From a virus: DNA of 64,000 nt. Both the position numbers and the translations under genes were made by a program. Shown one piece after another: positions 1 to 64,000 of the stretch. Numbering within the stretch: position 1 is the stretch's first letter; the number at the start of each line of letters is the position of its first letter. The DNA is taken from the IMG/VR virus record IMGVR_UViG_3300043777_000102, positions 1 through 64,000 of that record; one strand, 5' to 3'. Below the pieces are notes generated by a model. That model saw only the letters and a program-made list of their open reading frames with translations. It did not search any database and was not told the DNA's origin.

Positions 1-33
1 TGGTTCGACGCGGAAGCGCGCCCGCGGCTCGGA

Positions 34-2238
34 GTGCGTGCCCCGACTTTCAGCCGCGCCTTCGAGTACTTGGACACCTTGGACGGTCCAATGACTATCC
101 TTGAAACCGGTTGCATCCGGAACCCCGGCAACTGGGAGGGCGACGGGCAGAGCACGGTGCTGTGGGATCGGTATGTGCACGAGCGCGCAAACGGATGGTT
201 CGTCTCGGTGGATTTCGACTTCGAGTCCGTGGAGAAAAGCCGCGTCCTAGTTGGACCCAGGTCCAACGTGGACTGCGCGGACAGCGTCATCTGGCTCTCT
301 CGGCAGGAACGGAGGAAGCCCGTTGACCTCCTCTACCTCGACTCCTTCGACTTCGAGATGGACGACCCGATCCCGAGCGCGCTGCATCACCTCAAGGAGC
401 TGTATGCCGCGCTGCCGCTGATCGGGCCTGACACCCTGGTGATGGTGGACGACTCGCCGATCAGCCTGGACGGCACGCCGAGCGGCACGATGCGGATCAC
501 GGGTAAGGGTCGGCTGGTCGCGGAGTATGCTGCCGAGTACGGGGCGACGCTCCAGTTCGCGCATTACCAAGTCGGCTGGACCGGCATGCACAAGCGGACC
601 AACGGGGCCGATTCGGTAGAGCGCCTGGTCGAGCGCGCCAAGGAGCATGCCGAGGCCGACCGCACACTGAACGCCGACGTGCTGTTCAAGATGGTACTGC
701 AGCAGACCCTTCCGATGGAGGACAACGCGGACCGCCATGCGCGCGCGGCCGCCTGCGTCTGGTTCGCCCGCAACGCCGTGCTCAAGGGCCTGCACGGCAC
801 TGCGGCCGACTGGTATCGACAGGCGCTGGTGGCCGACCCCCTGGGCGTGCACACGCGGCTGGAGCGCATCACCGAGGCTCTCCTGCCCAACAGCGCCTAC
901 CGGGAGGCGTTCACCGAGGCCGAGCGCGCGACGCGGATCGCGCCCAAGTACAGCGACGCCTGGCGGGCGCTGGGTCGTGTCGAGTACGAACGCGGCAAGG
1001 AGGCGGCGAGCGTCGCGGCCTACCAGCGGCAGCTTGAACTCGCGCCCGATGACCCGAGTGCGGCGCTCGACCGGGCGATCATCGCCTGCGAGGTGGAGGA
1101 CTATCCGACGGCGCGGACTCTGATTGAGTCCAAGGTTCTTGGCACCGAGCGCACGGCCGACGGCTACGTGGCGCTTGCGACAGCCGCCTATCGCGAGGCC
1201 GATTTCTACGAGGCGCTGATACTGTTCGGGGCCGCCGAGTGCGCCGGCTTCCGTGATACCGCCCTCCTCCAATGGAACAAGTCGCTGTCGCTGTTCGCCC
1301 TCGGCCGGCTCAAGGAGGGCTGGATCGCGCACGAGTTCCGCAAGGACGTGAAGGACCAGCCGGCGCTGTCCGGCGCGCCCAACCGCTTCACGCTGCCCAT
1401 GTGGAAGGGCGAACCCGCACCAGCTCGGCTGCACGTCCACCACGAGTCAGGCATGGGCGACAACCTGTGGGCGGCCCGGTTCTTCCCGCGGCTGGTCGAC
1501 GCCGGCTACGACGTCCGGTACGAGTGCCACGACGACCTTGTCGGCCTGATGCGCCGCAGCTTCCCCGATGTGAACGTGATCCGAGTCGCCGTGGATTGGC
1601 CTGGTGCGTTCGGCATCCCGCCGTTCGACTACCACATCCCGGTCGGCAGCCTCGCGCCGGTGTTCGGCGTGGACCTGGACACCGACACGTGGCCCGGACC
1701 GTACCTGGTGCCCGATCCGGAGAAGGTTGAGCACTACCGCAAGCTGGTGCCACCGGGATCGATCGGTTTGTGCTGGTCCGCCGGCATCCGGCCTGGCATC
1801 GCGGTGCGGCGGTTCGGGCGGCACAAGTCGATGGCTCTGGAGGACATGATGCTCCTGCCGCTGGTGCTGAGCGACCCGTGCTTCGTCTCGCTCCAGGTCG
1901 GCCCCGAGCGCGCCGAAGCGGCGCGACAACCGATGGTGAAGGACCTCCTGCCAGCCAAGCCCACCTGGGACGACACCGCGGCCCTGATCGCCTGCCTGGA
2001 CGCCGTGGTGACGGTGGACACCGGGGTGGCGCACGTCGCAGGGGCGATGGGGAAGCCGGTGTATCTGGCGCAGCACCTTGGCGGTAGCTGGCATTGGCTC
2101 ACTGGACATGCCGGCACGCGCTACGAGACCGAAAGCCCCTGGTATCCGTCGGTCCGCATCTACCGGCAGCAGAAGGTCGACGAGTGGGGCGACGTGATCG
2201 AGCGGATCGCGGCCGATCTGGCGGTGCGCGATGGCTGA
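34..2238 (+). CDS. Methyltransferase-like / TPR / glycosyltransferase-like fusion protein
   Basis: Three parts are visible in 734 aa. Residues about 1-200 look like a class I SAM-methyltransferase fold (LETGC near residue 23, then VMVDD). Residues about 235-440 are TPR-like helical repeats. Residues about 465-734 resemble GT9/heptosyltransferase-type glycosyltransferases (ESGMGDNLWAARFF, and VDTGVAHVAGAMGKPVY near 661). It probably modifies a glycan, on the virion or the host surface; substrate unknown. The frame is open to base 1 with no stop, and the GTG at 34 is only the first available start, so the gene may begin left of the window. It overlaps the next gene by 8 bases. Confidence 0.75.
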   Translation: MRAPTFSRAFEYLDTLDGPMTILETGCIRNPGNWEGDGQSTVLWDRYVHERANGWFVSVDFDFESVEKSRVLVGPRSNVDCADSVIWLSRQERRKPVDLLYLDSFDFEMDDPIPSALHHLKELYAALPLIGPDTLVMVDDSPISLDGTPSGTMRITGKGRLVAEYAAEYGATLQFAHYQVGWTGMHKRTNGADSVERLVERAKEHAEADRTLNADVLFKMVLQQTLPMEDNADRHARAAACVWFARNAVLKGLHGTAADWYRQALVADPLGVHTRLERITEALLPNSAYREAFTEAERATRIAPKYSDAWRALGRVEYERGKEAASVAAYQRQLELAPDDPSAALDRAIIACEVEDYPTARTLIESKVLGTERTADGYVALATAAYREADFYEALILFGAAECAGFRDTALLQWNKSLSLFALGRLKEGWIAHEFRKDVKDQPALSGAPNRFTLPMWKGEPAPARLHVHHESGMGDNLWAARFFPRLVDAGYDVRYECHDDLVGLMRRSFPDVNVIRVAVDWPGAFGIPPFDYHIPVGSLAPVFGVDLDTDTWPGPYLVPDPEKVEHYRKLVPPGSIGLCWSAGIRPGIAVRRFGRHKSMALEDMMLLPLVLSDPCFVSLQVGPERAEAARQPMVKDLLPAKPTWDDTAALIACLDAVVTVDTGVAHVAGAMGKPVYLAQHLGGSWHWLTGHAGTRYETESPWYPSVRIYRQQKVDEWGDVIERIAADLAVRDG

Positions 2239-2734
2239 CGACCGGCACTACAAGCCTGGGGACTGGTACTTTCTGGACGACCGATCCGGCTTCAAGGTCC
2301 GCAGTTCGAAGGCTCGTCTGCAGTGGGACAACGTGATGACCTCGGGCACGCACTGGAACCCGCGGCAGCCGCAGGACATGGTCCAGGGGGTGCTGGACCC
2401 GCAGGCGGTCCCATGGACACGCTCCCGGCAGGTAAACCAGTTCACCGTCCTCGCCACCTGGGTGACCGCCTTCGCCGCGCGGGGTGCCACATCCCTGTCG
2501 GTAAACGCCACCGTCGGCTTCCAGGTCGGGGATCTGTGTCAGGTGCCGCTGGACAACGGGAACATCTACCAGTTCTCGGTGACCGGCATCTCGGGCAATG
2601 TGCTACAGTTCGCGGCGCCCGGCTTGCCGAGCGGCTGCGGGGGCACCTTCGCTGACCCGCTCGAAAACACGGTTGTCGACATCACGGCCACCCAACGCGG
2701 AGGAACCTTCTCCGATGGCAGCATCACCCACTGA
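2231..2734 (+). CDS. Probable virion protein with shared beta-module
   Basis: 167 aa; family not recognised. Residues about 70-150 hold a beta-rich module (GATSLSV, VGDLCQVPLDNG, VLQFAAPGLPSG) that recurs in the next neck protein at 2870-3874 and in the gp10-like protein at 4419-5963. That and its place in the tail cluster suggest a structural role. The start overlaps the upstream gene by 8 bases, as expected for translational coupling. Confidence 0.75.
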   Translation: MADDRHYKPGDWYFLDDRSGFKVRSSKARLQWDNVMTSGTHWNPRQPQDMVQGVLDPQAVPWTRSRQVNQFTVLATWVTAFAARGATSLSVNATVGFQVGDLCQVPLDNGNIYQFSVTGISGNVLQFAAPGLPSGCGGTFADPLENTVVDITATQRGGTFSDGSITH

Positions 2735-2870
2735 GGCGCCGGTAGAGCGGATTGCGCGGATGATCGCTCGCGACCGAGATCAATCGGAAGACACCTGGGA
2801 GCGCCACATCCCGGAGGCCGTCGATGCGTATCTGGCCGACCAGCGCAAGCAGCCCGCAGAGGTCCGCTGA
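2715..2870 (+). CDS. Small hypothetical protein, 51 aa
   Basis: Charged, mostly helical peptide (starts MAASPTEAPVERIARMI). The ATG at 2715 has a GGAGGA Shine-Dalgarno about 10 bases upstream. The gene overlaps the end of the previous one by 20 bases, and its TGA shares a base with the ATG of the gp4-like gene. No function can be assigned; this may be a small virion or assembly factor. Confidence 0.6.
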   Translation: MAASPTEAPVERIARMIARDRDQSEDTWERHIPEAVDAYLADQRKQPAEVR

Positions 2871-3874
2871 TGGCCGTTCTCTCCACCTCGGGCGCCTACG
2901 TATATTCCCCGACCTTCATCGACATCGCCTCGGCGACGCTGCGGCTGACGCAGACGATCAACGAGGAGGAGACGGCGACCGGCGCGCAGCTCAACAACAC
3001 GCTCGCCGCGGCGAATGCCATGATCAAGGGCTGGCAGGTCTCGGGCATCCATCTCTGGTGCGAGGAGGAGTGCATCCTGTTCCCGCAGAAGGGGCAGACG
3101 CTCTACTCGCTGGGGTCGAGCAGCACGGACTATGCCACGCTGTATCAGTCGCTCAGCCAGACCTACCTGTCGGCGACGGCTCTGGCCGGCGCATCCAGCG
3201 TGACCGTCGCCAACGTGGCCGGCTTTGTGTCGGGCCAGTTCATCGGCATCCAGCTCGACTCGGGCGTCAATTTCTGGACGACGATCAACGGTGCGCCGGC
3301 CGGCAACGTGGTGACGCTGACGGCGCCCCTGCCATCCCAGGCCTCCTCAAGCACCACCCAGGTCTGCTGGTCCTATGCAACGCCGCTGGTCCGCCCGCTG
3401 CGCTGCTACACCATGCGCCGGTACATCTACGCCTCGGGCATCGAAAACCCGATGATCATGCTGAGTCGGACCGACTACCAGAACCTACCGAACAAGCAGA
3501 CCCCGGGCACGATCACCCAGGCGTTCTTCGATCCGCAGACCGGCCAGGGTGCCTACCAGGCACCGCTCGCCCAGGTGAACCTCTGGCCGTCGCCGGTCGA
3601 TTACACCTCGGGCTTCCGGTTCACGGCGCAGCGCCCATTGCAGGACCTGGCGAACCTCGCGAACCTGCCGGACCTACCCGTCGAGTGGACCGCAGCGATC
3701 AAATGGAACCTCGCGCAAGAGGTCATGGGCGAGCTGGGCACCCCGACGGACCAGCAGCAGCTCATCAACACGATGGCGCCGATGTGGTTTCAGCGGATCC
3801 AGCAGTGGGATCGTGAGCCGGAAGGCATCCGGTTCGGCGTGGCGTTCGAGCCGGGCTATCGGGTCGGCATCTGA
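2870..3874 (+). CDS. P22 gp4-like tail accessory / head-to-tail adaptor
   Basis: 334 aa. The N-terminus (ASATLRLTQTINEEE, then ANAMIKGWQ and LWCEEECILFPQKGQ) and the C-terminus (LWPSPVD, then WTAAIKWNLAQEVM) match the P22 gp4 / tail accessory factor family, which sits below the portal and starts the neck. Residues about 105-160 are an inserted beta-module (GASSVTVANVAGF, IGIQLDSG, VTLTAPLPSQ) also found in both flanking structural proteins. The next virion protein is the gp10-like gene, as in P22-type neck clusters. Confidence 0.85.
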   Translation: MAVLSTSGAYVYSPTFIDIASATLRLTQTINEEETATGAQLNNTLAAANAMIKGWQVSGIHLWCEEECILFPQKGQTLYSLGSSSTDYATLYQSLSQTYLSATALAGASSVTVANVAGFVSGQFIGIQLDSGVNFWTTINGAPAGNVVTLTAPLPSQASSSTTQVCWSYATPLVRPLRCYTMRRYIYASGIENPMIMLSRTDYQNLPNKQTPGTITQAFFDPQTGQGAYQAPLAQVNLWPSPVDYTSGFRFTAQRPLQDLANLANLPDLPVEWTAAIKWNLAQEVMGELGTPTDQQQLINTMAPMWFQRIQQWDREPEGIRFGVAFEPGYRVGI

Positions 3875-4419
3875 TGCGGACATTCGACACCGGGAGCGCG
3901 CTGTTCGGCATTGAAGCGCCTGCCGCGCGCACGATGGGTTCTCACCAGTCCGCGGCCGCTCAAAGCACGACTTGGCTGACGCCGCCCGAGATCATCCTCG
4001 CGCTCGGTCCGTTTGACCTCGATCCGTGCGCCTGTCCGTTGCCGCGACCTTGGCCGACTGCCGCGACGCAGTGGACTCGCGCCGATGGCTCCCTGGCGCG
4101 CGCATGGACCGGTCGGGTGTGGCTCAATCCGCCATTCGGCCCCAAGGACGTCGTGACGGCCTTCATGCGTCGGATGGCCGACCACAACCACGGCACCGCG
4201 TTGCTGTTCGCTCGCACCGAGACCGCGCTGTTCTTCGAGACCGTGTGGGGTAAAGCGTCGGCGCTCCTGTTCCTGAAGGGGCGCCCGCATTTCCACCGCG
4301 CCGATGGGAAGCGCGCACGGGCCAACAGCGGAGCGCCGGTGGTGCTGATCGCGTACGGCGTATCCGATGCGGAACGCCTCCGGGCCTCCGGACTGCCGGG
4401 TGCCTGGGTCGCCCTCTGA
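3874..4419 (+). CDS. Phage Dam-type adenine-N6 DNA methyltransferase
   Basis: 181 aa. STTWLTPP (31-38), DPCACP (50-55) and LNPPFG (84-89) are the signatures of the phage DNA N-6-adenine methyltransferase family; NPPF is the catalytic motif. It would methylate phage DNA, possibly against host restriction. It is oddly placed between two neck genes, with one-base overlaps at both ends, so it is expressed late with structural proteins. Confidence 0.88.
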   Translation: MRTFDTGSALFGIEAPAARTMGSHQSAAAQSTTWLTPPEIILALGPFDLDPCACPLPRPWPTAATQWTRADGSLARAWTGRVWLNPPFGPKDVVTAFMRRMADHNHGTALLFARTETALFFETVWGKASALLFLKGRPHFHRADGKRARANSGAPVVLIAYGVSDAERLRASGLPGAWVAL

Positions 4420-5963
4420 TGCCTCCCTTCCAATTTGCTGCGGCCGCATACCAAGCCCGAAGCACGCAGCTTCTCGCGCAGCAGTGCATCAACGCCTTCG
4501 TCGAGACGACGCCCAAGGACGCCAAGACACCGGTCCCGATCTATGGCACGCCCGGCCTGAGCGTCTTCATCCGCGCCGGTAACGGGCCGATCAACGGCGC
4601 GTGGGTGATGGCGGGGAACCTGTATTTCCTGTCGGGCGGCGCGCTGTACGAGGTGCTGGCATCCAGCGTCATGACCAATCCCGACGGGTCGGTGTCGGCC
4701 TCGGCCACGCTGATCGGCCAGACCACCATCGGCGGGATCGCGTCGCTCGCGGATAACGGCCTGCAGCTCGTAATGGTCGACGGCTCGGCCGGCTGGATTT
4801 ACCAGCCTGGCGGCCTGAACCTGGTCACCACCGCCACGGACAGCCCGGCCAATGTGGTCACGGCCACGGTTCAGGGCACCACCACCAATGGCGACGTCGT
4901 CAGCCTGGTGGCGACAGCCGCTCAAATCTCGGGCTCGCCGGTGACCGTTCAGGCGACCTCCAGCCCGTCGTCGAACACCGCGACCATCGCTCAGGCTCTG
5001 GCGGCGGCGATCAACGGCAACGGCTCATTCTCGGCGGCCGGCGTATCGGCGCTGGTCAACGGATCCACCATCGCGCTCAGCGGGCCGGCGACCTATTCGA
5101 TCGCCTGGACCTCGTCGACGTCCGGCGCGGCCACCGAGTACGTCACCTTCGGCTCGGCGGTTGTCCAGGGCGCCACCCAGGTCGCTGCCAACATCACCGG
5201 CACAGTCACCGCAGGCGATACGCTCCTGATCCCCTTGGACAGCGGCGCCACCTTCACCACCACGGCGACCCAGACCGTCGGGCCGTCGAGCGGCATCCTG
5301 TACTGGGCCGATCCGCTGCCGTCGCAGGTCAGCGCGGGCGCGGCGATTATCGACCCGGGCAACTACCTCGCGCAGATCGAAGCCCCCGCCTTCATGCCGG
5401 CGAACGTCGTCACGTACATGGACGGCTACTTCGTCTTCAACGCCTCGGGAACGCGGCAATTCTTCCTGTCGGGAATCAACGACGGGACGCAGTACAGCGG
5501 CCTGGACTTCGCCACCGCGACGGCGAACACGGGCGACGTCATGACCGTGGTGAATTTCCACGAGCAGCTGCTGATTATGACCAACAAGCCGAGCATCGAG
5601 GTCTGGTACGACTCCGGGGCGTCGGCCTTTCCCTTCCAGCGATATGACGGGGCCTACATCCAGCGCGGGATCGCGGCGTCGCTCGCCTTCTGCTCCGAGG
5701 ACAACACCGTCTTCTGGATGGGGGACGACGGGATCGTGTACCGGCTCAATGGCTTCCTGCCGCAGCGGATCAGCACGTTCGCCATGGAGCATGCCTGGGC
5801 GCAGTATCCGCAGCGCTACCTCGACTGCTTCATGTTCGTGCTGGACCAGGAGGGCCACAAATTCGTGGTCTGCCAGTTCCCGTCGGGCAACCAGACCTGG
5901 GTGTACGACATCTCGACGCAGCTTTGGCACCAGCGGGAAAGCTGGGGTACGCCTTGGGTGTGA
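4419..5963 (+). CDS. P22 gp10-like neck protein, lacking the usual C-terminal part
   Basis: 514 aa. The N-terminus (ARSTQLLAQQCINAFVE, then TPVPIYGTPGLSVF) and middle (MTVVNFHEQLLIM, IQRGIAASLAF, VFWMGDDGIVYRLNG, WVYDISTQLWHQRESW) match P22 gp10-type packaged-DNA stabilisation proteins, which plug the portal-gp4 channel. About 200 residues (roughly 140-320) are an inserted beta-rich region containing the module shared with the two structural genes upstream. The protein stops just after the LWHxRxSW motif, where family members normally continue with WRG...LVGD...DPV-IIGAYLD. That missing half is found twice downstream (8930-11800 and 13011-13991). Confidence 0.85.
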   Translation: MPPFQFAAAAYQARSTQLLAQQCINAFVETTPKDAKTPVPIYGTPGLSVFIRAGNGPINGAWVMAGNLYFLSGGALYEVLASSVMTNPDGSVSASATLIGQTTIGGIASLADNGLQLVMVDGSAGWIYQPGGLNLVTTATDSPANVVTATVQGTTTNGDVVSLVATAAQISGSPVTVQATSSPSSNTATIAQALAAAINGNGSFSAAGVSALVNGSTIALSGPATYSIAWTSSTSGAATEYVTFGSAVVQGATQVAANITGTVTAGDTLLIPLDSGATFTTTATQTVGPSSGILYWADPLPSQVSAGAAIIDPGNYLAQIEAPAFMPANVVTYMDGYFVFNASGTRQFFLSGINDGTQYSGLDFATATANTGDVMTVVNFHEQLLIMTNKPSIEVWYDSGASAFPFQRYDGAYIQRGIAASLAFCSEDNTVFWMGDDGIVYRLNGFLPQRISTFAMEHAWAQYPQRYLDCFMFVLDQEGHKFVVCQFPSGNQTWVYDISTQLWHQRESWGTPWV

Positions 5964-6180
5964 GGGTGCGCATTGCGTCCTGCGCGTGACGGACTCGCTC
6001 GCCCAGTTACGGGGTGCCGGGTCGCAACTCCCAGCCTAAACCATACCGTCGGACTGATCGCGCCGCGGACGCGACCCACCCGCAGCGACGGTATAGCACA
6101 TCGCGCCAGACTGCGGCATATTCCCATCACGCACGCCGCGCCAGCAGCCGCGGCTCCCCTGATACAGCGGAGCATCGGCC
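5964..6180. repeat. Intergenic region with nested inverted repeat
   Basis: No convincing gene. Two 9-base arms, ATACCGTCG at 6043-6051 and CGACGGTAT at 6086-6094, are perfect inverted repeats. Between them sits a second stem, TCGCG at 6058-6062 and CGCGA at 6070-6074. There is no clear T-run, so it is not a classic terminator. It lies where the gp10-like coding sequence breaks off. Confidence 0.5.
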
Positions 6181-6648
6181 ATGCCCAACTATGCGATCAA
6201 CAACGAACTCGGCGGCACCCAGCAGAACCTGACCTCGACCTACAAGACCCTGGTCGCGGCCACAGCGCAGACCACCGGACTCAAGCGGTTCAAGGTCTAT
6301 GACATCCTGATCGGCACCGACGGCACGCCGGCGGACAACGCCATCGACTTCGACGTGGTGCGCCAGACCGCGGCGGGCACCTCGACCCCGGTGGTTCCGC
6401 AGGCGTTGGACCCGGCCGACGGCGCGGCCGTGACGGTCGGCAGCGTGAACTTCACCGCCGAGGGCACGACCACCTCGTCCAGCCAGGTGCTGTTCCTCGG
6501 CATCAACCAGCGTGCGTCCTACCGCTGGGTGTGCGCGCCGGGCTCCGAACTTGTGGCGCCAGCGACCAACCTGGCCGGCTTCGCGATGCGGATGAAGTCG
6601 GCGGCGTACACCTCGACGGCGACCTGCGCGACCCTGATCAGCGAGTGA
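6181..6648 (+). CDS. Conserved-looking virion-region protein
   Basis: 155 aa, beta-rich, starts MPNYAINNELGGTQQNLTST; not a family I can name. Composition (Thr/Ala-rich, few charges) suits a structural protein made in quantity. It is the first gene after the noncoding gap behind the gp10-like gene. Confidence 0.7.
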   Translation: MPNYAINNELGGTQQNLTSTYKTLVAATAQTTGLKRFKVYDILIGTDGTPADNAIDFDVVRQTAAGTSTPVVPQALDPADGAAVTVGSVNFTAEGTTTSSSQVLFLGINQRASYRWVCAPGSELVAPATNLAGFAMRMKSAAYTSTATCATLISE

Positions 6649-6651
6649 TCG

Positions 6652-6954
6652 GTGCGGAACGCGGGCGGCTACGGGCAGATCATCTGCGACGATCCGCAGC
6701 GCGCGGTCGTCGTCGATAAGCTGTCCGGGCAGCGGCTGCCGCCGGAAGTCGACACGTTCGGGTGCCGTCATTGCAATCGGGTGGTGTTCGTCCCGGTCAA
6801 GGCCGATCCGGCGACCATCGGCGGCATGTGCTACGGCTGCATGGGGCTGATCTGCTCGGGCTGCGTGGCGACCGGCAAGTGCGACCCGCTGGAGGCCAAG
6901 TTGGAGCGCATGGAGCGCCGGCAGGACACGCTGCGATCGTACGGCATGGCATAG
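6652..6954 (+). CDS. Small Cys-rich (zinc-binding) protein
   Basis: 100 aa with a GTG start. Cysteine pattern CRHC, CYGC, CSGC, then a single C (residues about 38-77) suggests a zinc ribbon or double knuckle, followed by a charged helix (EAKLERMERRQD). Partner and function unknown. Confidence 0.7.
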   Translation: MRNAGGYGQIICDDPQRAVVVDKLSGQRLPPEVDTFGCRHCNRVVFVPVKADPATIGGMCYGCMGLICSGCVATGKCDPLEAKLERMERRQDTLRSYGMA

Positions 6955-6963
6955 GAGAGCACA

Positions 6964-7305
6964 GTGAGCGGCAGCGATTCCTGGGCACAGCTTTCGACGG
7001 CACAGCAGAACGAAATCCTCGCCTTCATGCCGATGTTCAGGTCGAACATCAGCGCATTGGCGATCTCGCTGCGGGTGCTGAACGAGTACATGAACCTATG
7101 GAACAACGGCGGCCTCTCGGCATTGGTCAGTGTCTTGGCGCCGTCGACGACGATCCCCGACACTACGGGATTGGCTGGAGCACAACCTCTCCTAGCGTCG
7201 GATGTGACAGGCACCATGACCAGCGCGCAGGGCTTGCTCGCATCCTACTACGCCGCGGCGGATCTGGCGGAGTTCGTGAAGATCGCCGGACCGCCGAACG
7301 TCTAG
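6964..7305 (+). CDS. Hypothetical helical protein
   Basis: 113 aa, GTG start behind a GGAGAG ribosome site. Mostly helical (ISALAISLRVLNEYM), no recognised domain. It lies directly in front of the beta-helix gene, so it may be a small tail-associated protein. Confidence 0.65.
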   Translation: MSGSDSWAQLSTAQQNEILAFMPMFRSNISALAISLRVLNEYMNLWNNGGLSALVSVLAPSTTIPDTTGLAGAQPLLASDVTGTMTSAQGLLASYYAAADLAEFVKIAGPPNV

Positions 7306-7308
7306 CCA

Positions 7309-8607
7309 ATGGCCATCAACGCAACGGCTGTATGGCGGGTTCGGCCGAGTGGCTCCAACACAAACGGGGGTGGCTACGATGCCGGCATAGTTGGCGCCGG
7401 GACCGACTACTCGCAGCAGAACTCGGCACAGGCTAGTGGGACGCACGGGACTGCTACAGGCACCACGGCATTCAGCGATACTGTGGCAGCGAACTTCACA
7501 TCGGCGATGGTGGGGAACGCGCTCTATATAACTGGCACAGGATTGACAACTGGGTTTTACTTCTGCACCGCTTACAGCAGCGCCACCGCCATTACTCTCG
7601 ATCGTTCTCCCGGGACTGGCACGGTTGGGACTTGGCATCTTGGTGGCGGCTGGGCGGACTTCTGGACGAACACGACGAGCAGCGGTCCGTTGGTGCCTGG
7701 AAACACTGTCTACATTCTCGGCAGCGGTGTGCCGAACCCATCATCCTATACCTATGATTATTCCCCATCGACCTACTTCACACCAGCTTCCGGGTCGAGT
7801 ACGACCGGCAGCATCACCTTCGCTGGCGATCCATCCACTCCGAACTACTCAACCGGCGGAATGCCTTGCATCAAGACGCAAGGGTTACTATTCTTCAGCA
7901 ACGCTTACATTATCATGCAGAGCCTATATTTTGTGTGCGCTGCGGCAAATTTTGGGTCTGATGGTATAGCCGGTGGCAATAGTGGTTCACTACAGGTAAT
8001 AAAAAGCTGCGTTCTCGACCAGTTCGGATACGACGTTGCGCTTTCTGGGACAGGCTCCGGAGTTGCCGCACATATTTTTTCCTCTGAGGTATTCAGCTCC
8101 CAAGCCAAGGTATCGACGAACGCCAACTACGCTATCGGGTTGATCCAGGCCTATGGTTGTATCCTGCAAAATTGTAATATCCACGATTGCATTGGCCCAG
8201 CGGTCACCATATCGAGAATGGCGAGTGTAACCGGAAATATCATCGCAAAGAATGGCGGGGTTGGGCTACTCATAAGCAATGGAGGGTCGAACTTTTTTCA
8301 GCATGTCAGCAACAACACGATCGACGCTAATGTTGGTAACGGGATAGAGTTCGACTCTCAACAGAGTCTGGCTGTAACAACCTGCATTAACAACATCATC
8401 TCGGGACACGTAACGGCCTCGACCTATGGCCTGACGGTAGACTCTGGGACGGCTGCGGCGAACACCCTCGTGGCTCTGTTCTGCGATTACAACACTTTCT
8501 ACAACAACGCGACCAACTACAACGCCATTAGCGCAGGCCCGCACGACACGGCTCTCGGCACGACCCCTTACGTAGCCCAATCCACTGAAAACTACACGCT
8601 GGCATAG
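7309..8607 (+). CDS. Parallel beta-helix tail protein (tailspike-like)
   Basis: 432 aa. Residues about 180-400 show the repeated short strands and Asn/Gly turns of a right-handed parallel beta-helix (for example ILQNCNIHDCIGPAVTIS, VTGNIIAKNGG, NNTIDANVGNGIEF, YNTFYNNATNYN). Such folds bind or cut surface polysaccharide in tailspikes. No catalytic residues can be assigned. The gene is visibly richer in A/T than its neighbours, a common sign of recent exchange in receptor-binding genes. Confidence 0.75.
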   Translation: MAINATAVWRVRPSGSNTNGGGYDAGIVGAGTDYSQQNSAQASGTHGTATGTTAFSDTVAANFTSAMVGNALYITGTGLTTGFYFCTAYSSATAITLDRSPGTGTVGTWHLGGGWADFWTNTTSSGPLVPGNTVYILGSGVPNPSSYTYDYSPSTYFTPASGSSTTGSITFAGDPSTPNYSTGGMPCIKTQGLLFFSNAYIIMQSLYFVCAAANFGSDGIAGGNSGSLQVIKSCVLDQFGYDVALSGTGSGVAAHIFSSEVFSSQAKVSTNANYAIGLIQAYGCILQNCNIHDCIGPAVTISRMASVTGNIIAKNGGVGLLISNGGSNFFQHVSNNTIDANVGNGIEFDSQQSLAVTTCINNIISGHVTASTYGLTVDSGTAAANTLVALFCDYNTFYNNATNYNAISAGPHDTALGTTPYVAQSTENYTLA

Positions 8608-8928
8608 ATGACCGTCCTCACACCCAGCAACGCCCTGCCGGGTGCACCGTTCCAGCAGCATCTCGCGAGCCAAACGACCACCGTTACGTCCTACGTCTAC
8701 CCCGGCGCGGTCCAGCCTCAATCCACATTGCCTGCGGTGCTGTCCTACACGAACGCGCTGCCGAATGCGCCCTTTCCACAGCACCTCGCCGGCCAGACCA
8801 CGACCGTCCAGGCGTTCATTTTCCCTGGGGCGGTGCAGCCGAGCGCCGCTGGGGCTGCATTCACCTGGCTCGGCATGACGCCGCTGAGCGAGCCGATTCG
8901 CCTGAACCCGGAGATGGTGGGCTACTGA
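8608..8928 (+). CDS. Short repeat protein with terminal LSEP motif
   Basis: 106 aa, starting directly after the stop of the beta-helix gene. It has two copies of a roughly 45-residue unit (NALPGAPFQQHLASQTTTV then YPGAVQP; second copy NALPNAPFPQHLAGQTTTV). The last 20 residues contain TPLSEPIR, a partial copy of the repeat that fills the next gene. Probably part of the same appendage; function unknown. Confidence 0.65.
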   Translation: MTVLTPSNALPGAPFQQHLASQTTTVTSYVYPGAVQPQSTLPAVLSYTNALPNAPFPQHLAGQTTTVQAFIFPGAVQPSAAGAAFTWLGMTPLSEPIRLNPEMVGY

Positions 8929-8929
8929 G

Positions 8930-11800
8930 GTGGCCCGGACGCTTTACCAAATCCACGCTGAGCCGCAGCGCGCCTATAAGACGATCACGTTCAATTCGTC
9001 GGGGCATTTCACGGTCCCGCAGGACTGGAACAACAACGACTTCACGATCGACGGGTGGGGGCCGGGTGGTAACTCGGCTGCTGGCACCACGACGGGTGCC
9101 GGCGGCGCTGGCGGTTCTGGTGGGTGGTCGCGGCTCGACCCTCGGGTAACGCCGCACACCCTGATCCCGGGCACGACCTACCAGGTCGTCATCGGCGCGG
9201 CCGGGTCTGGCACCGCGACGTCGCTTGGTGCGCTGCTGGTTGCCAACGCGGGCGGCAACGCTTCGGGGATCACCGGCGGCACGGGCGCGACCGCGGGCAC
9301 GGGGGACCAGACGCGGGCCGGCACGACGGGGGCGGCGGGTACCTCACTCCTCGTTGGTGGTGCCGGCGGCACAGGCGCCCCAGGGCCGCTCGGGTTGGGC
9401 GCGGCAGGAGGGGCCTCGGCAACCTCAAACACCGGTGGCAACGGCGGCGGCGGCGCGGACGGTGGTTCTGTTGGATCACAGTCGGCCATCAACGTCGGGG
9501 GCAACGGGGGCAACAACGCATCGGGGGCCGGGAGCGGCGCTGGTGGGCCCAGCAACAACACCTCCGGGTCTCCCGGCACGCTCGGCGGCGGCGGTGGGGG
9601 CGCTGGCGCCGGGGGTGCTGGCGTCGGTGGCATCGGCAGCGCGGCAGCGTCGGGCGCCGGGTCGGGCGGCGGTGGTGGAGCGGACAGCGGATCGACCTCC
9701 AACCACGGTGGAGCGGCCGGCGGCTATGGCGCGTCTGGTGGCGCTGGCGGCGCGGGCACGACCTCGGGTGGCGCTGCCGGTGCGTCCGCCGCCGGCGGCA
9801 TCATCATCACGTACCTGCCGACGACGAACCAAGAGTTCACCGTCGCGAGTTGGTCGCCGGTCCTCGACATCCCGCAGATGCAGCCGGTCGGCTTGCGGGC
9901 GTGGCTGCAAGAGTTCGGGACCGGCCAGCCTGTAATACCGCCGGCGTCGCTGCCGCGGCTTGGCTGGCGCGAGCCGCTGTCCGAGCCACCGGTTCGGCCG
10001 TGGCTTCTGGCTGCCCAGCAGCAGGTGTGGGGCGGCCCGGTCGCGCCCGCAACAGTTGTCGTTACCGTCAACCTTGGTTGGTTTGAGCCGCTGTCTGAGC
10101 CGGTGCGGCTCCCTGCCGCGCTGCCCGCCAGCGAGCAGAGGGCCGATACCGAGCCTGTGCGGCCACCGCAGCCCCCCGTCCAGTTCTACGAGCCGCTGTC
10201 GGAGCCCTACCCGGCGACGCGCGGGCTCCCAGCGACTGAGCAACAGGCATGGGCCGGGCCGATCGCTCCACCGCAGCCGCCGGCGCAGTTCTTCGAGGCG
10301 CTGAGCGAGCCTGTCCGTCAGCCGGTCGCGCTACCTGCCGATCAGCAGCAGTTCGCTGCGGCACCCGTCGCGCCGCCTGTCGCGCCTCTGTTCCCACATG
10401 AGCCGCTCAGTGAGCCGACGCCGCGGCCGTGGTTGCTGACCGCACAACAGCAGGCCTGGACAGGACCAATCGCTCCGGTCAGCGCCGCGGTCACGGTCAG
10501 CATTGGCTGGTACGGTCCGCTGTCCGAGCCGGTCCGGTTCGCCTCGTTCCTGACGGCCTGGCACGTCGCCGCGGCCGGCCCTGTGGCGCCCCCGCAGCCG
10601 CCCGCTCAGTTTTTTGAGCCACTATCGGAACCGCCCGGCAGACCGTGGCTCCCAGCGGCTCAGCAGATTGCCTGGACAGGACCGCAGATCGCGCCGGCCG
10701 CGCCCGCACCGGCGATCAAATATGAACCGTTGTCCGAACCGCCCCTGCGGCCATGGCTGCTTCCGGCGCAGCAACAGGCGTGGACCGGCCCGGCGACTAA
10801 GCCGATCTACCCGGTCAAGCTCTACCCGCCGCTCAATGAGCCGCCGACACGACCCTGGCTGCCGGTCACTCAGCAGCGCGCCTACACCGGGCCAGAACTG
10901 TCGCAACCGAACAAGGTGCCCCCGCTCGGCTGGTTGGTTGGTCTGAGCGAACCTGTCCGTCAGCCGCTTGGATTGCTCGCCTGCCAGCAGCTTGTGTGGG
11001 CCAGCGAGATCATCATCCCGCCGCCGCCGGAGCCAGTCACGCCGCCGACGCTCGGCTCTTGGCGCGGCCAAGTCGGGATCAACTGGCTCGGGATGGCGCT
11101 GGTGGGTGACGCGTACACCGGCGTGATGGGTCTGTCGGACTTCGGCTCATTCACCGAGTACGGCAACACCATGCGGTTGCTGGTGACGAGCCCGCCGATC
11201 CACGAGGACCGCAGGCGCGTTTTCATCCGCCGGTTCGAGGTCGATGTGCAGAGCGGCGTCGGCACCGCAGCGGTCACGCAGTCGCGTGGTGGGCCCGGGC
11301 CAGTGTCGATCATGGTGTCATGGAGCGCGGTGCCGACGCCGCCGTCCCCGGTCACCGTTCTGTCCTACACGCTGCAATGGTCGCCACATGGGTTGAACCA
11401 GTGGCAGACGATCACCGGCCTCGGGCTGACCGCGACGATCAGCAACCTGACGTCAGGTGCGACCTACGACTTCCAGGTGGCGGCGCTCTACAGCAACGGC
11501 CAAGGGCCTTGGTCATCTATCGCCATTGGCGGCCCATGCCTCGGCGCGCCGGCGGGCACCTTCACGATCCCGGCGGCGACCAACCCCAACCTGATGCTGG
11601 ACTGGTCCGGCAATGGCGGCATGACCTGGAGCGAACAGAACATCTGGCGGCAGATGGGCGCCGTCGGGCAGTACAAGCGCCGCCTGCGGTGGCTGAATCT
11701 CGGGCAGTCGCGGTCCTGGGTGCTGCGTTTGACCTGCACGGACCCGGTGCGCCGTGCGATCATCGGCACCTATCTCGACGTCGGCGTGGGAGGGATGTGA
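8930..11800 (+). CDS. Large modular appendage protein: Gly-rich, LSEP repeats, split gp10-type C-terminus with FN3
   Basis: 956 aa, GTG start. Residues about 45-290 are extremely Gly/Ala-rich. Residues about 344-705 hold ten units of 35-38 aa, consensus roughly E-P-L-S-E-P-x-R-x-P..L..A-x-Q-Q-x-A-W-x-G-P. Residues about 708-956 match the missing C-terminal half of the gp10-like neck protein (GSWRGQ, ALVGDAY, FEVDVQSGVG, then NPNLMLDWSGNGG, VLRLTCTDPVRRAIIGTYLD), with an FN3 domain (about 790-880) inserted inside it. The Gly-rich part resembles adhesin or collagen-like shafts. Probably a tail- or neck-attached fibre; this is inference. Confidence 0.75.
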   Translation: MARTLYQIHAEPQRAYKTITFNSSGHFTVPQDWNNNDFTIDGWGPGGNSAAGTTTGAGGAGGSGGWSRLDPRVTPHTLIPGTTYQVVIGAAGSGTATSLGALLVANAGGNASGITGGTGATAGTGDQTRAGTTGAAGTSLLVGGAGGTGAPGPLGLGAAGGASATSNTGGNGGGGADGGSVGSQSAINVGGNGGNNASGAGSGAGGPSNNTSGSPGTLGGGGGGAGAGGAGVGGIGSAAASGAGSGGGGGADSGSTSNHGGAAGGYGASGGAGGAGTTSGGAAGASAAGGIIITYLPTTNQEFTVASWSPVLDIPQMQPVGLRAWLQEFGTGQPVIPPASLPRLGWREPLSEPPVRPWLLAAQQQVWGGPVAPATVVVTVNLGWFEPLSEPVRLPAALPASEQRADTEPVRPPQPPVQFYEPLSEPYPATRGLPATEQQAWAGPIAPPQPPAQFFEALSEPVRQPVALPADQQQFAAAPVAPPVAPLFPHEPLSEPTPRPWLLTAQQQAWTGPIAPVSAAVTVSIGWYGPLSEPVRFASFLTAWHVAAAGPVAPPQPPAQFFEPLSEPPGRPWLPAAQQIAWTGPQIAPAAPAPAIKYEPLSEPPLRPWLLPAQQQAWTGPATKPIYPVKLYPPLNEPPTRPWLPVTQQRAYTGPELSQPNKVPPLGWLVGLSEPVRQPLGLLACQQLVWASEIIIPPPPEPVTPPTLGSWRGQVGINWLGMALVGDAYTGVMGLSDFGSFTEYGNTMRLLVTSPPIHEDRRRVFIRRFEVDVQSGVGTAAVTQSRGGPGPVSIMVSWSAVPTPPSPVTVLSYTLQWSPHGLNQWQTITGLGLTATISNLTSGATYDFQVAALYSNGQGPWSSIAIGGPCLGAPAGTFTIPAATNPNLMLDWSGNGGMTWSEQNIWRQMGAVGQYKRRLRWLNLGQSRSWVLRLTCTDPVRRAIIGTYLDVGVGGM
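9959..11046 (+). repeat. Ten tandem LSEP coding repeats
   Basis: Tandem in-frame repeats of about 105-114 bases inside the 956-aa gene. Each has a PLSEP-type core (LNEP or ALSEP in some) and a downstream Q-Q-x-A-W-x-G-P element. Two further copies open the protein at 13011, and a half copy ends the protein at 8608, so the unit has spread over three genes. Confidence 0.85.
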
Positions 11801-11803
11801 GCC

Positions 11804-13018
11804 GTGGGCGCGTTCAGTGGGCACCAATACTGGGGCATCACCACCACTGCGACCGGTGGGAACACGCCAGTTTCCATCGGGTCGGTTGCATTTCGCGTTA
11901 CGTCGGGCGGCGCATCGCAGACTATGGGGCCGGCTGCATCCGCGGAGATATCAGGCTCCGACGGCATGGCGTATCAGGCCTTTGACGGCAGCTCGACGAC
12001 CTGGTGGGTCACTAGTTCCGGGACGCAGTGGATCGGCTGGTATTTCGGCGCGCTGGGCGCGCAGGTCGTCTACGAGTTCGCGGTCACGGTGCCGAGCACG
12101 GGATTTGCGTACGACTTCGGGCCGGGCACGTTCAACCTCGACTATTCGGATGACGGATCGAGCTGGACCACGGGCGCCTCGTTTAGCGGCATCACATGGT
12201 CATCCGGGCAGACGCAGACCTTCGCCACCGGCGCCGCGTCGGCGCACCTGTACTGGCGCATCAACACCAGCGCAACGCAGGAGGGTGTGGGGTCGGCCAT
12301 CTACATCGCTAACATCGCGCTGCACGCCACGTCCGGAGGGGCGAACCTAGTTCAAGGGACGGCGACCGCCACCAGCGTCCTGACCAATTCCAACACCGAT
12401 TCCGCATCAAGCGCGGCGGAGTTCGCGCCGGTCGTGGGCTCGTGGCAGGCCAACACCGGTGTCTCGGCAGCGTCCTGGTATTACAACTTCGGCGCCGGTC
12501 TGACGCCCAATATCGTCGAGGTCGCTATGACCGGCGCCGGAGGGGCAAACGCAAACGACTCGCAGAGCCCGACCGCATTTTCGGTGATCTACTCCGACGA
12601 CGGCGTGACCTGGTACACGGCCTATTCCTTTTCTGGCGTCACCTGGTCATCGAAGTATCAGGTCCGAGTATTCGACATTCCGCAGCCGCCGAACACACCC
12701 GTTGATCTGTCCGTCGGAAGCGCCACAAACGCAAGCCTGACGGCCTCATGGGTGGACGGCGGCGGGGGGACGACCGTTTCCTATACGCTGCAATACCGCG
12801 TGACCGGCACGGGGCCGTGGACGCAGATCACTGGAATTGTCGGGCTGAGCCAGTACGTCTTTCCGCTCCTGTCGGGGACCGAGTACGACTTCCAGGTGCA
12901 AGCGGTGAACGCGGCGGGCAGCAGCGCCTTCACCGCGACGGTCAACGGCACTACGCTCGCCTTCACACCGGTCTACCCGACGAATCTCGCGACCGCCTGC
13001 GTGGTCCCCGTTGGCTGA
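11804..13018 (+). CDS. Putative carbohydrate-binding tail protein (two F5/8-like domains plus FN3)
   Basis: 404 aa, GTG start. Two similar beta-sandwich units (about 1-170 and 175-285), each with a YSDDGxxW motif followed by FSGxTWSS, resemble F5/8 type C (discoidin-like) domains that bind sugars. Residues about 287-390 are an FN3 domain (LTASWVDGG, YTLQYRV, YDFQVQAVNAAGSS). It lies between the two proteins that carry the displaced gp10 C-terminal module. Likely receptor binding; the exact ligand is unknown. Confidence 0.72.
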   Translation: MGAFSGHQYWGITTTATGGNTPVSIGSVAFRVTSGGASQTMGPAASAEISGSDGMAYQAFDGSSTTWWVTSSGTQWIGWYFGALGAQVVYEFAVTVPSTGFAYDFGPGTFNLDYSDDGSSWTTGASFSGITWSSGQTQTFATGAASAHLYWRINTSATQEGVGSAIYIANIALHATSGGANLVQGTATATSVLTNSNTDSASSAAEFAPVVGSWQANTGVSAASWYYNFGAGLTPNIVEVAMTGAGGANANDSQSPTAFSVIYSDDGVTWYTAYSFSGVTWSSKYQVRVFDIPQPPNTPVDLSVGSATNASLTASWVDGGGGTTVSYTLQYRVTGTGPWTQITGIVGLSQYVFPLLSGTEYDFQVQAVNAAGSSAFTATVNGTTLAFTPVYPTNLATACVVPVG

Positions 13019-13991
13019 TCTCGGTTACATCTCCTGGTTCGAGCCGCTCAGCCTGCCAGTGCGGCAGGTTCCGGGGCTCCCCGCGGTCGAGCAGCTTGCG
13101 TTTGCCCGCGGCTTCTACCCGCTGCCGGCGCCCTATTTGCCGTCGTGGTTCGAGGCGCTGTCCGAGCCGCGGCGCTACCCGCCGATCCTGATCCCGGGCC
13201 AGCAGCGCTTCGACTTCCGGCCGATCGCCGCGCCGCCGATCTCGGCGCCTGGAGTGCCCATCGACCTCTATGGGACGCCGGTCGCGACCTCGATCAACGT
13301 GTTCTGGACGCCGGGCGGCGGGGACGCATGGACCAGCTTCACGCTGCAATGGCGGCTGCTCGGCGCGTCGTCATGGAACACCGTCACCGGCATCCTGACG
13401 ACGTCATACGTCATCACTGGGCTGACCGCGGATACCAGCTACCAGATCCAGGTCGAGGCGCTGAACACGGCTGGCGCCAGCGCGTTCGCCGGGCCGATCA
13501 CGGTCACTACCCTGACGCCACCGTCGCCGGTCCAGGTGCCGACGCTTGGGGCCTGGCGCGGGGTCTGCGGAATCAACTGGCTGGGCTTCGCGCTGGTGGG
13601 AGACGGCTTCTCCAATGTGCTCGGCCGGTCCGACTTCGCCAACTTCACGGAGTACGGGAACACCATGCGGCTCCTGGTCACGTCGCCGCCGATCCAGGGC
13701 AACCGATACCGGATGTTCATCCGCAAATTCGAGGTAGAGGTCCAGGCCGGCGTGGGCGATACCGCGGCGCCGAACCCGCAGATGATGCTCGACTACTCGC
13801 GCGACGCCGGGGAGACCTTCGGGCCGCTGATCATCTGGCGGTCCATGGGCGTGACCGGCGACTACACAGCGCGGCTTCGGTGGCTGTCGCTCGGCTCGTC
13901 GCGCGAGTGGGTGCTTCGGCTGACATGCACCGATCCGGTCAGGCGCGCTATCATCGGGACGTATCTGGACGCCAAGGAGGGCACCGGCTGA
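13011..13991 (+). CDS. Modular protein: two LSEP repeats, FN3, intact gp10-type C-terminal domain
   Basis: 326 aa, TTG start overlapping the previous stop by 8 bases. Residues 1-80 are two LSEP-type repeats, about 84-180 an FN3 domain, and about 183-326 a continuous gp10-family C-terminal domain (AWRGVCG, ALVGDGF, RMFIRKFEVEVQAGVG, MMLDYSRDAGE, RLTCTDPVRRAIIGTYLD). Unlike the copy at 8930-11800, the gp10 part here is not interrupted. It may supply the half missing from the gp10-like protein at 4419-5963. Confidence 0.78.
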   Translation: MADLGYISWFEPLSLPVRQVPGLPAVEQLAFARGFYPLPAPYLPSWFEALSEPRRYPPILIPGQQRFDFRPIAAPPISAPGVPIDLYGTPVATSINVFWTPGGGDAWTSFTLQWRLLGASSWNTVTGILTTSYVITGLTADTSYQIQVEALNTAGASAFAGPITVTTLTPPSPVQVPTLGAWRGVCGINWLGFALVGDGFSNVLGRSDFANFTEYGNTMRLLVTSPPIQGNRYRMFIRKFEVEVQAGVGDTAAPNPQMMLDYSRDAGETFGPLIIWRSMGVTGDYTARLRWLSLGSSREWVLRLTCTDPVRRAIIGTYLDAKEGTG

Positions 13992-14173
13992 TGGGCACTG
14001 CAGCGGATCGAGATGCCGCCATTCGGCGCGCGCTCATGCGAGAGGCTCACCGAATGGTCTGGGAATGTCGTGGACGTGCCGCGAGATGTCGCTTGGGGTA
14101 CTGGGTTGCATTGGCCCGCTACGCCCTGGCGAGAATGGAGCGGGGCCTCTGGCGCACGCTGACGGGCTGCTGA
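13991..14173 (+). CDS. Small basic protein, 60 aa
   Basis: Arg-rich helical peptide (MGTAADRDAAIRRALMREA; later YALARMERGLWR). Start and stop each share one base with the neighbours (TGATG), which supports translation. No domain recognised. Confidence 0.6.
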   Translation: MGTAADRDAAIRRALMREAHRMVWECRGRAARCRLGYWVALARYALARMERGLWRTLTGC

Positions 14174-14388
14174 TGTCCACCACGACCAGCACGCCGCAGA
14201 CCCAGCCGCCGCAGGGCCAGCCAATCGCGGACACGACGACCGGCAACCCGACGATGCAGATGGTCCAGTGGATGCAGCGCATCCAGAACCAAGTGAACTT
14301 CCTCACGGCGCAGAACACGTCGCTCCAGGCTGCGGTGACCGCGTTGCAGAGTCCCGCGGCCGGCAGCGTCACGACCGGGACCGGCTGA
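14173..14388 (+). CDS. Small coiled-coil protein, 71 aa
   Basis: Pro/Thr/Gln-rich N-terminus followed by a heptad-like helix (MQMVQWMQRIQNQVNFLTAQ). ATG overlaps the preceding TGA by one base. Probably a small trimeric or dimeric structural factor; function unknown. Confidence 0.6.
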   Translation: MSTTTSTPQTQPPQGQPIADTTTGNPTMQMVQWMQRIQNQVNFLTAQNTSLQAAVTALQSPAAGSVTTGTG

Positions 14389-14465
14389 CAGCGTTGGCGC
14401 GCGGCGCGATCCCGCGCTATCGTGCGTGAGAGGCCCAGCAGCGCCCACACCGCCGGAGCGCCGCG

Positions 14466-15053
14466 ATGGCTGCCTTGCCCCCCTGCCTGGTGATCGGGAC
14501 GCCGCGTAGCCGCACGGCATGGCTGAGCGCCTTCCTGAGCACACCTGAGCGGCCTTTCGTCCATGAGCCGTCGGTGCACTGGAAGGGACTGGGCGACCTG
14601 TACGGCTTCCTCGACGGCGCCGGGTGCGCCAGCGACTCGGGCCTGACCCTGTTCTGGAAAGAGGCTGTGGCGCACCGGCCCGACACGCGGCTGATCGTAG
14701 TGCGGCGCGACCCTGTCGCCGTGACGGCGAGCTTCCTGCGGATCGGCTTCCCGGCTCAGCAGAAGATGGACCTGTACCAAGGCGTCTATCGCATCTGGCG
14801 CGAGGCCGTGGTCGCCTCAGCGCACCACTATGCGATGACCGTGCCGTTCAACAACATGCGGAGAGCGAGCATCTGCGGCGCGATCTACCGGCAGGCGCAC
14901 TGGACGAAGGCGCCGCGGGGCTACGTTGGTCCCTGGCTCGGGCAGAACATCCAAGCTGACATGGCGACGCAGTTGGCCGCGGCGGCTGCCAACGCGACCG
15001 GCTTCCCGGCGCTCCTGCAAGCCCGACTGCATCCCGTGATGGAGGCGGCCTGA
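14466..15053 (+). CDS. Sulfotransferase-like protein
   Basis: 195 aa. GTPRSRTAWLS (11-21) is the 5'-phosphosulfate (PSB) loop of PAPS-dependent sulfotransferases, and VVRRDPVAVTASF (about 77-90) resembles the 3'-phosphate-binding loop. It would move sulfate from PAPS onto an unknown acceptor, perhaps a glycan. It sits alone among virion genes after a 77-base gap, like a moron gene. An alternative is a P-loop protein that has lost activity. Confidence 0.7.
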   Translation: MAALPPCLVIGTPRSRTAWLSAFLSTPERPFVHEPSVHWKGLGDLYGFLDGAGCASDSGLTLFWKEAVAHRPDTRLIVVRRDPVAVTASFLRIGFPAQQKMDLYQGVYRIWREAVVASAHHYAMTVPFNNMRRASICGAIYRQAHWTKAPRGYVGPWLGQNIQADMATQLAAAAANATGFPALLQARLHPVMEAA

Positions 15054-15054
15054 C

Positions 15055-15828
15055 ATGCCCTGGATCGGTGGCGCGATCGCGGCTGGCGGGTCACTGCTCA
15101 GCGGCATCATGGGATCAAATGCGGCGAACAAGGCCGCACAGGAGGAGGTCGCCCAGCAGCAGCAGGCCCTCCAATTCCAGCAGAGCGTGTACGGCCAGAC
15201 CGTCCAGAACCTCTCGCCCTACGTCGCCAGCGGCAACACGGCGCTGCAATCCGTCATGGGACTGCTCGGCCTCGGCGGCACCGGGCAGAACGCCAATGCA
15301 GCGACCGCATTCAAGGGCTTCACCGGCACGCCGTTCTACCAATTCCCGTTGCAGCAGGGGAACCTCGCGCTGAACCGGCAGCTCGCGTCGGCAGGCCTGA
15401 CCGGCTCGGGTGCGGCGCTCAAGGACGCGACGGCGTACAACCAAGGCTACGCCAGCCAGGGCCTCGGGTCGTACCTGCAGCAGCTTCTTGGCCTGTCGAA
15501 CCAGGGCGAGAACGCGGCGGCGCTGCAAGGAAGCCAGGGAAATGTGGCGAGCGGCACCCTGGCAAGCCTTCTGACAGGCATCGGCCAGTCGCAGGCGTCG
15601 GGGACCATGGGGTCGTTTAACGCCTTGAACCAAGGATTCCAGGGCGCCTCCGGATCGCTGCTCGGCAACAACAACGGCACGATTGGCGGCCCTAACAGCG
15701 CCATTGGCAGCCTTTTCAGTCAGATCGGTGGTCTGTTCTCGCCGCAGTCCGGGTCGGCCTACCAGATGCTGCCAGCCGCACAGAACCCAAGCTATGGGGG
15801 CGCCGCACCGGCGGGCGGTCTGACGTGA
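15055..15828 (+). CDS. Ejection / internal virion protein (P22 gp7-like position)
   Basis: 257 aa. The N-terminal glycine-zipper hydrophobic stretch (GGAIAAGGSLLSGIMGSNAA) followed by a Gln-rich helix is typical of phage DNA-transfer proteins. The middle (ASAGLTGSGAALKDATAYN) is also seen in such proteins. First of three consecutive ejection-type genes; it overlaps the next by 4 bases. Confidence 0.72.
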   Translation: MPWIGGAIAAGGSLLSGIMGSNAANKAAQEEVAQQQQALQFQQSVYGQTVQNLSPYVASGNTALQSVMGLLGLGGTGQNANAATAFKGFTGTPFYQFPLQQGNLALNRQLASAGLTGSGAALKDATAYNQGYASQGLGSYLQQLLGLSNQGENAAALQGSQGNVASGTLASLLTGIGQSQASGTMGSFNALNQGFQGASGSLLGNNNGTIGGPNSAIGSLFSQIGGLFSPQSGSAYQMLPAAQNPSYGGAAPAGGLT

Positions 15829-18125
15829 GCGGCTACACCGGCAACGCGACCCCGCTGGACGTTGGGACGACCTTCGGGCCGCTCGACGCGCTGGCGAAGT
15901 GGGGGCAGGTCCAGCAGCAGGGCGCGCAGACGTCGCTGCTCGGGGAGCAAGCAACCGCCGCTCAGATCGCCAACCAGCGCAACCAGATGCTGCTCGGATT
16001 GTTCGGTGGGGCGATCAACGGTGGGCAGCCAGGGATTCCGAATGGCGGCGGAAGCGCGCTACCAGGGGCGGCGTCGGGGGGCAGTGCTCTACCAGCAGGT
16101 CTTCCGCCGGGCATTCCTCCGCCGCAGCAGGTCAGCACGTCGGGCGCTATCGGGACATCCTTCGGTCCGCCAGTGACCCCGATGCAGTATGCGACCGCGG
16201 TCGCGGCAGCGATGAACGGCGGCGACTTCAATGGCTCGATCGCCAAGGCGATCACCGTCAACCACCAGATCATCGCCTCCACGCTCGCGCAGGCCGGGAA
16301 CCCGAACGACCCTGACCCGGCCAAGGCCGCACAGGCACAGCAGGCGATCCGCGTTGCGGCGGCCGATCTCCAGAGACAAGGGCTGATCGGTGACGCAGGC
16401 TACCAAGCCCTGAACCGCGACCCTGGCCACGCATTGCTGACGATCAAGGCGATGGGCGACCCGAACAACCAGATCAATATCGCTCTGGAGGAGGCCAAGG
16501 CCGGTCTCTCGCAGAACAACAGCGGGCAGTACGGGCCGAACGCTGGCGCCAATGCCGCGCAAGCCCAACTCGCCAGCAGCAAAGCTATTGCCGGTCGCAC
16601 GGGCGAGTCGGTCACGGTCAAGGTCCCGGGGCCCGGCAACACCATCGTCGAACAGCAGGCTCGGGTCATGCCAGACGGCTCGTACGTCGGCCTCAACGGC
16701 AAGCCGCTGGTCGGCGCGATCCCGGTCGCCGGGGCTTCCAGCGCAACTGCCGGACCGGCGGGCTCGTTCGACGCTCTGCCGCCAGCACAGCAGGCTATGG
16801 TCAAGCAGGTCGCCGCGGCGCATGGCGAGGACCCGAACGTGGTCGCGGCGCAGTGGAAGTTGGAGGACGCGACGCGGTTGAACCCGACGGTCGGCGATGG
16901 TGGAAAGAGCTTTGGCCCGCTTCAGATGCAGCAGGGCGCGCTGGACGACTACAACAAGGCGCACGGAACGAACCTCACCCTGGACGACCTTCAGGCATCG
17001 CCGCGCCTCGGCCTGGACGTCGGCACGGATTACCGCGTCTCCCAGGCCAAGGCATTCGGCAACAATCCGGTGCTCGGCGCGATGGCTCACAACTGGGGGC
17101 CGCAGAAGGTTGTCGACTGGCGCGCGGCTGGCTCGGACCCGAACGCCGTCCCGCCGGCCGTGCAACGGTATGTCACGGCGATGTATGGCCCGAACGCGAT
17201 GGGCATGGCGCAGGCGCCGCCCCCCGCCGGAGGCACGCAAGCGGCTGCTGCGGCCACCCCCGCTCCGGCGGCGCCGGCGACGACCGGTATCGGCACCAGC
17301 GCTCCGCAGTTCACGCCCCAGCAGCAGGTCGCGGTCGACCAGGACAAGGCCCTGCTGGCGCACGATGCTCCGCTGGTGGCCGACGCGCAGACCGCGGCCA
17401 TGAAGGCCCAGGGATCGGCTGCCGTGGTGTTGGACCTGCGCCAGCGTGCGGCGTCAGATCCAGCAGCATTCGGAAGCGCCGGCGACTGGCGCACCTCGAT
17501 CGGCAACACCCTGGCGACCTTCGGCCCTCAGTGGGCGCAGGACTTCGCCAAGTGGTCCACGGACAACAAGATCGACCCCTCGACTACCGCGGGGCGCCAG
17601 GCGATGGGCAAGGAGTTTTTCAGCCTGGTGACCAATGCTGAGCAGCAGCTTGGCGGCCGGCCGGGGGCGATGCTGACACAGTACTTCTCCAAGGCGATGC
17701 CGAACATCAACATGCAGGGCGACGCCGTGAAGGAGATGCTGAATTTCGTCCTGGTCGGCAACCAGATGGCCCGCGACTACGGCCAGGGCGCGGCGGCGCA
17801 CTTCAACGCCGCGAGCGCAGCTTTCCCGGCGCAGGATCCGCTGACAGATCGGTACAAGCCGCTGACCCAGTACGATGAGCAATGGACGGCGCCGGGCTCG
17901 GTCAGTTCGCCAAACGTCTACGAGGGGGCTTCGAACATCCTGAACGGCCGGCCGTACGACATCTGGTCCAAGGGCCTGACGCGCGCGCAGGCCGCCGACC
18001 AGCAGGCCGAGGCGCTGCGGATCGCGCTGCGGGCTGACCCATCGTTCAAGCTCGGCGCAGGCCAGTTGCCAGCCCGAGCGCCGGCGCCGATCGCGCCGCC
18101 GATGCAGCAGGCGGCCGGTCCCTGA
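15825..18125 (+). CDS. Internal virion protein with lytic transglycosylase domain
   Basis: 766 aa, GTG start. Residues about 320-460 form an SLT-like peptidoglycan lytic transglycosylase domain: VVAAQWKLEDATRLNP with a likely catalytic Glu near 346, then GKSFGPLQM and AMAHNWGP. It would open the cell wall during DNA entry. The long flanks are Gln/Ala-rich helices, as in ejected proteins. It is the only cell-wall enzyme recognised in the window. Confidence 0.75.
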   Translation: MSGYTGNATPLDVGTTFGPLDALAKWGQVQQQGAQTSLLGEQATAAQIANQRNQMLLGLFGGAINGGQPGIPNGGGSALPGAASGGSALPAGLPPGIPPPQQVSTSGAIGTSFGPPVTPMQYATAVAAAMNGGDFNGSIAKAITVNHQIIASTLAQAGNPNDPDPAKAAQAQQAIRVAAADLQRQGLIGDAGYQALNRDPGHALLTIKAMGDPNNQINIALEEAKAGLSQNNSGQYGPNAGANAAQAQLASSKAIAGRTGESVTVKVPGPGNTIVEQQARVMPDGSYVGLNGKPLVGAIPVAGASSATAGPAGSFDALPPAQQAMVKQVAAAHGEDPNVVAAQWKLEDATRLNPTVGDGGKSFGPLQMQQGALDDYNKAHGTNLTLDDLQASPRLGLDVGTDYRVSQAKAFGNNPVLGAMAHNWGPQKVVDWRAAGSDPNAVPPAVQRYVTAMYGPNAMGMAQAPPPAGGTQAAAAATPAPAAPATTGIGTSAPQFTPQQQVAVDQDKALLAHDAPLVADAQTAAMKAQGSAAVVLDLRQRAASDPAAFGSAGDWRTSIGNTLATFGPQWAQDFAKWSTDNKIDPSTTAGRQAMGKEFFSLVTNAEQQLGGRPGAMLTQYFSKAMPNINMQGDAVKEMLNFVLVGNQMARDYGQGAAAHFNAASAAFPAQDPLTDRYKPLTQYDEQWTAPGSVSSPNVYEGASNILNGRPYDIWSKGLTRAQAADQQAEALRIALRADPSFKLGAGQLPARAPAPIAPPMQQAAGP

Positions 18126-20677
18126 TGCCGCCGCTGGATGATCTCGCCACCGCCGCCGGGCTGACGGCAAACCCCGATGGAACGTGGAGTCTGCCCGCGA
18201 CAGGGCCAACAGCCAATGCTCCGGCACCCGCGGCCGCCGGTGTTCCGATCCCGCCTCTGGCACCCGGCGTCACCGAACTACCGACGGTCCACGTCCATGC
18301 GAAGGCGCCCGCACCGACCGGCGCGCCCGTCGTCTCTGCGGGCGCCACACCGACCTCCGGACCACCCGACCTCGCCACCGCTGCTGGCCTGGTCGAACTG
18401 CCTGATGGGACATGGGGGCTGCCGGGAACCGCTGCGCAGGCGCCGGCTGCCACGCCAGCCGCTGTCACAAAGCCGCTTCCGGGACCGACGCCAGAAGCCG
18501 CAGAGATGCAGCAGCAGCCGTGGTTCCAGGACATGTACAACAACGTCAAGCAGGGGGCGAACACGGCAGGGCTTGAGGAGGAGATGCTGCACGGCTCATC
18601 CCTCGGCCTAAGCGATCTGCTGGTGCCTGTGGTGCCGGCAGCGATCCACGCGCTGACGACCGGAATGCCGTTCTCGCAGGCTTACGATCTGGCGCAGCAG
18701 ACCATGCAGGCGCCACGCAAGGAGTTCGAAGCTGAGCATCCGGATGCCTCGATGGTCACCTCGATGGCGTCTGGCATCCCCGCGACGAAAGTGCTGGCGC
18801 CGCTGTTCGCGGGTGCCCAGGCGGGTGCGCCGGCGCTCCAGCGTATCCTGATGGGGATGAAGAACCTTGCACTCGGCGGCGCGGCGGGGGGGGCCAGTAG
18901 CTACCTGATGACCGACGGGACGCAGCAGCAGAAGCTCGAGGCCGCGAAAGAGGGCGCTGAGCTCGGCGGGGGACTGACCGGGGCAGCACAGGTGCTCGGC
19001 CCGACCGCGAGCGCCGTGGGCCGCTACGTCAGTTCCGCGCTGCGGCCGAACGCCAACGTGGACGCGATGGCGGGGAACGTGCTGCTCCAGCGCGCCGGCG
19101 GCACGGCGCCGACCATGGAAGCTCCGGCGATTCCCGGGATGCCTCTCGGCATCGGGGGGGCATTCAATAATCCCGGCTTCGCAGCCATGGAACGCGAGAC
19201 GAACCAGGTCGAACCGATCGGCGCGAACCAGATCAGGGCCGCACAGAACCAGGCGGTGGTCGAGCATGCCACGACACCGCAGGCTGGCGGCGTCCAACTG
19301 GCGACCCGCATGGAGCCGGGCGAGGCTTCAACGAACGTCGTCACCGGCATGCAGAAGGCGAACGAGGTCCTGCGCGCCGAGGAGCGCCGACGGTGGAATG
19401 TCGATCCCCTCGCGCAGATGAAGCCCGACCTCCAAGCGGTGAAGGACCGAGTCGCCAAGGCGCTCGGGCGCCTTCCGCTCCGGGTGCAGCGCGCAATCGA
19501 GAATAACGCCGACCTGAAGGGCACGCTGGGCGACCTGCAGGGCATGGCCGATGGGGCAACACTGGCAGACGTCAACGACATCCGCAGCGACCTTCTGACG
19601 GTTGCGCGCACGCTGCCGCGCACCGAAGGATTGGCCCGCCGCGCGGCGAACATCGCGGCGAAAGAGGTGCTCGACGCGCTTGAGGACAACCCCGAGATGA
19701 AGGCCGACCCGCGCGCGTGGGCGGCATACAAGGCCGCGCGCGGTTACAGCGCCCGTATGTGGGACGTCATGGGGCACGACGAGTTCCAGTCGATGCTTAG
19801 GACCAACCGCTTCGGCAATCAGGCCGGCGACGCCGGGACGCTGGCGGCGCAGCTGTTCAACCTGAGCGCAGGGACGGAGGTGACGCCGGGCGGTATCGCT
19901 GGCATCGGCAGGATGCTCGACCAGGTGCAGCGACAGTGGACTGCGTTGCGTGCGGCCGGCGTCGGCGCGGGGTTGGACCCAGTCACAGCGACTGCGGCGC
20001 GTGAGGAGCTGACCAACGGGGCGCGCGACTTCATCATCAACAAGATGCTCGACGCGGCCCTGTCGAACACCAGAGACACGACCGGCGCGCAGAACACCCT
20101 CATGGCGCGGCTGTCCGACTGGATCGACACGAACAAAGGCTGGGTCAGTCGAAGCCGGCTGTTCGACCAGAACCAACTCGACCTGCTGGACAACATCCGA
20201 CGCGCCGCGATCCAGGCCGCGCGCACCGAGGATCTGAAGGGCGGTCCCGGGAGTCCGACCTTCGCGCTCCTGAAAGGCGACCGCTTTGTCGATGCCTTCC
20301 TCGGCCCGTTCCTCGGGCGCGCGATTACGACCGTCGGCGGCATCGGGCTCGGCGCCGCGCTCACGGCAGCGTTCGGTGAGGCTGGCATCGGCGGCATGAT
20401 CGGCGCGGAACTCGTCGGCGCCGGCGTCGGTGGGGCGGCCGGACATACCGGCCAGACGATCCTTCAGCGGCTCTATGCGCAGCCTCGTGAGGCGATCCTT
20501 GCCCGGTTGCAGGAAGCGACGCGCGATCCGCAGATCGCCCACGACCTGATGATGGCGGCCACCGCAGCCAATGCTAAGCGGATGTCGCCGGCCACCATCC
20601 AGCTGCTAAGGTCGGCATTGGCGATTGAGCCGCCCGCTCAGGTGATGTCGCGCTTCGGCCCTGGCTCACAGCAGTAG
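18125..20677 (+). CDS. Large internal virion / ejection protein (P22 gp16-like position)
   Basis: 850 aa. The N-terminus has a duplicated short unit, DLATAAGL..PDGTW, at about residues 6-24 and 80-97. The middle is long helices. Residues about 725-790 form a Gly/Ala-rich hydrophobic segment (TTVGGIGLGAALTAAFGEAG) that could enter a membrane. Size, composition and place as third in the ejection cluster support an ejected channel protein. Confidence 0.7.
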   Translation: MPPLDDLATAAGLTANPDGTWSLPATGPTANAPAPAAAGVPIPPLAPGVTELPTVHVHAKAPAPTGAPVVSAGATPTSGPPDLATAAGLVELPDGTWGLPGTAAQAPAATPAAVTKPLPGPTPEAAEMQQQPWFQDMYNNVKQGANTAGLEEEMLHGSSLGLSDLLVPVVPAAIHALTTGMPFSQAYDLAQQTMQAPRKEFEAEHPDASMVTSMASGIPATKVLAPLFAGAQAGAPALQRILMGMKNLALGGAAGGASSYLMTDGTQQQKLEAAKEGAELGGGLTGAAQVLGPTASAVGRYVSSALRPNANVDAMAGNVLLQRAGGTAPTMEAPAIPGMPLGIGGAFNNPGFAAMERETNQVEPIGANQIRAAQNQAVVEHATTPQAGGVQLATRMEPGEASTNVVTGMQKANEVLRAEERRRWNVDPLAQMKPDLQAVKDRVAKALGRLPLRVQRAIENNADLKGTLGDLQGMADGATLADVNDIRSDLLTVARTLPRTEGLARRAANIAAKEVLDALEDNPEMKADPRAWAAYKAARGYSARMWDVMGHDEFQSMLRTNRFGNQAGDAGTLAAQLFNLSAGTEVTPGGIAGIGRMLDQVQRQWTALRAAGVGAGLDPVTATAAREELTNGARDFIINKMLDAALSNTRDTTGAQNTLMARLSDWIDTNKGWVSRSRLFDQNQLDLLDNIRRAAIQAARTEDLKGGPGSPTFALLKGDRFVDAFLGPFLGRAITTVGGIGLGAALTAAFGEAGIGGMIGAELVGAGVGGAAGHTGQTILQRLYAQPREAILARLQEATRDPQIAHDLMMAATAANAKRMSPATIQLLRSALAIEPPAQVMSRFGPGSQQ

Positions 20678-20759
20678 GACCGTCGAACAGCGCGATACCG
20701 CTGCACAGCGCCGACAGCGCGACCCAGACGAACGCCGGATAAATCAGGATCGCGAGCAT
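20574..20759 (-). CDS. Small membrane peptide, 61 aa
   Basis: Starts MLAILIYPAFVWVALSALC, a clear membrane segment, behind an AAGGGAAAAG ribosome site. Last gene of a three-gene leftward group. Its 3' part runs 104 bases antisense into the end of the 850-aa gene and is poor in typical codon bias, so the true end may matter little. Confidence 0.45.
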   Translation of the reverse strand: MLAILIYPAFVWVALSALCSGIALFDGPTAVSQGRSATSPERAAQSPMPTLAAGWWPATSA

Positions 20760-21007
20760 TTTTCTTTTCCCTTTGCCGCTTCCTCTCTCAGTCTCAGTAC
20801 ACCGGCCGCCAGGTCGCGTCGCAACCTCTCTATCAACCTGACGCCAGGGAATATGGTGCCGGTGAGAATTGGCTGGATCTGCTCGCGGGGTACCGGGGTA
20901 TTGGTCGTGGCGATCCGGAGCGACCAATCATCGCCGTAGAGACGCCGCACCAAATAGAAAAAGGCGTTGCGCCGCTGAAATGGCGTCATGTCCCTGGTTG
21001 GCTGCAT
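20744..21007 (-). CDS. Small protein, RRxAFxYLxxRLxGD family
   Basis: 87 aa. The sequence FQRRNAFFYLVRRLYGDDW followed by PREQIQPILTG and RLIERLRRDL aligns with the N-terminal half of the protein at 50932-51393 (RRLAFRYLAVRLFGDEW, PVQIQQFLDG). So this phage has two paralogues 30 kb apart on opposite strands. May be DNA-binding; not a family I can name. Confidence 0.7.
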   Translation of the reverse strand: MQPTRDMTPFQRRNAFFYLVRRLYGDDWSLRIATTNTPVPREQIQPILTGTIFPGVRLIERLRRDLAAGVLRLREEAAKGKEKCSRS

Positions 21008-21324
21008 CAGTCGGCTCGCGACTGAACATAGTCCGCAAGAGCTGCTGCCTCATTCTCACGGGCGCCGCTGGTCAACAGCGCGGACCGCACAGCGCGCCCG
21101 AGGAACTTGATGAACACCTCGTCGCTGGTGATCGCGCTGAAAAGCTCCGAAGCGTCGCGGGACGTCAGGCCCGCAATGACGGTGCCATCCTCCATCTGGC
21201 GGTCCACCTGGAGAAGGCTGCCGCCGTTCCACCCCCGGCGCCGGAAAGACCAGCGGGCCAGCTCCCCCCGCAATGCCTTCTCGATCGGACTGGATGGAAT
21301 GGCGTCTCGTGCGGTCGTGTCCAT
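21007..21324 (-). CDS. Hypothetical protein, first gene of leftward group
   Basis: 105 aa with a GGAGGT ribosome site about 9 bases before the ATG. Contains SRDASELFSAITSDEVFIKF; no domain recognised. Its stop shares a base with the start of the next leftward gene. The group runs against the late genes on both sides, so it needs its own promoter upstream of 21324. Confidence 0.65.
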   Translation of the reverse strand: MDTTARDAIPSSPIEKALRGELARWSFRRRGWNGGSLLQVDRQMEDGTVIAGLTSRDASELFSAITSDEVFIKFLGRAVRSALLTSGARENEAAALADYVQSRAD

Positions 21325-22021
21325 GCTGTGGACCTCCGGGGTTCGGCCGGCGCGAGCTTCTTGACACCCGCGCCGGCCTGCTGGATTGTCCGCTCACCGG
21401 ATCCGTTGGCACGGATGTCGGTCAGGATTGAAGCCCTCACCGGCGTTCAACCCACGGCGGACCGTGATCAAAAATCGCACGGCGACCGTCAGGGTTCAAC
21501 CCTTCCCGGCATCAAATCCTCGACCGGCCTCGCTTTCGGCGTTCGGTGCGGCGTCTGCAACGGGGAAACGATGTCCCGGTCGCCGCGAGCAACCGCGCAG
21601 GAGAGGCTCAGGAAAGCGCGGACGGCCAGACTGCCCGGCAACGGGTGGCACCAGGGTCGCCTGGGAGTCGGACGCACTGGCTATCAGGCTGCCCTCGGTC
21701 GCCATGCCCGGGCATCACGCCAGCCGACGCAAGCGGGGTGTCTACGTCGCGGCGGCGCGTCCGCTTCGGCCGCCAATATGGGGCGCGGCTCACTCAGGAA
21801 GCCACCCTTGGCAATGGTCGGCCCGGATTGGCGCAAGCCGTCCGAAGTGCTGACTATTGCCAAGTCCAAAACGCTCTCTCCTCGGAAGCCCTGAAGGTAA
21901 GAAGGGAAGGAAGATCAGATGATCGAGCCTTCAGTACTGGTACTCGCGCGAGGGTAGCGCGTTCACGCCGTCGTGCTATCTTTGTCTTGGCCCAGCAGGC
22001 CATCGCAGTGGAGTTCCACCG
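21325..22021. other. 697-base stretch without a confident gene
   Basis: Lies between the leftward group and the tail-collar gene pair. It must hold the promoter for the leftward genes and perhaps one for the genes to the right, but no clean -35/-10 pair was found. One weak rightward reading frame (21571-21894) is listed separately. Confidence 0.4.
21571..21894 (+). CDS. Possible basic protein, 107 aa (weak)
   Basis: Starts MSRSPRATAQERLRKARTAR behind GGGGAAA. Third codon positions are G/C-rich, like real genes here, but composition is low-complexity and Arg-rich and no family is recognised. It could equally be noncoding. Confidence 0.25.
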   Translation: MSRSPRATAQERLRKARTARLPGNGWHQGRLGVGRTGYQAALGRHARASRQPTQAGCLRRGGASASAANMGRGSLRKPPLAMVGPDWRKPSEVLTIAKSKTLSPRKP

Positions 22022-22222
22022 ATGCGCAAGCCCAGGGTCGAGACCGTGGCGATGCCGAAGGTTCCCGTCTCGCCGGCGGTAACGCGGGTCCGGGCGCAGT
22101 TCGGGCAGCCTGGCCTGTTCGCGCACCACCCGCCGAGTCCCACCGCCGTCGGCGCGCGCGAGGAGAAGCCCCGGCATCGGCTGGCGTCGGCTGCGGGCGC
22201 TCGCTCGCCGATGGGAGTCTGA
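22022..22222 (+). CDS. Small basic protein, 66 aa
   Basis: Very strong third-position G/C bias, a GGAG ribosome site, and a stop 3 bases before the tail-collar ATG support a real gene. Pro/Arg-rich (MRKPRVETVAMPKVPVSPAV); no domain recognised. Confidence 0.55.
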   Translation: MRKPRVETVAMPKVPVSPAVTRVRAQFGQPGLFAHHPPSPTAVGAREEKPRHRLASAAGARSPMGV

Positions 22223-22225
22223 GCG

Positions 22226-23131
22226 ATGGCCGGCTCAATTCTCTACCTGCCGATCACTTTCTGGCCGGATGCCAACGGCGTGCCGATGGCCGGCGCGCAG
22301 CTTCTGTTCTTCCAAAGCGGCACGTCGACGCCCGCGCTCGTCTACAGCGACATCAACCTGACGGTCAGCCTCGGAAGCACCGTCACAGCGAACGCTGGCG
22401 GCTGGTGGCCCGAGATATTCCTGAGCCCGAGCTTCGGTTACCGGGTGCAAGTCTGGACGGCAGCGACCGTCGACAACCCGACCGGCAGCGAGGTCTGGTC
22501 CGCCGATAACGTCGGTCCCGGCGCGTCCGGCGCGCTCAGCAACACCGCCGGCATCATCGGCGAGGTGCGGGACTTCGCTGGGCTGGTCAGCGCGATCCCG
22601 TCCGGCTGGTATGTCTGCGCAGGTCAAGCGGTCAGCCGCGCCACTTATGCGGCGTTATTTTCGGTGCTTGGCACGGCCTGGGGTGCCGGTGACGGCTCTA
22701 CCACCTTCAACCTCCCTGACCTCCGTAGCCGCGTGACGGCCGGCCTGGACAACATGGGGGGCTCGGCGGCCGGCCGGATCACATCAGGGGTGGCCGGCAT
22801 TCAGGGGACCACGCTCGGGGCGGTCGGCGGCAACCAAGCCACGCAGGCGCACAACCACGCCCTGACCGATCCCGGGCATGTCCATGTCGTTTCCGATCCC
22901 ACCCACACCCACCTGATCGCGGGCGAGCTCGTCGGCACCGGCTCGGACTCGGCGGGCCTGACCAACTGGACCGGCGGGAATGCGCCCAACGTGGTGAGCG
23001 GTCCGGCGTCGACCGGCATCACCGTGCAGTCGGCAGTGACCGGGATCACCGTGGCGAGCTATGGGGCCGGGAATAGCCAAAACTGCCAACCAACCGCGAT
23101 GGTCAACAAGATTTTGTACGCCGGCGTGTGA
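22226..23131 (+). CDS. Tail-collar-domain fibre protein
   Basis: 301 aa. Residues about 110-175 are a phage tail collar domain (GEVRDFAG, then GWYVCAGQAVSRATYAALF and FNLPDLRSRV), and the end CQPTAMVNKILYAGV is typical of these fibres. Residues about 212-232 are His-rich (AHNHALTDPGHVHVVSD, THTHL), suggesting metal ions in a fibre trimer. The N-terminus (YLPITFWPDANGVPMAGAQL) probably attaches to the tail. Likely host binding. Confidence 0.85.
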   Translation: MAGSILYLPITFWPDANGVPMAGAQLLFFQSGTSTPALVYSDINLTVSLGSTVTANAGGWWPEIFLSPSFGYRVQVWTAATVDNPTGSEVWSADNVGPGASGALSNTAGIIGEVRDFAGLVSAIPSGWYVCAGQAVSRATYAALFSVLGTAWGAGDGSTTFNLPDLRSRVTAGLDNMGGSAAGRITSGVAGIQGTTLGAVGGNQATQAHNHALTDPGHVHVVSDPTHTHLIAGELVGTGSDSAGLTNWTGGNAPNVVSGPASTGITVQSAVTGITVASYGAGNSQNCQPTAMVNKILYAGV

Positions 23132-23137
23132 ACCGCC

Positions 23138-23569
23138 ATGAGCCTCACTATCACCCTGGACGGGATCGTGCCGATGAGCGACGGAAACCCCTATCTGCGT
23201 TACGGCCGTCGCGCGGGCGACCTCACTCCCGAGCAGAAGGCCAAGCTGCCGTACCCGAAGTCGTGCAAGGACTGCCTGAACGCGCCGCCGCGGACGCGGG
23301 TGTACGCCAGCGTGACGGCAAAGCTCGGTCTCGTAGTCGGCGCCCTGACGCTCGCTGGCGCGGTGTCCACGGCGGTCTATGCTGGTCTGCACGGCGCGTT
23401 TCAGGCCGGCGACTATTATCGGACGCAGGCCCAGGTCGCTGACGAGGTGAAGCAGATCGCCCAGACCGTCCGCGGGCACGACGAGGCGATCCGGCGCATC
23501 GAGATGAACGTCCAACGGCTGACAGACGCGATCCTGCCGGCGCACTATGATGGAAAGCCCAGCAAGTAG
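23138..23569 (+). CDS. Membrane protein with coiled-coil tail
   Basis: 143 aa. A CKDC pair sits at 43-46, a membrane helix at about 61-84 (KLGLVVGALTLAGAVSTAVY), then a coiled coil (VKQIAQTVRGHDEAIRRIEM). It opens a run of small membrane proteins and may be a holin/spanin-like or exclusion factor; function not shown. Confidence 0.7.
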   Translation: MSLTITLDGIVPMSDGNPYLRYGRRAGDLTPEQKAKLPYPKSCKDCLNAPPRTRVYASVTAKLGLVVGALTLAGAVSTAVYAGLHGAFQAGDYYRTQAQVADEVKQIAQTVRGHDEAIRRIEMNVQRLTDAILPAHYDGKPSK

Positions 23570-23594
23570 CCTTGGTCGGCTCGGGTGACGTGGC

Positions 23595-23918
23595 GTGGGC
23601 AAGCGCCGCGAGCAACGACTCCGCGATCAGCTCGAACGGGAGCGTTGGAGGGGACACTACCGCGAGCACGCGCTGCTGGCGAGCACGCTCGAGGCGACGC
23701 GAGCCGAGATGGAGCGTAGGCTGGACGAGATGAACATGCTCCGACGGCAGATCGAGCTTGAGCGTGGGGACTATCTGCCGCGGCAGGAATACGCTGCCGC
23801 CCATGGCACGCTGATCCAAGGGCTCCAGCGCGTCCAGCAAACCGTGTGGATGGGCCTCGGGGGCGTCATGGCCGTGGTGACGCTGGTGGGCATCTTGGTC
23901 AGCGTTTGGAGGCACTGA
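23595..23918 (+). CDS. Coiled-coil protein with C-terminal membrane helix
   Basis: 107 aa, GTG start. Charged helix over residues 1-75 (RDQLERERWRGHYREH; RRLDEMNMLRRQIELERGDY), then a single membrane helix near 85-105 (GLGGVMAVVTLVGILVSVW). This layout is common in small late-phage proteins of unknown function. Confidence 0.7.
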   Translation: MGKRREQRLRDQLERERWRGHYREHALLASTLEATRAEMERRLDEMNMLRRQIELERGDYLPRQEYAAAHGTLIQGLQRVQQTVWMGLGGVMAVVTLVGILVSVWRH

Positions 23919-23919
23919 G

Positions 23920-24039
23920 GTGGGTGACTGGCTCCGCACGCGCTACCGACCACGCGCCCGGAAGCTGATCGCGCCGTTTGTGCTCGCGGTGGCGATGATC
24001 GCGCTCGCGGTGGCCGTAGGCCGATGCTCTACCTCCTGA
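23920..24039 (+). CDS. Tiny membrane peptide, 39 aa
   Basis: GTG start one base after the previous stop. Basic N-terminus, then LIAPFVLAVAMIALAVAVG and a Cys near the end. Overlaps the next small gene by 16 bases. Probably real because it fits the tight spacing of the cluster. Confidence 0.5.
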   Translation: MGDWLRTRYRPRARKLIAPFVLAVAMIALAVAVGRCSTS

Positions 24040-24185
24040 CCTGCACCAACGCCGCTGGCGACGACAAGTGGCACATGACGGTATTCACCGAGCAGGACCG
24101 CGACCGCGTGGCGCAGACCTGGCGCGACCAGGGGCGCCACGACATCCGGGTGAACGGCGAACCCTGGCGACCGAACGGTGCGTAG
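24024..24185 (+). CDS. Small soluble protein, 53 aa
   Basis: Starts MLYLLTCTNAAGDDKWHM and continues with a charged helix (TEQDRDRVAQTWRDQG). Overlaps the preceding membrane peptide. No family recognised. Confidence 0.5.
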   Translation: MLYLLTCTNAAGDDKWHMTVFTEQDRDRVAQTWRDQGRHDIRVNGEPWRPNGA

Positions 24186-24246
24186 TTTCCGAACCTTCCC
24201 GCCTCTCAGGCGTTGTGAGAGGGTAGGCTACCCAAAGGAGGGCGCC

Positions 24247-24312
24247 ATGTACTACGGTTCGGGCCTCGGCCTGATCCTGCTGATCGTCATCCTGATCCTG
24301 ATACTGCGATAG
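24247..24312 (+). CDS. 21-residue hydrophobic peptide
   Basis: The ATG follows a near-perfect AAAGGAGGG ribosome site at the right spacing. The peptide starts MYYGSGLGLILLIVILIL and is almost only a membrane helix, resembling the C-terminal half of DUF3309-type peptides (GLGLILL-like core). Followed directly by an AGGAGG site for the next membrane gene. Confidence 0.6.
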   Translation: MYYGSGLGLILLIVILILILR

Positions 24313-24321
24313 GAGGCGGCT

Positions 24322-24579
24322 TTGTGCTTCTCCCTTCAATGGCTGGAAGCGTTCTTGGTCTGGTTGATTGTGATCTGCGCTGTAGTCGCGCTGCTGCGGC
24401 TGCTGATCGGTTTCGTCATTCCGAAACTCGGCCTCGGCGGCGAGGTGGTGGGCTTTGTCGTGAAGGCGATCACCATCGTCATCTGGGCGGTCGTCTGCAT
24501 CGGCCTGGTGTACTTTGTTTTCAGCCTCGTGATGTGCCTGGGGCCGTCGATGCCGCACATGCTGCCGGGCCGCCCCTAA
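24322..24579 (+). CDS. Small membrane protein, 85 aa
   Basis: TTG start after AGGAGG. Two to three membrane helices (FLVWLIVICAVVALLRLLIG; FVVKAITIVIWAVVCIGLVY). No domain recognised. Last of the membrane-protein run, possibly lysis-related. Confidence 0.65.
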   Translation: MCFSLQWLEAFLVWLIVICAVVALLRLLIGFVIPKLGLGGEVVGFVVKAITIVIWAVVCIGLVYFVFSLVMCLGPSMPHMLPGRP

Positions 24580-24993
24580 CGCGCATCCAATTAATGCGAA
24601 TTTAACGCTTTATTTCGTTGCGTGCTGATCGCGGGGCTGTGATTATCCACGCGCCGGTCGAGGACTGGCCCCGTTGGGAGATGCGAGACCCGATGGCGAC
24701 GTGCTGACTCCCTCCCAGACTGGCCCCGTCAGCGATGGCGGGGCGTCTTTCTGTTTGCGGAGGGGTGGCCGGTCCTCTCACCGGCCAATCTGGACTGAGC
24801 CCAGACCGTCACGCCTGAAAGCTGGTGGCGTTCCCAGGCCATCTACCGCGCGATGGCGCGCCTACTAGGGGATCAACGCCTCGGGGCCGCACCACTGTTT
24901 CCTGGCAACCCTTCGACTCCCCCCGTTCGCTTGGGATCGGCAGCCTCCCGCTAAGGTCCGCGCACGATGCACACTTGCGCCAGGTGTGTCAAT
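24580..24993. other. Intergenic region ending the membrane-gene run
   Basis: No gene seen. It holds the terminator at 24723-24756 and, at its right end, the control region of the RHH gene. A weak 5-base hairpin (CGCAT...ATGCG) lies just after 24579. Confidence 0.5.
24723..24756 (+). terminator. Intrinsic terminator
   Basis: Stem GCCCCGTCA (24723-24731) pairs with TGGCGGGGC (24736-24744) around a GCGA tetraloop, nine pairs with one T-G wobble, followed by a T-rich tail to 24756. It closes the late cluster that ends at 24579. Confidence 0.8.
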
Positions 24994-24999
24994 ATGACA
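24987..24999. promoter_or_regulatory. Perfect 13-base palindrome at the RHH gene start
   Basis: TGTCA-ATA-TGACA spans the start of the small ribbon-helix-helix gene, exactly where an autoregulator would sit. Confidence 0.45.
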
Positions 25000-25245
25000 T
25001 ACGATAGCCCCATGCCCGTGACCGACACCAAACGCCTGACCCTGCGATTTACGCCCGACATGGTGCGGATGGCTGACGGGCTGGTCGGGCGGAACGGGCG
25101 CAGGACGCGGCAGTCCGTGATCTCGGCGGCGGTGTGGATCGGGTTGCGGGAGATGCTGGCGGACCAGCCCACGGCCGGGGTTTCCGAGCGCGTGCATCGC
25201 GTCCCGGTCGAGCCTCGTTCCAACCTCAAACGTAAGGCGCCATGA
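24994..25245 (+). CDS. Ribbon-helix-helix-like small regulator
   Basis: 83 aa from ATG 24994 (AGGTG about 8 bases upstream); 24967 and 25012 are alternative starts. KRLTLRFTPDMVRMADGL followed by SVISAAVWIGLREML fits a strand-helix-helix Arc/CopG-type DNA-binding fold. A perfect palindrome overlaps the start. It heads the cassette with the holin-like gene and may control it. Confidence 0.55.
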   Translation: MTYDSPMPVTDTKRLTLRFTPDMVRMADGLVGRNGRRTRQSVISAAVWIGLREMLADQPTAGVSERVHRVPVEPRSNLKRKAP

Positions 25246-25628
25246 TGTCAGCCACAACCATCGCCCCAGCGCCGACGCCGGCCGCGCAGACGGCGCAGAC
25301 CAACGCGGCAATCAGCGCGGCGGAAACCGGCGCTGCGTTGCTGAACAATCTCCAGACGGCGGACCCGGCGCTGTATCAGCAATTGGTCGGCAGCTTTTCC
25401 ACCTACGGCAAGTCGGCAGCCGCGCCGCTGGTAGGCTCACTGCTGGGCTTGCTGGTGGCGCACTACGGGCTTGCGGCCATCGTGACGCCGGACACGCTGA
25501 ACCTGCTGACGGATGCGCTGGTGGCGCTGGGGACAGGTGCTGGGGCGTTGGTCATGCACTGGATCGGAAAGCGCCCCGGCAACAAGCTGGCTGGGGCAGT
25601 GCCGGGTGCGAAGGTGGGGACGCCGTGA
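25242..25628 (+). CDS. Putative holin-like membrane protein
   Basis: 128 aa. Ala/Thr-rich N-terminus, then two membrane helices, about 60-81 (PLVGSLLGLLVAHYGLAAIV) and 88-108 (LTDALVALGTGAGALVMHWI), ending in a basic tail (GKRPGNK). The layout matches small phage holins. It overlaps its neighbours by 4 bases on each side. No endolysin is adjacent, so the assignment rests on fold alone. Confidence 0.55.
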   Translation: MMSATTIAPAPTPAAQTAQTNAAISAAETGAALLNNLQTADPALYQQLVGSFSTYGKSAAAPLVGSLLGLLVAHYGLAAIVTPDTLNLLTDALVALGTGAGALVMHWIGKRPGNKLAGAVPGAKVGTP

Positions 25629-25846
25629 GCGAGGCGAGGACCGTGCGGGTGCGGATCGCGGTGGCTGTGACACCAGACGGCGCGTGGTCCGCATTCGGCT
25701 ATTCGGGCTACGACGAGAAAGGCGTGAAGGAAAGCGTCTTCATCGATGATCTGCCCGAAGGCGAACAATTCCACTGGATAGAGGCCGACGTGCCGATCCC
25801 CGTAGCAACAACGATCCCCGGCGCGGTTGTGCCGGTGGAGACATAG
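25625..25846 (+). CDS. Small hypothetical protein, 73 aa
   Basis: GTG start overlapping the holin-like stop. Beta-rich (VRVRIAVAVTPDGAWSAFGY), acidic. A small accessory protein of unknown role. Confidence 0.6.
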   Translation: MSEARTVRVRIAVAVTPDGAWSAFGYSGYDEKGVKESVFIDDLPEGEQFHWIEADVPIPVATTIPGAVVPVET

Positions 25847-25855
25847 GAGCCCCAC

Positions 25856-26212
25856 ATGACCTCTCTCCCCCGCCGCCGCGCGCTGCTGGCCCTGCTCGGC
25901 ACCACCGCACTCATCGTCGCAGCCTGCTCGTCCACGCAGTCGCCAAGCACGGCGATCGCGGCCTCTGAGGTGGCGCTGACCGCCGCCGACCAGTTGGCGA
26001 TCCAGTACGTCACGCTGCCCCTGTGCGGCCCCACGGCGCCAAAGCTGTGCTCGTCGGCCAGTATCAGCGCGCAGATCAAGACCCAGGCCCAGAACGCCTA
26101 CAATGCGATCCAGGCGGCCAAGGCGAACCCCACGTCAGCAGCGGCAGCGGCGGCAGCAGCGGCGGTGTCCGAATTGCAGGCGCTCGTGCCGCCCGCGACA
26201 ACCACGAACTGA
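25856..26212 (+). CDS. Small lipoprotein
   Basis: 118 aa. Basic start, hydrophobic core and VAAC lipobox with Cys24 mark a signal-peptidase-II lipoprotein. The mature part is Ala-rich helix. It may act in lysis, as Rz1-type outer spanins do, or in exclusion of other phages; neither is proven. Confidence 0.68.
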   Translation: MTSLPRRRALLALLGTTALIVAACSSTQSPSTAIAASEVALTAADQLAIQYVTLPLCGPTAPKLCSSASISAQIKTQAQNAYNAIQAAKANPTSAAAAAAAAAVSELQALVPPATTTN

Positions 26213-26224
26213 GGAACTGCACCC

Positions 26225-26422
26225 ATGCTCACGCTCGTCCCCGTTCTTTTGGAACTGCTCCAGGCCGGCATTACGGTTGTCCCGGAGATCATCACTGCGG
26301 CACAGACGGAGGTGTCACTGTTCAATTCCGGCACGGCGCCCACTGCGGCCCAGCAAGCCACCATCGACGCCGCGCTTGCCACCGCCAACTCCGCGCTCCA
26401 GGCCGCTCAGCCGGCTCCGTGA
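26225..26422 (+). CDS. Small hydrophobic/Ala-rich protein, 65 aa
   Basis: Starts MLTLVPVLLELLQAGITVVP, then an Ala/Thr-rich helix much like the tail of the lipoprotein just upstream (AAQQATIDAALATANSALQ). Possibly a partner of that lipoprotein. Confidence 0.6.
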   Translation: MLTLVPVLLELLQAGITVVPEIITAAQTEVSLFNSGTAPTAAQQATIDAALATANSALQAAQPAP

Positions 26423-26784
26423 CCCCTGCGGCCGACGTTCGGGCCTCCGTGATCGACCCCCGCCACGACGCGATGAGGAAGGCGCTTGCTCAATGCACCT
26501 TCGTGCCCGGCTCGGCGCACAAGCGATTCGCACGCGATCTGCCACACGCCAAGGAACTGACCGAGGCGCAGGTTCGTCACCTGATCCGGCTGTGCTGGCG
26601 GTATCGTCGGCAGATGCCGGCTGACCTGGTGCCGAGCAAGGATGCCGTCCTAGAGTTGGATGCTGATTGGAACCTGCGAGTAGAGGCCGCCGCTGCGGAG
26701 AAGACTGCTGCGAAGCGGACGGCGCGGGCGATCAGGAAGCGTGGGCCGGTGCCTGTGGCGCCGCAGCTTCCTGGGCTGCTCTGA
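26419..26784 (+). CDS. Basic helical protein, 121 aa
   Basis: GTG start inside GTGA, overlapping the previous stop. The core FVPGSAHKRFARDL ... LTEAQVRHLIRLCWRYRRQM looks like a compact helical domain, followed by an Ala/Lys/Arg tail. No family name can be given. Last rightward gene before the convergent leftward operon. Confidence 0.65.
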   Translation: MTPAADVRASVIDPRHDAMRKALAQCTFVPGSAHKRFARDLPHAKELTEAQVRHLIRLCWRYRRQMPADLVPSKDAVLELDADWNLRVEAAAAEKTAAKRTARAIRKRGPVPVAPQLPGLL

Positions 26785-26817
26785 CCCTTCCGGCCTGCGT
26801 GGCGCCGGGATAGGCGG

Positions 26818-27102
26818 CTATTCTCCGTCCTGATACACAGTCCAGATCGCTGGGTCGCCCACACCCTCGTTGATCCCGAGCAGCCACGCCTCGCTGTATC
26901 TGCGCAGAATGGCGAGCGTCCGCTCGACCGACAACTTACACGCCTTCGCCACATCGCCAAGCGTTGCGGCTTGATCCCAAGGGCGCCCGGCATTCACCCC
27001 GATGGTGATCAGCCGGCGCATTTGCGTCACCATGCGCCGCGCCTCGATGACGTCTGGGTCGGTGACTAGCTGGCCGAAACGGCCTCGGTAGGTTCGGGTC
27101 AA
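26818..27102 (-). CDS. Small protein with possible helix-turn-helix; last gene of leftward early operon
   Basis: 94 aa. LGDVAKACKLSVERTLAIL looks like a helix-turn-helix, but no defined family. Start overlaps the previous stop by 4 bases. Confidence 0.6.
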   Translation of the reverse strand: MTRTYRGRFGQLVTDPDVIEARRMVTQMRRLITIGVNAGRPWDQAATLGDVAKACKLSVERTLAILRRYSEAWLLGINEGVGDPAIWTVYQDGE

Positions 27103-27329
27103 TGTCCTCTCCCGTCCGCCCCCGCCGGCAGCACCACACTACCCCCGCAATCCGACACCCGCACCGACCAACCCCGCATCGCTGCATCGTGGCTGTTGTG
27201 GTAGGCCGTAGCACGCAGGATGTCCTGCCGCTGCACAGCGCACGCCGCGTGCTCTACAGGCTCGGTGAACGGCGGGAGGGCGCCGTGGAGGGTTACGACG
27301 ATGACGGTGAGGGTTACGAGGTCAGGCAT
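27099..27329 (-). CDS. Hypothetical protein, 77 aa
   Basis: Start at 27329 chosen because GGAG lies 8 bases upstream. Begins MPDLVTLTVIVVTLHGALPP; no domain recognised. Overlaps the genes on both sides. Confidence 0.5.
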   Translation of the reverse strand: MPDLVTLTVIVVTLHGALPPFTEPVEHAACAVQRQDILRATAYHNSHDAAMRGWSVRVSDCGGSVVLPAGADGRGH

Positions 27330-27558
27330 CGGCATATCTCCGGGCGCAGGCTTCAATGATCTCGCCCATCTCGGTGTTGTCGCCATAGTCGCAGTCACCG
27401 CACGCGCTGCATTCGTAAACTGGCACCGAACAGCCGCCGCCATCGCAGCCACAATTCCGACCGCCTATGTGGACCCAGACATGGCCGAGCACCATGCACG
27501 GATGTGCGCCGCCTGCCAGGACGGAAGCCTCGGCAATCAGCCTTCTAAGGGTGTCCAT
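27322..27558 (-). CDS. Small Cys-rich protein, 78 aa
   Basis: Cysteines in CGCDGGGC and CSACGDC suggest metal binding. The start shares one base with the upstream stop. Confidence 0.6.
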   Translation of the reverse strand: MDTLRRLIAEASVLAGGAHPCMVLGHVWVHIGGRNCGCDGGGCSVPVYECSACGDCDYGDNTEMGEIIEACARRYADA

Positions 27559-27869
27559 TACCCCTCCCTCACCCGCGCCACGAACGCCGCTGCGTCGGCC
27601 AACCCCGCGTTCAGGTGCTCAATGTCGCAGTTGCCCTCTAGCAGACCCGGCGATTCACCCGCGACCGCGGCGAGAAAATCGTTGGCGCAATTCGTCAGCC
27701 GCTCGATCAGATCCAGCGCGTCCGGGAGCGGAGAGGCTGAGAGCATGTCTGCGGCAACCCGTCGCGCATCCGAGTTCCCGTCGCTGCACACACTTTCGAT
27801 GGAGCGCGCCACCTTCTCCACCACCTCCGGCGACCAGGTGCGGTCAGCCACAGTCGCCTCCCCGCTCAT
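27558..27869 (-). CDS. Hypothetical helical protein, 103 aa
   Basis: Start at 27869 (MSGEATVADRTWSPEVVEK) rather than further upstream, because the upstream part is another gene in a different frame. Ends in ADAAAFVARVREG, an ending shared with the protein at 27992-28333, so the two may be distant relatives. Confidence 0.55.
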   Translation of the reverse strand: MSGEATVADRTWSPEVVEKVARSIESVCSDGNSDARRVAADMLSASPLPDALDLIERLTNCANDFLAAVAGESPGLLEGNCDIEHLNAGLADAAAFVARVREG

Positions 27870-27999
27870 ACCCGGCAGCATACGCCTCGATCTGCTCCAA
27901 CAGATCCCAGCAGCCCTCTGGGTCATTCGCGGCACACCATGCGTCGAAGCGGGCATAGACCCAGGCCATGAGGGAGACGTTCGTCAGGGCGTCAGGCAT
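27844..27999 (-). CDS. Small acidic protein, 51 aa
   Basis: AAGGAGAT lies 6 bases before the ATG, one of the best ribosome sites in this operon. Sequence includes MAWVYARFDAWCAANDPEGC and WDLLEQIEAYAAGY. It overlaps the next gene's start by 26 bases. Not recognised. Confidence 0.55.
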   Translation of the reverse strand: MPDALTNVSLMAWVYARFDAWCAANDPEGCWDLLEQIEAYAAGYERGGDCG

Positions 28000-28333
28000 C
28001 GGCGATCTCCTTCCGGACACGCCCCACGAACGCCGCTGCGTCGGCCTTCAGATCGTCCAGCCCAGCGACGTATGAGAAACCGTGCTTGCGCTGTAACTCC
28101 AAGCGCGTGATCCGCTCGATCAGTTCGACGGCAGCGAGGAGTGCCATGCCGCGCTTCTGCGCCTCGTCATTCAGGGCCTCGGCTGCCTGGATGTGAGCAG
28201 CGTCAGCACGGATGTAGAGTGCGCCGCGATGCCTCACGCTCTCGGCCACGCGATCCAGTGGCCACCATACAGCGGATAGCCTGCCATCCCCATGCTGCCG
28301 GTCTATCCAGACGCGCTCAGGTTCGTCAGCCAT
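27992..28333 (-). CDS. Hypothetical protein with YIRAD motif
   Basis: 113 aa from ATG 28333. RVWIDRQHGDGRLSAVWWPL ... LYIRADAAHIQAAEAL is a pattern seen in small accessory proteins of many phages. C-terminal helix ends AAAFVGRVRKE. Function unknown. Confidence 0.6.
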   Translation of the reverse strand: MADEPERVWIDRQHGDGRLSAVWWPLDRVAESVRHRGALYIRADAAHIQAAEALNDEAQKRGMALLAAVELIERITRLELQRKHGFSYVAGLDDLKADAAAFVGRVRKEIADA

Positions 28334-28565
28334 GCAAATGTTCCCCCGCGTCTTCCCGCCACTCCGCATCACCGTCCAACGCCCGCTGCAGCAGCGTCCT
28401 CAAGCGGGTGATCTCGGCGGTGGCATCGGTCTGGACAATCATCGCGTTGGCGCTGGCGATGTCAGCGCGGATGTATTCGTTGTCAGAATCGCCAAAGCGC
28501 GTCTCACCAACCGCCCACCGGGTGCCGATGCGTTGGATGAACATTCGGATTGGTGCATCAGGCAT
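28326..28565 (-). CDS. Hypothetical protein, YIRAD family
   Basis: 79 aa. EYIRADIASANAM links it to the neighbouring gene at 27992-28333, followed by a helical tail (ITRLRTLLQRALDG). Overlaps that gene by 8 bases. Confidence 0.55.
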   Translation of the reverse strand: MPDAPIRMFIQRIGTRWAVGETRFGDSDNEYIRADIASANAMIVQTDATAEITRLRTLLQRALDGDAEWREDAGEHLHG

Positions 28566-28925
28566 CTACGTCGCCTGCCTTGGCGCGGGCGGTAGTGTGC
28601 GAAAGTGTGTCGGCGCCGGCCAATCTTGTCCATCAATGGACCAGCACCACGCGCCAGTGGCGTTTTCGCCAGCGTTCTTGTCGAAATATCCTTCGCCTAT
28701 GACGCGCTGTGTTTCGTTCCACACCATCATGATGATGCACTTGTCGTCTGCGGTATCGGCCATCGCGATAGGCGTCCATGCCGCTATGTCGGCCTCGTCC
28801 AACATGCGCCGGACCAGCGCCCTCTCCCGTTGCGACCAGCCGGTGGTGTCTGCACTAATCCGCCGCCACCCTTCCAAACCGTGGGCGACACGGCACGCCG
28901 CCTCTACCTGTGCGTCACTGGCCAT
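28566..28925 (-). CDS. DUF551-like protein
   Basis: 119 aa from ATG 28925 (AGGAG 6 bases upstream). The C-terminal half, WTPIAMADTADDKCIIMM ... PAPTHFRTLPPAP, has the W-x-P-I and PTHxxxLP signatures of DUF551, common in phages and of unknown function. The N-terminal half is a separate helical segment. Confidence 0.6.
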   Translation of the reverse strand: MASDAQVEAACRVAHGLEGWRRISADTTGWSQRERALVRRMLDEADIAAWTPIAMADTADDKCIIMMVWNETQRVIGEGYFDKNAGENATGAWCWSIDGQDWPAPTHFRTLPPAPRQAT

Positions 28926-29196
28926 CGCCGGCTCCTGCGTCATCCATCACCGCCCGAATCGTGTCGCATAGAAGATCGCGGACCTCAGTCCTCCGATCCT
29001 CAGAGAAGAACGCCCGCGCGGTCTGCGCAGCCTCGATCACCGATCCGAAGACCGTGGCTGCGACCGAGTGGCCCCCTCGCGCCCGTGTGTTGAAAAACGC
29101 GTGCGCTGCGGCCTGCTCAATTGCATTCTGCCGCTGCCATGCGTCCTCGCTGGCCGGGATGGCGCAGGCAAGGTCGACGTTATTCGTGGGGGTCAT
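28915..29196 (-). CDS. Hypothetical protein, 93 aa
   Basis: Start at 29196 (MTPTNNVDLACAIPASEDAW). Helical, with RAFFSEDRRTEVRDLL. Overlaps both neighbours by 11-17 bases. Not recognised. Confidence 0.55.
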   Translation of the reverse strand: MTPTNNVDLACAIPASEDAWQRQNAIEQAAAHAFFNTRARGGHSVAATVFGSVIEAAQTARAFFSEDRRTEVRDLLCDTIRAVMDDAGAGDGQ

Positions 29197-29641
29197 CGGC
29201 GTGGCCTGCTGGTGGGTGGGCGGCGCGGGCGCGGAGAATCGCCGCCACAAGCGCGAGTACGGGGCTGTTGGCTCGGCCCTCAATCGGGGCGCCGTCTTTG
29301 ATCGCGACCAATGCGCTGCCCGTGCTGGCGACGGACCAGAAGTCATCCGGCTTGAGCAGAGTCAGCGCGGCATCAATACTCCACACCCAGTTCGGCACGC
29401 CGCGTTGCCATTCTTGCGTTCCTGGCCGACACCACCATTCCTGGCGCCATTGCTCTGTCGACTGCTTCCAGCCCAGCGCGCGAGCAATGTCGTGCGAGAG
29501 TTCAATGGTTGGTTCGGTTGCCTGCTCAATCTTGTCCGCGAGCGCGAGGGGCGTCATGGCGCGGTGCTGTAAGGCGCGTCGCTGCGTCTCTAGTCTAGCA
29601 TTCGCCGCAGCGGCGAGGGCTTCTGCCAACTCGGGGCTCAT
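29180..29641 (-). CDS. Phage accessory protein with SxDAALTL motif
   Basis: 153 aa. VPNWVWSIDAALTLLKPDDF and the end ALVAAILRARA match a widespread phage protein type (phage ABA-sandwich-like domain). The N-terminal 90 residues are an added helical part. Function unknown. Confidence 0.6.
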   Translation of the reverse strand: MSPELAEALAAAANARLETQRRALQHRAMTPLALADKIEQATEPTIELSHDIARALGWKQSTEQWRQEWWCRPGTQEWQRGVPNWVWSIDAALTLLKPDDFWSVASTGSALVAIKDGAPIEGRANSPVLALVAAILRARAAHPPAGHADDPHE

Positions 29642-30348
29642 TCCTCGGCGTCCTTCCCGGCTGCCGGGATGCGCGACAGGAACGATTCGAGCAGCGCCCT
29701 GCGTTCTGGGATGATGAAGAACTTGAGCCGATGCTCGATGTCACCGCGCACTGCCTTCAGTTCCTCCGCAGACACGTCCCCCAGCGCGGGCGGCGGCGAT
29801 GCGGGGAGGGGTAGCGCTCGGATTAATTCGGCACAATCGGACGCTTCATTTGCCATGTGAGCCCACATGAGGTTGGGTTTTGCTTCTGGTGGTTCCGGCG
29901 ACGTTTCGATCTTCAGTTCCCATTTGGACGCCTCTACTTCGCACACCTTCGCCGCCGCTTCCCTCATCGCCTCCGCGCCAGACGGGGCGGTGGCGCGTAG
30001 AGCGGCAAGTTTTTCGCGGAGGTCGGTCAAAATCTCCTGCGCCATCGCCCGGCCCTCACGTCCGCACTGTTCAAGGTAGGCACGGTCGCGTGATCTGGGC
30101 CTCTCGATTGTCTCCGACCTCGGCTCAAGCAGTTGCCTGCCGAAATCATCGACAGTCTTGCGCAGCGCCACGGCATCAGCCATCGCCCGGCGCTTCTCGT
30201 CCAGGAGATTCGCGATGGTCTGGTCGCGCTCCTCGATCGCAGCGATGGCATCCCGCAGCAAAGAACTGTGCACCAACATAGGCCCCATTTCCTCGCGCGG
30301 GTCACAGAGTTCCCGTAGCCGGTCCAGGATGTCGCGTTGGTCCGTCAT
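29638..30348 (-). CDS. Coiled-coil accessory protein (ead/Ea22-like layout)
   Basis: 236 aa. Long charged helices over residues 1-120, then AMREAAAKVCE ... CAELIRALPLP, a pattern common in ead/Ea22-type phage proteins. Overlaps recT and the next gene by 4 bases each. Confidence 0.55.
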   Translation of the reverse strand: MTDQRDILDRLRELCDPREEMGPMLVHSSLLRDAIAAIEERDQTIANLLDEKRRAMADAVALRKTVDDFGRQLLEPRSETIERPRSRDRAYLEQCGREGRAMAQEILTDLREKLAALRATAPSGAEAMREAAAKVCEVEASKWELKIETSPEPPEAKPNLMWAHMANEASDCAELIRALPLPASPPPALGDVSAEELKAVRGDIEHRLKFFIIPERRALLESFLSRIPAAGKDAEE

Positions 30349-32303
30349 GCCGCGTCCATGATCGCCTTGGCCTGCACCCGAAAGTGCGTCGCCAGGCGCC
30401 CTTTGTCTTCACGTTCAAGCCGATCAAGTAACAACGTCTGAGGTGTCGAGCCAAAGTACCGCCGCATGTCGTGCTTGTTGGAGAGGGTCCGCATCTCGGA
30501 CAGTCGCGCCTCGACATGGCCGACGTCCTTGGCCCAGGCTGGAGGCCAGTCCGAAGCGCCGTCGGCTGTGAGGGCAGCGTGGACGGCAGGCTCGTCCGTT
30601 GCCGTCTGAGGTTCTGGCACCCCAAGCGGCGCGATGCACTCCGGCACCGCAACACCCAACTCCTGGCAGTGCTTCACGATCCGACTGCGCACCGCGAGCT
30701 GCTGCGGCTGCCCGGCGCGCATCAGCGTCGGCATCTGCGCGGCGAGCCAGCCGTCAACGGTCTGCTCCGACTGCCTCGCCAGCGTTTCGTAGAACTGGTC
30801 TGCGCCGGCGAGGTAGGTCTTCCAGTCGGGCTTGCCGCGCGCCTCGGGCAGCGCGATGGCGCCGTAGTGGAAGTCCTCACCGTGCGCGACCTGGTCGCCC
30901 TCGGCCTCTTGCTCCTGGGCGCCGAGGCTTTCCAGCATCGGCCCAACGGTCGGATGGGAGCGCAGCGGGGTAATGACGTCCAGATTGCTGTCCCAAATCG
31001 CGTCACGGTCCGAGGGATCGGGCGCCTCGGTGAACAGCTTGTGAAAGGCGCCGGCCCAAGCCAACTCGTCGGTGAACGGCCCGGCCACGATCTCGCCGGT
31101 CTCGTCCGAGAGGTAGCCCTCAAATGCGGGCGCCGCTGGCGCGTGATGCTGCGTGGCAGGCTGGTCGGCCTTGGACGCTGTCTGGGCAGGGCGCGAGGGA
31201 GGAGCCGCTGTACGGCCTTCCTGCTCGTCTCCTGGCGGTGGCACCTCGTCGTCGCGGGGGTCGTGGTCCTCGGCCGGCGGCGGTGCGGGCTGACGCTTGG
31301 CCGGCGGCTTGGCCTGGCGCGGCTCAGCGGTGGTGGTCGCAACTTGCGAGCGCGGTGTCTGCGCTGGCTTCTCGGGTTCGATCGGTCCCTCCGGGTCGTG
31401 GTCGCCAGCGTCGGTGACCTCCCACGTCCCCTCCATGACGTTGTCCATCTCCGTCACCTTGGAGAAATCGACGTGGCCGCGATCGCCCTCCTCGTCCAGC
31501 GCCATCGCCGTCGCCATCTCGATCGACTTCGGCAGCCATTTCTGGCCGGCGCGGAGTGCCGTCTTTCGCCACATGGGCACCGGGTCCTTGATCCACGGCG
31601 CCTCGCTGTAGCGCGGGTCGCGCATCGGATCCTTACCCTCCTTCTTCGCGTCATCGTACGCATACATGGCCGAGCGGTAGCCCTGCGATCGGCCGCGGAT
31701 CGTCAGCACGTCGGCCGCCGTCATCACCTCGAAGCTCTCCCCGCCGCCCGTCATCCGCGCGTACATGTAGGCGAACTCGGGCTGCGTGCCCTCGGGGTGC
31801 GCCTCGCGGCCTGGTTTGTGGCGCAGGTGGCGGTCGGTCCCGTATTCGTAGGAGAACTGATCGCCTGGCCACACGACGTCGCAGTGCACATCAGAAACCT
31901 TCCCGGACCGGCTGATCAGCTCCAGGTAGCCCGGGTAACCGATGATCAGGTTCACGTCCGTGCGCTGGGTCTCGCGCTTCCTGGTCGTCGGGTTCCATTT
32001 CTTCACGTCGAACGGGATCAGGAAAGCGTGCTGGAGCGGCGTGTTGGGCTCCAGGCCGAGCGCGGCAAGCGTGATGTAGGCGCCGAGCATCGAGAGCGGC
32101 GCGACCTGCATCAGCTTCGGCGTCTTCTGCACTGCGGTGACGAACGTCCGCAGCATGCGCTCGGCCCGCATGTGCTTGGGGACAGCCTGCTCGATACGCT
32201 TTTTGAACTCGGCGTTGTCGAACAATTCTTGTAGGGACTTGACCTTGCCGAGCGGCACAAACTGCTGGATGCGCGGCGCGGCGACGGCTTTGGTCTCGCT
32301 CAT
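30345..32303 (-). CDS. recT: RecT-family single-strand annealing protein with long C-terminal extension
   Basis: 652 aa from ATG 32303; the frame is open further upstream but that part is a shadow of the exonuclease gene. Residues about 1-320 match RecT (MLRTFVTAVQKTPKLMQV, LGLEPNTPLQHAFLIPF, VNLIIGYPGYLELI, WRKTALRAGQKWLPKS). E. coli RecT has 269 aa, so about 330 residues are extra: a Pro/Glu/Arg-rich linker and a helical C-terminal region. It pairs complementary single strands in recombination, probably with the exonuclease encoded next to it. Confidence 0.85.
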   Translation of the reverse strand: MSETKAVAAPRIQQFVPLGKVKSLQELFDNAEFKKRIEQAVPKHMRAERMLRTFVTAVQKTPKLMQVAPLSMLGAYITLAALGLEPNTPLQHAFLIPFDVKKWNPTTRKRETQRTDVNLIIGYPGYLELISRSGKVSDVHCDVVWPGDQFSYEYGTDRHLRHKPGREAHPEGTQPEFAYMYARMTGGGESFEVMTAADVLTIRGRSQGYRSAMYAYDDAKKEGKDPMRDPRYSEAPWIKDPVPMWRKTALRAGQKWLPKSIEMATAMALDEEGDRGHVDFSKVTEMDNVMEGTWEVTDAGDHDPEGPIEPEKPAQTPRSQVATTTAEPRQAKPPAKRQPAPPPAEDHDPRDDEVPPPGDEQEGRTAAPPSRPAQTASKADQPATQHHAPAAPAFEGYLSDETGEIVAGPFTDELAWAGAFHKLFTEAPDPSDRDAIWDSNLDVITPLRSHPTVGPMLESLGAQEQEAEGDQVAHGEDFHYGAIALPEARGKPDWKTYLAGADQFYETLARQSEQTVDGWLAAQMPTLMRAGQPQQLAVRSRIVKHCQELGVAVPECIAPLGVPEPQTATDEPAVHAALTADGASDWPPAWAKDVGHVEARLSEMRTLSNKHDMRRYFGSTPQTLLLDRLEREDKGRLATHFRVQAKAIMDAA

Positions 32304-32923
32304 TCGGCTTGGTCCTTGAAGGTGGGCGCCGGCAGGCCCTGCAAATGGTAGTAGAGCCGCACGGTGGCGCGGACGTCGTGCAGCGCGTTGTGGGCGCCCT
32401 CCAGCTTCTCGCCGAGCAGGCACTCGACTGCCTCGGCCAGCTTCGGGGTTTTGAAGGTCTTGCGGCCAGCCGCCATCATCGCATCGGTCGGCGGCAGTTT
32501 GCAGAGCGGCGTGGCCGCACGCATGACGCAGAAGGTTTTGAACTGCGCGCCCCACAGGTCGATCTGGTCCTTGGCCATGCCGGCGCGGACCATCGCGATG
32601 CGGAGGATGCGGCGGTCGAAATCGAAGTCGAACGCACTCAGCATGTCGGCTTCCTGGGCCATCCTGATGAACCGCTCGACAACCTCGGCGTTCGGGATGC
32701 CCTCGGCGAGCGCGCGCTCGGTCGAAATGCCGTGGAGCGCCGCAAGCTCGGCGGGAATCGCCCAGCCATCGGGCTTCACGATCACGTCGCAGGCGTCCAT
32801 CTCGGTGCCGTCTTCCATGAGGTAGGCGGCGAGCTGCACGAGATGCGGCTGGTCGGGGTGTTCGGACGGTTCTTTGAACAGTGGCAAACCCGTTGTCTCC
32901 GTATCGAAACAGAGCAGCCTCAT
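32300..32923 (-). CDS. DnaQ-like DEDDh 3'-5' exonuclease
   Basis: 207 aa. FDTETTG gives catalytic D7 and E9; AFDFDFDRRIL near 100 gives the second Asp; HNALHDVRAT gives H178 and D183. These are the DEDDh signatures of DnaQ/ExoX-type exonucleases. Its 4-base overlap with recT suggests it provides single strands for RecT. It could instead act in proofreading or nucleotide salvage. Confidence 0.85.
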   Translation of the reverse strand: MRLLCFDTETTGLPLFKEPSEHPDQPHLVQLAAYLMEDGTEMDACDVIVKPDGWAIPAELAALHGISTERALAEGIPNAEVVERFIRMAQEADMLSAFDFDFDRRILRIAMVRAGMAKDQIDLWGAQFKTFCVMRAATPLCKLPPTDAMMAAGRKTFKTPKLAEAVECLLGEKLEGAHNALHDVRATVRLYYHLQGLPAPTFKDQAE

Positions 32924-33084
32924 GTCGGCTCCTCCTCAGATTGCCGCACGATCACCCAGCCGCGCTTGTGGAGCGCCTCCAGGAACACGACGGGGTTGAA
33001 TGTCATCCGCATAGGCCTGGCCTCGGTCGCGGCGGCGTCCACGTCATGCAGCAGCTTGAAGGCGGCGAGGGAGTCGGGGGTCAT
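32920..33084 (-). CDS. Small hypothetical protein, 54 aa
   Basis: GGAGATG ribosome site and 4-base overlaps on both sides support it. Contains FLEALHKRGWVIVRQSEE. Not recognised. Confidence 0.6.
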   Translation of the reverse strand: MTPDSLAAFKLLHDVDAAATEARPMRMTFNPVVFLEALHKRGWVIVRQSEEEPT

Positions 33085-33833
33085 AGAGGCATCTCCAGTT
33101 GTGCAGATAGTCGGGCGCGGCGGGCGGCGAGGCGAGCCTCCGTCAGCCTGGCTAATGCTGCGCGCCCCTCTGGTGTGGCGGCGCGTGCGCGTAGTGCGGC
33201 GGCTACGGCAGCGACGTGTGCCGGGCTTTTCGGCTTGCCGCGCTGTAGGGCGCTCAGCCGCGCCCGAAGCTCTGGAGATGCACGCCAACCTTTCCGAGTG
33301 GCCTGCATCTTGGCGATGGCCTCCGGCGTGCGACATTCTGGCATGCCGCGTTGGCGATGCTTCTCGCGAGCAGCCTCAGAGCAAGGGCGACCTTTCCCCT
33401 TTCGGTTGGCACTCATGAGGGCAAGCGTTTCCGGACTAAACTTGCGCCCCTTCAGGGCTTCACTGATCTTCCGATTGCGTTCGGGTGTCATCGACGCACG
33501 CAAATTCGCCTTTGCTTGCTCGGAGAGCTGGACGCCGGCCGACGATTCGCCGCCGCTGGTGAGATTGTATCCGCTCGGCGCGAGAGTGCCGTGCAGCACG
33601 ATCAGTTCGCGCTCACGATGCAGCGCAAGGGCCAACTCGTCGATCGTCTCCAAGATCTGAACGTCAAACGTCTCCGCGCCATACTTCCGGATAGCGCGGT
33701 GCAGCGTGTGGCCAGGGCGGTTTCTTGCCATCTTCTTATGTTGCGTCCATCTGGCCGCAGCAGTCAGCTTCGTGATGCCCACGTAGGCCCGACCGGTCGC
33801 GCGATTAACGATTTTGTATAGGGTGAAAGGCAT
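33081..33833 (-). CDS. GIY-YIG homing endonuclease with NUMOD3-like repeats
   Basis: 250 aa. LYKIVNRATGRAYVGITK is the GIY-YIG start, with Arg/His residues and E at about 60-75. Residues about 115-220 hold several short DNA-binding repeats of NUMOD3 type (ISEALKGRKFSPETLALM). A free-standing mobile nuclease in the recombination operon; it would spread its own gene into related phages. Confidence 0.85.
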   Translation of the reverse strand: MPFTLYKIVNRATGRAYVGITKLTAAARWTQHKKMARNRPGHTLHRAIRKYGAETFDVQILETIDELALALHRERELIVLHGTLAPSGYNLTSGGESSAGVQLSEQAKANLRASMTPERNRKISEALKGRKFSPETLALMSANRKGKGRPCSEAAREKHRQRGMPECRTPEAIAKMQATRKGWRASPELRARLSALQRGKPKSPAHVAAVAAALRARAATPEGRAALARLTEARLAARRARLSAQLEMPL

Positions 33834-33834
33834 G

Positions 33835-34167
33835 TCAGGAACGTGGCCAGCAGGCCGGCTCGCAGACGACAGCAATCCCGTACACCCGGTGGTCGGTCAG
33901 CTCGGACAGCGGCGTGCCGGTGCGGCGGTGCAGGCTCTCGCGGAGGATGGCGGTCGCCGGTCGGTTCTCGTCGCCCAGGACGCCGTTGGTCAGCAGGTCG
34001 ACCTCGACCCCATCATGCTGCCAGACCGGCAGGCGCACCACGCGGGAGGCGCGCATCAGGACCCGCGCGACGTCACGGATGCTGTCGGCCGTCGGCGGGT
34101 CGGGCAGTTCGATGCCGCAGCGCATGCTCGCGCCGGCGGGGAACAGGCAGGTGAAGTGGACCTTCAT
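33835..34167 (-). CDS. Hypothetical protein, 110 aa
   Basis: Starts MKVHFTCLFPAGASMRCGI; mixed alpha/beta pattern, no domain recognised. 4-base overlap with the XRE gene upstream. Confidence 0.6.
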   Translation of the reverse strand: MKVHFTCLFPAGASMRCGIELPDPPTADSIRDVARVLMRASRVVRLPVWQHDGVEVDLLTNGVLGDENRPATAILRESLHRRTGTPLSELTDHRVYGIAVVCEPACWPRS

Positions 34168-34439
34168 GGCAGCAGACCCCCTGCGTCGAGTTTCAGCGCC
34201 TTGGCGAAGTCAGCTAGCTGGTGGATCAGCAGCTTCTGGCGCCCGGCCTCGATGTTCGCAACCGACGCGCGGGACAGGTGCACGGCCTTGGCGAGCTCCA
34301 GTTGTGTCAGCAACAACTCAAGGCGACGCTCGGCAAGCGTCGCTCCGAGCCGCCGGTAATATGCGCGCTGTCGCAGCGGCCAGGAGGGCGCAATGGCCTT
34401 CTTCCGGCGCCGGCGCGTGATAATGATGACGCGGCGCAT
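34164..34439 (-). CDS. XRE/Cro-type helix-turn-helix regulator
   Basis: 91 aa from ATG 34439 (AAGGTGA upstream). The HTH (LTQLELAKAVHLSRASVANI followed by EAGRQKLLIHQLADFAKAL) is clear. The N-terminus is very basic (ITRRRRKKAI). It may be a Cro/CI-like switch protein for the divergent early promoters, but it is the fourth gene of the operon rather than next to the promoter. Confidence 0.8.
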   Translation of the reverse strand: MRRVIIITRRRRKKAIAPSWPLRQRAYYRRLGATLAERRLELLLTQLELAKAVHLSRASVANIEAGRQKLLIHQLADFAKALKLDAGGLLP

Positions 34440-35287
34440 CACGTCACCTTGCGGTCTTCTTGGATCGCGAGTCCCGGGCAGCTTCGCAGCTTCTCCGACC
34501 GGATCGCGTAGCCGATGCGCGTAGTGTTGAACTGCACGAAATCGAGCGGCGCTTTGCCGGCCGCGATGGCCTTGACCAGCGTCAGGAGATCGCTCGCCTC
34601 GACGTCCAACTTCCACCGCGTCGTCAGGGACGCGACGCCACCGAGCGGCGAGTAAACACGCGACAGTTCGGCAGCCGGGGCGTGTGCGGCGTCGGCGGCG
34701 TCCTGGGCGGCGTTGCCAAGGCGCGCGGCGCTCTCCAGCGCATCGGCGTCGTCGTGCTGGATCGCCTGGGCAGCGGCGGCAGCGGCCTTGTCAGCCAGCG
34801 CCTTCGCCCCGGCCTGGGCGACTGCGCGGCGCATGGCCTCGACCTTCTCGGCGTATGCGGTGCGCCGGCGGTTAATGACCGGCAGCGCGGCTTCCAGCTT
34901 GGCGGCCAGGGCCTTGAAGAAGCCGTCCACGGCACGCTGGGCGACCAGCACGGGCGCCTTCTCAATGGCGTGGTGCGTCCCGATCAGCTTGATGTGGTCT
35001 TTGATCTTGTTGGCCAGATCCGTCGCCCGGCCCTGCACGTCGTCGTCCAGGATGACGGGAAAGCCCTTGTCGAACCGGCCAAACGACTCCAGCAGCTCCT
35101 TCTCGCGCTCGCGCAGGATGGCGCAGTTGTGCTCCAGCCAGTCGGTCCACCCAGCCGCGTCCAGCGTCAGGGACGCGGCCGGCGGCCGGTTGTCGCCCAT
35201 CGGCGGGGGCTCAGCCTCAACCACAGGCGCGACATACGGATCGCTGCCACCGCGGCGACGGGCGCGGGATGCTCCTGAGAGGGCCAT
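34439..35287 (-). CDS. Conserved helical protein of the recombination operon
   Basis: 282 aa. Features: a long helical middle (DKGFPVILDDDVQGRATDLA, IKDHIKLIG, INRRRTAYAEKVEAMRR), an Ala-rich stretch, and a conserved-looking end (TTRWKLDVEASDLLTLVKAI, IGYAIRSEKLRSCPGLAIQE). Similar proteins lie near recT in other phages; function unknown. Confidence 0.7.
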   Translation of the reverse strand: MALSGASRARRRGGSDPYVAPVVEAEPPPMGDNRPPAASLTLDAAGWTDWLEHNCAILREREKELLESFGRFDKGFPVILDDDVQGRATDLANKIKDHIKLIGTHHAIEKAPVLVAQRAVDGFFKALAAKLEAALPVINRRRTAYAEKVEAMRRAVAQAGAKALADKAAAAAAQAIQHDDADALESAARLGNAAQDAADAAHAPAAELSRVYSPLGGVASLTTRWKLDVEASDLLTLVKAIAAGKAPLDFVQFNTTRIGYAIRSEKLRSCPGLAIQEDRKVT

Positions 35288-35538
35288 CAGAGCGGCTCGT
35301 CGTCGGCCGGGACCGCGGCGGGACGCTGCGAACGAATCTCCTTCTGGCGCGCTTCCTCCAAGAAGCGGTCGATCTCCCAGCACACGTCGGGCGCCATCCC
35401 TTCGCCGCCCGGACGCCCGAGCAGCGCAGCGTGGAAGGCCTCCACCACGAAGGCCTGCGCCTGCAGGACGTGGTTCGCCTGCCTGACGCGGCGCAGCTCG
35501 TCGGCTGCCTGACGCATCAGACGCTCGTGCTCCTTCAT
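35287..35538 (-). CDS. Small helical protein, 83 aa
   Basis: GAGGAG lies 9 bases before the ATG at 35538. Charged helices (MKEHERLMRQAADELRRVRQ, WEIDRFLEEARQKEIR). No domain. Confidence 0.65.
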   Translation of the reverse strand: MKEHERLMRQAADELRRVRQANHVLQAQAFVVEAFHAALLGRPGGEGMAPDVCWEIDRFLEEARQKEIRSQRPAAVPADDEPL

Positions 35539-35540
35539 GG

Positions 35541-35906
35541 TCAGAACTCCTCGACAGGTTGAAGCCGTAGGTCGACGGGCTGCATCGGGTTTGCGGCGGG
35601 GTGGCGCGGCCGGTGCAGCTTCGCGTAGTCGCGCAGGGCGTTCAGGTAGTCGTACTCGGACTGGCTGATCGGCTCGCCGTACAGGTGGACGCGCTGCGCC
35701 AGGTTCGTATCGGGCAGGTCGCGAAACTCCTCCAGCGTCCAGAAGCCGAGCGCTGGCGAGCCGTCCACCGTCGCGGTCCAGACATCGTGCAGCATGTCCA
35801 GCTTGGCCGGGACCTTCCACGCACGCGGGGCAAGTCTGACCTTGTAGAAGCCGGCGACAGGCTCCGATACGACTCGCGGTTTGGTCCAGTCCCTTGTGTC
35901 AGCCAT
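35541..35906 (-). CDS. First gene of leftward early operon, unknown
   Basis: 121 aa from ATG 35906. SQSEYDYLNALRDYAKLHRP and the rest suggest a small alpha/beta protein. As the promoter-proximal gene it should be made first after infection, so a host-takeover or regulatory role is possible. Confidence 0.65.
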   Translation of the reverse strand: MADTRDWTKPRVVSEPVAGFYKVRLAPRAWKVPAKLDMLHDVWTATVDGSPALGFWTLEEFRDLPDTNLAQRVHLYGEPISQSEYDYLNALRDYAKLHRPRHPAANPMQPVDLRLQPVEEF

Positions 35907-36003
35907 GTAACCCCCGATCGCGGCTATGGAAGGCACGACGCCTCTTTGCAGTCAAGGCGAAAATACGCTTGCGTTAATAAATTTTCCTGCGTAGCGTGAC
36001 CGG
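35907..36003. promoter_or_regulatory. Divergent early control region
   Basis: 97 bases between the leftward and rightward early operons, with a clear A/T-rich core (TTAATAAATTTT). A TTGACT -35-like site on the leftward strand and TTGCGT/TTAATA on the rightward strand are possible promoter parts, none ideal. A short palindrome ACGCTTGCGT lies near 35967. Confidence 0.55.
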
Positions 36004-36372
36004 ATGGATAGCACATTGCGCTACTACCCTGGCAGCCGGCTCCTGGATTTCGGTGACCGGTCCGCCCTCCTGACCGCCGCCGAGAGTGCGCTTTTCCTCG
36101 CGGCGGCGACTGCTGGCAAGCACGGGATCACATGGGAGGCGCTTGCCGAGCGCGTGCGGCGTCCGTCGGCTGGCGCGTCGGCCACCTACCGGAATCACAT
36201 GCGACAGGTGCTCCATAACCTCCGCGCGACGCTGCGCGATGCCGGTATTCCGATCGCGATCGATGTGGTGACCGGGATGGGCGTCGTCTGCCGCAGTGAC
36301 ATCGAGATCGTTTCTCAACTCCAGCAGGAGCCTACCAATGGCCAGGAAGCCGAAGGACGAGTCAGTGAGTAA
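36004..36372 (+). CDS. Winged-helix (OmpR/PhoB-type effector domain) regulator
   Basis: 122 aa. LLTAAESALFLAA, ITWEALAERV, SATYRNHMRQVLHNLRATL and IAIDVVTGMGVVCR follow the order of a Trans_reg_C winged helix, without a receiver domain. It is the first rightward gene, next to the divergent promoter region, so it probably regulates one or both early operons. Confidence 0.72.
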   Translation: MDSTLRYYPGSRLLDFGDRSALLTAAESALFLAAATAGKHGITWEALAERVRRPSAGASATYRNHMRQVLHNLRATLRDAGIPIAIDVVTGMGVVCRSDIEIVSQLQQEPTNGQEAEGRVSE

Positions 36373-36961
36373 CGTGGACCCCGACCTGATGGTCGAAGCG
36401 CTCGGCTGGTACGCCGAGAAGCGCGGCGACATAGCCAGCATCCAGCAGGAGATCGCGACCGGGCTAGGGCGGTACGAGAAGCAGGGGATCGACAAGAAGG
36501 CGCTGAAGCTGGCCTACAGCCTCCAGTCGTCCGATCTGACGCCCGAGGAGATCGCGGCGCAGCGTCGGCGCGAGCACGAATACCTGACCTGGGCCGGGAT
36601 CATCACGGTCGAGGCAGACGGTCAGACGTCGATCATCACCGGTTTGGAGCCGAAGAAGCCGAGCGCCAAGGCGGCGAAGAAGCTGGCGGACGGCAAGGTG
36701 CAATCCGACGGCTACAACACGGCTCGCGCTGGAGGCACCTTGGACGACAACCCGCACCAAGCCGGGACCGAGGACTATGCGCTGTGGGCCGAGGCGTTCA
36801 CCCAGTCGCGCCATGACGTGCAGGAGGAGGAGGCCAAGGCAGCGCTGCCGCCTGCCAAGCGCGGTCGGAAGGCGTCACCGGCCGCCGCCGCCGTTGAAGC
36901 GTTGCAGGCCCAGGCCGAGCGGTTGGGCGGCGACATGCCGGCCACAGTCGAAACGCCGTGA
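36338..36961 (+). CDS. Hypothetical charged protein of replication operon
   Basis: 207 aa from ATG 36338 (AGGAG 7 bases upstream), overlapping the regulator by 35 bases. Helical and charged (YAEKRGDIASIQQEIATGL, LTPEEIAAQRRREHEYLTWA); Ala/Lys-rich middle. No family recognised. Confidence 0.65.
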   Translation: MARKPKDESVSNVDPDLMVEALGWYAEKRGDIASIQQEIATGLGRYEKQGIDKKALKLAYSLQSSDLTPEEIAAQRRREHEYLTWAGIITVEADGQTSIITGLEPKKPSAKAAKKLADGKVQSDGYNTARAGGTLDDNPHQAGTEDYALWAEAFTQSRHDVQEEEAKAALPPAKRGRKASPAAAAVEALQAQAERLGGDMPATVETP

Positions 36962-37500
36962 TCGTCCTGGCCGTTGACCCCGGTCAGTCCGGCGCGCTCG
37001 CATGGGTGCACAGCAGCGGCGCGCTGATCGCGGTCGCGGACATGCCGGTGGTCGAGGTGCGCGGCAAAAACCGAGTGTCGGCTACGGGATTGGCTGCCCT
37101 GATGCGCCGCCGTGACGTGTCCATGGTTGCGATTGAGCAGGTTATCGCGATGCCGCGAGTGCGAGCCAATGGCAACGCGATCAAGATGGGCGCGGCTTCG
37201 ACTTTGTACTTCGGGTACGGAGCAGGTCTGATCGAGGGCGTTGCGACTGGATTGGACCTACCGGTGCGCGTCTTGCATCCCAGCACATGGAAATCGCGCG
37301 GCGGGATCCCGGCTGACAAGGGTGCCGCCCGGCAGATGGCGCAACGTCTCTGGCCGGCGAGCGCCGCCATGTTCAACCGCGTGAAGGACCACGGTCGTGC
37401 TGATGCCGCGTTGCTCGCTCGATTTGTCGCAGTCGGAGATGCGCTTGGCGGTCCGCATCTCGCCATTGACGTCCGCAGCGCCGAGCAACAGGCTGGCTGA
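36958..37500 (+). CDS. RuvC-like Holliday junction resolvase
   Basis: 180 aa, GTG start inside GTGA. VLAVDPGQSGALAW gives the first Asp (D7), MVAIEQV the Glu near 61, and HGRADAALLA the last acidic pair near 147-150; this is the RuvC/RNase H fold of phage resolvases. It would resolve branched DNA before packaging. Confidence 0.85.
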   Translation: MIVLAVDPGQSGALAWVHSSGALIAVADMPVVEVRGKNRVSATGLAALMRRRDVSMVAIEQVIAMPRVRANGNAIKMGAASTLYFGYGAGLIEGVATGLDLPVRVLHPSTWKSRGGIPADKGAARQMAQRLWPASAAMFNRVKDHGRADAALLARFVAVGDALGGPHLAIDVRSAEQQAG

Positions 37501-37519
37501 CAACTGATCGGGGGACGAA

Positions 37520-38095
37520 ATGCCAATCGGAGTCTACGACCGGACGACGTACAATCGCAGGCCGCTCGACACTGATTGGCCCAGCGATCGGATCATCCGG
37601 TTGCGTGCGCTTTGGGACGAGGGCCTCTCCACCGCCGAGATCGGCCGGCGCCTGGGCGTCAGCAAGAACTCGGTGGTCTCGAAATCTCACCGGCTCGGCC
37701 TGCCAGGCCGTCCGTCGCCGATCCGTCGGCGCGAGGAAGGTGCTCCTGCGCCGCCGCGCCGCGCCGTTGCCAAGGTGCAGGGCCCAACCCTCCCGCCGAT
37801 GTCGGCCCCTGCGCCGATCGTCCTCCGCGATCCGCTGCCGGTCCTGCGCACCGAGCTGCCAAGGCCAAAGCCCGTTGCCGCGCTGTTCGGCCGCGTGACC
37901 GAGTGCTGCTTTCCAGAAGGCGAACCGGGGACTCGGGGCTTCCACTACTGCGACGCGCCAACGGTGCCGGGCGGCAGCTATTGCGAGGCTCATGCGAAGC
38001 GCTGCTACGTCGAGCAGCATCGGCCCGACCCGAACGCCCCCGTCCCGCACGAGACCCCGAGTCGCTTCAGCTTCGCGCGCCACGGCGACGAGTGA
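37520..38095 (+). CDS. GcrA-family transcription regulator
   Basis: 191 aa. N-terminal HTH (RIIRLRALWDEGLSTAEIGR, then LGVSKNSVVSKSHRLGLPGR) and C-terminal CCFPEGEPG ... FHYC ... SYCEAHAKRCYV match GcrA, an alphaproteobacterial factor that works with sigma70 at methylated promoters. A phage copy may redirect host RNA polymerase, and fits with the phage adenine methyltransferase at 3874-4419. It shares one base with the helicase gene. Confidence 0.88.
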   Translation: MPIGVYDRTTYNRRPLDTDWPSDRIIRLRALWDEGLSTAEIGRRLGVSKNSVVSKSHRLGLPGRPSPIRRREEGAPAPPRRAVAKVQGPTLPPMSAPAPIVLRDPLPVLRTELPRPKPVAALFGRVTECCFPEGEPGTRGFHYCDAPTVPGGSYCEAHAKRCYVEQHRPDPNAPVPHETPSRFSFARHGDE

Positions 38096-39585
38096 TGCCA
38101 CCTGACGGTTTCGGGCTGCTGGGCGTGTCGCTGCGCCAACCGCCCTCCAATTTGCTCGCTGAGCAGAGCCTGTTGGGCACACTCCTGGCCTCGAACCGCA
38201 CGCTGGACAAGGTGCTCGACCTGCTGGAGCCGGAGAGCTTCAGCGATGTCGTGAACGGTCGCCTGTACGAGATCATCCGCGACCGCGTGACGACCGGGCT
38301 GCTGGCCGACGCGGTGACGCTGCGGTCGGTGCTGGACGGCGCTGGCATACTCGATGAGGTCGGCGGGACGTCCTACCTGGCGCAGCTCCTGTCGGCCATG
38401 GTCGCACCGCTGATGGCCTCGGACTACGCCCTGACAATCCGGGACGCTTGGCTCCGGCGGCAACTGATCGAGATCGGGCGCGAGATCACCGAGCTCGCCT
38501 TCGGTGCGGACCCATCGCAGGACGCCGCCGCGCAGATCGGCGCCGCCGAGAGAGCCCTTGCGGAACTCGGCACCGGCGGCCGCAAGGGTGCGACCCTGTC
38601 CTCACTCGGCGCCGCAGTGCACGCCACTCTGGCGCGGGCTAGGGCAGCCGCTGCGGTCGGTCAGTCGCCGGCGCTGATGACGGGCCTCGCCGCGGTGGAT
38701 CAGGCCCTGGGCGGTCTCTGGCCGGGTGAGATGACGATCCTGGCGGGCATTCCGGGTTCCGGAAAATCCGCACTTGCCATGGGTATCGGCACCTCGATCG
38801 CCCAATCCGGTAAACCAGTCCTGTTCCTGAGCCGCGAGATGTCGGCCGAGCAGCTCGCCGCCCGCATCGCCGGTCAGCGCGCCGGGATCAGCGCGCGGTC
38901 GGTCATGCGCGGCGATTTCGACATGCTTGCCGCGGATCGCCTGGTGCTGGCCGAGAAGGAGATGCACGACTGGCCGCTCGACATTTACGACTGCCGGCGC
39001 ACGCCGCTGCGGGTGCTCGGCGCCAAGACGCGGATGCTGCTGCAACGCAAGCCGGCGGCGCTCGTGATCCTGGATCACCTGCTGGTGGCCAACCCCGAGG
39101 AACAGCAGGACAAGCGCCGGTCGGCCGGCCATGACGCCAGCAGCGTGTCGGCCGCAGCGTATGCACAGAGGGAGATCGCCGGAGATTTCGGGATCCCGTT
39201 TCTGGTGCTGACCCAGATGTCCCGCCCGCCGTCGGACAATCGGGCGCGCCGCCCCACCATGCAGTCGCTCAAGTACGGGGGCGAGGAAGCGGCCGACTCG
39301 GTGGTGTTCGTCCACCGGCCGATTATGTTCATGGACCACGACTCGCCGCCGCGGGGGAAGCGCGCGAGCGAAGCGGACTGGGCTGTCGAGCGCGCTGAGC
39401 ACTACGCCAAGCTGGACGCCGCGCGAGAGGTGGCCGAGCTGATCGTCGCCAAGAACCGCATGGACGAGGGGGCCACGGTGGTGAAGATGCGTTACGTCGG
39501 TGCTCTGACGCAGTTTCAGGAGTGGTCGGACGACGCGCCGCCGGCGCCTTCCGTGCCGCCTGGTGAACTGTGGAGCGGCGAATGA
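38095..39585 (+). CDS. dnaB: Replicative DNA helicase, DnaB family
   Basis: 496 aa from ATG 38095. The N-terminal DnaB domain (NLLAEQSLLGTLLASNRTLD, FSDVVNGRLYEIIRD) is followed by a RecA-like motor with Walker A GIPGSGKSALA (about 217-227), Walker B ALVILDH (about 322-328) and the late motif SLKYGGEEAADSVVFVHRP. It unwinds DNA at the phage fork; its loader is probably the product of 39975-41084. Confidence 0.92.
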   Translation: MPPDGFGLLGVSLRQPPSNLLAEQSLLGTLLASNRTLDKVLDLLEPESFSDVVNGRLYEIIRDRVTTGLLADAVTLRSVLDGAGILDEVGGTSYLAQLLSAMVAPLMASDYALTIRDAWLRRQLIEIGREITELAFGADPSQDAAAQIGAAERALAELGTGGRKGATLSSLGAAVHATLARARAAAAVGQSPALMTGLAAVDQALGGLWPGEMTILAGIPGSGKSALAMGIGTSIAQSGKPVLFLSREMSAEQLAARIAGQRAGISARSVMRGDFDMLAADRLVLAEKEMHDWPLDIYDCRRTPLRVLGAKTRMLLQRKPAALVILDHLLVANPEEQQDKRRSAGHDASSVSAAAYAQREIAGDFGIPFLVLTQMSRPPSDNRARRPTMQSLKYGGEEAADSVVFVHRPIMFMDHDSPPRGKRASEADWAVERAEHYAKLDAAREVAELIVAKNRMDEGATVVKMRYVGALTQFQEWSDDAPPAPSVPPGELWSGE

Positions 39586-39839
39586 AGGTCAGAACCTGGG
39601 GCAACCCCTGCCACGATTGCGGCTCGCGCCAGGGCGAAACGCCGTTCCCCCGCGGTCGGCGCCGACGTGGGGAGCCGAGATTGTGCGTGGATTGCATCGC
39701 TGAGCGTGCCCGCGTGGCGCTGCGTGACGCACTCCCAGGCTCTGTCTACCAGACCCGCGCAAGCTACCGGGCGGCGCTGCGGTATCGCCAGAAACAGCCC
39801 CAAGCCGATCTCGTGGACTTGGTGACGCGCTGCCCCTAA
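39582..39839 (+). CDS. Small zinc-ribbon protein
   Basis: 85 aa, ATG overlapping the helicase TGA. CHDCG and CVDC pairs form a likely zinc ribbon, with a basic region between. Unknown role in replication. Confidence 0.6.
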   Translation: MKVRTWGNPCHDCGSRQGETPFPRGRRRRGEPRLCVDCIAERARVALRDALPGSVYQTRASYRAALRYRQKQPQADLVDLVTRCP

Positions 39840-39848
39840 AATGCAGAA

Positions 39849-39876
39849 CGCCAGCCGTGGGGGCTGGCGCTGCGTT
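39849..39876 (+). terminator. Hairpin after zinc-ribbon gene
   Basis: Perfect 8-base stem CGCCAGCC (39849-39856) / GGCTGGCG (39862-39869) with loop GTGGG, followed by only a short T-run. Partial terminator or attenuator in front of the replication gene. An 18-codon frame (39916-39972, MELPRFKRHGVI...) behind GGAGAAG could be a leader peptide. Confidence 0.5.
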
Positions 39877-39974
39877 TGGATGGGCCGTGCAAGGGCCGAA
39901 CCCGGAGAAGCCTTGATGGAGCTTCCCCGATTTAAGCGGCACGGCGTCATCCGTCAAGCAACGGAGACGTGACA

Positions 39975-41084
39975 ATGACTGACCGGCTCTCTTTTCTCGA
40001 CAAAACCAAGGCGTTCCATCGCTCGATGCCGCGGTCCTGGCCACCGCTGACCAAGCACATCGCGACCGTGCTGTTCACGTACGCGGGGTCTGAAGACGGC
40101 AGCGGCATCACCTGTTCGGTCGCCACAATCGCCGATCAGGCGGGCGAGCCGGAGCGGAATGTGCAGCGAACGCAGGAGTTCATGCGCATTGGCGGCTTCC
40201 TTACCGACGAGGGCTTCTACGAACCGCGCAAAGGCGTGCGCATTCCCGCGCGTCGACTCGTGCTGGAGGCAATCCAGGCTGCTCGGGATATTGAGCAGGG
40301 AGGGGTGCCAACCCTGGCACCCGGTGCCAACCCTGGCACCGGGAGGGGTGACAGTGGTGGCACCCCAGGGGGTGCCACTGGTGGCACCCAAACCGAGAGA
40401 GAAGATAACCGAGAGATCAGACAACCAAGTACAGCTATTGGTCACTGCTCAGGATCGAAGGCTTTGAAGGGCAGTCAACTGACCGGAGAGTTCGATGCAA
40501 CCTTCTGGCCGCTCTACCCCCGAAAGGTCGCCAAGCCGAAGGCGCTCAAAGCGTACGTCCGCGCGCGGCGCGGCGGGGCGACGGTCGAGATGATCATGGC
40601 GGCACTCGGCGCTTATGTCTTCAGTCCCGACCCCACCTATCGGCCACACCCCGCGACCTGGCTCAATGACGCCCACTGGCAGGACGAGCCGGACGCCGCC
40701 GGTCCGATGGCTGACGGTCGCGCGCTGGCCGCCGATAACGACTACGGGACGACCGCGTGGGCTGCGACGGTCCCAGACGCCAAGCCGGACCTGAAGGATG
40801 GACAGCTTTGCTTGGGGGGCATCACCGGCCGCGGGTACTATCTGGCCGGCTTCGCTGCCGATCTGTGCGAGGCCGCGAACATGGACCCCACCCGAGTCGC
40901 CGGCGGCCTGGCCATCGTCGCGGAGTGGCTGCGAGCGTACAAGGACCCGAACTGGATTGAGGCCGTGATCAAGCGCACACGGAAGCCAGCCGGAGGGGTT
41001 CACTCGCTGGAGTACTTCCGCCAACCGGTCGCCGACGCTGGGGCGAAGCTGGAAGCGGATCGGCAGGACCAATTTGCACTCTGA
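39975..41084 (+). CDS. Phage replication initiator, O-like
   Basis: 369 aa from ATG 39975; GTG 39969 is also possible. N-terminal winged helix (WPPLTKHIATVLFTYAG, CSVATIADQAGEPERNVQRT, GGFLTDEGFYEP), a Gly/Thr-rich linker at about 110-145, then FDATFWPLYPRKVAKPKALK with PHPATWLND, seen in phage initiator and helicase-loader proteins. The linker codes for the iteron-like array, as the ori lies inside gene O in lambda. It would bind the origin and bring in DnaB. Confidence 0.75.
   Translation: MTDRLSFLDKTKAFHRSMPRSWPPLTKHIATVLFTYAGSEDGSGITCSVATIADQAGEPERNVQRTQEFMRIGGFLTDEGFYEPRKGVRIPARRLVLEAIQAARDIEQGGVPTLAPGANPGTGRGDSGGTPGGATGGTQTEREDNREIRQPSTAIGHCSGSKALKGSQLTGEFDATFWPLYPRKVAKPKALKAYVRARRGGATVEMIMAALGAYVFSPDPTYRPHPATWLNDAHWQDEPDAAGPMADGRALAADNDYGTTAWAATVPDAKPDLKDGQLCLGGITGRGYYLAGFAADLCEAANMDPTRVAGGLAIVAEWLRAYKDPNWIEAVIKRTRKPAGGVHSLEYFRQPVADAGAKLEADRQDQFAL
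40304..40388. repeat. Iteron-like array, candidate replication origin
   Basis: Two identical 18-base units, GGTGCCAACCCTGGCACC, at 40304-40321 and 40323-40340, then TGGCACC at 40358, GGTGCCA at 40371 and TGGCACC at 40382. That gives seven copies of one heptamer or its complement in 85 bases, between the two domains of the initiator gene. An A-rich segment (about 40389-40430) follows. Confidence 0.7.
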
Positions 41085-41095
41085 AAGGACCGACG

Positions 41096-41800
41096 ATGTT
41101 GGAAGGCAAGCTACTGGACGCGGACGAACGCAAGCGGCTGGAGGACGCTGTGAGGCGTACCGGCTGGTCGTGGGTGACGTTCGGGGAGAGGTTCGACCTG
41201 ACGATCAGCCAGGCGCTGGCCGTGCGCAAGGGCAAGCGACAATGGCCGATGCGGCTGACGGAGTATGTCGAGGCGGTCGCGGACGCAGTCGAGTCGGTGC
41301 CGGTGCCGGCGCCGCAGGGTCAGGAGGAGATTGCGGTGGGTGTAACGCCGAGGGTGATCGTCGACACGCTGGGCGAGCCGATTGGAGGGCCATACGTTCC
41401 GATCACCCAGGGCTATTCGCCGCCGGGTGGTTACGTGGCAACAGGCGAGAATGCCAAGCGCCTGTTGGGGGAGATGGATCGGTCCGACCCGACGCGGCTT
41501 CTATCGGTCGCCGACGTCGCCGGCGCGCTGGCCGACATCTTCATGTCAGCCGATGCCAGGGGAGGCGAGGCCGTTCAGGCGGCGGTGGACGCGGCGGTGG
41601 AGCGGCTGGGGATAGAGCCGGAGGTGGTGGAGGCGATACGGGAGCGGCAGCAGGCTGCGGTGGACGCGGCTGAGACGGAGGCAATGCTGGCGGATCAGGG
41701 GGCGGATCCGGCTCCGGGCTATCGGTCGCCGCCGCAGTCTCGGCAGCCAGGCGCTCTGACAGGAGTCTCGCCTTTTCCTCACGACGGGCCTTCCGGGTAG
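41096..41800 (+). CDS. Putative HTH protein ending the replication operon
   Basis: 234 aa, AAAGGA ribosome site. WVTFGERFDLTISQALAVRK looks like a Cro-like HTH; the rest is acidic and helical. Its last 260 bases are antisense to the gene at 41541-42125. Confidence 0.6.
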   Translation: MLEGKLLDADERKRLEDAVRRTGWSWVTFGERFDLTISQALAVRKGKRQWPMRLTEYVEAVADAVESVPVPAPQGQEEIAVGVTPRVIVDTLGEPIGGPYVPITQGYSPPGGYVATGENAKRLLGEMDRSDPTRLLSVADVAGALADIFMSADARGGEAVQAAVDAAVERLGIEPEVVEAIRERQQAAVDAAETEAMLADQGADPAPGYRSPPQSRQPGALTGVSPFPHDGPSG

Positions 41801-42125
41801 CCTCGATCACGAACTTCGGCGGTCGCCATGCCTCGGGGTCGTAGTAGCCGGTCAGCTCGTCCATCAGCTCCGGGTGGCGCTCGAACAGCCACAGGACGCG
41901 CAGCAGCCACGACTGAGGCTCAGTCTGGCGCTTTCCCATGCCGAACCAGCGGTAGACGGTATCGGCGTCCAGCCCCAGCAGCTTGGATAGGCGAAAGGGC
42001 GTGACGGCTAGGCGTTCGATCGCAGCTTTCGCGCGCTCTGACCGGGGTGTGACCAGCGGATCGCGCCATCGCCTGCGGCCGCGGGCGGGCTCGGGGAATA
42101 CCGATCGCTTCGGCTTGCGGGCCAT
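41541..42125 (-). CDS. HTH protein with Pro-rich tail
   Basis: 194 aa from ATG 42125. VTPFRLSKLLGLDADTVYRW is an HTH, followed by a conserved-looking helix (LLRVLWLFERHPELMDEL). From about residue 130 it is Pro-rich and antisense to the end of the rightward gene; that tail may not be under selection. Could be a repressor of the operon it faces. Confidence 0.6.
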   Translation of the reverse strand: MARKPKRSVFPEPARGRRRWRDPLVTPRSERAKAAIERLAVTPFRLSKLLGLDADTVYRWFGMGKRQTEPQSWLLRVLWLFERHPELMDELTGYYDPEAWRPPKFVIEATRKARREEKARLLSERLAAETAAATDSPEPDPPPDPPALPPSQPRPPQPAAAPVSPPPPPALSPAAPPPRPPPPERPRLPWHRLT

Positions 42126-42412
42126 CAGTGAGCGGGGCCGGTTTTTTCTATCGGTCGCTTCCAGCGTCGAACCATGGCCAGAATCTCCCGACACCTCTCC
42201 AAGTCGGCGCGCTCCTCTGGGCCAAGGGCAGACAGTTCAGCCGCGCTCGCAGGTTGCCAGCCGTGCGCATGCATGACGCTGAACGCACCGCAGTTGACGC
42301 ACAGGGACCAATCGCCCGGCTCAGGGACGCGCCCGCCGCCGTCGAATGAGCTGTCCGTGTCCAGCAGATGGCCGCAGGCGTCGCACAGGCGTGGTGGGGA
42401 GGGGATGGTCAT
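42125..42412 (-). CDS. Small zinc-binding protein, 95 aa
   Basis: CDACG and CVNCG pairs suggest a zinc ribbon; the C-terminal helix is charged (LGPEERADLERCREILAMV). Stop and start overlap the neighbours by 1-4 bases. Confidence 0.6.
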   Translation of the reverse strand: MTIPSPPRLCDACGHLLDTDSSFDGGGRVPEPGDWSLCVNCGAFSVMHAHGWQPASAAELSALGPEERADLERCREILAMVRRWKRPIEKTGPAH

Positions 42413-42501
42413 GGCTCGGGGCCCGTCCAGGCCAGCAGCAGCACGAAAGCCGGCCAGGCGCCCAGCGTGGCGGCGCCCAGGGCCAGCAGAATGACGGTCA
42501 T
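42409..42501 (-). CDS. 30-residue membrane peptide
   Basis: MTVILLALGAATLGAWPAF then LLLAWTGPEP. Its stop overlaps the next ATG (ATGA). No strong ribosome site. First gene of a small leftward operon. Confidence 0.45.
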   Translation of the reverse strand: MTVILLALGAATLGAWPAFVLLLAWTGPEP

Positions 42502-42554
42502 CCGGTATCATGTAGCAAAGACCACTGCGTGGTGCGGTAGTTTCCGCCCCCTCA

Positions 42555-42578
42555 GTGCCATATTCAGTGTCATGGCAC
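42555..42578. promoter_or_regulatory. Inverted repeat between divergent genes
   Basis: GTGCCAT (42555-42561) and ATGGCAC (42572-42578), 10 bases apart, lie between two divergent transcription units. The right arm covers the ATG at 42572. The GTGCCA/TGGCAC core is the one found in the iteron array. Confidence 0.45.
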
Positions 42579-43015
42579 AATCAATAATCATGGGCGCATT
42601 GGTAGAACGGGCCTCAGAGATACGCGGACACATCGCGGTACTTGAGGGCCAGATCGCCAAGCACCGCGCGGACTTGGCGCACGTCGAAGCGACTGCGCGA
42701 ATGTTCGATCCTTCCTACGATGGCAAGCGCGTCCGACCGAAACGGCCGGCGCCTCCACGCTCGACGTACTTTGCGATGGGCGAAATCAGCGAGCGGTGCC
42801 GCAACGCGCTCCGCGAGGCGACAGTGCCGATCTCGGCTGACGACGTTGCGGTGCAGGCCATGCGGGACAAGGGGCTGGACCTGGCCGACCGCAAAATCCG
42901 GTCGGACATGATCGCCCGGCTGATCTGGGCGCTCCACCGGCTGGCGAAGGCTGGGCAAGCTGAGCGGATCGGGCATGGGCTGGGGGCGCGGTGGACGCTG
43001 GCTGGCCCGCCCTGA
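42572..43015 (+). CDS. Conserved alphaproteobacterial hypothetical protein
   Basis: 147 aa. ALVERASEIRGHIAVLEGQI ... ARMFDP is a coiled-coil plus FDP signature common in alphaproteobacteria, near mobile elements. The second half (ISERCRNALREATVPISADD, WALHRLAKAGQAERIG) looks like a winged helix. May be a regulator. Confidence 0.65.
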   Translation: MAQSIIMGALVERASEIRGHIAVLEGQIAKHRADLAHVEATARMFDPSYDGKRVRPKRPAPPRSTYFAMGEISERCRNALREATVPISADDVAVQAMRDKGLDLADRKIRSDMIARLIWALHRLAKAGQAERIGHGLGARWTLAGPP

Positions 43016-43024
43016 CGGAATCGA

Positions 43025-43053
43025 TTGACGCGCTACGCTAAGTGCTTGATATT
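43025..43053 (+). promoter_or_regulatory. Candidate promoter
   Basis: TTGACG (43025-43030), exactly 17 bases, then GATATT (43048-43053). The expected start near 43060 is just before the hairpin region. Confidence 0.5.
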
Positions 43054-43068
43054 GGCTGAATAGCAAAA

Positions 43069-43112
43069 GGCCACGGTTGCCACCGTGGCCCTTGCTGCCC
43101 GCGCAACCGTGG
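43069..43112 (+). promoter_or_regulatory. Leader with mutually exclusive hairpins (attenuator or small RNA)
   Basis: Segment 1 (43069-43080) can pair in two ways. GGCCACGGT (43069-43077) pairs with ACCGTGGCC (43082-43090), 9 pairs. CCACGGTTGC (43071-43080) pairs with GCAACCGTGG (43103-43112), 10 perfect pairs. The first hairpin has no T-run on the rightward strand but has one on the opposite strand (TTTTGC), so it may also stop leftward transcription. Gene start is 92 bases later. Confidence 0.5.
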
Positions 43113-43203
43113 AGCGTCGCGGGCCATTCAGTACCGAACAGCGGTATGGTACGGGCCGCGTGCGGAATGGTCAAGACGGCTCCAGAGCTGAATGGAGTCC
43201 GTC

Positions 43204-43554
43204 ATGGACGAGTCCGAGTTCCCCTTCCGAGGCGTTAGCAATGCCGTCTATACCTACCGGCAAACCGATCTCAAAGGGGTGGGAACGATCCCTCGCGGGC
43301 CGGGATGTTTTCTTTTTACCAGCGGGACCGGCCCGCATATAGCGGTCATCTATGCGGGGAGGAGTCAGAGTATCGCTAACCTTCTCGCGTCTACGGATGC
43401 TTGGCGGATCGCTCGCACCGAGTACGGGGCAGACACCCTTTGGACTCATCTGGTGTCGGACCCAGAGGAGCGTCAGCGGGAGCAAAAGGACGTCGTGGAG
43501 CGGGAACATCCTCCGATGAACGCTGTTTATAAGGGGGACGAAGAGGGGGAATGA
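43204..43554 (+). CDS. GIY-YIG-like domain protein
   Basis: 116 aa from ATG 43204 (GGAG 7 bases upstream; 43192 also possible). IPRGPGCFLFTS ... IAVIYAGRSQSI resembles a GIY-YIG core, with a late His and the end VVEREHPPMNAVYKG. The usual GIY/YIG letters are degenerate. Likely a nuclease-fold protein, perhaps inactive; the structured leader precedes it. Confidence 0.6.
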   Translation: MDESEFPFRGVSNAVYTYRQTDLKGVGTIPRGPGCFLFTSGTGPHIAVIYAGRSQSIANLLASTDAWRIARTEYGADTLWTHLVSDPEERQREQKDVVEREHPPMNAVYKGDEEGE

Positions 43555-43678
43555 AACCGTCCCGCACCAAGCCTTGGTGGTAGAGGATGATTCGGTCGGT
43601 AATCAGCCCGTTGATCTGCTTGTTGACCAATCCGACGAGCCACCAACGGAGTCGGACTCCCCACGGACCATCAGACAT
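43391..43678 (-). CDS. Possible small protein antisense to GIY-YIG gene (weak)
   Basis: Starts MSDGPWGVRLRWWLVGLVNK at 43678, with AAGGAC about 10 bases upstream. The first 45 codons have the G/C third-position bias of real genes; the rest, antisense to the rightward gene, does not. Only the N-terminal part may matter. Confidence 0.35.
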   Translation of the reverse strand: MSDGPWGVRLRWWLVGLVNKQINGLITDRIILYHQGLVRDGFIPPLRPPYKQRSSEDVPAPRRPFAPADAPLGPTPDESKGCLPRTRCERSAKHP

Positions 43679-43786
43679 ACTCGCGCGCGTCCTTGTGCCA
43701 TGCTACCTACGTTGCACGGCCGGGCGCGGTCGGACTATGTGGGGACGGAAGCGGGGTGGCAGCCCCGCCCGTCGCTCTCTTCCCTC

Positions 43787-44188
43787 CTAATAGCTTGAGC
43801 AGGAAACCATGTTGCCCATCGGCATGCAGGTGGTCGTACGCGTCTGTGGCACATACGGGGCGGGCGTCATCGCTCGCAGAGTAGCGTTCGAGTTGTCCTG
43901 TTGCATTTGTTGCTGTGCCCGCCAATTAGCCTGCCATTGGGCAGAGGCGGCCGTGGAGTTGGCATCTTGCTCGGCGCGTAGCCGCAACATGCAATCCGTG
44001 TAGCCCGGCGTGCCAAGACCGGCGCCGTAGCTGTCACAGGTGGCTCGCATCTGTTCTACCTGCTGTTGCTGCGCCCTCTGTCGCTGCTCGGCCATCGCCG
44101 CACAACCGGAGAGGGCGAGCAACGTCCCGATGGCCGCAAGTGATGCGGTTCGGCAACGGCCGGCGGATACTGGTCTTCCTTCGTTCAT
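43787..44188 (-). CDS. Bacterial-type small lipoprotein
   Basis: 133 aa from ATG 44188. Hydrophobic stretch and LSGC lipobox (Cys29). The mature part has CDSYGAGLGTPGYTDCMLRL, a motif of small chromosomal lipoproteins in alphaproteobacteria. Next to and co-directional with a transposase (overlap 4 bases), so probably cargo from a host chromosome. Confidence 0.7.
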   Translation of the reverse strand: MNEGRPVSAGRCRTASLAAIGTLLALSGCAAMAEQRQRAQQQQVEQMRATCDSYGAGLGTPGYTDCMLRLRAEQDANSTAASAQWQANWRAQQQMQQDNSNATLRAMTPAPYVPQTRTTTCMPMGNMVSCSSY

Positions 44189-45162
44189 CGCGCCCGCTGC
44201 CAATAGCCGCACCAATCCACCGAAGGACGCGAGGCCATCGCCAGCGCCATGATGTTCTGGACTTGCCGGCCGTTATCCACGCGCCGGTGATCTTCGCGCC
44301 ATGCTGACTCCTGGGCATATCGGATCAGGTACGGCCCGGCGATATGATGATGGTGGCCCAGCTCGGCCCGGCGTAGGCGGCTGAAAAATTCCTCGGCACC
44401 GTTCGTGTACACGCCATTGAGGCTGTACGCTTCTTGGTGGTCGATCCGCTGCATGGCGAAGCGTGTCTGTAGGTCATTCCAGCCGGCGGCTTCATCGGCC
44501 ACGATCTCGGTCCCCTTGGCGACGCGATTGGTGATGAAGCCCAGCGCCGCGGACTCGGACTTGAACACGGCTGGCAGCGTCCGGCCTTCGCGCTCGCGGA
44601 TCACCACCACGACTTGCCGCTTGCCGTTCTGGTTCTTCGTCAGCCGGCGATCCCGTCGGTTCTCCCGCAGATTGGACGGCTTCACGTACCCGCCAAAATA
44701 TCCGCCGTCGATTTCTGCCGTACGTCCGATCCCGCCGACCATCTGGCCTTTCATCTCCGACGCCATCGCCTCGCGGAGTTTATGGGCGAGCACAAAGGCG
44801 GTTTTGTATTGTACACCGAGATCGCGGGAGAGTGCCAGTGCCGCTTTGCCCTTCACTTCGTTGCAAAAGATGGCGATGGCCGCGAGATAGCTCCGAAGCG
44901 GCAGCTTGTGCCAGGCGAACAGCGTCCCAGTCGTGATGCTGAAATCCTTGCCGCACTCTTTGCATCGCCAGCGCGGGCCACGACCGGGCTTGCGGCAGTC
45001 GTAGACGGACTCGCATCCACAATGGGCGCAAACGGCCCGGCCTTCGGTTGCCTGCCAGCGGATGCCCATGAAAGCCGTCTCGGCTTCCTGATCCGTCATG
45101 CGGAAGACCGTGCTCAGAGAGAGCGTGCGGGCCTTCGCCGATAACAGAAAATGTTGCGCCAT
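44185..45162 (-). CDS. IS1595-type transposase (ISXO2-like)
   Basis: 325 aa. Zinc ribbon CAHCG ... CKECGKDF (about 45-75), then DDE-type residues: AEIDGGYFGGYVK, IVADEAAGWNDL and TNGAEEFFSRLRRAELGHHH. Full length and intact, so possibly active. Terminal repeats and target duplication could not be found by eye, so element borders are unknown. Confidence 0.88.
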   Translation of the reverse strand: MAQHFLLSAKARTLSLSTVFRMTDQEAETAFMGIRWQATEGRAVCAHCGCESVYDCRKPGRGPRWRCKECGKDFSITTGTLFAWHKLPLRSYLAAIAIFCNEVKGKAALALSRDLGVQYKTAFVLAHKLREAMASEMKGQMVGGIGRTAEIDGGYFGGYVKPSNLRENRRDRRLTKNQNGKRQVVVVIREREGRTLPAVFKSESAALGFITNRVAKGTEIVADEAAGWNDLQTRFAMQRIDHQEAYSLNGVYTNGAEEFFSRLRRAELGHHHHIAGPYLIRYAQESAWREDHRRVDNGRQVQNIMALAMASRPSVDWCGYWQRAR

Positions 45163-45183
45163 TTGTCATATCCAACGGTTCGC

Positions 45184-45259
45184 CGTCGTTTATGACAACA
45201 GGCATGCTTGATGTCAACGGAAATTCGTCGTATATGACGGTTCATCGTCGATTTTGACG
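45184..45259. promoter_or_regulatory. Operator-like array between transposase and DUF6471 gene
   Basis: Three related 14-base imperfect palindromes: CGTCGTTTATGACA (45184), CGTCGTATATGACG (45226) and CGTCGATTTTGACG (45246). Their starts are 42 and 20 bases apart, about four and two helical turns, so they lie on one face of the DNA. A further TGTCATA half-site is near 45164. It may control both divergent genes or bind the transposase. Confidence 0.55.
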
Positions 45260-45268
45260 GAGACCGAT

Positions 45269-45508
45269 ATGGGGCTGACGGACCGTGAAAAGGAATGGGC
45301 CAGCAAGGCGAGCCGGTTCATCAAGGCCGAGACCAAGCGGGCCGGTATCGGCTATCGCGAGCTTGCCGAGCGGTTGAACGCGCATGGCCTGCAAGAAACT
45401 GAGGACTCAATCGCGTCCAAGCTGGCGCGCGGGACCTTCTCGGTGACGTTCTTCCTGGCGTGCTTGGCGGTACTGGGACTCGATCAGGCGCGGCTGCTTG
45501 ATCTCTGA
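45269..45508 (+). CDS. DUF6471 domain protein
   Basis: 79 aa from ATG 45269 (GGAG upstream). WASKASRFIKAETKRAG, YRELAERLNAHGL, LARGTFSVTFFLACLAVLG match DUF6471, a small HTH-like domain. Probably the regulator that binds the array in front of it, and a companion of the transposase. Confidence 0.7.
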   Translation: MGLTDREKEWASKASRFIKAETKRAGIGYRELAERLNAHGLQETEDSIASKLARGTFSVTFFLACLAVLGLDQARLLDL

Positions 45509-46506
45509 TGGGGCGCTGCGTACTCGCCGCTGCGGCTTCCTTGGCCATAGTCACGTATCAGGCTGCCGGTAATGAACCAGGGCGCGAAGCCTGCTGCTAC
45601 GATGGCGGGAGTGACCAGAAGCAAAAGCAGTCCGCGCCGACGATGTCCCTTCCGATCCCGCAATTCCCAGCCCTTCTCGCTCAGGAAATAGGCACTGAAA
45701 ACGGTGAGGGCCAGCCAGGGATAGGATGCGATGTAGAGGAAAAGAAGCCAGTCGGGTGGATAGGCTGGCGAGCGTGGTGGTTCAAACTGGCCGACGACCC
45801 TACCGCGGGAGTGACTGCGGCGCTCGTACTGTTGACTGCCATTTACGTGGTGATTATCGGCAAGCAGACCGGCGCGATAAAAACCTCGGCCGATGCTGCC
45901 AAAACCGCCGCTGAAACGGCCGTCAAGCAATTCGACGTGGGGCACCGCCCATGGATACCTCCCGACGTTCAGATAGACGGGGAGATAATTGCCAAGCTCG
46001 ATGGGATGCGGGTGCCCTTGAAAATTGTCGTTCGAAACACCGGAAGCTCCCCTGCGTTCAACGTTACTGCGGAATGTGAACTTTCGCTCGATTGTCTGGA
46101 GGCGGACACTTGTGCCCAGCGGCAAGCGGTCTTCGCCGATGGGCTGCTGGCCAAAATCCAATGGAGGAAGGATCGCGGAGTAAGGGGTGTAACGCTGTTC
46201 CCCAACGAGCAGGTCGAAATAGGTGAGATCCTGACCGCCTCGGAAGACGCTGTACGGGCCGCGATGGAGGCGGATCCTGCGAACCCTTTTGTGATCCCCG
46301 TCGTCTACGGAGCAATAGCGTACGAGTCGATCGCGGGAGGCAGCTACGAGACCGGCTTCGTGCTTCCGATCACTCAAAAAAGCCCCCAATTCCGCGCCGG
46401 GCAGGTGCCGGGAGCGATCTTCGGGGTATTGCCCGGGACAGAGAATATTCCCCCTTTGTCCTTGGCCCTCGTGAAGCACCCAGGGGCCAGCGGAAGAACA
46501 ACCTAA
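45508..46506 (+). CDS. Membrane-anchored hypothetical protein
   Basis: 332 aa, TGATG overlap with DUF6471. A membrane helix near 110-125 (TAALVLLTAIYVVIIGKQTG) is followed by a helix (TSADAAKTAAETAVKQF) and a beta-rich domain (GHRPWIPPDVQ, LKIVVRNTGSSPAFNVTAE), a type common in bacterial chromosomes. The first about 75 residues look atypical, so the true start could be at 45643 or later. Confidence 0.6.
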   Translation: MGRCVLAAAASLAIVTYQAAGNEPGREACCYDGGSDQKQKQSAPTMSLPIPQFPALLAQEIGTENGEGQPGIGCDVEEKKPVGWIGWRAWWFKLADDPTAGVTAALVLLTAIYVVIIGKQTGAIKTSADAAKTAAETAVKQFDVGHRPWIPPDVQIDGEIIAKLDGMRVPLKIVVRNTGSSPAFNVTAECELSLDCLEADTCAQRQAVFADGLLAKIQWRKDRGVRGVTLFPNEQVEIGEILTASEDAVRAAMEADPANPFVIPVVYGAIAYESIAGGSYETGFVLPITQKSPQFRAGQVPGAIFGVLPGTENIPPLSLALVKHPGASGRTT

Positions 46507-46555
46507 AATGAGCCAGACAGCGGCTAGTGCCGCACGCCCACGCACAACGCGGCCC

Positions 46556-46909
46556 CTACGTCAAACTATGAGGGGAAAATGGGAAGCCGCAGCGCATGGC
46601 GCCGCTGGTCTTTGCTACACAACACCGCTCACTCGCGCTACGCTCGCCACATGGCCGCGCGTCACGCTCCAATCGCATCGGCAGCAATGGCTGCCCTCTC
46701 GTACCGTCACTCATATGCTGATGTCCCTGGTCCATGGTTCGGCCCGTTCCCCCGAGCCGTCTCAACGCACGCCAAGCCAACACAATACATACCGCACCGT
46801 GCGGGATATGTCCAGCGCAATCGAGCGTCCGCCAGAAGATATATTCCCAGGGGATGCGCTCAAGCGCCCAAAGCCCGATGGTCCAGCCCACCAGACAGGA
46901 CAGCCGCAT
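46556..46909 (-). CDS. Possible membrane protein, 117 aa (weak)
   Basis: Starts MRLSCLVGWTIGLWALERIP. The first 55 codons have the expected G/C third-position bias. No ribosome site. It fills the 46507-46907 gap, which otherwise holds no gene. It diverges from the small terminase gene. Confidence 0.3.
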   Translation of the reverse strand: MRLSCLVGWTIGLWALERIPWEYIFWRTLDCAGHIPHGAVCIVLAWRALRRLGGTGRTMDQGHQHMSDGTRGQPLLPMRLERDARPCGERSASERCCVAKTSGAMRCGFPFSPHSLT

Positions 46910-47480
46910 GCGTCAGCTTACGCCCAAACAAGTCATGTTCGTACGTGAGTACAAACGGAACGGCGGCAACGCCACAGCAGCTCACCGGCTTGCTTACCCA
47001 AACAATCTGACCGACCGACAACGTGCGTCAGCCGCATCCATGCTCAAGAAGGTCGCGCAGGTGGCGCGGGCGCTCTCCGAGGTCGACGGCGCGGCGCAAG
47101 TTGTCGTTCGTGAGACCGCCGACAGGTATGCGGTCAGCCAGCAGGCGTTGGCCTCGATGCTCATCAGGCTGGCCGCATACGACATCAACGACATCTGCAT
47201 GCTGGAGACCGAGACTGGCGAGGACGGCAAGCCGGCGCAGGTGCTGCGCGTCAAAGACTTCAGCAAGATGGATCCGTCAGCTCGGTACGCCATCACAGAG
47301 GTTGGCTATGACGCCAAGGGGCGGGTCACGGTGAAGATGGCGGACAAGCGCCAGGCTGCGGTCAATCTGGCCCAGCTGATGGGCCTGATCACGGACCGCG
47401 GCGCGTCGGCCGTCGACCCTGTCACCGGCAAGCCAGTGGATCGTTTCCAGCCGGTCGTGCTGCAGATCGTGAGGAAGTGA
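46908..47480 (+). CDS. terS: Terminase small subunit-like protein
   Basis: 190 aa from ATG 46908. The N-terminus LTPKQVMFVREYKRNGGNAT, then AAHRLAYPN and a helix (SMLKKVAQVARALSEV) is the Terminase_2-type DNA-binding start. It would recognise the packaging site. It is 6.6 kb upstream of terL, an unusual distance. A 525-base noncoding region follows it. Confidence 0.7.
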   Translation: MRQLTPKQVMFVREYKRNGGNATAAHRLAYPNNLTDRQRASAASMLKKVAQVARALSEVDGAAQVVVRETADRYAVSQQALASMLIRLAAYDINDICMLETETGEDGKPAQVLRVKDFSKMDPSARYAITEVGYDAKGRVTVKMADKRQAAVNLAQLMGLITDRGASAVDPVTGKPVDRFQPVVLQIVRK

Positions 47481-48005
47481 GACCGCGTTAGAGGTTGCGC
47501 GTCGGATTGTGCAGTTGGTGATGGTTCATGCGTCGCGGTGCCGCAGTATCTACATTATGGAAAGGGGATAACTCGACAATCCTCAATGACATCAATGGTC
47601 ATGCTCGTTAGTGACGTGCCATCGGTCCATTCTGGCGTGCATCGGCAACCGGTGCGTGCGTCGACCGTTAGCACCAGCCGGGCAGGTGCGAGCCCGCGCA
47701 CGCTGTCCAGGCCGCGCGACCGCGGCAGGCCACCCGGCCCCCAAGGACGTTCGAACTGCGCCATGGCCTGGGTCCCCCCATCCTCGCTGTGCTGAACCCC
47801 CTGGCGGTTCTCGTATCAGACCGCGTCCGGAATTTTCTGAAAATCGCGCTGGTGGGACGAACATCCCCCCGGGTTGCGTGTGAGGATCGCGTCTGGAATA
47901 ATTTTGGGAATAATTTTCGGCAGTTTCGGGCGTTTGGAATTTCGCTGTGTGAAACGCGAATGGGGCTTGGTTGGGAAATCGTCGTTCTCACGAATATGTG
48001 ATAAT
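47481..48005. repeat. Noncoding region with A/T-rich repeats, candidate packaging site
   Basis: 525 bases without a gene, between a rightward and a leftward unit. Repeats: CGCGTCCGGAATTTTC (47822), CGCGTCTGGAATAATTTT (47888), GGGAATAATTTTC (47906). Palindromic TCAC/GTGA half-sites cluster at 47988-48013. Confidence 0.45.
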
Positions 48006-48194
48006 TCACGTGATTTGAGGCTTGATGCCTCTCCTGCGGGCGAGCCTTGCTGCGAGATGGAGTGGATCGTCGTCGAGGCCCTCGGTCTCGGCTTTCAGGA
48101 GCAGGCGGGTTGCCTGCCGTCTGAGGCGGATGGATTTGCGCTCCTGGGGGGTGAGAGGGGGCTGACTGGTTTTCGGTCTGCGGCGCTTCGCCAT
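48006..48194 (-). CDS. Small basic protein, 62 aa
   Basis: MAKRRRPKTSQPPLTPQERK, then helices (ATRLLLKAETEGLDDDPL). Possibly DNA-binding. Last leftward gene of this cluster. The 48195-48395 gap behind it holds nothing recognised. Confidence 0.55.
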   Translation of the reverse strand: MAKRRRPKTSQPPLTPQERKSIRLRRQATRLLLKAETEGLDDDPLHLAARLARRRGIKPQIT

Positions 48195-48395
48195 TGCCTG
48201 CGTTCCGGCCGTTCGGACGCACCCACCCCCTTACCCCCTCCCGTGCGCGGTCGGAACGAACCGCGTTTGGGCGCCTCGGGGCTGGTTACCCGGGCGGGTG
48301 CTGCTTGGTGGTTCGTCGCGCGCCTGAGCACCAGGCGGCCTTTCCCCCGAGGGGATCGCGGCTCGGTTTGGGGCCGAGCCGACGCGACGTGGGCG

Positions 48396-48656
48396 TCAGA
48401 ACGGCGGGTCGTAATTTGGCGAGGAGCGGTCTTGGAGGTCGTTGATGCAGGAGGGGCAGTAGATGAAGCCGTGCATGCGCGGGCGGCGGCCGCATTGGTA
48501 GCAAAGGGTGGGAGCTGGATTTGCGGCGAGAGATGCGAGCGCTGCGGCTCGGGCCTCGGGATCGTCGGCGAGGGAGCGGCATGGGCCGGCTGCGCCTTCG
48601 ACGCGATCCTTGGCGCGGAGCTTGGAGAGTTTTCTCGCGATGCGCCGGTGGTGCAT
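48396..48656 (-). CDS. Small zinc-binding protein, 86 aa
   Basis: CYQCGRRPRMHGFIYCPSC forms a likely zinc ribbon near the C-terminus; N-terminus is basic. Start at 48656 (MHHRRIARKL) or 48683. Confidence 0.55.
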   Translation of the reverse strand: MHHRRIARKLSKLRAKDRVEGAAGPCRSLADDPEARAAALASLAANPAPTLCYQCGRRPRMHGFIYCPSCINDLQDRSSPNYDPPF

Positions 48657-48686
48657 GCCGGCTGAGCCAGTGTTCCGATACATGGG

Positions 48687-48872
48687 TTAGGCCCTGAGCC
48701 CCTCGACGCGATCGACGGTGATCCAGTGAGGCCTGCCGGCGATACTGATTTTCAGCAGCTCGCCGTCCTGACGTGTGGCCTCGACGTGGAACTCGATCAG
48801 CACCTTCGCCCCCGGCTGGATGGGGGGGTAGTAGGCGACGGTTGGTGGGGCGGCGTCAAGACGGTTGCTCAC
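48687..48872 (-). CDS. Small beta-rich protein, 61 aa
   Basis: GTG start overlapping the previous stop by 4 bases. KVLIEFHVEATRQDGELLKI and HWITVDRVEGL suggest a small beta-barrel. Unknown. Confidence 0.55.
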   Translation of the reverse strand: MSNRLDAAPPTVAYYPPIQPGAKVLIEFHVEATRQDGELLKISIAGRPHWITVDRVEGLRA

Positions 48873-49051
48873 GGGTGGCGCTCCGGCATCCGGCTGCGGA
48901 CCAAGCAGCCAAGGGCGGCGGTCACCGCGGCAAATGTCGTCATTGCCACCGTGTAGGCCGGCGCCGGGCCGAATATGACCGAGAACCAAGCTCCGATGGC
49001 TACGCCGGTCATTGAGCCGGCGAGCCAATCACACCAGCGCTGCGGGATCAT
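48869..49051 (-). CDS. Small membrane protein, 60 aa
   Basis: Two membrane helices (MTGVAIGAWFSVIFG; TVAMTTFAAVTAALGCLV). Overlaps both neighbours by 4 bases. Possible holin-like or exclusion peptide. Confidence 0.6.
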   Translation of the reverse strand: MIPQRWCDWLAGSMTGVAIGAWFSVIFGPAPAYTVAMTTFAAVTAALGCLVRSRMPERHP

Positions 49052-49434
49052 GTCGGCACCCTGCGTCGGAACCAGACTCGATTCGAGTCAGTGACCGCGA
49101 AAGGCTCACCGCCGTCGCCGACCACTTCCCAGCCGCTTGTGGCCATGCGGCAGCTTCCCGTCTCCCACCGCTCGGGCTTCGGCGCCTGGTCAGCCTCGAA
49201 TGCTCTGACGTATGCGCTGTTCTCCCGGGCGATCTCTGCCCGCAGCCGCTCGATCTCGGCCACGGCGTCGCGGAGCAACTGAAGCCGGACGATCGCGTTC
49301 CCGCGCGAGGCGAGGTCCGGATTCTCGATGATGTTCTTCAACCGCCCCAGCACGTCGTCTGGCGCGGTCGGGTTGAGCGCGGAGTCTTGGCACCGGCTGC
49401 TGATGCCGTTCGGGGGATGGTGAAGTTCGGTCAT
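49048..49434 (-). CDS. Hypothetical coiled-coil protein
   Basis: 128 aa with AAGGAG 7 bases upstream. Coiled coil (LLRDAVAEIERLRAEIAREN), then a small beta-rich end (GEPFAVTDSNRVWFRRRV). First gene of the leftward cluster. Confidence 0.6.
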   Translation of the reverse strand: MTELHHPPNGISSRCQDSALNPTAPDDVLGRLKNIIENPDLASRGNAIVRLQLLRDAVAEIERLRAEIARENSAYVRAFEADQAPKPERWETGSCRMATSGWEVVGDGGEPFAVTDSNRVWFRRRVPT

Positions 49435-49602
49435 TCGGCAAGCTCCTTCATGTTCGGGCTTGCCTCGGCCGGTGCGGCACCATATCGGGAGGTGCCATTT
49501 GGCTGATGCGTGCCCAGGATCCGTGTCAGTCGCCCGCGGGGCTGCGAACCCCGTTGGCCATCCGAAAATAGCCGCAAGCCCGTCCCTAGCGCAAGCCGGG
49601 TG

Positions 49603-49633
49603 GCGGGCTTCGCGTTTCTGGGGTTATACTGCG
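49603..49633 (+). repeat. Upstream copy of a promoter-like direct repeat
   Basis: GCGGGCTTCGCGTTTCTGGG, then GTTATACTGCG; TATACT (49625-49630) is a good -10 hexamer but no clear -35 is seen. A second copy follows at 49919-49948. It lies 46 bases before the GTG of the 79-aa gene. The 49435-49678 gap holds no gene. Confidence 0.5.
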
Positions 49634-49678
49634 ACACCCCAGCGAGGGCTGCGGGTTACGAGCACTAGGAGCAGCACC

Positions 49679-49918
49679 GTGTACCTCAAGATTATGGATG
49701 CGAACTCCGCATCTGATGCCGAGTCGCGAAAAACCTATCTCATGTTGGCCGATGTGATATCGGTCAAATTCTCTCGCGCTTTGGGCGCAGGCCCCGCGCC
49801 GGAGATGGAGACCGTGGCATTCGTCCGGCTTAAATCCGGGGAACTGCAAACGCACCATGTCCCGGGTGATGCGTATCTCATGAATGATGACGGGAAGACG
49901 ATTTCATCCGTAGCATGA
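49679..49918 (+). CDS. Small hypothetical protein, 79 aa
   Basis: GTG start after AGGAG. TYLMLADVISVKFSRAL and ETVAFVRLKSGELQTHHV suggest a small beta-rich domain. It is bracketed by the two promoter-like repeats, as if gene and promoter form a cassette. Confidence 0.6.
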   Translation: MYLKIMDANSASDAESRKTYLMLADVISVKFSRALGAGPAPEMETVAFVRLKSGELQTHHVPGDAYLMNDDGKTISSVA

Positions 49919-49948
49919 GCGGGCTTCGCGTTTCTGGGGTAGATTGCG
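49919..49948 (+). repeat. Downstream copy of the promoter-like repeat
   Basis: Same first 22 bases as the copy at 49603, then TAGATTGCG in place of TTATACTGCG. It starts right at the stop of the 79-aa gene and lies about 80 bases before the tRNA, so it could drive the tRNA. Confidence 0.5.
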
Positions 49949-50028
49949 GGAGCTGCGGCGCGGTCGGCAACACAGGAGCCAGGGCACTTTCCCGGGCGGT
50001 GGCCAGCACGAGGCGTCGCAGCGCGTGG

Positions 50029-50105
50029 TGTGGGGTGGAGCAGTCCGGTAGCTCGTCAGGCTCATAACCTGGAGGTCAGGGGTTCGAATCCCCTCCCCGC
50101 TACCA
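50029..50105 (+). tRNA. tRNA-Met(CAT), initiator type
   Basis: 77 bases fold as a full cloverleaf with encoded CCA: acceptor 50029-50035/50095-50101, D stem GAGC/GCTC, anticodon stem TCAGG/CCTGG around CTCATAA (anticodon CAT at 50063-50065), T stem AGGGG/CCCCT. Initiator marks: first acceptor pair is a T-T mismatch (1-72), A11-T24 in the D stem, and G-C pairs next to the anticodon loop. Much of it reads like bacterial tRNA-fMet. Confidence 0.88.
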
Positions 50106-50294
50106 CCTTCTGTCGAAAATGCTTGAATCGCAGCGCTGAGCCGTCCATATCGCGGCTGTCCCTGCGGCTTTTCGTCCCCCGATCAGCCGCGCACAGGTCC
50201 AGATCGCGCCGCCCGGTCCGAAAGATCGCTGGCGGCGCGGTCACGTACGGTCCACGGTGCGGGCGAGACGTTTCCTCCCACTTCCAAACTTTCC

Positions 50295-50325
50295 CGGCCG
50301 TCCCATGCCAGAGGCGGCCGTTTTT
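50295..50325 (+). terminator. Intrinsic terminator after the tRNA
   Basis: CGGCCG (50295-50300) pairs with CGGCCG (50315-50320) over a 14-base loop, followed by TTTTT. The rest of 50106-50387 holds no gene. Confidence 0.7.
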
Positions 50326-50387
50326 CTTGCATCGGCGTGGCAATCGGGGTGAATGTGGCGTTCATTGCCACCTCGGGGGACGCCAGC

Positions 50388-50552
50388 ATGCGCAACACCG
50401 ACCCGCTTCGAAACGCCTATCCGGGCGACTTCTTCCATGTGAAGCCGCGGAAGGACTCGGCGGCGACGGTGATCGCGGTCTGCGCTTTGGTGGTCTGCCT
50501 GGTGCTGACCGCGCTGTTCGCCTCGGCGCTTTTTGGGTGGCCGATCGGATGA
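50388..50552 (+). CDS. Small membrane protein, 54 aa
   Basis: Start MRNTDPLRNAYPGDFF behind GGGGGA; membrane helix VIAVCALVVCLVLTALFASA at the C-terminal end. Overlaps the next gene (ATGA). Confidence 0.6.
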   Translation: MRNTDPLRNAYPGDFFHVKPRKDSAATVIAVCALVVCLVLTALFASALFGWPIG

Positions 50553-50935
50553 ACGGCTCCGAGATCAAGGGCCTGAAACTGGCGATCCCGAAAAAGCGGC
50601 GCGAGGAGCGGTGCGACACCTGCTATTGGGTCCACCATGACGCGATGCGCGGGCTCGCCTGCCATGGTGCACCACCGACGGCCCACGTCCTGCAGGAGCA
50701 GGAGACGCCGCCGGTGATGAACCCACTCCGGCCCGGCGAAGTCATCCCCGGTCGGATGCGGTTGCGGCCGATCACGGTCTGGCCGCCGGTGGCCCCGGAC
50801 GACTTCTGCCGCCATTGGGACCTCCGCGCCGGGCCGGCAGTATCCGCGATACCCCGACTCGGGGAGCCGGACCTGGAGCCCGGGGCGCCGCTCGACGAGA
50901 CCGTGATCGAGCATCCGGTGACGAATGCGCCATGA
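50549..50935 (+). CDS. Cys-containing hypothetical protein, 128 aa
   Basis: CDTCYWVHHDAMRGLACHG and a later FCRHW may form a metal site. The end is acidic. ATGA overlaps on both sides. Not recognised. Confidence 0.65.
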   Translation: MNGSEIKGLKLAIPKKRREERCDTCYWVHHDAMRGLACHGAPPTAHVLQEQETPPVMNPLRPGEVIPGRMRLRPITVWPPVAPDDFCRHWDLRAGPAVSAIPRLGEPDLEPGAPLDETVIEHPVTNAP

Positions 50936-51393
50936 AGGATCCGTCCGAGATGGAGCCGTGGGCGCGTCGCCTCGCGTTCCGGTATCTGGCGGTCCGACTC
51001 TTCGGCGACGAGTGGGCGGACAAGATGGCGCGATCGTCGGTGCACGTCGGGCCAGTCCAGATTCAGCAGTTTCTCGACGGCGGCGACGTGTCATGTCGGA
51101 CCATACGAAAGCTGATGGACGCCATGGGGCGCGCAATCCATGAACTTCGCACGCCTCCGGGAGCGCCAGATAGTGATGCGATATCGCTCGACCGGCCCCA
51201 GGTCCCGAGAATCCCGCGCGACGCCGTCAACTGGAACGCGATTCGCGGCCGCGTCTGGCGGTCGGGTGACATGCGCTGGCGCACCCTCGACATCCGGCGG
51301 GACAGCGTCCTGTATGGTTTCGTCGAATACGGGCCGGAGAAGCCAGACGGCATACGGCCGGTTCTTCGGTATCACGGTGATTGGCGCTTCTGA
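50932..51393 (+). CDS. Two-module protein with paralogues in this genome
   Basis: 153 aa. N-terminal module (RRLAFRYLAVRLFGDEW, PVQIQQFLDG) is paralogous to 20744-21007(-). C-terminal module (IPRDAVNWNAIRGRVW, SGDMRWRTLD, VLRYHGDWRF) is paralogous to the protein at 51990-52211. Function unknown. Confidence 0.7.
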   Translation: MKDPSEMEPWARRLAFRYLAVRLFGDEWADKMARSSVHVGPVQIQQFLDGGDVSCRTIRKLMDAMGRAIHELRTPPGAPDSDAISLDRPQVPRIPRDAVNWNAIRGRVWRSGDMRWRTLDIRRDSVLYGFVEYGPEKPDGIRPVLRYHGDWRF

Positions 51394-51788
51394 TGGGGGT
51401 TGACGGGGTCGCCCTAAGCTCAATGAGTCATTCTCGCGGCAGGAAGCGTACGCCGCGGGACATCTCGGTTGCTTCGGTCGAGACAATCGAGCTTGAGCGA
51501 GACGACGAAACTGGCGCCCTTCGCATGATTGTCGGGCCCGAGCTTCTTTCCGCAGATGCTGTCACTCGTGGTTGGGGAAGAGTCGAGGTGATCGTCGAAT
51601 GCAGGACCGCCACCGGGACAGCGCCAGGCCGGTTGGCCTGCGACATTCACCCCGACGGCAGTTCGATCTATGTGATGTCCCCGGATGGCGCCAACTCCCT
51701 GATTTTGCGGCTCTCGACGGCCAAAGCGCTACTCGATCTGCTACCGAAGGCGATCATCATGGCAGAGGTTGTTGGCCGTGGCGGTTGA
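51393..51788 (+). CDS. Hypothetical protein, 131 aa
   Basis: TGATG start. Beta-rich (VETIELERDDETGALRMIVG, GRVEVIVECRTATG), ending in a helix (TAKALLDLLPKAIIMAEV). Not recognised. Confidence 0.65.
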   Translation: MGVDGVALSSMSHSRGRKRTPRDISVASVETIELERDDETGALRMIVGPELLSADAVTRGWGRVEVIVECRTATGTAPGRLACDIHPDGSSIYVMSPDGANSLILRLSTAKALLDLLPKAIIMAEVVGRGG

Positions 51789-51990
51789 CGTCACGAACCA
51801 CTCGGTCCTGGTGATCGCCCGCGGCCAATCGCGTGAGGTGGTCGGCCGGCCCGGGCACATGACGCTGGAGGCGGCCGTGCAGGTCGCGGCGTCGGCTGGC
51901 GGCAAGCTGGTCGCCCTCCGGCTCAACCGCGGGCTGTCCAAGGACGGCGGCGTGCGACTTATATCTGTGCAGCAGGGGAGCGGGCGCTGA
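51778..51990 (+). CDS. Small hypothetical protein, 70 aa
   Basis: GTG start at 51778 preferred (AGAGG upstream); TTG at 51769 possible. VTNHSVLVIARGQSREVVG, then LEAAVQVAASAGGKLVALRL. Possibly alpha/beta. Confidence 0.55.
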   Translation: MAVDVTNHSVLVIARGQSREVVGRPGHMTLEAAVQVAASAGGKLVALRLNRGLSKDGGVRLISVQQGSGR

Positions 51991-52211
51991 TGGCCACTGA
52001 GCAGCTTGTCCTGCCTCAAGTGCCTCCGATCCCCGCCGATGCGGTAAACTGGCGCGACATTCGCAGCCACGTTTGGGAATCGGGCAACATGCGGTGGCGC
52101 ACCGCGAACGGCAGCCGCGACAGCACGCTCCACGTCTTTATAGAGTATGGAGCCAAGGAGTCGGGCCGAGCGCCGACCCAGCTCCGGCGGTACAGCGACG
52201 GGAGGTTCTGA
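51990..52211 (+). CDS. Single-module paralogue, 73 aa
   Basis: [27 protein letters not shown] and LRRYSDGRF match the C-terminal module of the protein at 50932-51393, three genes upstream. TGATG overlaps at both ends. Confidence 0.7.
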
Positions 52212-52402
52212 TGCCGCTGGCGAAGGGCTCATCGGACGCCGTCCGCAGCGAAAATATCGGGGAAATGGTCCACGCAGGACACCCGGTGGCGCAAGCCGTC
52301 GCGGCGGCATATAACCAGCAGCGAGAGGCGCAGCACGCTCACCACGACCCTGGGCAGAAGGAAGCACATCATGGCCGAGTCGAGCGCACACGCGCCGGGT
52401 AA
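52211..52402 (+). CDS. Small phage protein, AGHPxxQAxAAA type
   Basis: 63 aa. [20 protein letters not shown] then [18 protein letters not shown] matches a small helical protein type (MPLxKGxSxxxIxxNI...GxPxxQAxAxA) seen in many phages, usually near head genes. His-rich end. Confidence 0.7.
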
Positions 52403-52745
52403 CCTGATCAACTCGGACGACAGCGGTGGTATCCGCCAGCGCGCCCGCATGGGCGAGGGCAAAGGGCCGGTTGGGGCATCGAACTTCGGCGTCGGGCCGC
52501 TGCCAGGCCATGCCGTGGCGCACAATCACGGGGACCACATGCCGCACGACGGCGTGCATCTCGGCGACCATGAGCGCGCCGGTCCACCAGCGTTGCACAT
52601 GGGCGACGGGAACATGCACGCCACGGCGCACAGCCACCACGGGCCGCATCACCACAACCACGACCATCACCATCTGCTCGACCATGACGAGGCCCGGCCG
52701 CATCACGTCGACGGCCACAAGGGCCACAAGGCGAAGAAGCGCTGA
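52371..52745 (+). CDS. His-rich protein
   Basis: 124 aa with an AAGGAAG ribosome site. From about residue 50 it is His-rich ([20 protein letters not shown]), ending basic. Such tracts bind Zn, Ni or Cu. Overlaps the previous gene by 32 bases. Role in the virion unknown. Confidence 0.7.
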
Positions 52746-52811
52746 GTTTCCATTTCCGATTATTGGCAGGTTTTGGCCTGAAAACGGCCTGAAATCAGTC
52801 CAGGAGCGAAC

Positions 52812-53054
52812 ATGAGCGGTTCAAGCACGCAGGACGGCGGTCCCGACGTCGGCGAAGCTGTCGGGTCGGCGCTTGGAGGCGGCCAGTTCGCCTACACGCC
52901 CCCCTCGCAGCCGAATGCGTACGGCCCGACCCTCCCTCCCGTCGACGCCGAACAGCGCGCGGCCACTGCCGATCCCTCGGGAACCGCAGCCAGACAGCGT
53001 GCATGGCGCAAGGAGAGCTACGAGTTCGACAAGTCGAAACCTTCCCGGCCATAG
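52812..53054 (+). CDS. Small hydrophilic protein, 80 aa
   Basis: AGGAG ribosome site. Pro/Ser/Gly-rich, probably disordered (GGPDVGEAVGSALGGGQFAY), basic end. Unknown. Confidence 0.6.
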   Translation: MSGSSTQDGGPDVGEAVGSALGGGQFAYTPPSQPNAYGPTLPPVDAEQRAATADPSGTAARQRAWRKESYEFDKSKPSRP

Positions 53055-53062
53055 GAGCGGGC

Positions 53063-53548
53063 ATGAGCGACACCGACCAGATCGCCGCCGTTCCTGGCGA
53101 CACTGAGACACACCCTGAGAGCGCGGCTACTACGGCCGGGGCCGCTCTGGATGCCAGCGATGGGTCCGGAGCGGCTGCCTCTGGGGATGAGCCGACCGAC
53201 CGCGAAGCCGCCGTGCAGCGACTCGGGGTCGCGACCGACGCCGCGCTGAGCGAGATGGGATATGAGCGCGACGCGCCAGCGCCCGCGCCGATTTCCCCGA
53301 TCGTCCCGCCGCCCCCGACTCTCGGCGTCCTGATTCACGACATGGGCGACGGCAATGCCGGCATCCACGCGATCGAGCCCGACGGCACCGAGCACGCGAT
53401 CTCGATGCCGATGGCGCACGGCGCGCTGATCGCCTTCATGGACATGATCCGCGGCCGGCTGCCCGAGCTCGGCAACCGGGCGACGGCCTACACGGTCAAG
53501 AAGCCGGGTGAGGACGAGGAGCCGGCCGAACCACCGGTCGCGGCGTGA
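53063..53548 (+). CDS. Acidic hypothetical protein, 161 aa
   Basis: Start at 53063 (GGAG upstream). Disordered acidic N-terminus, then LGVLIHDMGDGNAGIHAIEP and HGALIAFMDMIRGRLPEL. Possibly a head-assembly helper; not recognised. Confidence 0.6.
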   Translation: MSDTDQIAAVPGDTETHPESAATTAGAALDASDGSGAAASGDEPTDREAAVQRLGVATDAALSEMGYERDAPAPAPISPIVPPPPTLGVLIHDMGDGNAGIHAIEPDGTEHAISMPMAHGALIAFMDMIRGRLPELGNRATAYTVKKPGEDEEPAEPPVAA

Positions 53549-53718
53549 TGGCCGATCCAGCCGATTTCGCGCACACGCCGCCCGACCAGGCGACTGCGCA
53601 CATACCGACGCTGAAGCCGATGGAAGACCCGCGGGTGGAAAGCGATGAGCCGCTGAAGTTCCCGGACCGGATCAGGAGCCAGGGATCAAGCAATTCTCGC
53701 CGATGGTATGGCGGATGA
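53548..53718 (+). CDS. Small hydrophilic protein, 56 aa
   Basis: TGATG start. MADPADFAHTPPDQATAHIP ... RWYGG. Pro/Asp-rich. Its end is followed by a 109-base segment holding an ATG and 12 codons that copy the start of the capsid gene (53774-53812). Confidence 0.55.
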   Translation: MADPADFAHTPPDQATAHIPTLKPMEDPRVESDEPLKFPDRIRSQGSSNSRRWYGG

Positions 53719-53827
53719 TCGACGGAACCGACTTGCCCTACACCCCATCGAACCAACCGGCAGCCCCCGTCTGATGGCCGTCATCACCACCGGCAATGAG
53801 CCGAAGGGACTCAGCGGAGGCACCAGG

Positions 53828-54079
53828 ATGGCGAAGACCACGTTCACCCCGAGCGGCGGCGTCAAGGCATCCAGCCGGAAGGCGTCCGAGAAGCGCGGCC
53901 ACACGATGAAGGGCGGCGGCTTCCCGATCGAGGACACTGCCGATCTGGCGCGCGCCAAACGTGACATCGGCCGGGCGAAGAACCCGGCCGCAGCCCGGGC
54001 CTGGGTGAATAAGCGGGCTCATCAGCTCGGCGCAGCACCGGTCGGCGCCCACGCGCACCACCCGCCGGCGCGCCGCTGA
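53828..54079 (+). CDS. Small helical domain protein (FPIxDxxDLxxAxR type)
   Basis: 83 aa from ATG 53828 (GGAGG 7 bases upstream); 53774 would add the capsid-like N-terminus but has no ribosome site. GGGFPIEDTADLARAKRDIG and RAKNPAAARAWVNKRAHQLG match the small domain often fused to prohead proteases (DUF6582-like). Here it is free-standing. Confidence 0.68.
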   Translation: MAKTTFTPSGGVKASSRKASEKRGHTMKGGGFPIEDTADLARAKRDIGRAKNPAAARAWVNKRAHQLGAAPVGAHAHHPPARR

Positions 54080-54096
54080 CCCAGCCGGCCTGACGC

Positions 54097-55587
54097 ATGC
54101 CCCTGGTCTACTCCTGCGAGGGCATGCCCACGATCCAGCGGTTCTTCGAATCGGATGCCTACATCCGCGGCCTCATGGGACCGTACGGGAGCGGGAAAAG
54201 CTCGGCTTGTGTGATGGAGGTCGCCCAGCGCGGCATCCGACAGGCTCCGGGACCTGACGGGGTGCGCCGGTCGCGCTTCGCGGTCATCCGTAACACGATC
54301 AAGCAGCTTGAGGACACGACCGAAAAAACTTTCCTGCAATGGTTCCCGCCGATCCAGTTCGGCGATTGGACCCCAAGCAAGCACAACTACAGAATCCGGG
54401 CTCTCCGCGGCGAAGGGGACGACCGAGGGGCGGAAATCGAGGTGATGTTCCGCGCCTTGGACCGCCCGGATCAGAAGGGCGACCTGCTCTCGATGGAGCT
54501 GACTGGCGCTTGGATCAATGAGGGCCGTGAGATCGACTGGGAAATTTTCGAGGCCGTGACTGGCCGCACCGGCCGGTATCCGCCGAAGGGCATCGGGCCC
54601 GGGGCGACTTGGTTCGGCCTATTCAGCGACACGAACCCGCCCGACACGGATTCAGATTGGTACCGGTTTTTCGAGGAGGAGGACCACTCCGAGAAGGTGG
54701 CCGAACTCGCCAAAGTCGTGCCGGGCATGACTGTCGACAGCTTCCGGCAAATCTTCAAACAGCCCAGCGGACGATCGGCACGCGCGGAAAATCTCAACCA
54801 CTTGGTCGACGGCTATTATCAGCGCGAGGCCATCGGCAAGAGCGACGAGTGGGTCAAGATCTTCGTCGACGGCCAGTACGGCTTCACGGTCGAAGGGCGC
54901 CCGGTCTGGCCTGGTTACAGCGATGCGCTTCACTGCCCCGCGGAAAAACGGCTCTGGCCGCGCCCGATCGAGGGTCTGCCAATTCAGCGGGGCTGGGATT
55001 TCGGGGGCACTCCGGCCTGTGCCTTCAGCCAGATCACTCCCCGCGGGCAGTGGATCATCTTCGACGAGATGACGTCGACGCGGTCCGATGCCGACGAGTT
55101 TTCCGATCATGTGCTGGACCACTGCGCGCGTGAGTATCCGCAATTCGAGTTCGAGGACGTGGGCGACCCCGCTGGTAACTCGCGGTCGGATGCCGACTCG
55201 AAGACCTGCTTCATGATTCTCCGTGGCAAGCACATCCTGATCGAGCCGGGTATCCAGACCCTGGCCATCCGGCTTGCCAGCGTGGCGAAGCCGCTCCGCA
55301 CCCTAGTCGACGGCGGCTTCCCGCAGTTTGTCCTTCATCCCCGCTGTAAGGACCTGCGCCGCGGCATGATGGGGGGCTACCATTTTCGTCGGATGAAGAT
55401 CAGCGGTGAGCGCTACGCTGAGACCCCAGAAAAGAATAAATTCTCCCATATTTGCGATGCGCTGGGGTATACTGGCACGCGCCTGTTCGGCGTCGCGCTG
55501 CGATCACCCCCGGATAATGGCCAATCTTCTCGCCAATATGGCGACCGACTGGACGACCGCAGCAGATCGGGTGTCACGGGATATTAG
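54097..55587 (+). CDS. terL: Terminase large subunit
   Basis: 496 aa. Walker A GPYGSGKSS (28-36), Walker B region LLSMELTGAWINEGRE (about 129-144), and nuclease residues in GWDFGGTPAC (Asp near 301), VGDPAGNSRSDADS (near 357) and HICDALGY. ATP-driven DNA packaging motor and cutter. Its last 14 bases overlap the end of the antisense HNH gene. Confidence 0.93.
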   Translation: MPLVYSCEGMPTIQRFFESDAYIRGLMGPYGSGKSSACVMEVAQRGIRQAPGPDGVRRSRFAVIRNTIKQLEDTTEKTFLQWFPPIQFGDWTPSKHNYRIRALRGEGDDRGAEIEVMFRALDRPDQKGDLLSMELTGAWINEGREIDWEIFEAVTGRTGRYPPKGIGPGATWFGLFSDTNPPDTDSDWYRFFEEEDHSEKVAELAKVVPGMTVDSFRQIFKQPSGRSARAENLNHLVDGYYQREAIGKSDEWVKIFVDGQYGFTVEGRPVWPGYSDALHCPAEKRLWPRPIEGLPIQRGWDFGGTPACAFSQITPRGQWIIFDEMTSTRSDADEFSDHVLDHCAREYPQFEFEDVGDPAGNSRSDADSKTCFMILRGKHILIEPGIQTLAIRLASVAKPLRTLVDGGFPQFVLHPRCKDLRRGMMGGYHFRRMKISGERYAETPEKNKFSHICDALGYTGTRLFGVALRSPPDNGQSSRQYGDRLDDRSRSGVTGY

Positions 55588-56134
55588 TCCTATTTCCCGG
55601 ATGCCAGAACTCGCCGTGAATGCGACGTGCTGCTGCGCAGTAGGCTTCGTGAGCCTCAATCTCGGTCTCGAACCGGCCGAGGTAGAGCTGCTTGCCGTTC
55701 TCGCCGATGAATGACATGAACTGGCCGCGATGCCGATAGGCCCCTTTGAGGGCGCTGGGATATTTCCGATCAGCGTGGCCGAGCATGTTCCGTGTGTTTT
55801 CGGCCTTCGATGCACCGCGAAGGTTCGTGAGGACATTGTTGTCGGTCACGTGATCCCAGTGATCGACGGTTGGCGGGTCCTCACCGGTCTCCATTCGCCA
55901 GATCAGGCGGTGCACCGGCCAGTGCTGCATGTCGAGGTTAGCCCGTAGGTGGCCCGATTTTCCTGCTCGGCTATCGCACACGTCGCCCGCAAACCGGGTG
56001 TTGTATGATTTCCATGCCGCATCGGACGCGAAGTGGTGCCGCGGCCGCCAGCGGCGCTTCAAGATGCCGGTTTCGGGATTGTATTCGAAGCACTCGCATA
56101 GATAGGCCTGGGGCGGTAGGGTGCGGGACGTCAT
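55574..56134 (-). CDS. HNH homing endonuclease with AP2 DNA-binding domain
   Basis: 186 aa from ATG 56134 (GGAGGA upstream). HNH motif: WPVHRLIWRMETGEDPP, VDHWDHVTDNNVLTNLRGAS. AP2-like end: GAYRHRGQFMSFIGENGKQL and YLGRFETEIEAHEAY. A free-standing mobile nuclease sitting directly behind terL, on the other strand. Confidence 0.88.
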   Translation of the reverse strand: MTSRTLPPQAYLCECFEYNPETGILKRRWRPRHHFASDAAWKSYNTRFAGDVCDSRAGKSGHLRANLDMQHWPVHRLIWRMETGEDPPTVDHWDHVTDNNVLTNLRGASKAENTRNMLGHADRKYPSALKGAYRHRGQFMSFIGENGKQLYLGRFETEIEAHEAYCAAARRIHGEFWHPGNRTNIP

Positions 56135-56226
56135 GTATTCCTCCGACAAGGGATCATGGCCAGGGTGCCGCGGCGGTGACACGCCGCGGTGTCCCGATCC
56201 TACCACAATCGGCCGGGGCGCCAAGC

Positions 56227-56646
56227 ATGGGCCTATCGCAGACTCGTCTGAATAATTCGTTCCGAGGCGCTCCGCTTCGCCTGGCGACGCGCGAGGAGGA
56301 GATGTCGGCCTACGATTCGCTGCCGCGCGACCTGCGCCGGGCGCTGGACGAGAACGCAACCAACCTCTCGGCGGTCAACTGCGTCGTGCAGGCCTGGAAG
56401 CTGCTGGACATGGGCGCATCGCCGGCCCGTGCCGCTGCCGCAGTCGCCAACAAGATCAGGCAGATCGAGCCGAACGAGATCGCCATTTTCGGCGGAGAAT
56501 ATAAGTCAAAATATAACTCCGTTTTGGGCCATATCGCCGCCCGCGCGACCGTGATGCGCTATGGACCCGACGGCCCGAGCCGGCATCCTCCGCGGCGCGC
56601 CCCCCAGATCAGGGGCATGCGGCTGGACGTGCAGGTGGCAGCGTGA
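56227..56646 (+). CDS. DUF6525-like protein
   Basis: 139 aa from ATG 56227; 56302 (AGGAGG close upstream) is an alternative. AYDSLPRDLRRALDENA matches the DUF6525 start; the rest is helical (ARAAAAVANKIRQIEPNEIA). Unknown, phage-associated. Confidence 0.65.
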   Translation: MGLSQTRLNNSFRGAPLRLATREEEMSAYDSLPRDLRRALDENATNLSAVNCVVQAWKLLDMGASPARAAAAVANKIRQIEPNEIAIFGGEYKSKYNSVLGHIAARATVMRYGPDGPSRHPPRRAPQIRGMRLDVQVAA

Positions 56647-56927
56647 GCAGGGTCGGCGGCCGCACACGCGCAGAGTGGACAGCCTACTATCAGGGTCAGC
56701 TCGATGCTACGGAGCGCATACGCCGGCTGAATGCCGAAGCTTCGCAGGAATGCGCGAGTTGGCGCGCGACTTGGCGCGAGACTTGGTTGCCAAGGGAACG
56801 CGCCCGCATCTTTGCCTCCGGTCGGGCGGCGCGCGAGGAGGTTGAGGACAATATCGTCACCGTGGCTGAAATCGAAGCGCTTGGCTGGCGTCAGGACGTA
56901 CATTGCAGATGGTGGCAAGCGCCATGA
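56643..56927 (+). CDS. Small protein, parent of a tandem paralogue pair
   Basis: 94 aa, GTG start overlapping the previous stop. Charged helix, then ARIFASGRAAREEVEDNIVT and VAEIEALGW ... CRWW. The C-terminal half is paralogous to the next protein. Confidence 0.65.
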   Translation: MSRVGGRTRAEWTAYYQGQLDATERIRRLNAEASQECASWRATWRETWLPRERARIFASGRAAREEVEDNIVTVAEIEALGWRQDVHCRWWQAP

Positions 56928-57133
56928 GCGCCACGCTCACCGGGCCGAAGCCGCCGCTGCCCAGCCCGAAAAGAAAGCGCCCTGTCGCAGATGAACGGGC
57001 CGAGCACGACCGCATTTTGGCCTCTGGGCATGCGACGGATGAGGAAATAGCCGAGGGAAAAGTGACCATCAAGGAGATCGGGGCACTCGGGTGGGCGCCA
57101 GACCCAGTGCGCCGGATATGGTTCGGCCTATGA
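56924..57133 (+). CDS. Chimeric small protein (portal-like N-terminus, neighbour-like C-terminus)
   Basis: 69 aa. N-terminus MSATLTGPKPPLP copies the portal start MSATLAAPTPPLP. The rest (DRILASGHATDEEIAEGKVT, IKEIGALGWAPDPVRRIWF) copies the C-terminal half of the previous protein. Overlaps both neighbours by 4 bases. Confidence 0.7.
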   Translation: MSATLTGPKPPLPSPKRKRPVADERAEHDRILASGHATDEEIAEGKVTIKEIGALGWAPDPVRRIWFGL

Positions 57134-59367
57134 GCGCCACACTCGCGGCCCCGACACCGCCCCTTCCCGGTTTGCCGCCGAGCCTGCTGCCCAAGGGCAA
57201 CGGCGCCGCGCCGCCCGAGACCGCCGAGGACACCGAAGCGGCCTCCGAGTCGCAAAAACCGCCCGAATCCGAGCACGCGGCGCTGCTGCGGCGCTGGGCG
57301 CGGATGGTCAACATCGCTGACGAGTTTTTCCACCGGGAAGGCGACACAAACGCCGAGCTCGACAAGCTCCAGATGCGTGTCAGCCGCGAGTACGACGTCG
57401 ACAAGCAAAGCTGCGCCGACTACCTCGAAAAATACCAAAAATGGCTCGATTTCGCCATGCAGATCACGAAGGAGAAGACCTATCCGTGGCCGCGGGCGAG
57501 CAACGTCATCTATCCGCTGCTGAGTTCGGCCGCCATCCAGTTCGCCGCGCGCGCCTACCCGTCGATCATCCGCGACAAGGACGTGGTGAAGGGCCAGATC
57601 GTCGGAGACGACAAGGGCACACCGACCCCCGACCCGGCCACCGGCGGCCAGTTGCAGATCAATGGCCAGCCGCAGTGGGTCTCGCCGCCCGGGGCAAAGA
57701 AGATCAAGGCCGATCTCGTCGGTCGCCACATGAGCTGGCAGCTTCTGACCGAGCAGGAGGAGTGGGAGCCGCAGACCGATCGCATGTTGATCGTGCTGCC
57801 GATCGTCGGGACCATGTTCCGGAAGTCGTTTTTCGACCCCAATCTGCGCCAGAACGTCTCGGAGACCGTCGACGCGACCCGGCTGTGCGTGAATTACCAC
57901 GCGCGGAGCTTCGAGACCGCGCCGCGCAAGACCGAGATCTTCGAACTCTACCCCTGGCAGATCGAGGAGCGGATCCGGTCCGGAATCTATCTGGACCGCG
58001 ACTACGGGGCCGATACCGATGAGCGCTCGGCCGAGGATGAGGACAGCCCGGTCACCTTCCTCGAGCAGCACCGCCGCTATGACCTGGATGACGACGGCTA
58101 CGCCGAGCCGGTGATCGTCACCATCGCCCGCGACTCGGGAAAATTGGCCCGAATCCGCGCCGGCTGGGAGATGAGCGGCGTTGAGTGGACGCGCGACGAC
58201 CGAATCCGCCGGATCGAACCGGTCGATTACTACACCAAATTCGGCTTCATCCCGTCGCCGGCGTCATGCGTCTACGACATCGGCTTCGGCCATTTGCTGT
58301 TCCCGATCAACGAGGCGATCAACACGTCGCTCAACCAGATGTTCGATGCCGGGCACCTGCAGAATGTGGGCGGCGGCTTCATCGGCTCGGGGCTGTCCAT
58401 CAACACCGGCGCGGTCCGTTTCCAGGTCGGCGAGTACAAGCCGGTCAACACCATGGGCGGCAACATCCGCGACCAGGTGTTCACCCTGCCGTTCCCCGGG
58501 CCCAGCCAGGTGCTGTTCGCCCTGGTGCAGTTCCTGGTCGAAGCCGGCAAAGAGATCGCCGCGGTCAAGGATGTCATGGTCGGCGACATGCCAGGGGACA
58601 ACACCTCGGGCATCACCACGCTGGCCGTGATCGAGCAGGGGCTGAAGGTCTACTCGGCCATCCACAAGCGGATCCTGCGGTCGCTGGGGTACGAGTTCCG
58701 CAAGCTGTTCCGGTTGAATCGGCTCTATCTGCCGCTCGAGGGCGGCTGGATGGACGGCGACGAGTGGAAGTCGATCACCCGGGACGACTATGCAAAATCG
58801 GCAGGGGTCGCCCCGGTCAGCGACCCGCAGATGGTCACCGACATGCAGCGCCTCGGCCGGGCGCAGTTCCTGATGCAGTTCAAGGACGACCCGCTGTTTG
58901 ACGGCCGTAAGATCAGGATGGCCATCCTCGATGCCGCGCTGATCCCCGACGCCGAGGGCTTCCTTGCCCAGCAGCCGCCGCAGGACCCGAAAGTCGCCTT
59001 GAAGGGCCGCGAACTCGACATCCGCGAAGCGCACGAGCACGCCGAGGCATTCCTGCGGAAGCGCCACGACAGCGTGACCATGATCAAGGACATCGCCCAG
59101 GCCGAGCTATACCTTGCCCAAGCCCGCGCGCTGGATAATGATGCACAGCTTAAATGGGTCGAGCAGCACCTCGAAAGGCTCAAACTTGAGTACGACGCAG
59201 CCGCAGCCAGCAGCGCAGGCAGTGACACCGGAGAGGGCGGTTCCCCCGCTCCTGGTGGAGCTCAGCCCCCAGCAATTCCAGGCATGGCGCCACCACCCGG
59301 TAACCCGGCTGCTCTTGCAGGACTATCTGCCAGCATGGCGGGCAGCCCGGGGCAAGGAACTGCTTAA
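57130..59367 (+). CDS. Portal protein (P22-like/podoviral)
   Basis: 745 aa from ATG 57130. DEFFHREGDTNAELDKLQMR, then WLDFAMQITKEKTYPWPRAS, VIYPLLSSAAIQFAARAYPS, and later YTKFGFIPSPASC, FPINEAINTSLNQMFDAG match podoviral portals. It forms the dodecameric DNA gate at one capsid vertex. The C-terminus is Pro/Gly-rich and its last 182 bases overlap the next gene in another frame. Confidence 0.88.
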   Translation: MSATLAAPTPPLPGLPPSLLPKGNGAAPPETAEDTEAASESQKPPESEHAALLRRWARMVNIADEFFHREGDTNAELDKLQMRVSREYDVDKQSCADYLEKYQKWLDFAMQITKEKTYPWPRASNVIYPLLSSAAIQFAARAYPSIIRDKDVVKGQIVGDDKGTPTPDPATGGQLQINGQPQWVSPPGAKKIKADLVGRHMSWQLLTEQEEWEPQTDRMLIVLPIVGTMFRKSFFDPNLRQNVSETVDATRLCVNYHARSFETAPRKTEIFELYPWQIEERIRSGIYLDRDYGADTDERSAEDEDSPVTFLEQHRRYDLDDDGYAEPVIVTIARDSGKLARIRAGWEMSGVEWTRDDRIRRIEPVDYYTKFGFIPSPASCVYDIGFGHLLFPINEAINTSLNQMFDAGHLQNVGGGFIGSGLSINTGAVRFQVGEYKPVNTMGGNIRDQVFTLPFPGPSQVLFALVQFLVEAGKEIAAVKDVMVGDMPGDNTSGITTLAVIEQGLKVYSAIHKRILRSLGYEFRKLFRLNRLYLPLEGGWMDGDEWKSITRDDYAKSAGVAPVSDPQMVTDMQRLGRAQFLMQFKDDPLFDGRKIRMAILDAALIPDAEGFLAQQPPQDPKVALKGRELDIREAHEHAEAFLRKRHDSVTMIKDIAQAELYLAQARALDNDAQLKWVEQHLERLKLEYDAAAASSAGSDTGEGGSPAPGGAQPPAIPGMAPPPGNPAALAGLSASMAGSPGQGTA

Positions 59368-59578
59368 TTGCATCCTCGGCGGCAGCGCTGACGTTCCTAC
59401 GCAGCAGCGCGTGCGCGGCGAAATCCTGATGGCGATGGGGATCGAGGACATTTCGCTGGAGACGCTGCGGCACTTCTGGGATGTGCCGCGTGACGGGACG
59501 CCGGCCTCAGCGCGCGACTATATCAACGCCGGGCCTTGGAACGACGACCGGCCGCGACCGCCGGTGGGCGGCTACTGA
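59186..59578 (+). CDS. Small protein overlapping the portal 3' end
   Basis: 130 aa from TTG 59186 (AAAGG 8 bases upstream). The part past the overlap is clear: QQFQAWRHHPVTRLLLQDYL, LNCILGGSADVPTQQRVRGE. Helical; may be a small portal- or assembly-associated protein. Ends with a TGATG overlap. Confidence 0.65.
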   Translation: MSTTQPQPAAQAVTPERAVPPLLVELSPQQFQAWRHHPVTRLLLQDYLPAWRAARGKELLNCILGGSADVPTQQRVRGEILMAMGIEDISLETLRHFWDVPRDGTPASARDYINAGPWNDDRPRPPVGGY

Positions 59579-59799
59579 TGACCCTCGTGGAAGCCCGCAC
59601 CGTCCAACTCGGCATGGCGATCACGGTCGAGGATGAGACGTTCGCCAAAATGGCGGAGGCCGTGCAGCATCGGTTCGGATGCACGCCGTCCGCTGCTCGG
59701 GGCGCAGTGCAGGACGTGCTGGACTGGATCGGGGTCGAGCCAGAGTCCGGGCGCCCTGACGACGCCGGTCCGCGACCATCCCAGGAGGGCCGGGCATGA
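59578..59799 (+). CDS. Small hypothetical protein, 73 aa
   Basis: MTLVEARTVQLGMAITVEDE then helices (FAKMAEAVQHRFGCTP). TGATG start. Unknown. Confidence 0.6.
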   Translation: MTLVEARTVQLGMAITVEDETFAKMAEAVQHRFGCTPSAARGAVQDVLDWIGVEPESGRPDDAGPRPSQEGRA

Positions 59800-60029
59800 T
59801 GGGCGATTGCACGACGGCGCGAGGCGGATGGGAGGCGCCAGCAGGCAATAAGCCGACCGGGCGCGAAAACACCGTGCAGTTCTCCTGCGGCGAATGCGGC
59901 CACAAAGAGCCTGAGCAGCCGTGGCCGCTGGATCGTGCATCGGTCGCTATGCGCGAGTGCTCTGCCTGCGGCGCGCACCGGATGAAATTTGTCGCCTGGG
60001 AAGCTGGCGCCGAGAAAGAACCGCCATGA
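59796..60029 (+). CDS. Small zinc-ribbon protein, 77 aa
   Basis: CGECGHKEPEQPW ... ECSACGAHRMKFV: four Cys in two CxxC pairs, a zinc ribbon. ATG overlaps the previous stop. Confidence 0.65.
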   Translation: MMGDCTTARGGWEAPAGNKPTGRENTVQFSCGECGHKEPEQPWPLDRASVAMRECSACGAHRMKFVAWEAGAEKEPP

Positions 60030-60466
60030 CCCTCGAAGAAGCCGTCGCCGCCTTCGAATCGCAGATGACCGTGCATGAGGCGGTCGGCTACCCGGTGAAC
60101 GACCACGGCGCTAGGGACATGAGCCGGGCGCCGACGGGTGAGCGGTACATCACCTTCGGTTGCATCGGCAGGAAGCCAGAGGGCGAGCGGATCGAGGCCT
60201 GGTTCTCGAAGGAGGATGCGGCGGTCGCCTTCTGGCTCGATTACATCCAAGGCTACGCGGCGAACTGCGGCAAACAGCTCTACTGGCGCGAGCGCCCCGA
60301 GATCGTGACCGGGACCTTCGTGGCCGTGAATCAGGCCGAGGCGATGCAGGACCAGCGGCTACGGGACAGCCTCTCGGTGGAGCTTCACACCGTCTGGTGC
60401 CGCCTGCTGGTGTCGGCCAAGGGACCGGACGGGAAGATCATCGACGTGATCGAGGACCAGGGCTGA
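60026..60466 (+). CDS. Hypothetical protein, 146 aa
   Basis: TLEEAVAAFESQMTVHEAVG, AWFSKEDAAVAFWLDYIQGY, then WRERPEIVTGTFVAVNQAEA. Mixed alpha/beta, no named family. Overlaps both neighbours. Confidence 0.65.
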   Translation: MTLEEAVAAFESQMTVHEAVGYPVNDHGARDMSRAPTGERYITFGCIGRKPEGERIEAWFSKEDAAVAFWLDYIQGYAANCGKQLYWRERPEIVTGTFVAVNQAEAMQDQRLRDSLSVELHTVWCRLLVSAKGPDGKIIDVIEDQG

Positions 60467-60930
60467 TGCAGGAGCGCTTTCTCACCACCGACCGCGGTAC
60501 GTTCAAGCTCGCGGAATACGACGGCCGCAACCGCGCCGGCCTCAAGCCCCTCTGCGACAACGTGCTGGTGCTGATCGACGCGATCGCTGGGGAAATCCCC
60601 GTCGCTGGCACCGAGGTCAAGCTGCACATGACCGATCAGGCCCAGGAAACCGGCACGCTCGGCTCGACCACCGGCGTCATCATCGCCGTCGGGCCGCAGG
60701 CGTTCGCCTACGACATGGACCGGCTGGTGAAGTGGGAAGGCGAGCGGCCCAAGCCGGGCGATCGCATCTGGTTCCAGCGCTACGCCGGCCAGGAGCACAC
60801 CGGGCTCGACGGCAAGCTGTACCGGATCATGCAGGACCGCACGATCGCTGGCATGGAAGACAAAGAGGCGATGGCACTCATCGCGGCCGAGGGGGAGGCC
60901 GACCAGGTGGTGCGACGGGCGAGGGCTTAA
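60466..60930 (+). CDS. GroES-like co-chaperonin fold protein
   Basis: 154 aa. LKPLCDNVLVLIDAI, a mobile-loop-like middle (KLHMTDQAQETGTLGSTTG), VIIAVGPQAF, KPGDRIWFQRYAGQEH and GKLYRIMQDRTIAGM follow GroES in order (G-V-I-x-V-G; P-G-D-x-x-F). T4 gp31 is a phage precedent. Just upstream of scaffold and capsid, it may help fold the capsid with host GroEL. Confidence 0.72.
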   Translation: MQERFLTTDRGTFKLAEYDGRNRAGLKPLCDNVLVLIDAIAGEIPVAGTEVKLHMTDQAQETGTLGSTTGVIIAVGPQAFAYDMDRLVKWEGERPKPGDRIWFQRYAGQEHTGLDGKLYRIMQDRTIAGMEDKEAMALIAAEGEADQVVRRARA

Positions 60931-60933
60931 CGA

Positions 60934-61926
60934 GTGTCCGAGACGCAGCAATCCGGTGCCAATGGCGCCGCGCCTCACGCCGCAATCGAAGGTCTGACCG
61001 CAGAGGAGGTTGAGGCTTCTGCGCGCGCGCTCGGGTGGAAGCCCCAGGCCGAGTTCCGCGGGCCGCCCGACAAGTGGCGCCCAGCCGACCAGTTCATGGC
61101 ATCGGCGGCCAACCCGGCGATCCTGGCCAACAATTTCCGCGTGCTCAGCGATCGCTACCGGACGCTGGAAAGCACGCATCGCACCACGACGCAGCAGCTC
61201 ACGCAGAAGCTTGATGAGGCCGTGAGCATGGTCGGAACGCTGACGGAGCGGACACGCACCTCTGAGGAACGCGCCTACGCCCGCGCGCGCAAGGAACTAC
61301 TGGCCGAGCGCGACAAGGCGATCACCGAGGGCGACGCGCCGCGCGTGCGCGAACTCGACACCGAGGTGCAGGAGCTCGACGCCGGGAAGCCGCCGCCGAA
61401 GCCGACCGCGACGACCGCGACGACCACGACGACTGCCGCGCCCGCGCAGCCGACCACGCAGCAACTCGACCCCGAGATCGCCGCTTGGTCCACCCGGAAT
61501 CCGTGGTTCTTCAGTGATCCCGATTTGGCCGCGGCCGCGAACGGTGTCAGTTCGGCGCTCCGGGCGAACCCGGCGACGGCCAGCCTCTCGGTCGCCGACC
61601 ATCTCGTGCAGGTCGAGAACACGATCAAGCGGACCTTCCCGGACAAGTTCGCCGCCCCGAAATCGGCGGCGCGCGCAGTTGCCGCCGGTGATGAGGACGA
61701 CGACGCCGAGCCGCCAGCGGTCGAGACCCCGAACAGTGGGGGCGCTGGTCGGCCGCAGGGCCAGCGCAACCGCCGCGACTTCGCCAGCATGCCGCGCGAG
61801 TCGAAGCAGCAGTTCGCCCGGTACAAGGAGATGATCGGCCGCAAGGTCGAGGAAGGCGGCAGGGTTAAGCCTTTGACAGAAGCCGAATGGGCAGCCAACT
61901 ATTGGTCACAGTTCGAGGACGCCTGA
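60934..61926 (+). CDS. Scaffolding protein
   Basis: 330 aa, GTG start. Charged, helical, low in Cys: a long coiled coil (YRTLESTHRTTTQQLTQKLD ... RARKELLAERDKAITEGDAP), a Thr/Pro linker, and a C-terminal helix (FARYKEMIGRKVEEGG). Place between portal and capsid genes supports scaffold. Confidence 0.75.
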   Translation: MSETQQSGANGAAPHAAIEGLTAEEVEASARALGWKPQAEFRGPPDKWRPADQFMASAANPAILANNFRVLSDRYRTLESTHRTTTQQLTQKLDEAVSMVGTLTERTRTSEERAYARARKELLAERDKAITEGDAPRVRELDTEVQELDAGKPPPKPTATTATTTTTAAPAQPTTQQLDPEIAAWSTRNPWFFSDPDLAAAANGVSSALRANPATASLSVADHLVQVENTIKRTFPDKFAAPKSAARAVAAGDEDDDAEPPAVETPNSGGAGRPQGQRNRRDFASMPRESKQQFARYKEMIGRKVEEGGRVKPLTEAEWAANYWSQFEDA

Positions 61927-61927
61927 G

Positions 61928-62545
61928 ATGTCGATCCGTGACGCACTGAGCCAGGAAGGCGCCGACCAGCAGCGCGCCGCGCAGGCCGCGGCCGCCGGCA
62001 TCTCGCTGACCGGTCTCAGCAACAAGCACCGCGAGCGGACCGCCGACGAACCGATCTTCGGTGAGCGGGTCGACCCCGCAGCGATCCGCGGCATGGAACC
62101 AGGCACCGAAGTGCCCCCCGGCCTCGCCAAACCGCAGCTTCGCCAGGCCATGACAGCCCGCGAGCGCGTCCCGTTCGGCAACGCGCACCAGCGGCTCTAC
62201 TGGGCGCCACGCCCTGGCTTCCGGCGCTACTGGTTCAACGACACGGCGGGGCGAATCGGCCTGGCCAAGCGTGCCGGGTACGAGCATGTCGTCGACCCCG
62301 ACACCGGATCGGCGGCCTGCCGCATCGTCGGAACCGACCGCGGCGGCCGCGACATGAAGGGCTACTTGATGGAAATCCCCATCGAGTGGTATTGGCAGGA
62401 TATGCAGGTCGCTCAGGACCAGCGGGACCACGATCTGAACCAGATCAAATCTGGTCAGTATGGCCCCGGGGCAGACGACCACCGCTATGCTGGTAGCTCC
62501 AAGGGGGGCATCAGCATCAAGTTCGGGACCGGCCGCTCAGCATAG
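61928..62545 (+). CDS. Conserved-looking head-region protein
   Basis: 205 aa. FRRYWFNDTAGRIGLAKRAG then YEHVVDPDTG and KGYLMEIPIEWYWQDMQVAQ; found between scaffold and decoration genes in phages of this kind. Function not established. Confidence 0.68.
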   Translation: MSIRDALSQEGADQQRAAQAAAAGISLTGLSNKHRERTADEPIFGERVDPAAIRGMEPGTEVPPGLAKPQLRQAMTARERVPFGNAHQRLYWAPRPGFRRYWFNDTAGRIGLAKRAGYEHVVDPDTGSAACRIVGTDRGGRDMKGYLMEIPIEWYWQDMQVAQDQRDHDLNQIKSGQYGPGADDHRYAGSSKGGISIKFGTGRSA

Positions 62546-62569
62546 CGTCCCTCCCCAGACCGCCGGGCG

Positions 62570-62665
62570 CCCCAGCACGCCAGCGCCGGCGAGGTCCAGC
62601 AGACCAAATCACAGCCTGAACTGCCGAGCCCATCCGGGCCGGCTTCTGTGACCCACATGCTGGGG
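62570..62665 (+). promoter_or_regulatory. Inverted repeat in front of the decoration gene
   Basis: CCCCAGCA (62570-62577) and TGCTGGGG (62658-62665) are perfect 8-base arms 80 bases apart. The right arm overlaps the GGGGG ribosome site of the ATG at 62676. The 130-base gap holds no gene. Confidence 0.35.
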
Positions 62666-62675
62666 GTGCGCCGCG

Positions 62676-63290
62676 ATGGCCAACACGAATGCACCGTTCG
62701 GGATCCGCCCGTATGCGTACCGCAGCGGAGCCCCCTACAATGGCGCGGTCCGCACCTATTACGTCCCCGTCGGCAACGCCACCGCCCTCTATTTCGGTGA
62801 CCCGGTTGTCCTCATCACCAACAGCGGTGACGGCAACGGCGTCCAGACCGTGGAGATCGCCACGGCCGGCAGCACCTCGGGCACCTCCCTGACGTACGCC
62901 ATCCTCGGCAGTTTCCAGGGCATCTCGAACAATGCCGGGACGACGACCATCCCGGTGCTGCAGAGCGCCACGCCATACCTGCCGGCCAGCACCGCGGCCT
63001 ACATCTACGTGGCCGACGATCCGACCCTGCTCTACATCGGCCAGGAAGACTCAGTCGGTGGCGCGCTCGCCTCGGGGGCCGCCGGCCGCAACGTCTCGCT
63101 CGTCGCCGGCGCCGGTTCGACCGTCACCAGTCAGTCCGGCTGGCAGCTGCAGTCGAGCTCGTTGAACACGACTGCCCTCCAGTTCCGGCTAATCCAGCTG
63201 CTCCAGGAGAGCGACAACGCGCAGGGCACGAACGCGCGCTGGCTCGGCTTCATCAACAACCACCCGTGGACCCAGACCACCGGCATCTGA
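62676..63290 (+). CDS. Head decoration-type protein
   Basis: 204 aa, beta-rich, uncharged. ANTNAPFGIRPYAYRSGAPY, YYVPVGNATALYFGDPVVLI, and SLNTTALQFRLIQLLQES. Such proteins lie beside the capsid gene and decorate the head. Strong codon bias fits high expression. Confidence 0.7.
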   Translation: MANTNAPFGIRPYAYRSGAPYNGAVRTYYVPVGNATALYFGDPVVLITNSGDGNGVQTVEIATAGSTSGTSLTYAILGSFQGISNNAGTTTIPVLQSATPYLPASTAAYIYVADDPTLLYIGQEDSVGGALASGAAGRNVSLVAGAGSTVTSQSGWQLQSSSLNTTALQFRLIQLLQESDNAQGTNARWLGFINNHPWTQTTGI

Positions 63291-63317
63291 TCCGGCTATC
63301 GCGAAGGAGATCAAGCT

Positions 63318-64000
63318 ATGGCCGTCATCACTACCGGCACGCATCCAAAGGCACTCTGGCCGGGGATCAAAGCGTGGTTTGGGCGCAGCTACGACGAGCA
63401 CATGCCCGAGTATCCCGACCTGTTTGAGATGGACACTTCGGACAAGGCGTACGAGGAGGAAGTCGAGATCACCGGCTTCGGCCTGGCGCCGGTCAAGCCG
63501 CAGGGCGCCCAGATCTTCTACGACATCGAGGTCCAGGGTCCGGTCAGCCGCTTCACCCACGTCGCCTACGCCCTCGGTTACATCGTCACTTTCGAGGAAC
63601 TTCGCGACGATCTGTACGAAGTCGTCTCCAAGCGCCGCGCGCAGCAGCTCGCCTTCAGCATGCGCCAGACCAAGGAGAACATCCTCGCCTCGACCTACAA
63701 CAACGGCTTCTCCGGCTCATACACCGGCGCCGACGGCGTCAGCCTGTTCTCGACTGCACACCCCACCCTCTCGGGCAACCAGTCGAACCTGCTGACCACC
63801 GCAGCCGACCTCTCCGAAGCCTCGGTCGAAGACCTCTGCATCCAGATCATGCAGACCACCAACAACCGCGGCCTGAAAATCTCCGCCCTGCCGCAAAGTC
63901 TCCACCTCCCGACCCAGCTCTGGTTCGAGGGAAACCGCATCCTCCACTCAATCCTCCAGTCCGACACCGCCAACAACAACATCAACGTCCTGCGAGCCAC
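63318..64000 (+). CDS. Major capsid protein (5' part, cut by window end)
   Basis: 227 codons visible, no stop before the window ends. ATG 63318 follows GAAGGAG. Sequence reads AVITTGTHPKALWPGIKAWF, YEEEVEITGFGLAPVKPQGA, YALGYIVTFEELRDDLYEVV, SKRRAQQLAFSMRQTKENI, typical of HK97-fold major capsid proteins. The frame stays open through base 64000. Confidence 0.85.
   Translation, partial: MAVITTGTHPKALWPGIKAWFGRSYDEHMPEYPDLFEMDTSDKAYEEEVEITGFGLAPVKPQGAQIFYDIEVQGPVSRFTHVAYALGYIVTFEELRDDLYEVVSKRRAQQLAFSMRQTKENILASTYNNGFSGSYTGADGVSLFSTAHPTLSGNQSNLLTTAADLSEASVEDLCIQIMQTTNNRGLKISALPQSLHLPTQLWFEGNRILHSILQSDTANNNINVLRA

What the first reader, a model, noticed from the sequence alone, without database searches (positions are those of the whole stretch)
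4419..13991. gp10-like neck protein split: its C-terminal half is missing and occurs twice in downstream repeat proteins
The 514-aa gp10-like protein ends right after LWHQRESW. The family normally continues with WRG..., LVGD..., GVG, MLxxSxDGG, DPV..IIGxYLD. That whole block is present as residues about 183-326 of the protein at 13011 and, interrupted by an FN3 domain, as residues about 708-956 of the protein at 8930. The neck plug may thus be built from separate chains, joining the neck to surface fibres.
Basis: partly seen in the sequence, partly recalled or inferred. Interest (0 to 1): 0.8.

Follow-up and report, generated by a model that had tools for sequence, protein, structure and literature searches.

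The report
Phage tail-ring protein split in two
In a family of short-tailed phages, the ring protein that closes the DNA exit channel is encoded as two separate chains instead of one, and the second chain carries unrelated surface-type domains from phage to phage; the phage in this window carries two versions of that second chain.

Summary
The 514-aa protein (4419-5963) covers only positions 6-326 of the 486-position gp10/Hc3 family (phrog_578). Positions 331-472 lie at the C-terminus of the protein at 13011 and, cut once by an FN3 domain, at the C-terminus of the protein at 8930. The 70.9-kb record holds no other copy.

It is no accident of one contig. Fifteen further non-redundant contigs share the split at the same point and form one clade with the window; their sister phages are single-chain. 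Usually the two genes are adjacent, with differing frames and stop codons; in one lineage the C gene lies upstream. Both halves are under purifying selection and diverge in step, but the C chains carry mostly unrelated N-terminal modules. A model of a close single-chain relative puts the break in a loop of the 7-bladed propeller: the N half makes six blades plus one strand, the C half the last three strands and most of the platform.

Best explanation (about 0.75): a tail-hub ring of non-covalently paired chains, in which the C chain is an exchangeable carrier of surface modules. Binding between the chains is inferred, not shown. New variant of a known kind.

The parts
4419..5963 (+). N half of the gp10/Hc3 tail-hub protein, 514 aa, ending LWHQRESWGTPWV
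   Evidence: phrog_578 positions 6-326; same end in 15 related contigs
4905..5168 (+). about 88-residue stretch (residues 163-250) inserted in the N half, shared with L008 only among the aligned closer relatives
   Evidence: alignment
8930..11800 (+). C chain A, 956 aa: glycine-rich region, PLSEP repeats, C half with internal FN3
9047..9829 (+). glycine-rich region of chain A
   Evidence: read directly from the translation
9956..11044 (+). ten PLSEP repeats of about 35 aa in chain A
11057..11272 (+). first part of the gp10 C half in chain A (phrog_578 331-401)
11300..11521 (+). FN3 domain inserted in the C half of chain A
   Evidence: PF00041; alignment
11576..11788 (+). second part of the gp10 C half in chain A (phrog_578 402-471)
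11804..13018 (+). 404-aa protein between the two C chains: two F5/8-type C (discoidin-like) regions and an FN3; same run of genes, role unknown
   Evidence: Pfam
13011..13991 (+). C chain B, 326 aa: two PLSEP repeats, FN3, uninterrupted C half
13284..13505 (+). FN3 domain of chain B
   Evidence: PF00041 residues 92-165
13551..13982 (+). gp10 C half in chain B (phrog_578 331-472)

Best explanation
In the ancestor of this phage group the P22 gp10-type tail-hub protein was divided once, in a loop just before the last (velcro) blade of its seven-bladed propeller, and it is now made as two chains that assemble without a covalent link. The N chain supplies the N-terminal platform strands, six blades and one strand of the last blade. 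The C chain supplies the other three strands of that blade and most of the platform that should sit on the adaptor ring. Its N-terminal part, attached at the break, is an exchangeable surface module, so the C chain works as a socket through which the hub displays adhesin-like domains. This phage has two paralogous C chains: A (glycine-rich region, ten PLSEP repeats, FN3 inside the C half) and B (two PLSEP repeats, FN3); each position of the ring would take A or B. Shown: the split, its conservation and single origin, complementary coverage of one solved fold, joint divergence, purifying selection, module exchange. Inferred: binding of the two chains, ring stoichiometry, outward display, receptor or fibre binding, mixing of A and B.
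For: Constant break at phrog_578 326-334/330-332 in all split records, with one N and one C half in each untruncated relative. Single clade of split N halves, support 100, with single-chain sister group; C halves one clade, 99/98. N profile covers 4-304 and C profile 314-436 of the same solved chain 9vyg_M; likewise 58-319 and 348-455 of P22 gp10 8eap_G. Model of the single-chain sister L044 (pLDDT 91, pTM 0.89) superposes on P22 gp10 (Z 39.7); free propellers align to its residues 41/43-358/361, which hold 28 strands, and the break falls at 320-329. N and C halves diverge in step (Mantel r 0.83, 0 of 5000); dN/dS 0.08-0.33 in both halves and both window copies. Modules are mostly unrelated (16 of 120 pairs similar), and one module type sits on the C chain in L009, L013, L029 but on the end of the N half in L015. 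Precedent for a propeller completed by a partner chain: Sec13 and Seh1 (PMC8907234).
Against: No physical evidence: no multimer prediction, no virion data, no isolate. Joint divergence and purifying selection also fit two proteins of one virion that do not touch. The C half of copy A alone gave a poor model (pLDDT 55), and that copy has an FN3 inside the platform and SGNGG in place of the Asp-box SxDGG. All split sequences are metagenomic contigs.
Confidence: 0.75

Rival explanations
1. The N half alone forms a working hub; the C modules survive only as anchors that dock adhesins or fibres onto a finished ring as optional decoration.
For: C halves always end proteins with display-type modules; the C gene moves independently; copy A tolerates an FN3 inside the C half.
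Against: By the model the N half would leave a propeller with only one of four strands in its last blade and lack most of the platform; every untruncated split relative keeps a C half; C halves are as constrained as N halves; L015 keeps a bare C half of 164 aa with almost no module.
Confidence: 0.12
2. The two genes give one polypeptide after all, by stop-codon read-through, frameshift, trans-splicing or intein splicing.
For: In L009, L015, L018 and L029 the genes are in one frame with a single stop between them.
Against: Stop codons are TGA, TAG and TAA and frames differ among relatives; in L030-L034 the C gene is upstream and in the window it is kilobases away, twice. No intein or intron was specifically searched for, but the halves abut the break with only short tails.
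Confidence: 0.03
3. As the main explanation, but only B (or only A) completes the ring in this phage; the other copy is a relic or a separate fibre protein.
For: Copy A carries an FN3 inside the platform and a changed Asp-box; all other split records have a single C half.
Against: Copy A keeps nearly all positions conserved in the C half and differs from B with dN/dS about 0.33, with synonymous sites partly saturated.
Confidence: 0.3

Closest known systems
P22 gp10, Sf6 gp8, Pan3/Pam1 stabilization or needle-head protein (phrog_578; Pfam PF11134)
   Same: Both halves are homologous to complementary parts of these chains, and the single-chain sister's model superposes on them
   Different: They are one polypeptide; here two, with extra modules on the second and, in this phage, two versions of it
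SU10 gp17 and T7 gp12 nozzle proteins
   Same: Seven-bladed propeller plus platform; insertions serve as fibre docks, in SU10 on the velcro blade (PMC9509320, PMC6702177)
   Different: Single chains; the dock is a loop or domain that binds a separate fibre. Correspondence of the SU10 dock loop with our break could not be established
Sec13 or Seh1 with domain invasion motifs of Nup145C, Sec31, Nup85
   Same: A propeller lacking one blade completed by a partner protein (PMC8907234): works alike if our inference holds
   Different: Eukaryotic, not homologous; there the partner is not the former second half of the same chain as far as that paper says
Dual tubeA (adaptor) arrangement of Sulfitobacter phage PhiGT1
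   Same: Two versions of a tail-hub component in one podophage, proposed to relate to fibre diversity (PMC10386132)
   Different: Duplicate adaptor genes, not a split nozzle protein

Membership tests
P22 gp10 / head closure Hc3 (phrog_578) | Sequence homology over the whole family profile | tested here: met
   Met only by the chains together: 6-326 plus 331-472
P22 gp10 / head closure Hc3 (phrog_578) | One polypeptide holding both halves | tested here: not met
   Three separate ORFs in the window; split in 15 further contigs
P22 gp10 / head closure Hc3 (phrog_578) | Seven-bladed propeller plus platform fold | tested here: met
   For the single-chain sister L044; for the split chains by homology only, and copy A's C half alone gave a poor model
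P22 gp10 / head closure Hc3 (phrog_578) | Hexameric ring between adaptor and needle in the virion | not testable with these tools
   No virion data
Pfam PF11134 Phage_stabilise | Score above the curated cut-off of 25 bits | tested here: not met
   No match for the window proteins at E up to 1; C chains of relatives score 13-15 bits at profile positions 346-452
Propeller completed in trans (Sec13/Seh1 type) | One chain lacks strands of a blade that a partner chain encodes | tested here: met
   By strand count on the L044 model: 25 strands in the N half, 3 in the C half; a likeness of working, not homology
Propeller completed in trans (Sec13/Seh1 type) | The partner physically inserts its strands | not testable with these tools
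   No multimer prediction or binding data

The most novel reading that the evidence does not exclude
The split turned the tail-hub ring into a plug-in display platform: the N chains take interchangeable C chains, and this phage builds one ring from two kinds, A and B, so that a single virion shows two different surface modules from otherwise equivalent positions.
Probability: 0.35. Interest if true: 0.75.

Novelty: new variant of a known kind. Interest (0 to 1): 0.64.

Why it matters
gp10-type proteins help hold packaged DNA in the head of short-tailed phages and are conserved and normally single-chain. A lineage in which the propeller is closed by a second, exchangeable chain would show how an essential closure can be coupled to fast-changing surface domains, and would give a natural split site for studying assembly in trans. 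By their modules the C chains look like FN3 or fibre proteins, so such hubs are easily missed in annotation.

Tried and rejected
Read-through, frameshift or splicing into one chain: rejected as a general route on gene order, mixed stop codons and mixed frames. Assembly artefact: rejected, since the split recurs in many metagenome contigs in one clade and copies A and B are well diverged. Apparent splits in L020 and L046 are contig ends; L070 is one ORF whose C half fell below threshold. Search of bacterial genome contigs with the N half found no relative. Placing the break against SU10's fibre dock loop by sequence failed: hhalign found nothing and a local alignment was no better than shuffles. 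The model of copy A's C half alone was poor; its search returned mostly FN3 domains and weak gp10 matches (9vyg_M Z 8.2, 8u10_1 Z 7.7). Paper searches turned up no split nozzle or gp10 protein among the results read; the library holds open-licence papers only, so this is weak evidence of absence.

Full report
Observation. The 514-aa protein at 4419-5963 matches phrog_578 (head closure Hc3, the P22 gp10 group) only up to position 326 of 486. The proteins at 8930 and 13011 carry positions 331-471 at their C-termini. A search of the whole 70,887-base record gives the same five pieces and nothing else. In the 8930 protein the block is interrupted between positions 401 and 402, where an FN3 domain sits.

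The family continues beyond the motif. Single-chain relatives from IMG/VR, for example L044 (477 aa), match phrog_578 from 4 to 472 in one ORF. In Rhodoferax phage P26218, DSL-LC05, PBR31, phiAX1 and eight further annotated genomes the gene is single, about 390 to 490 aa long.

How common. Searches of viral contigs with the N half and with the closer alignments A3 and A4, followed by profile searches of all ORFs, give fifteen non-redundant split contigs besides the window: L008, L009, L010, L012, L013, L015, L016, L018, L027, L029, L030, L035, L036, L039, L056. L036 ends before its C half. In the tree of N halves these and the window form one clade with support 100; the sister group is single-chain (L037, L038, L040-L044, L047, L054; L046 is truncated). 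The C halves form one clade too (99/98), with copies A and B of the window grouped with L008 (93/91). The simplest reading is one splitting event. Bacterial genome contigs gave no relative.

Gene order. In most contigs the C gene starts at or shortly after the N stop, in L010 overlapping it (TGATG). Stop codons are TGA, TAG or TAA and frames differ. In L030-L034 the C gene lies about 2 kb upstream of the N gene. In the window two C genes lie kilobases downstream in a tight run, 8930-13991, together with a 404-aa protein with two F5/8-type C regions and an FN3. Untruncated split relatives have one N half and one C half each; the window alone has two C halves. This excludes read-through or frameshift as a general route to one chain.

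What the C chains carry. N-terminal to the C half are varying modules: LamG-like by eye, with or without FN3 (L009, L013, L029), a repeat region (L010), another module shared by L016, L035 and L030, or short repeats (L012, L018) (FN3 by Pfam in L009, L013, L030). Only 16 of 120 module pairs show BLAST similarity. A proline-rich stretch often precedes the C half: 5-9 prolines in the last 25 residues in ten of fifteen chains. L015 is telling: its C chain has almost nothing before the C half, and a module similar to those of L009, L013 and L029 (E 1e-17 to 1e-22) is fused to the end of the N half, again behind a proline-rich stretch. The same kind of module thus sits at the same break from either side. 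Copy A has a second insertion, FN3, in a loop whose length varies in the family.

Evolution of the halves. Divergence of N and C halves among 15 split genomes is correlated (Mantel r 0.83, none of 5000 permutations as high). Shared ancestry alone would give this, so it shows joint inheritance, not contact. Pairwise dN/dS is 0.08-0.33 in the pairs tested, for both halves, and 0.33 between copies A and B, with synonymous sites partly saturated.

Structure. The AlphaFold2 model of the single-chain sister L044 is confident (pLDDT 91, pTM 0.89). It superposes on P22 gp10 (8eap_D, Z 39.7, 439 residues, rmsd 2.2), Pan3 (9vyg_M, Z 39.3) and Sf6 gp8 (7sg7_S, Z 36.7) (Foldseek). Free-standing propellers align to residues 41/43 to 358/361 (4yvd, 2z2o, also 3vgz), a range that holds 28 strands. 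The break of the split phages corresponds to L044 residues 320-329, between strands 314-317 and 333-339. By strand count the N half holds 25 strands and the C half the last three (333-339, 342-347, 352-357), followed by residues 362-477. In T7 gp12 the first strand of the propeller completes the velcro blade, and the platform combines N- and C-terminal strands (PMC6702177); by homology the C half should close the propeller and build most of the adaptor-facing platform. In SU10 the velcro blade (blade 1) is distant from the channel axis and bears the short-fibre dock (PMC9509320), so a module at this blade could face outward. These last two statements are inference.

Mechanism. Completion of a propeller by a partner chain is known from Sec13 and Seh1 (PMC8907234). 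The proposal is that N and C chains assemble into the usual tail-hub ring and that the C chain doubles as the carrier of surface modules. Separate genes for complementary halves are shown from sequence; binding, stoichiometry, outward display and host or fibre binding are inferred. Whether A and B share one ring is open.

Novelty and limits. The family is known; the split form was not found in the twelve annotated genomes examined or in the papers searched, within an open-licence library. It is a new variant of a known kind. All split sequences are metagenomic, the tree rests on 16 split sequences, no multimer prediction was possible, and the model of a C half alone was poor.

Noticed in passing
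L041, L042, L043, L046, L047, L054 (and L068, distant): Single-chain gp10 relatives with inserts of hundreds of residues inside the N half, in L041 with matches to virion structural and tail-fibre families: possibly a second display site in the same protein.
   Followed up: partly
3874-4419: Dam-like DNA methyltransferase (PF05869, phrog_111) between the gene at 2870 and the gp10 N half.
   Followed up: no
9956-11044, 13026-13235, 8860-8928: PLSEP repeat of about 35 aa: ten copies in chain A, two in chain B, one at the end of the 106-aa ORF at 8608; the motif was not seen in other fetched loci.
   Followed up: partly
7309-8607: Right-handed beta-helix protein (PF13229), possibly a tailspike.
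   Followed up: no
34-2238 and 14466-15053: A TPR protein with a glycosyltransferase family 9 match, and a small protein with sub-threshold sulfotransferase matches, both near the structural genes.
   Followed up: no
54097-55587 and 57091-59367: Terminase large subunit (phrog_2) and portal (phrog_1216) lie far along the window from the gp10 genes; the ends of the record are not known to be the phage's ends.
   Followed up: no
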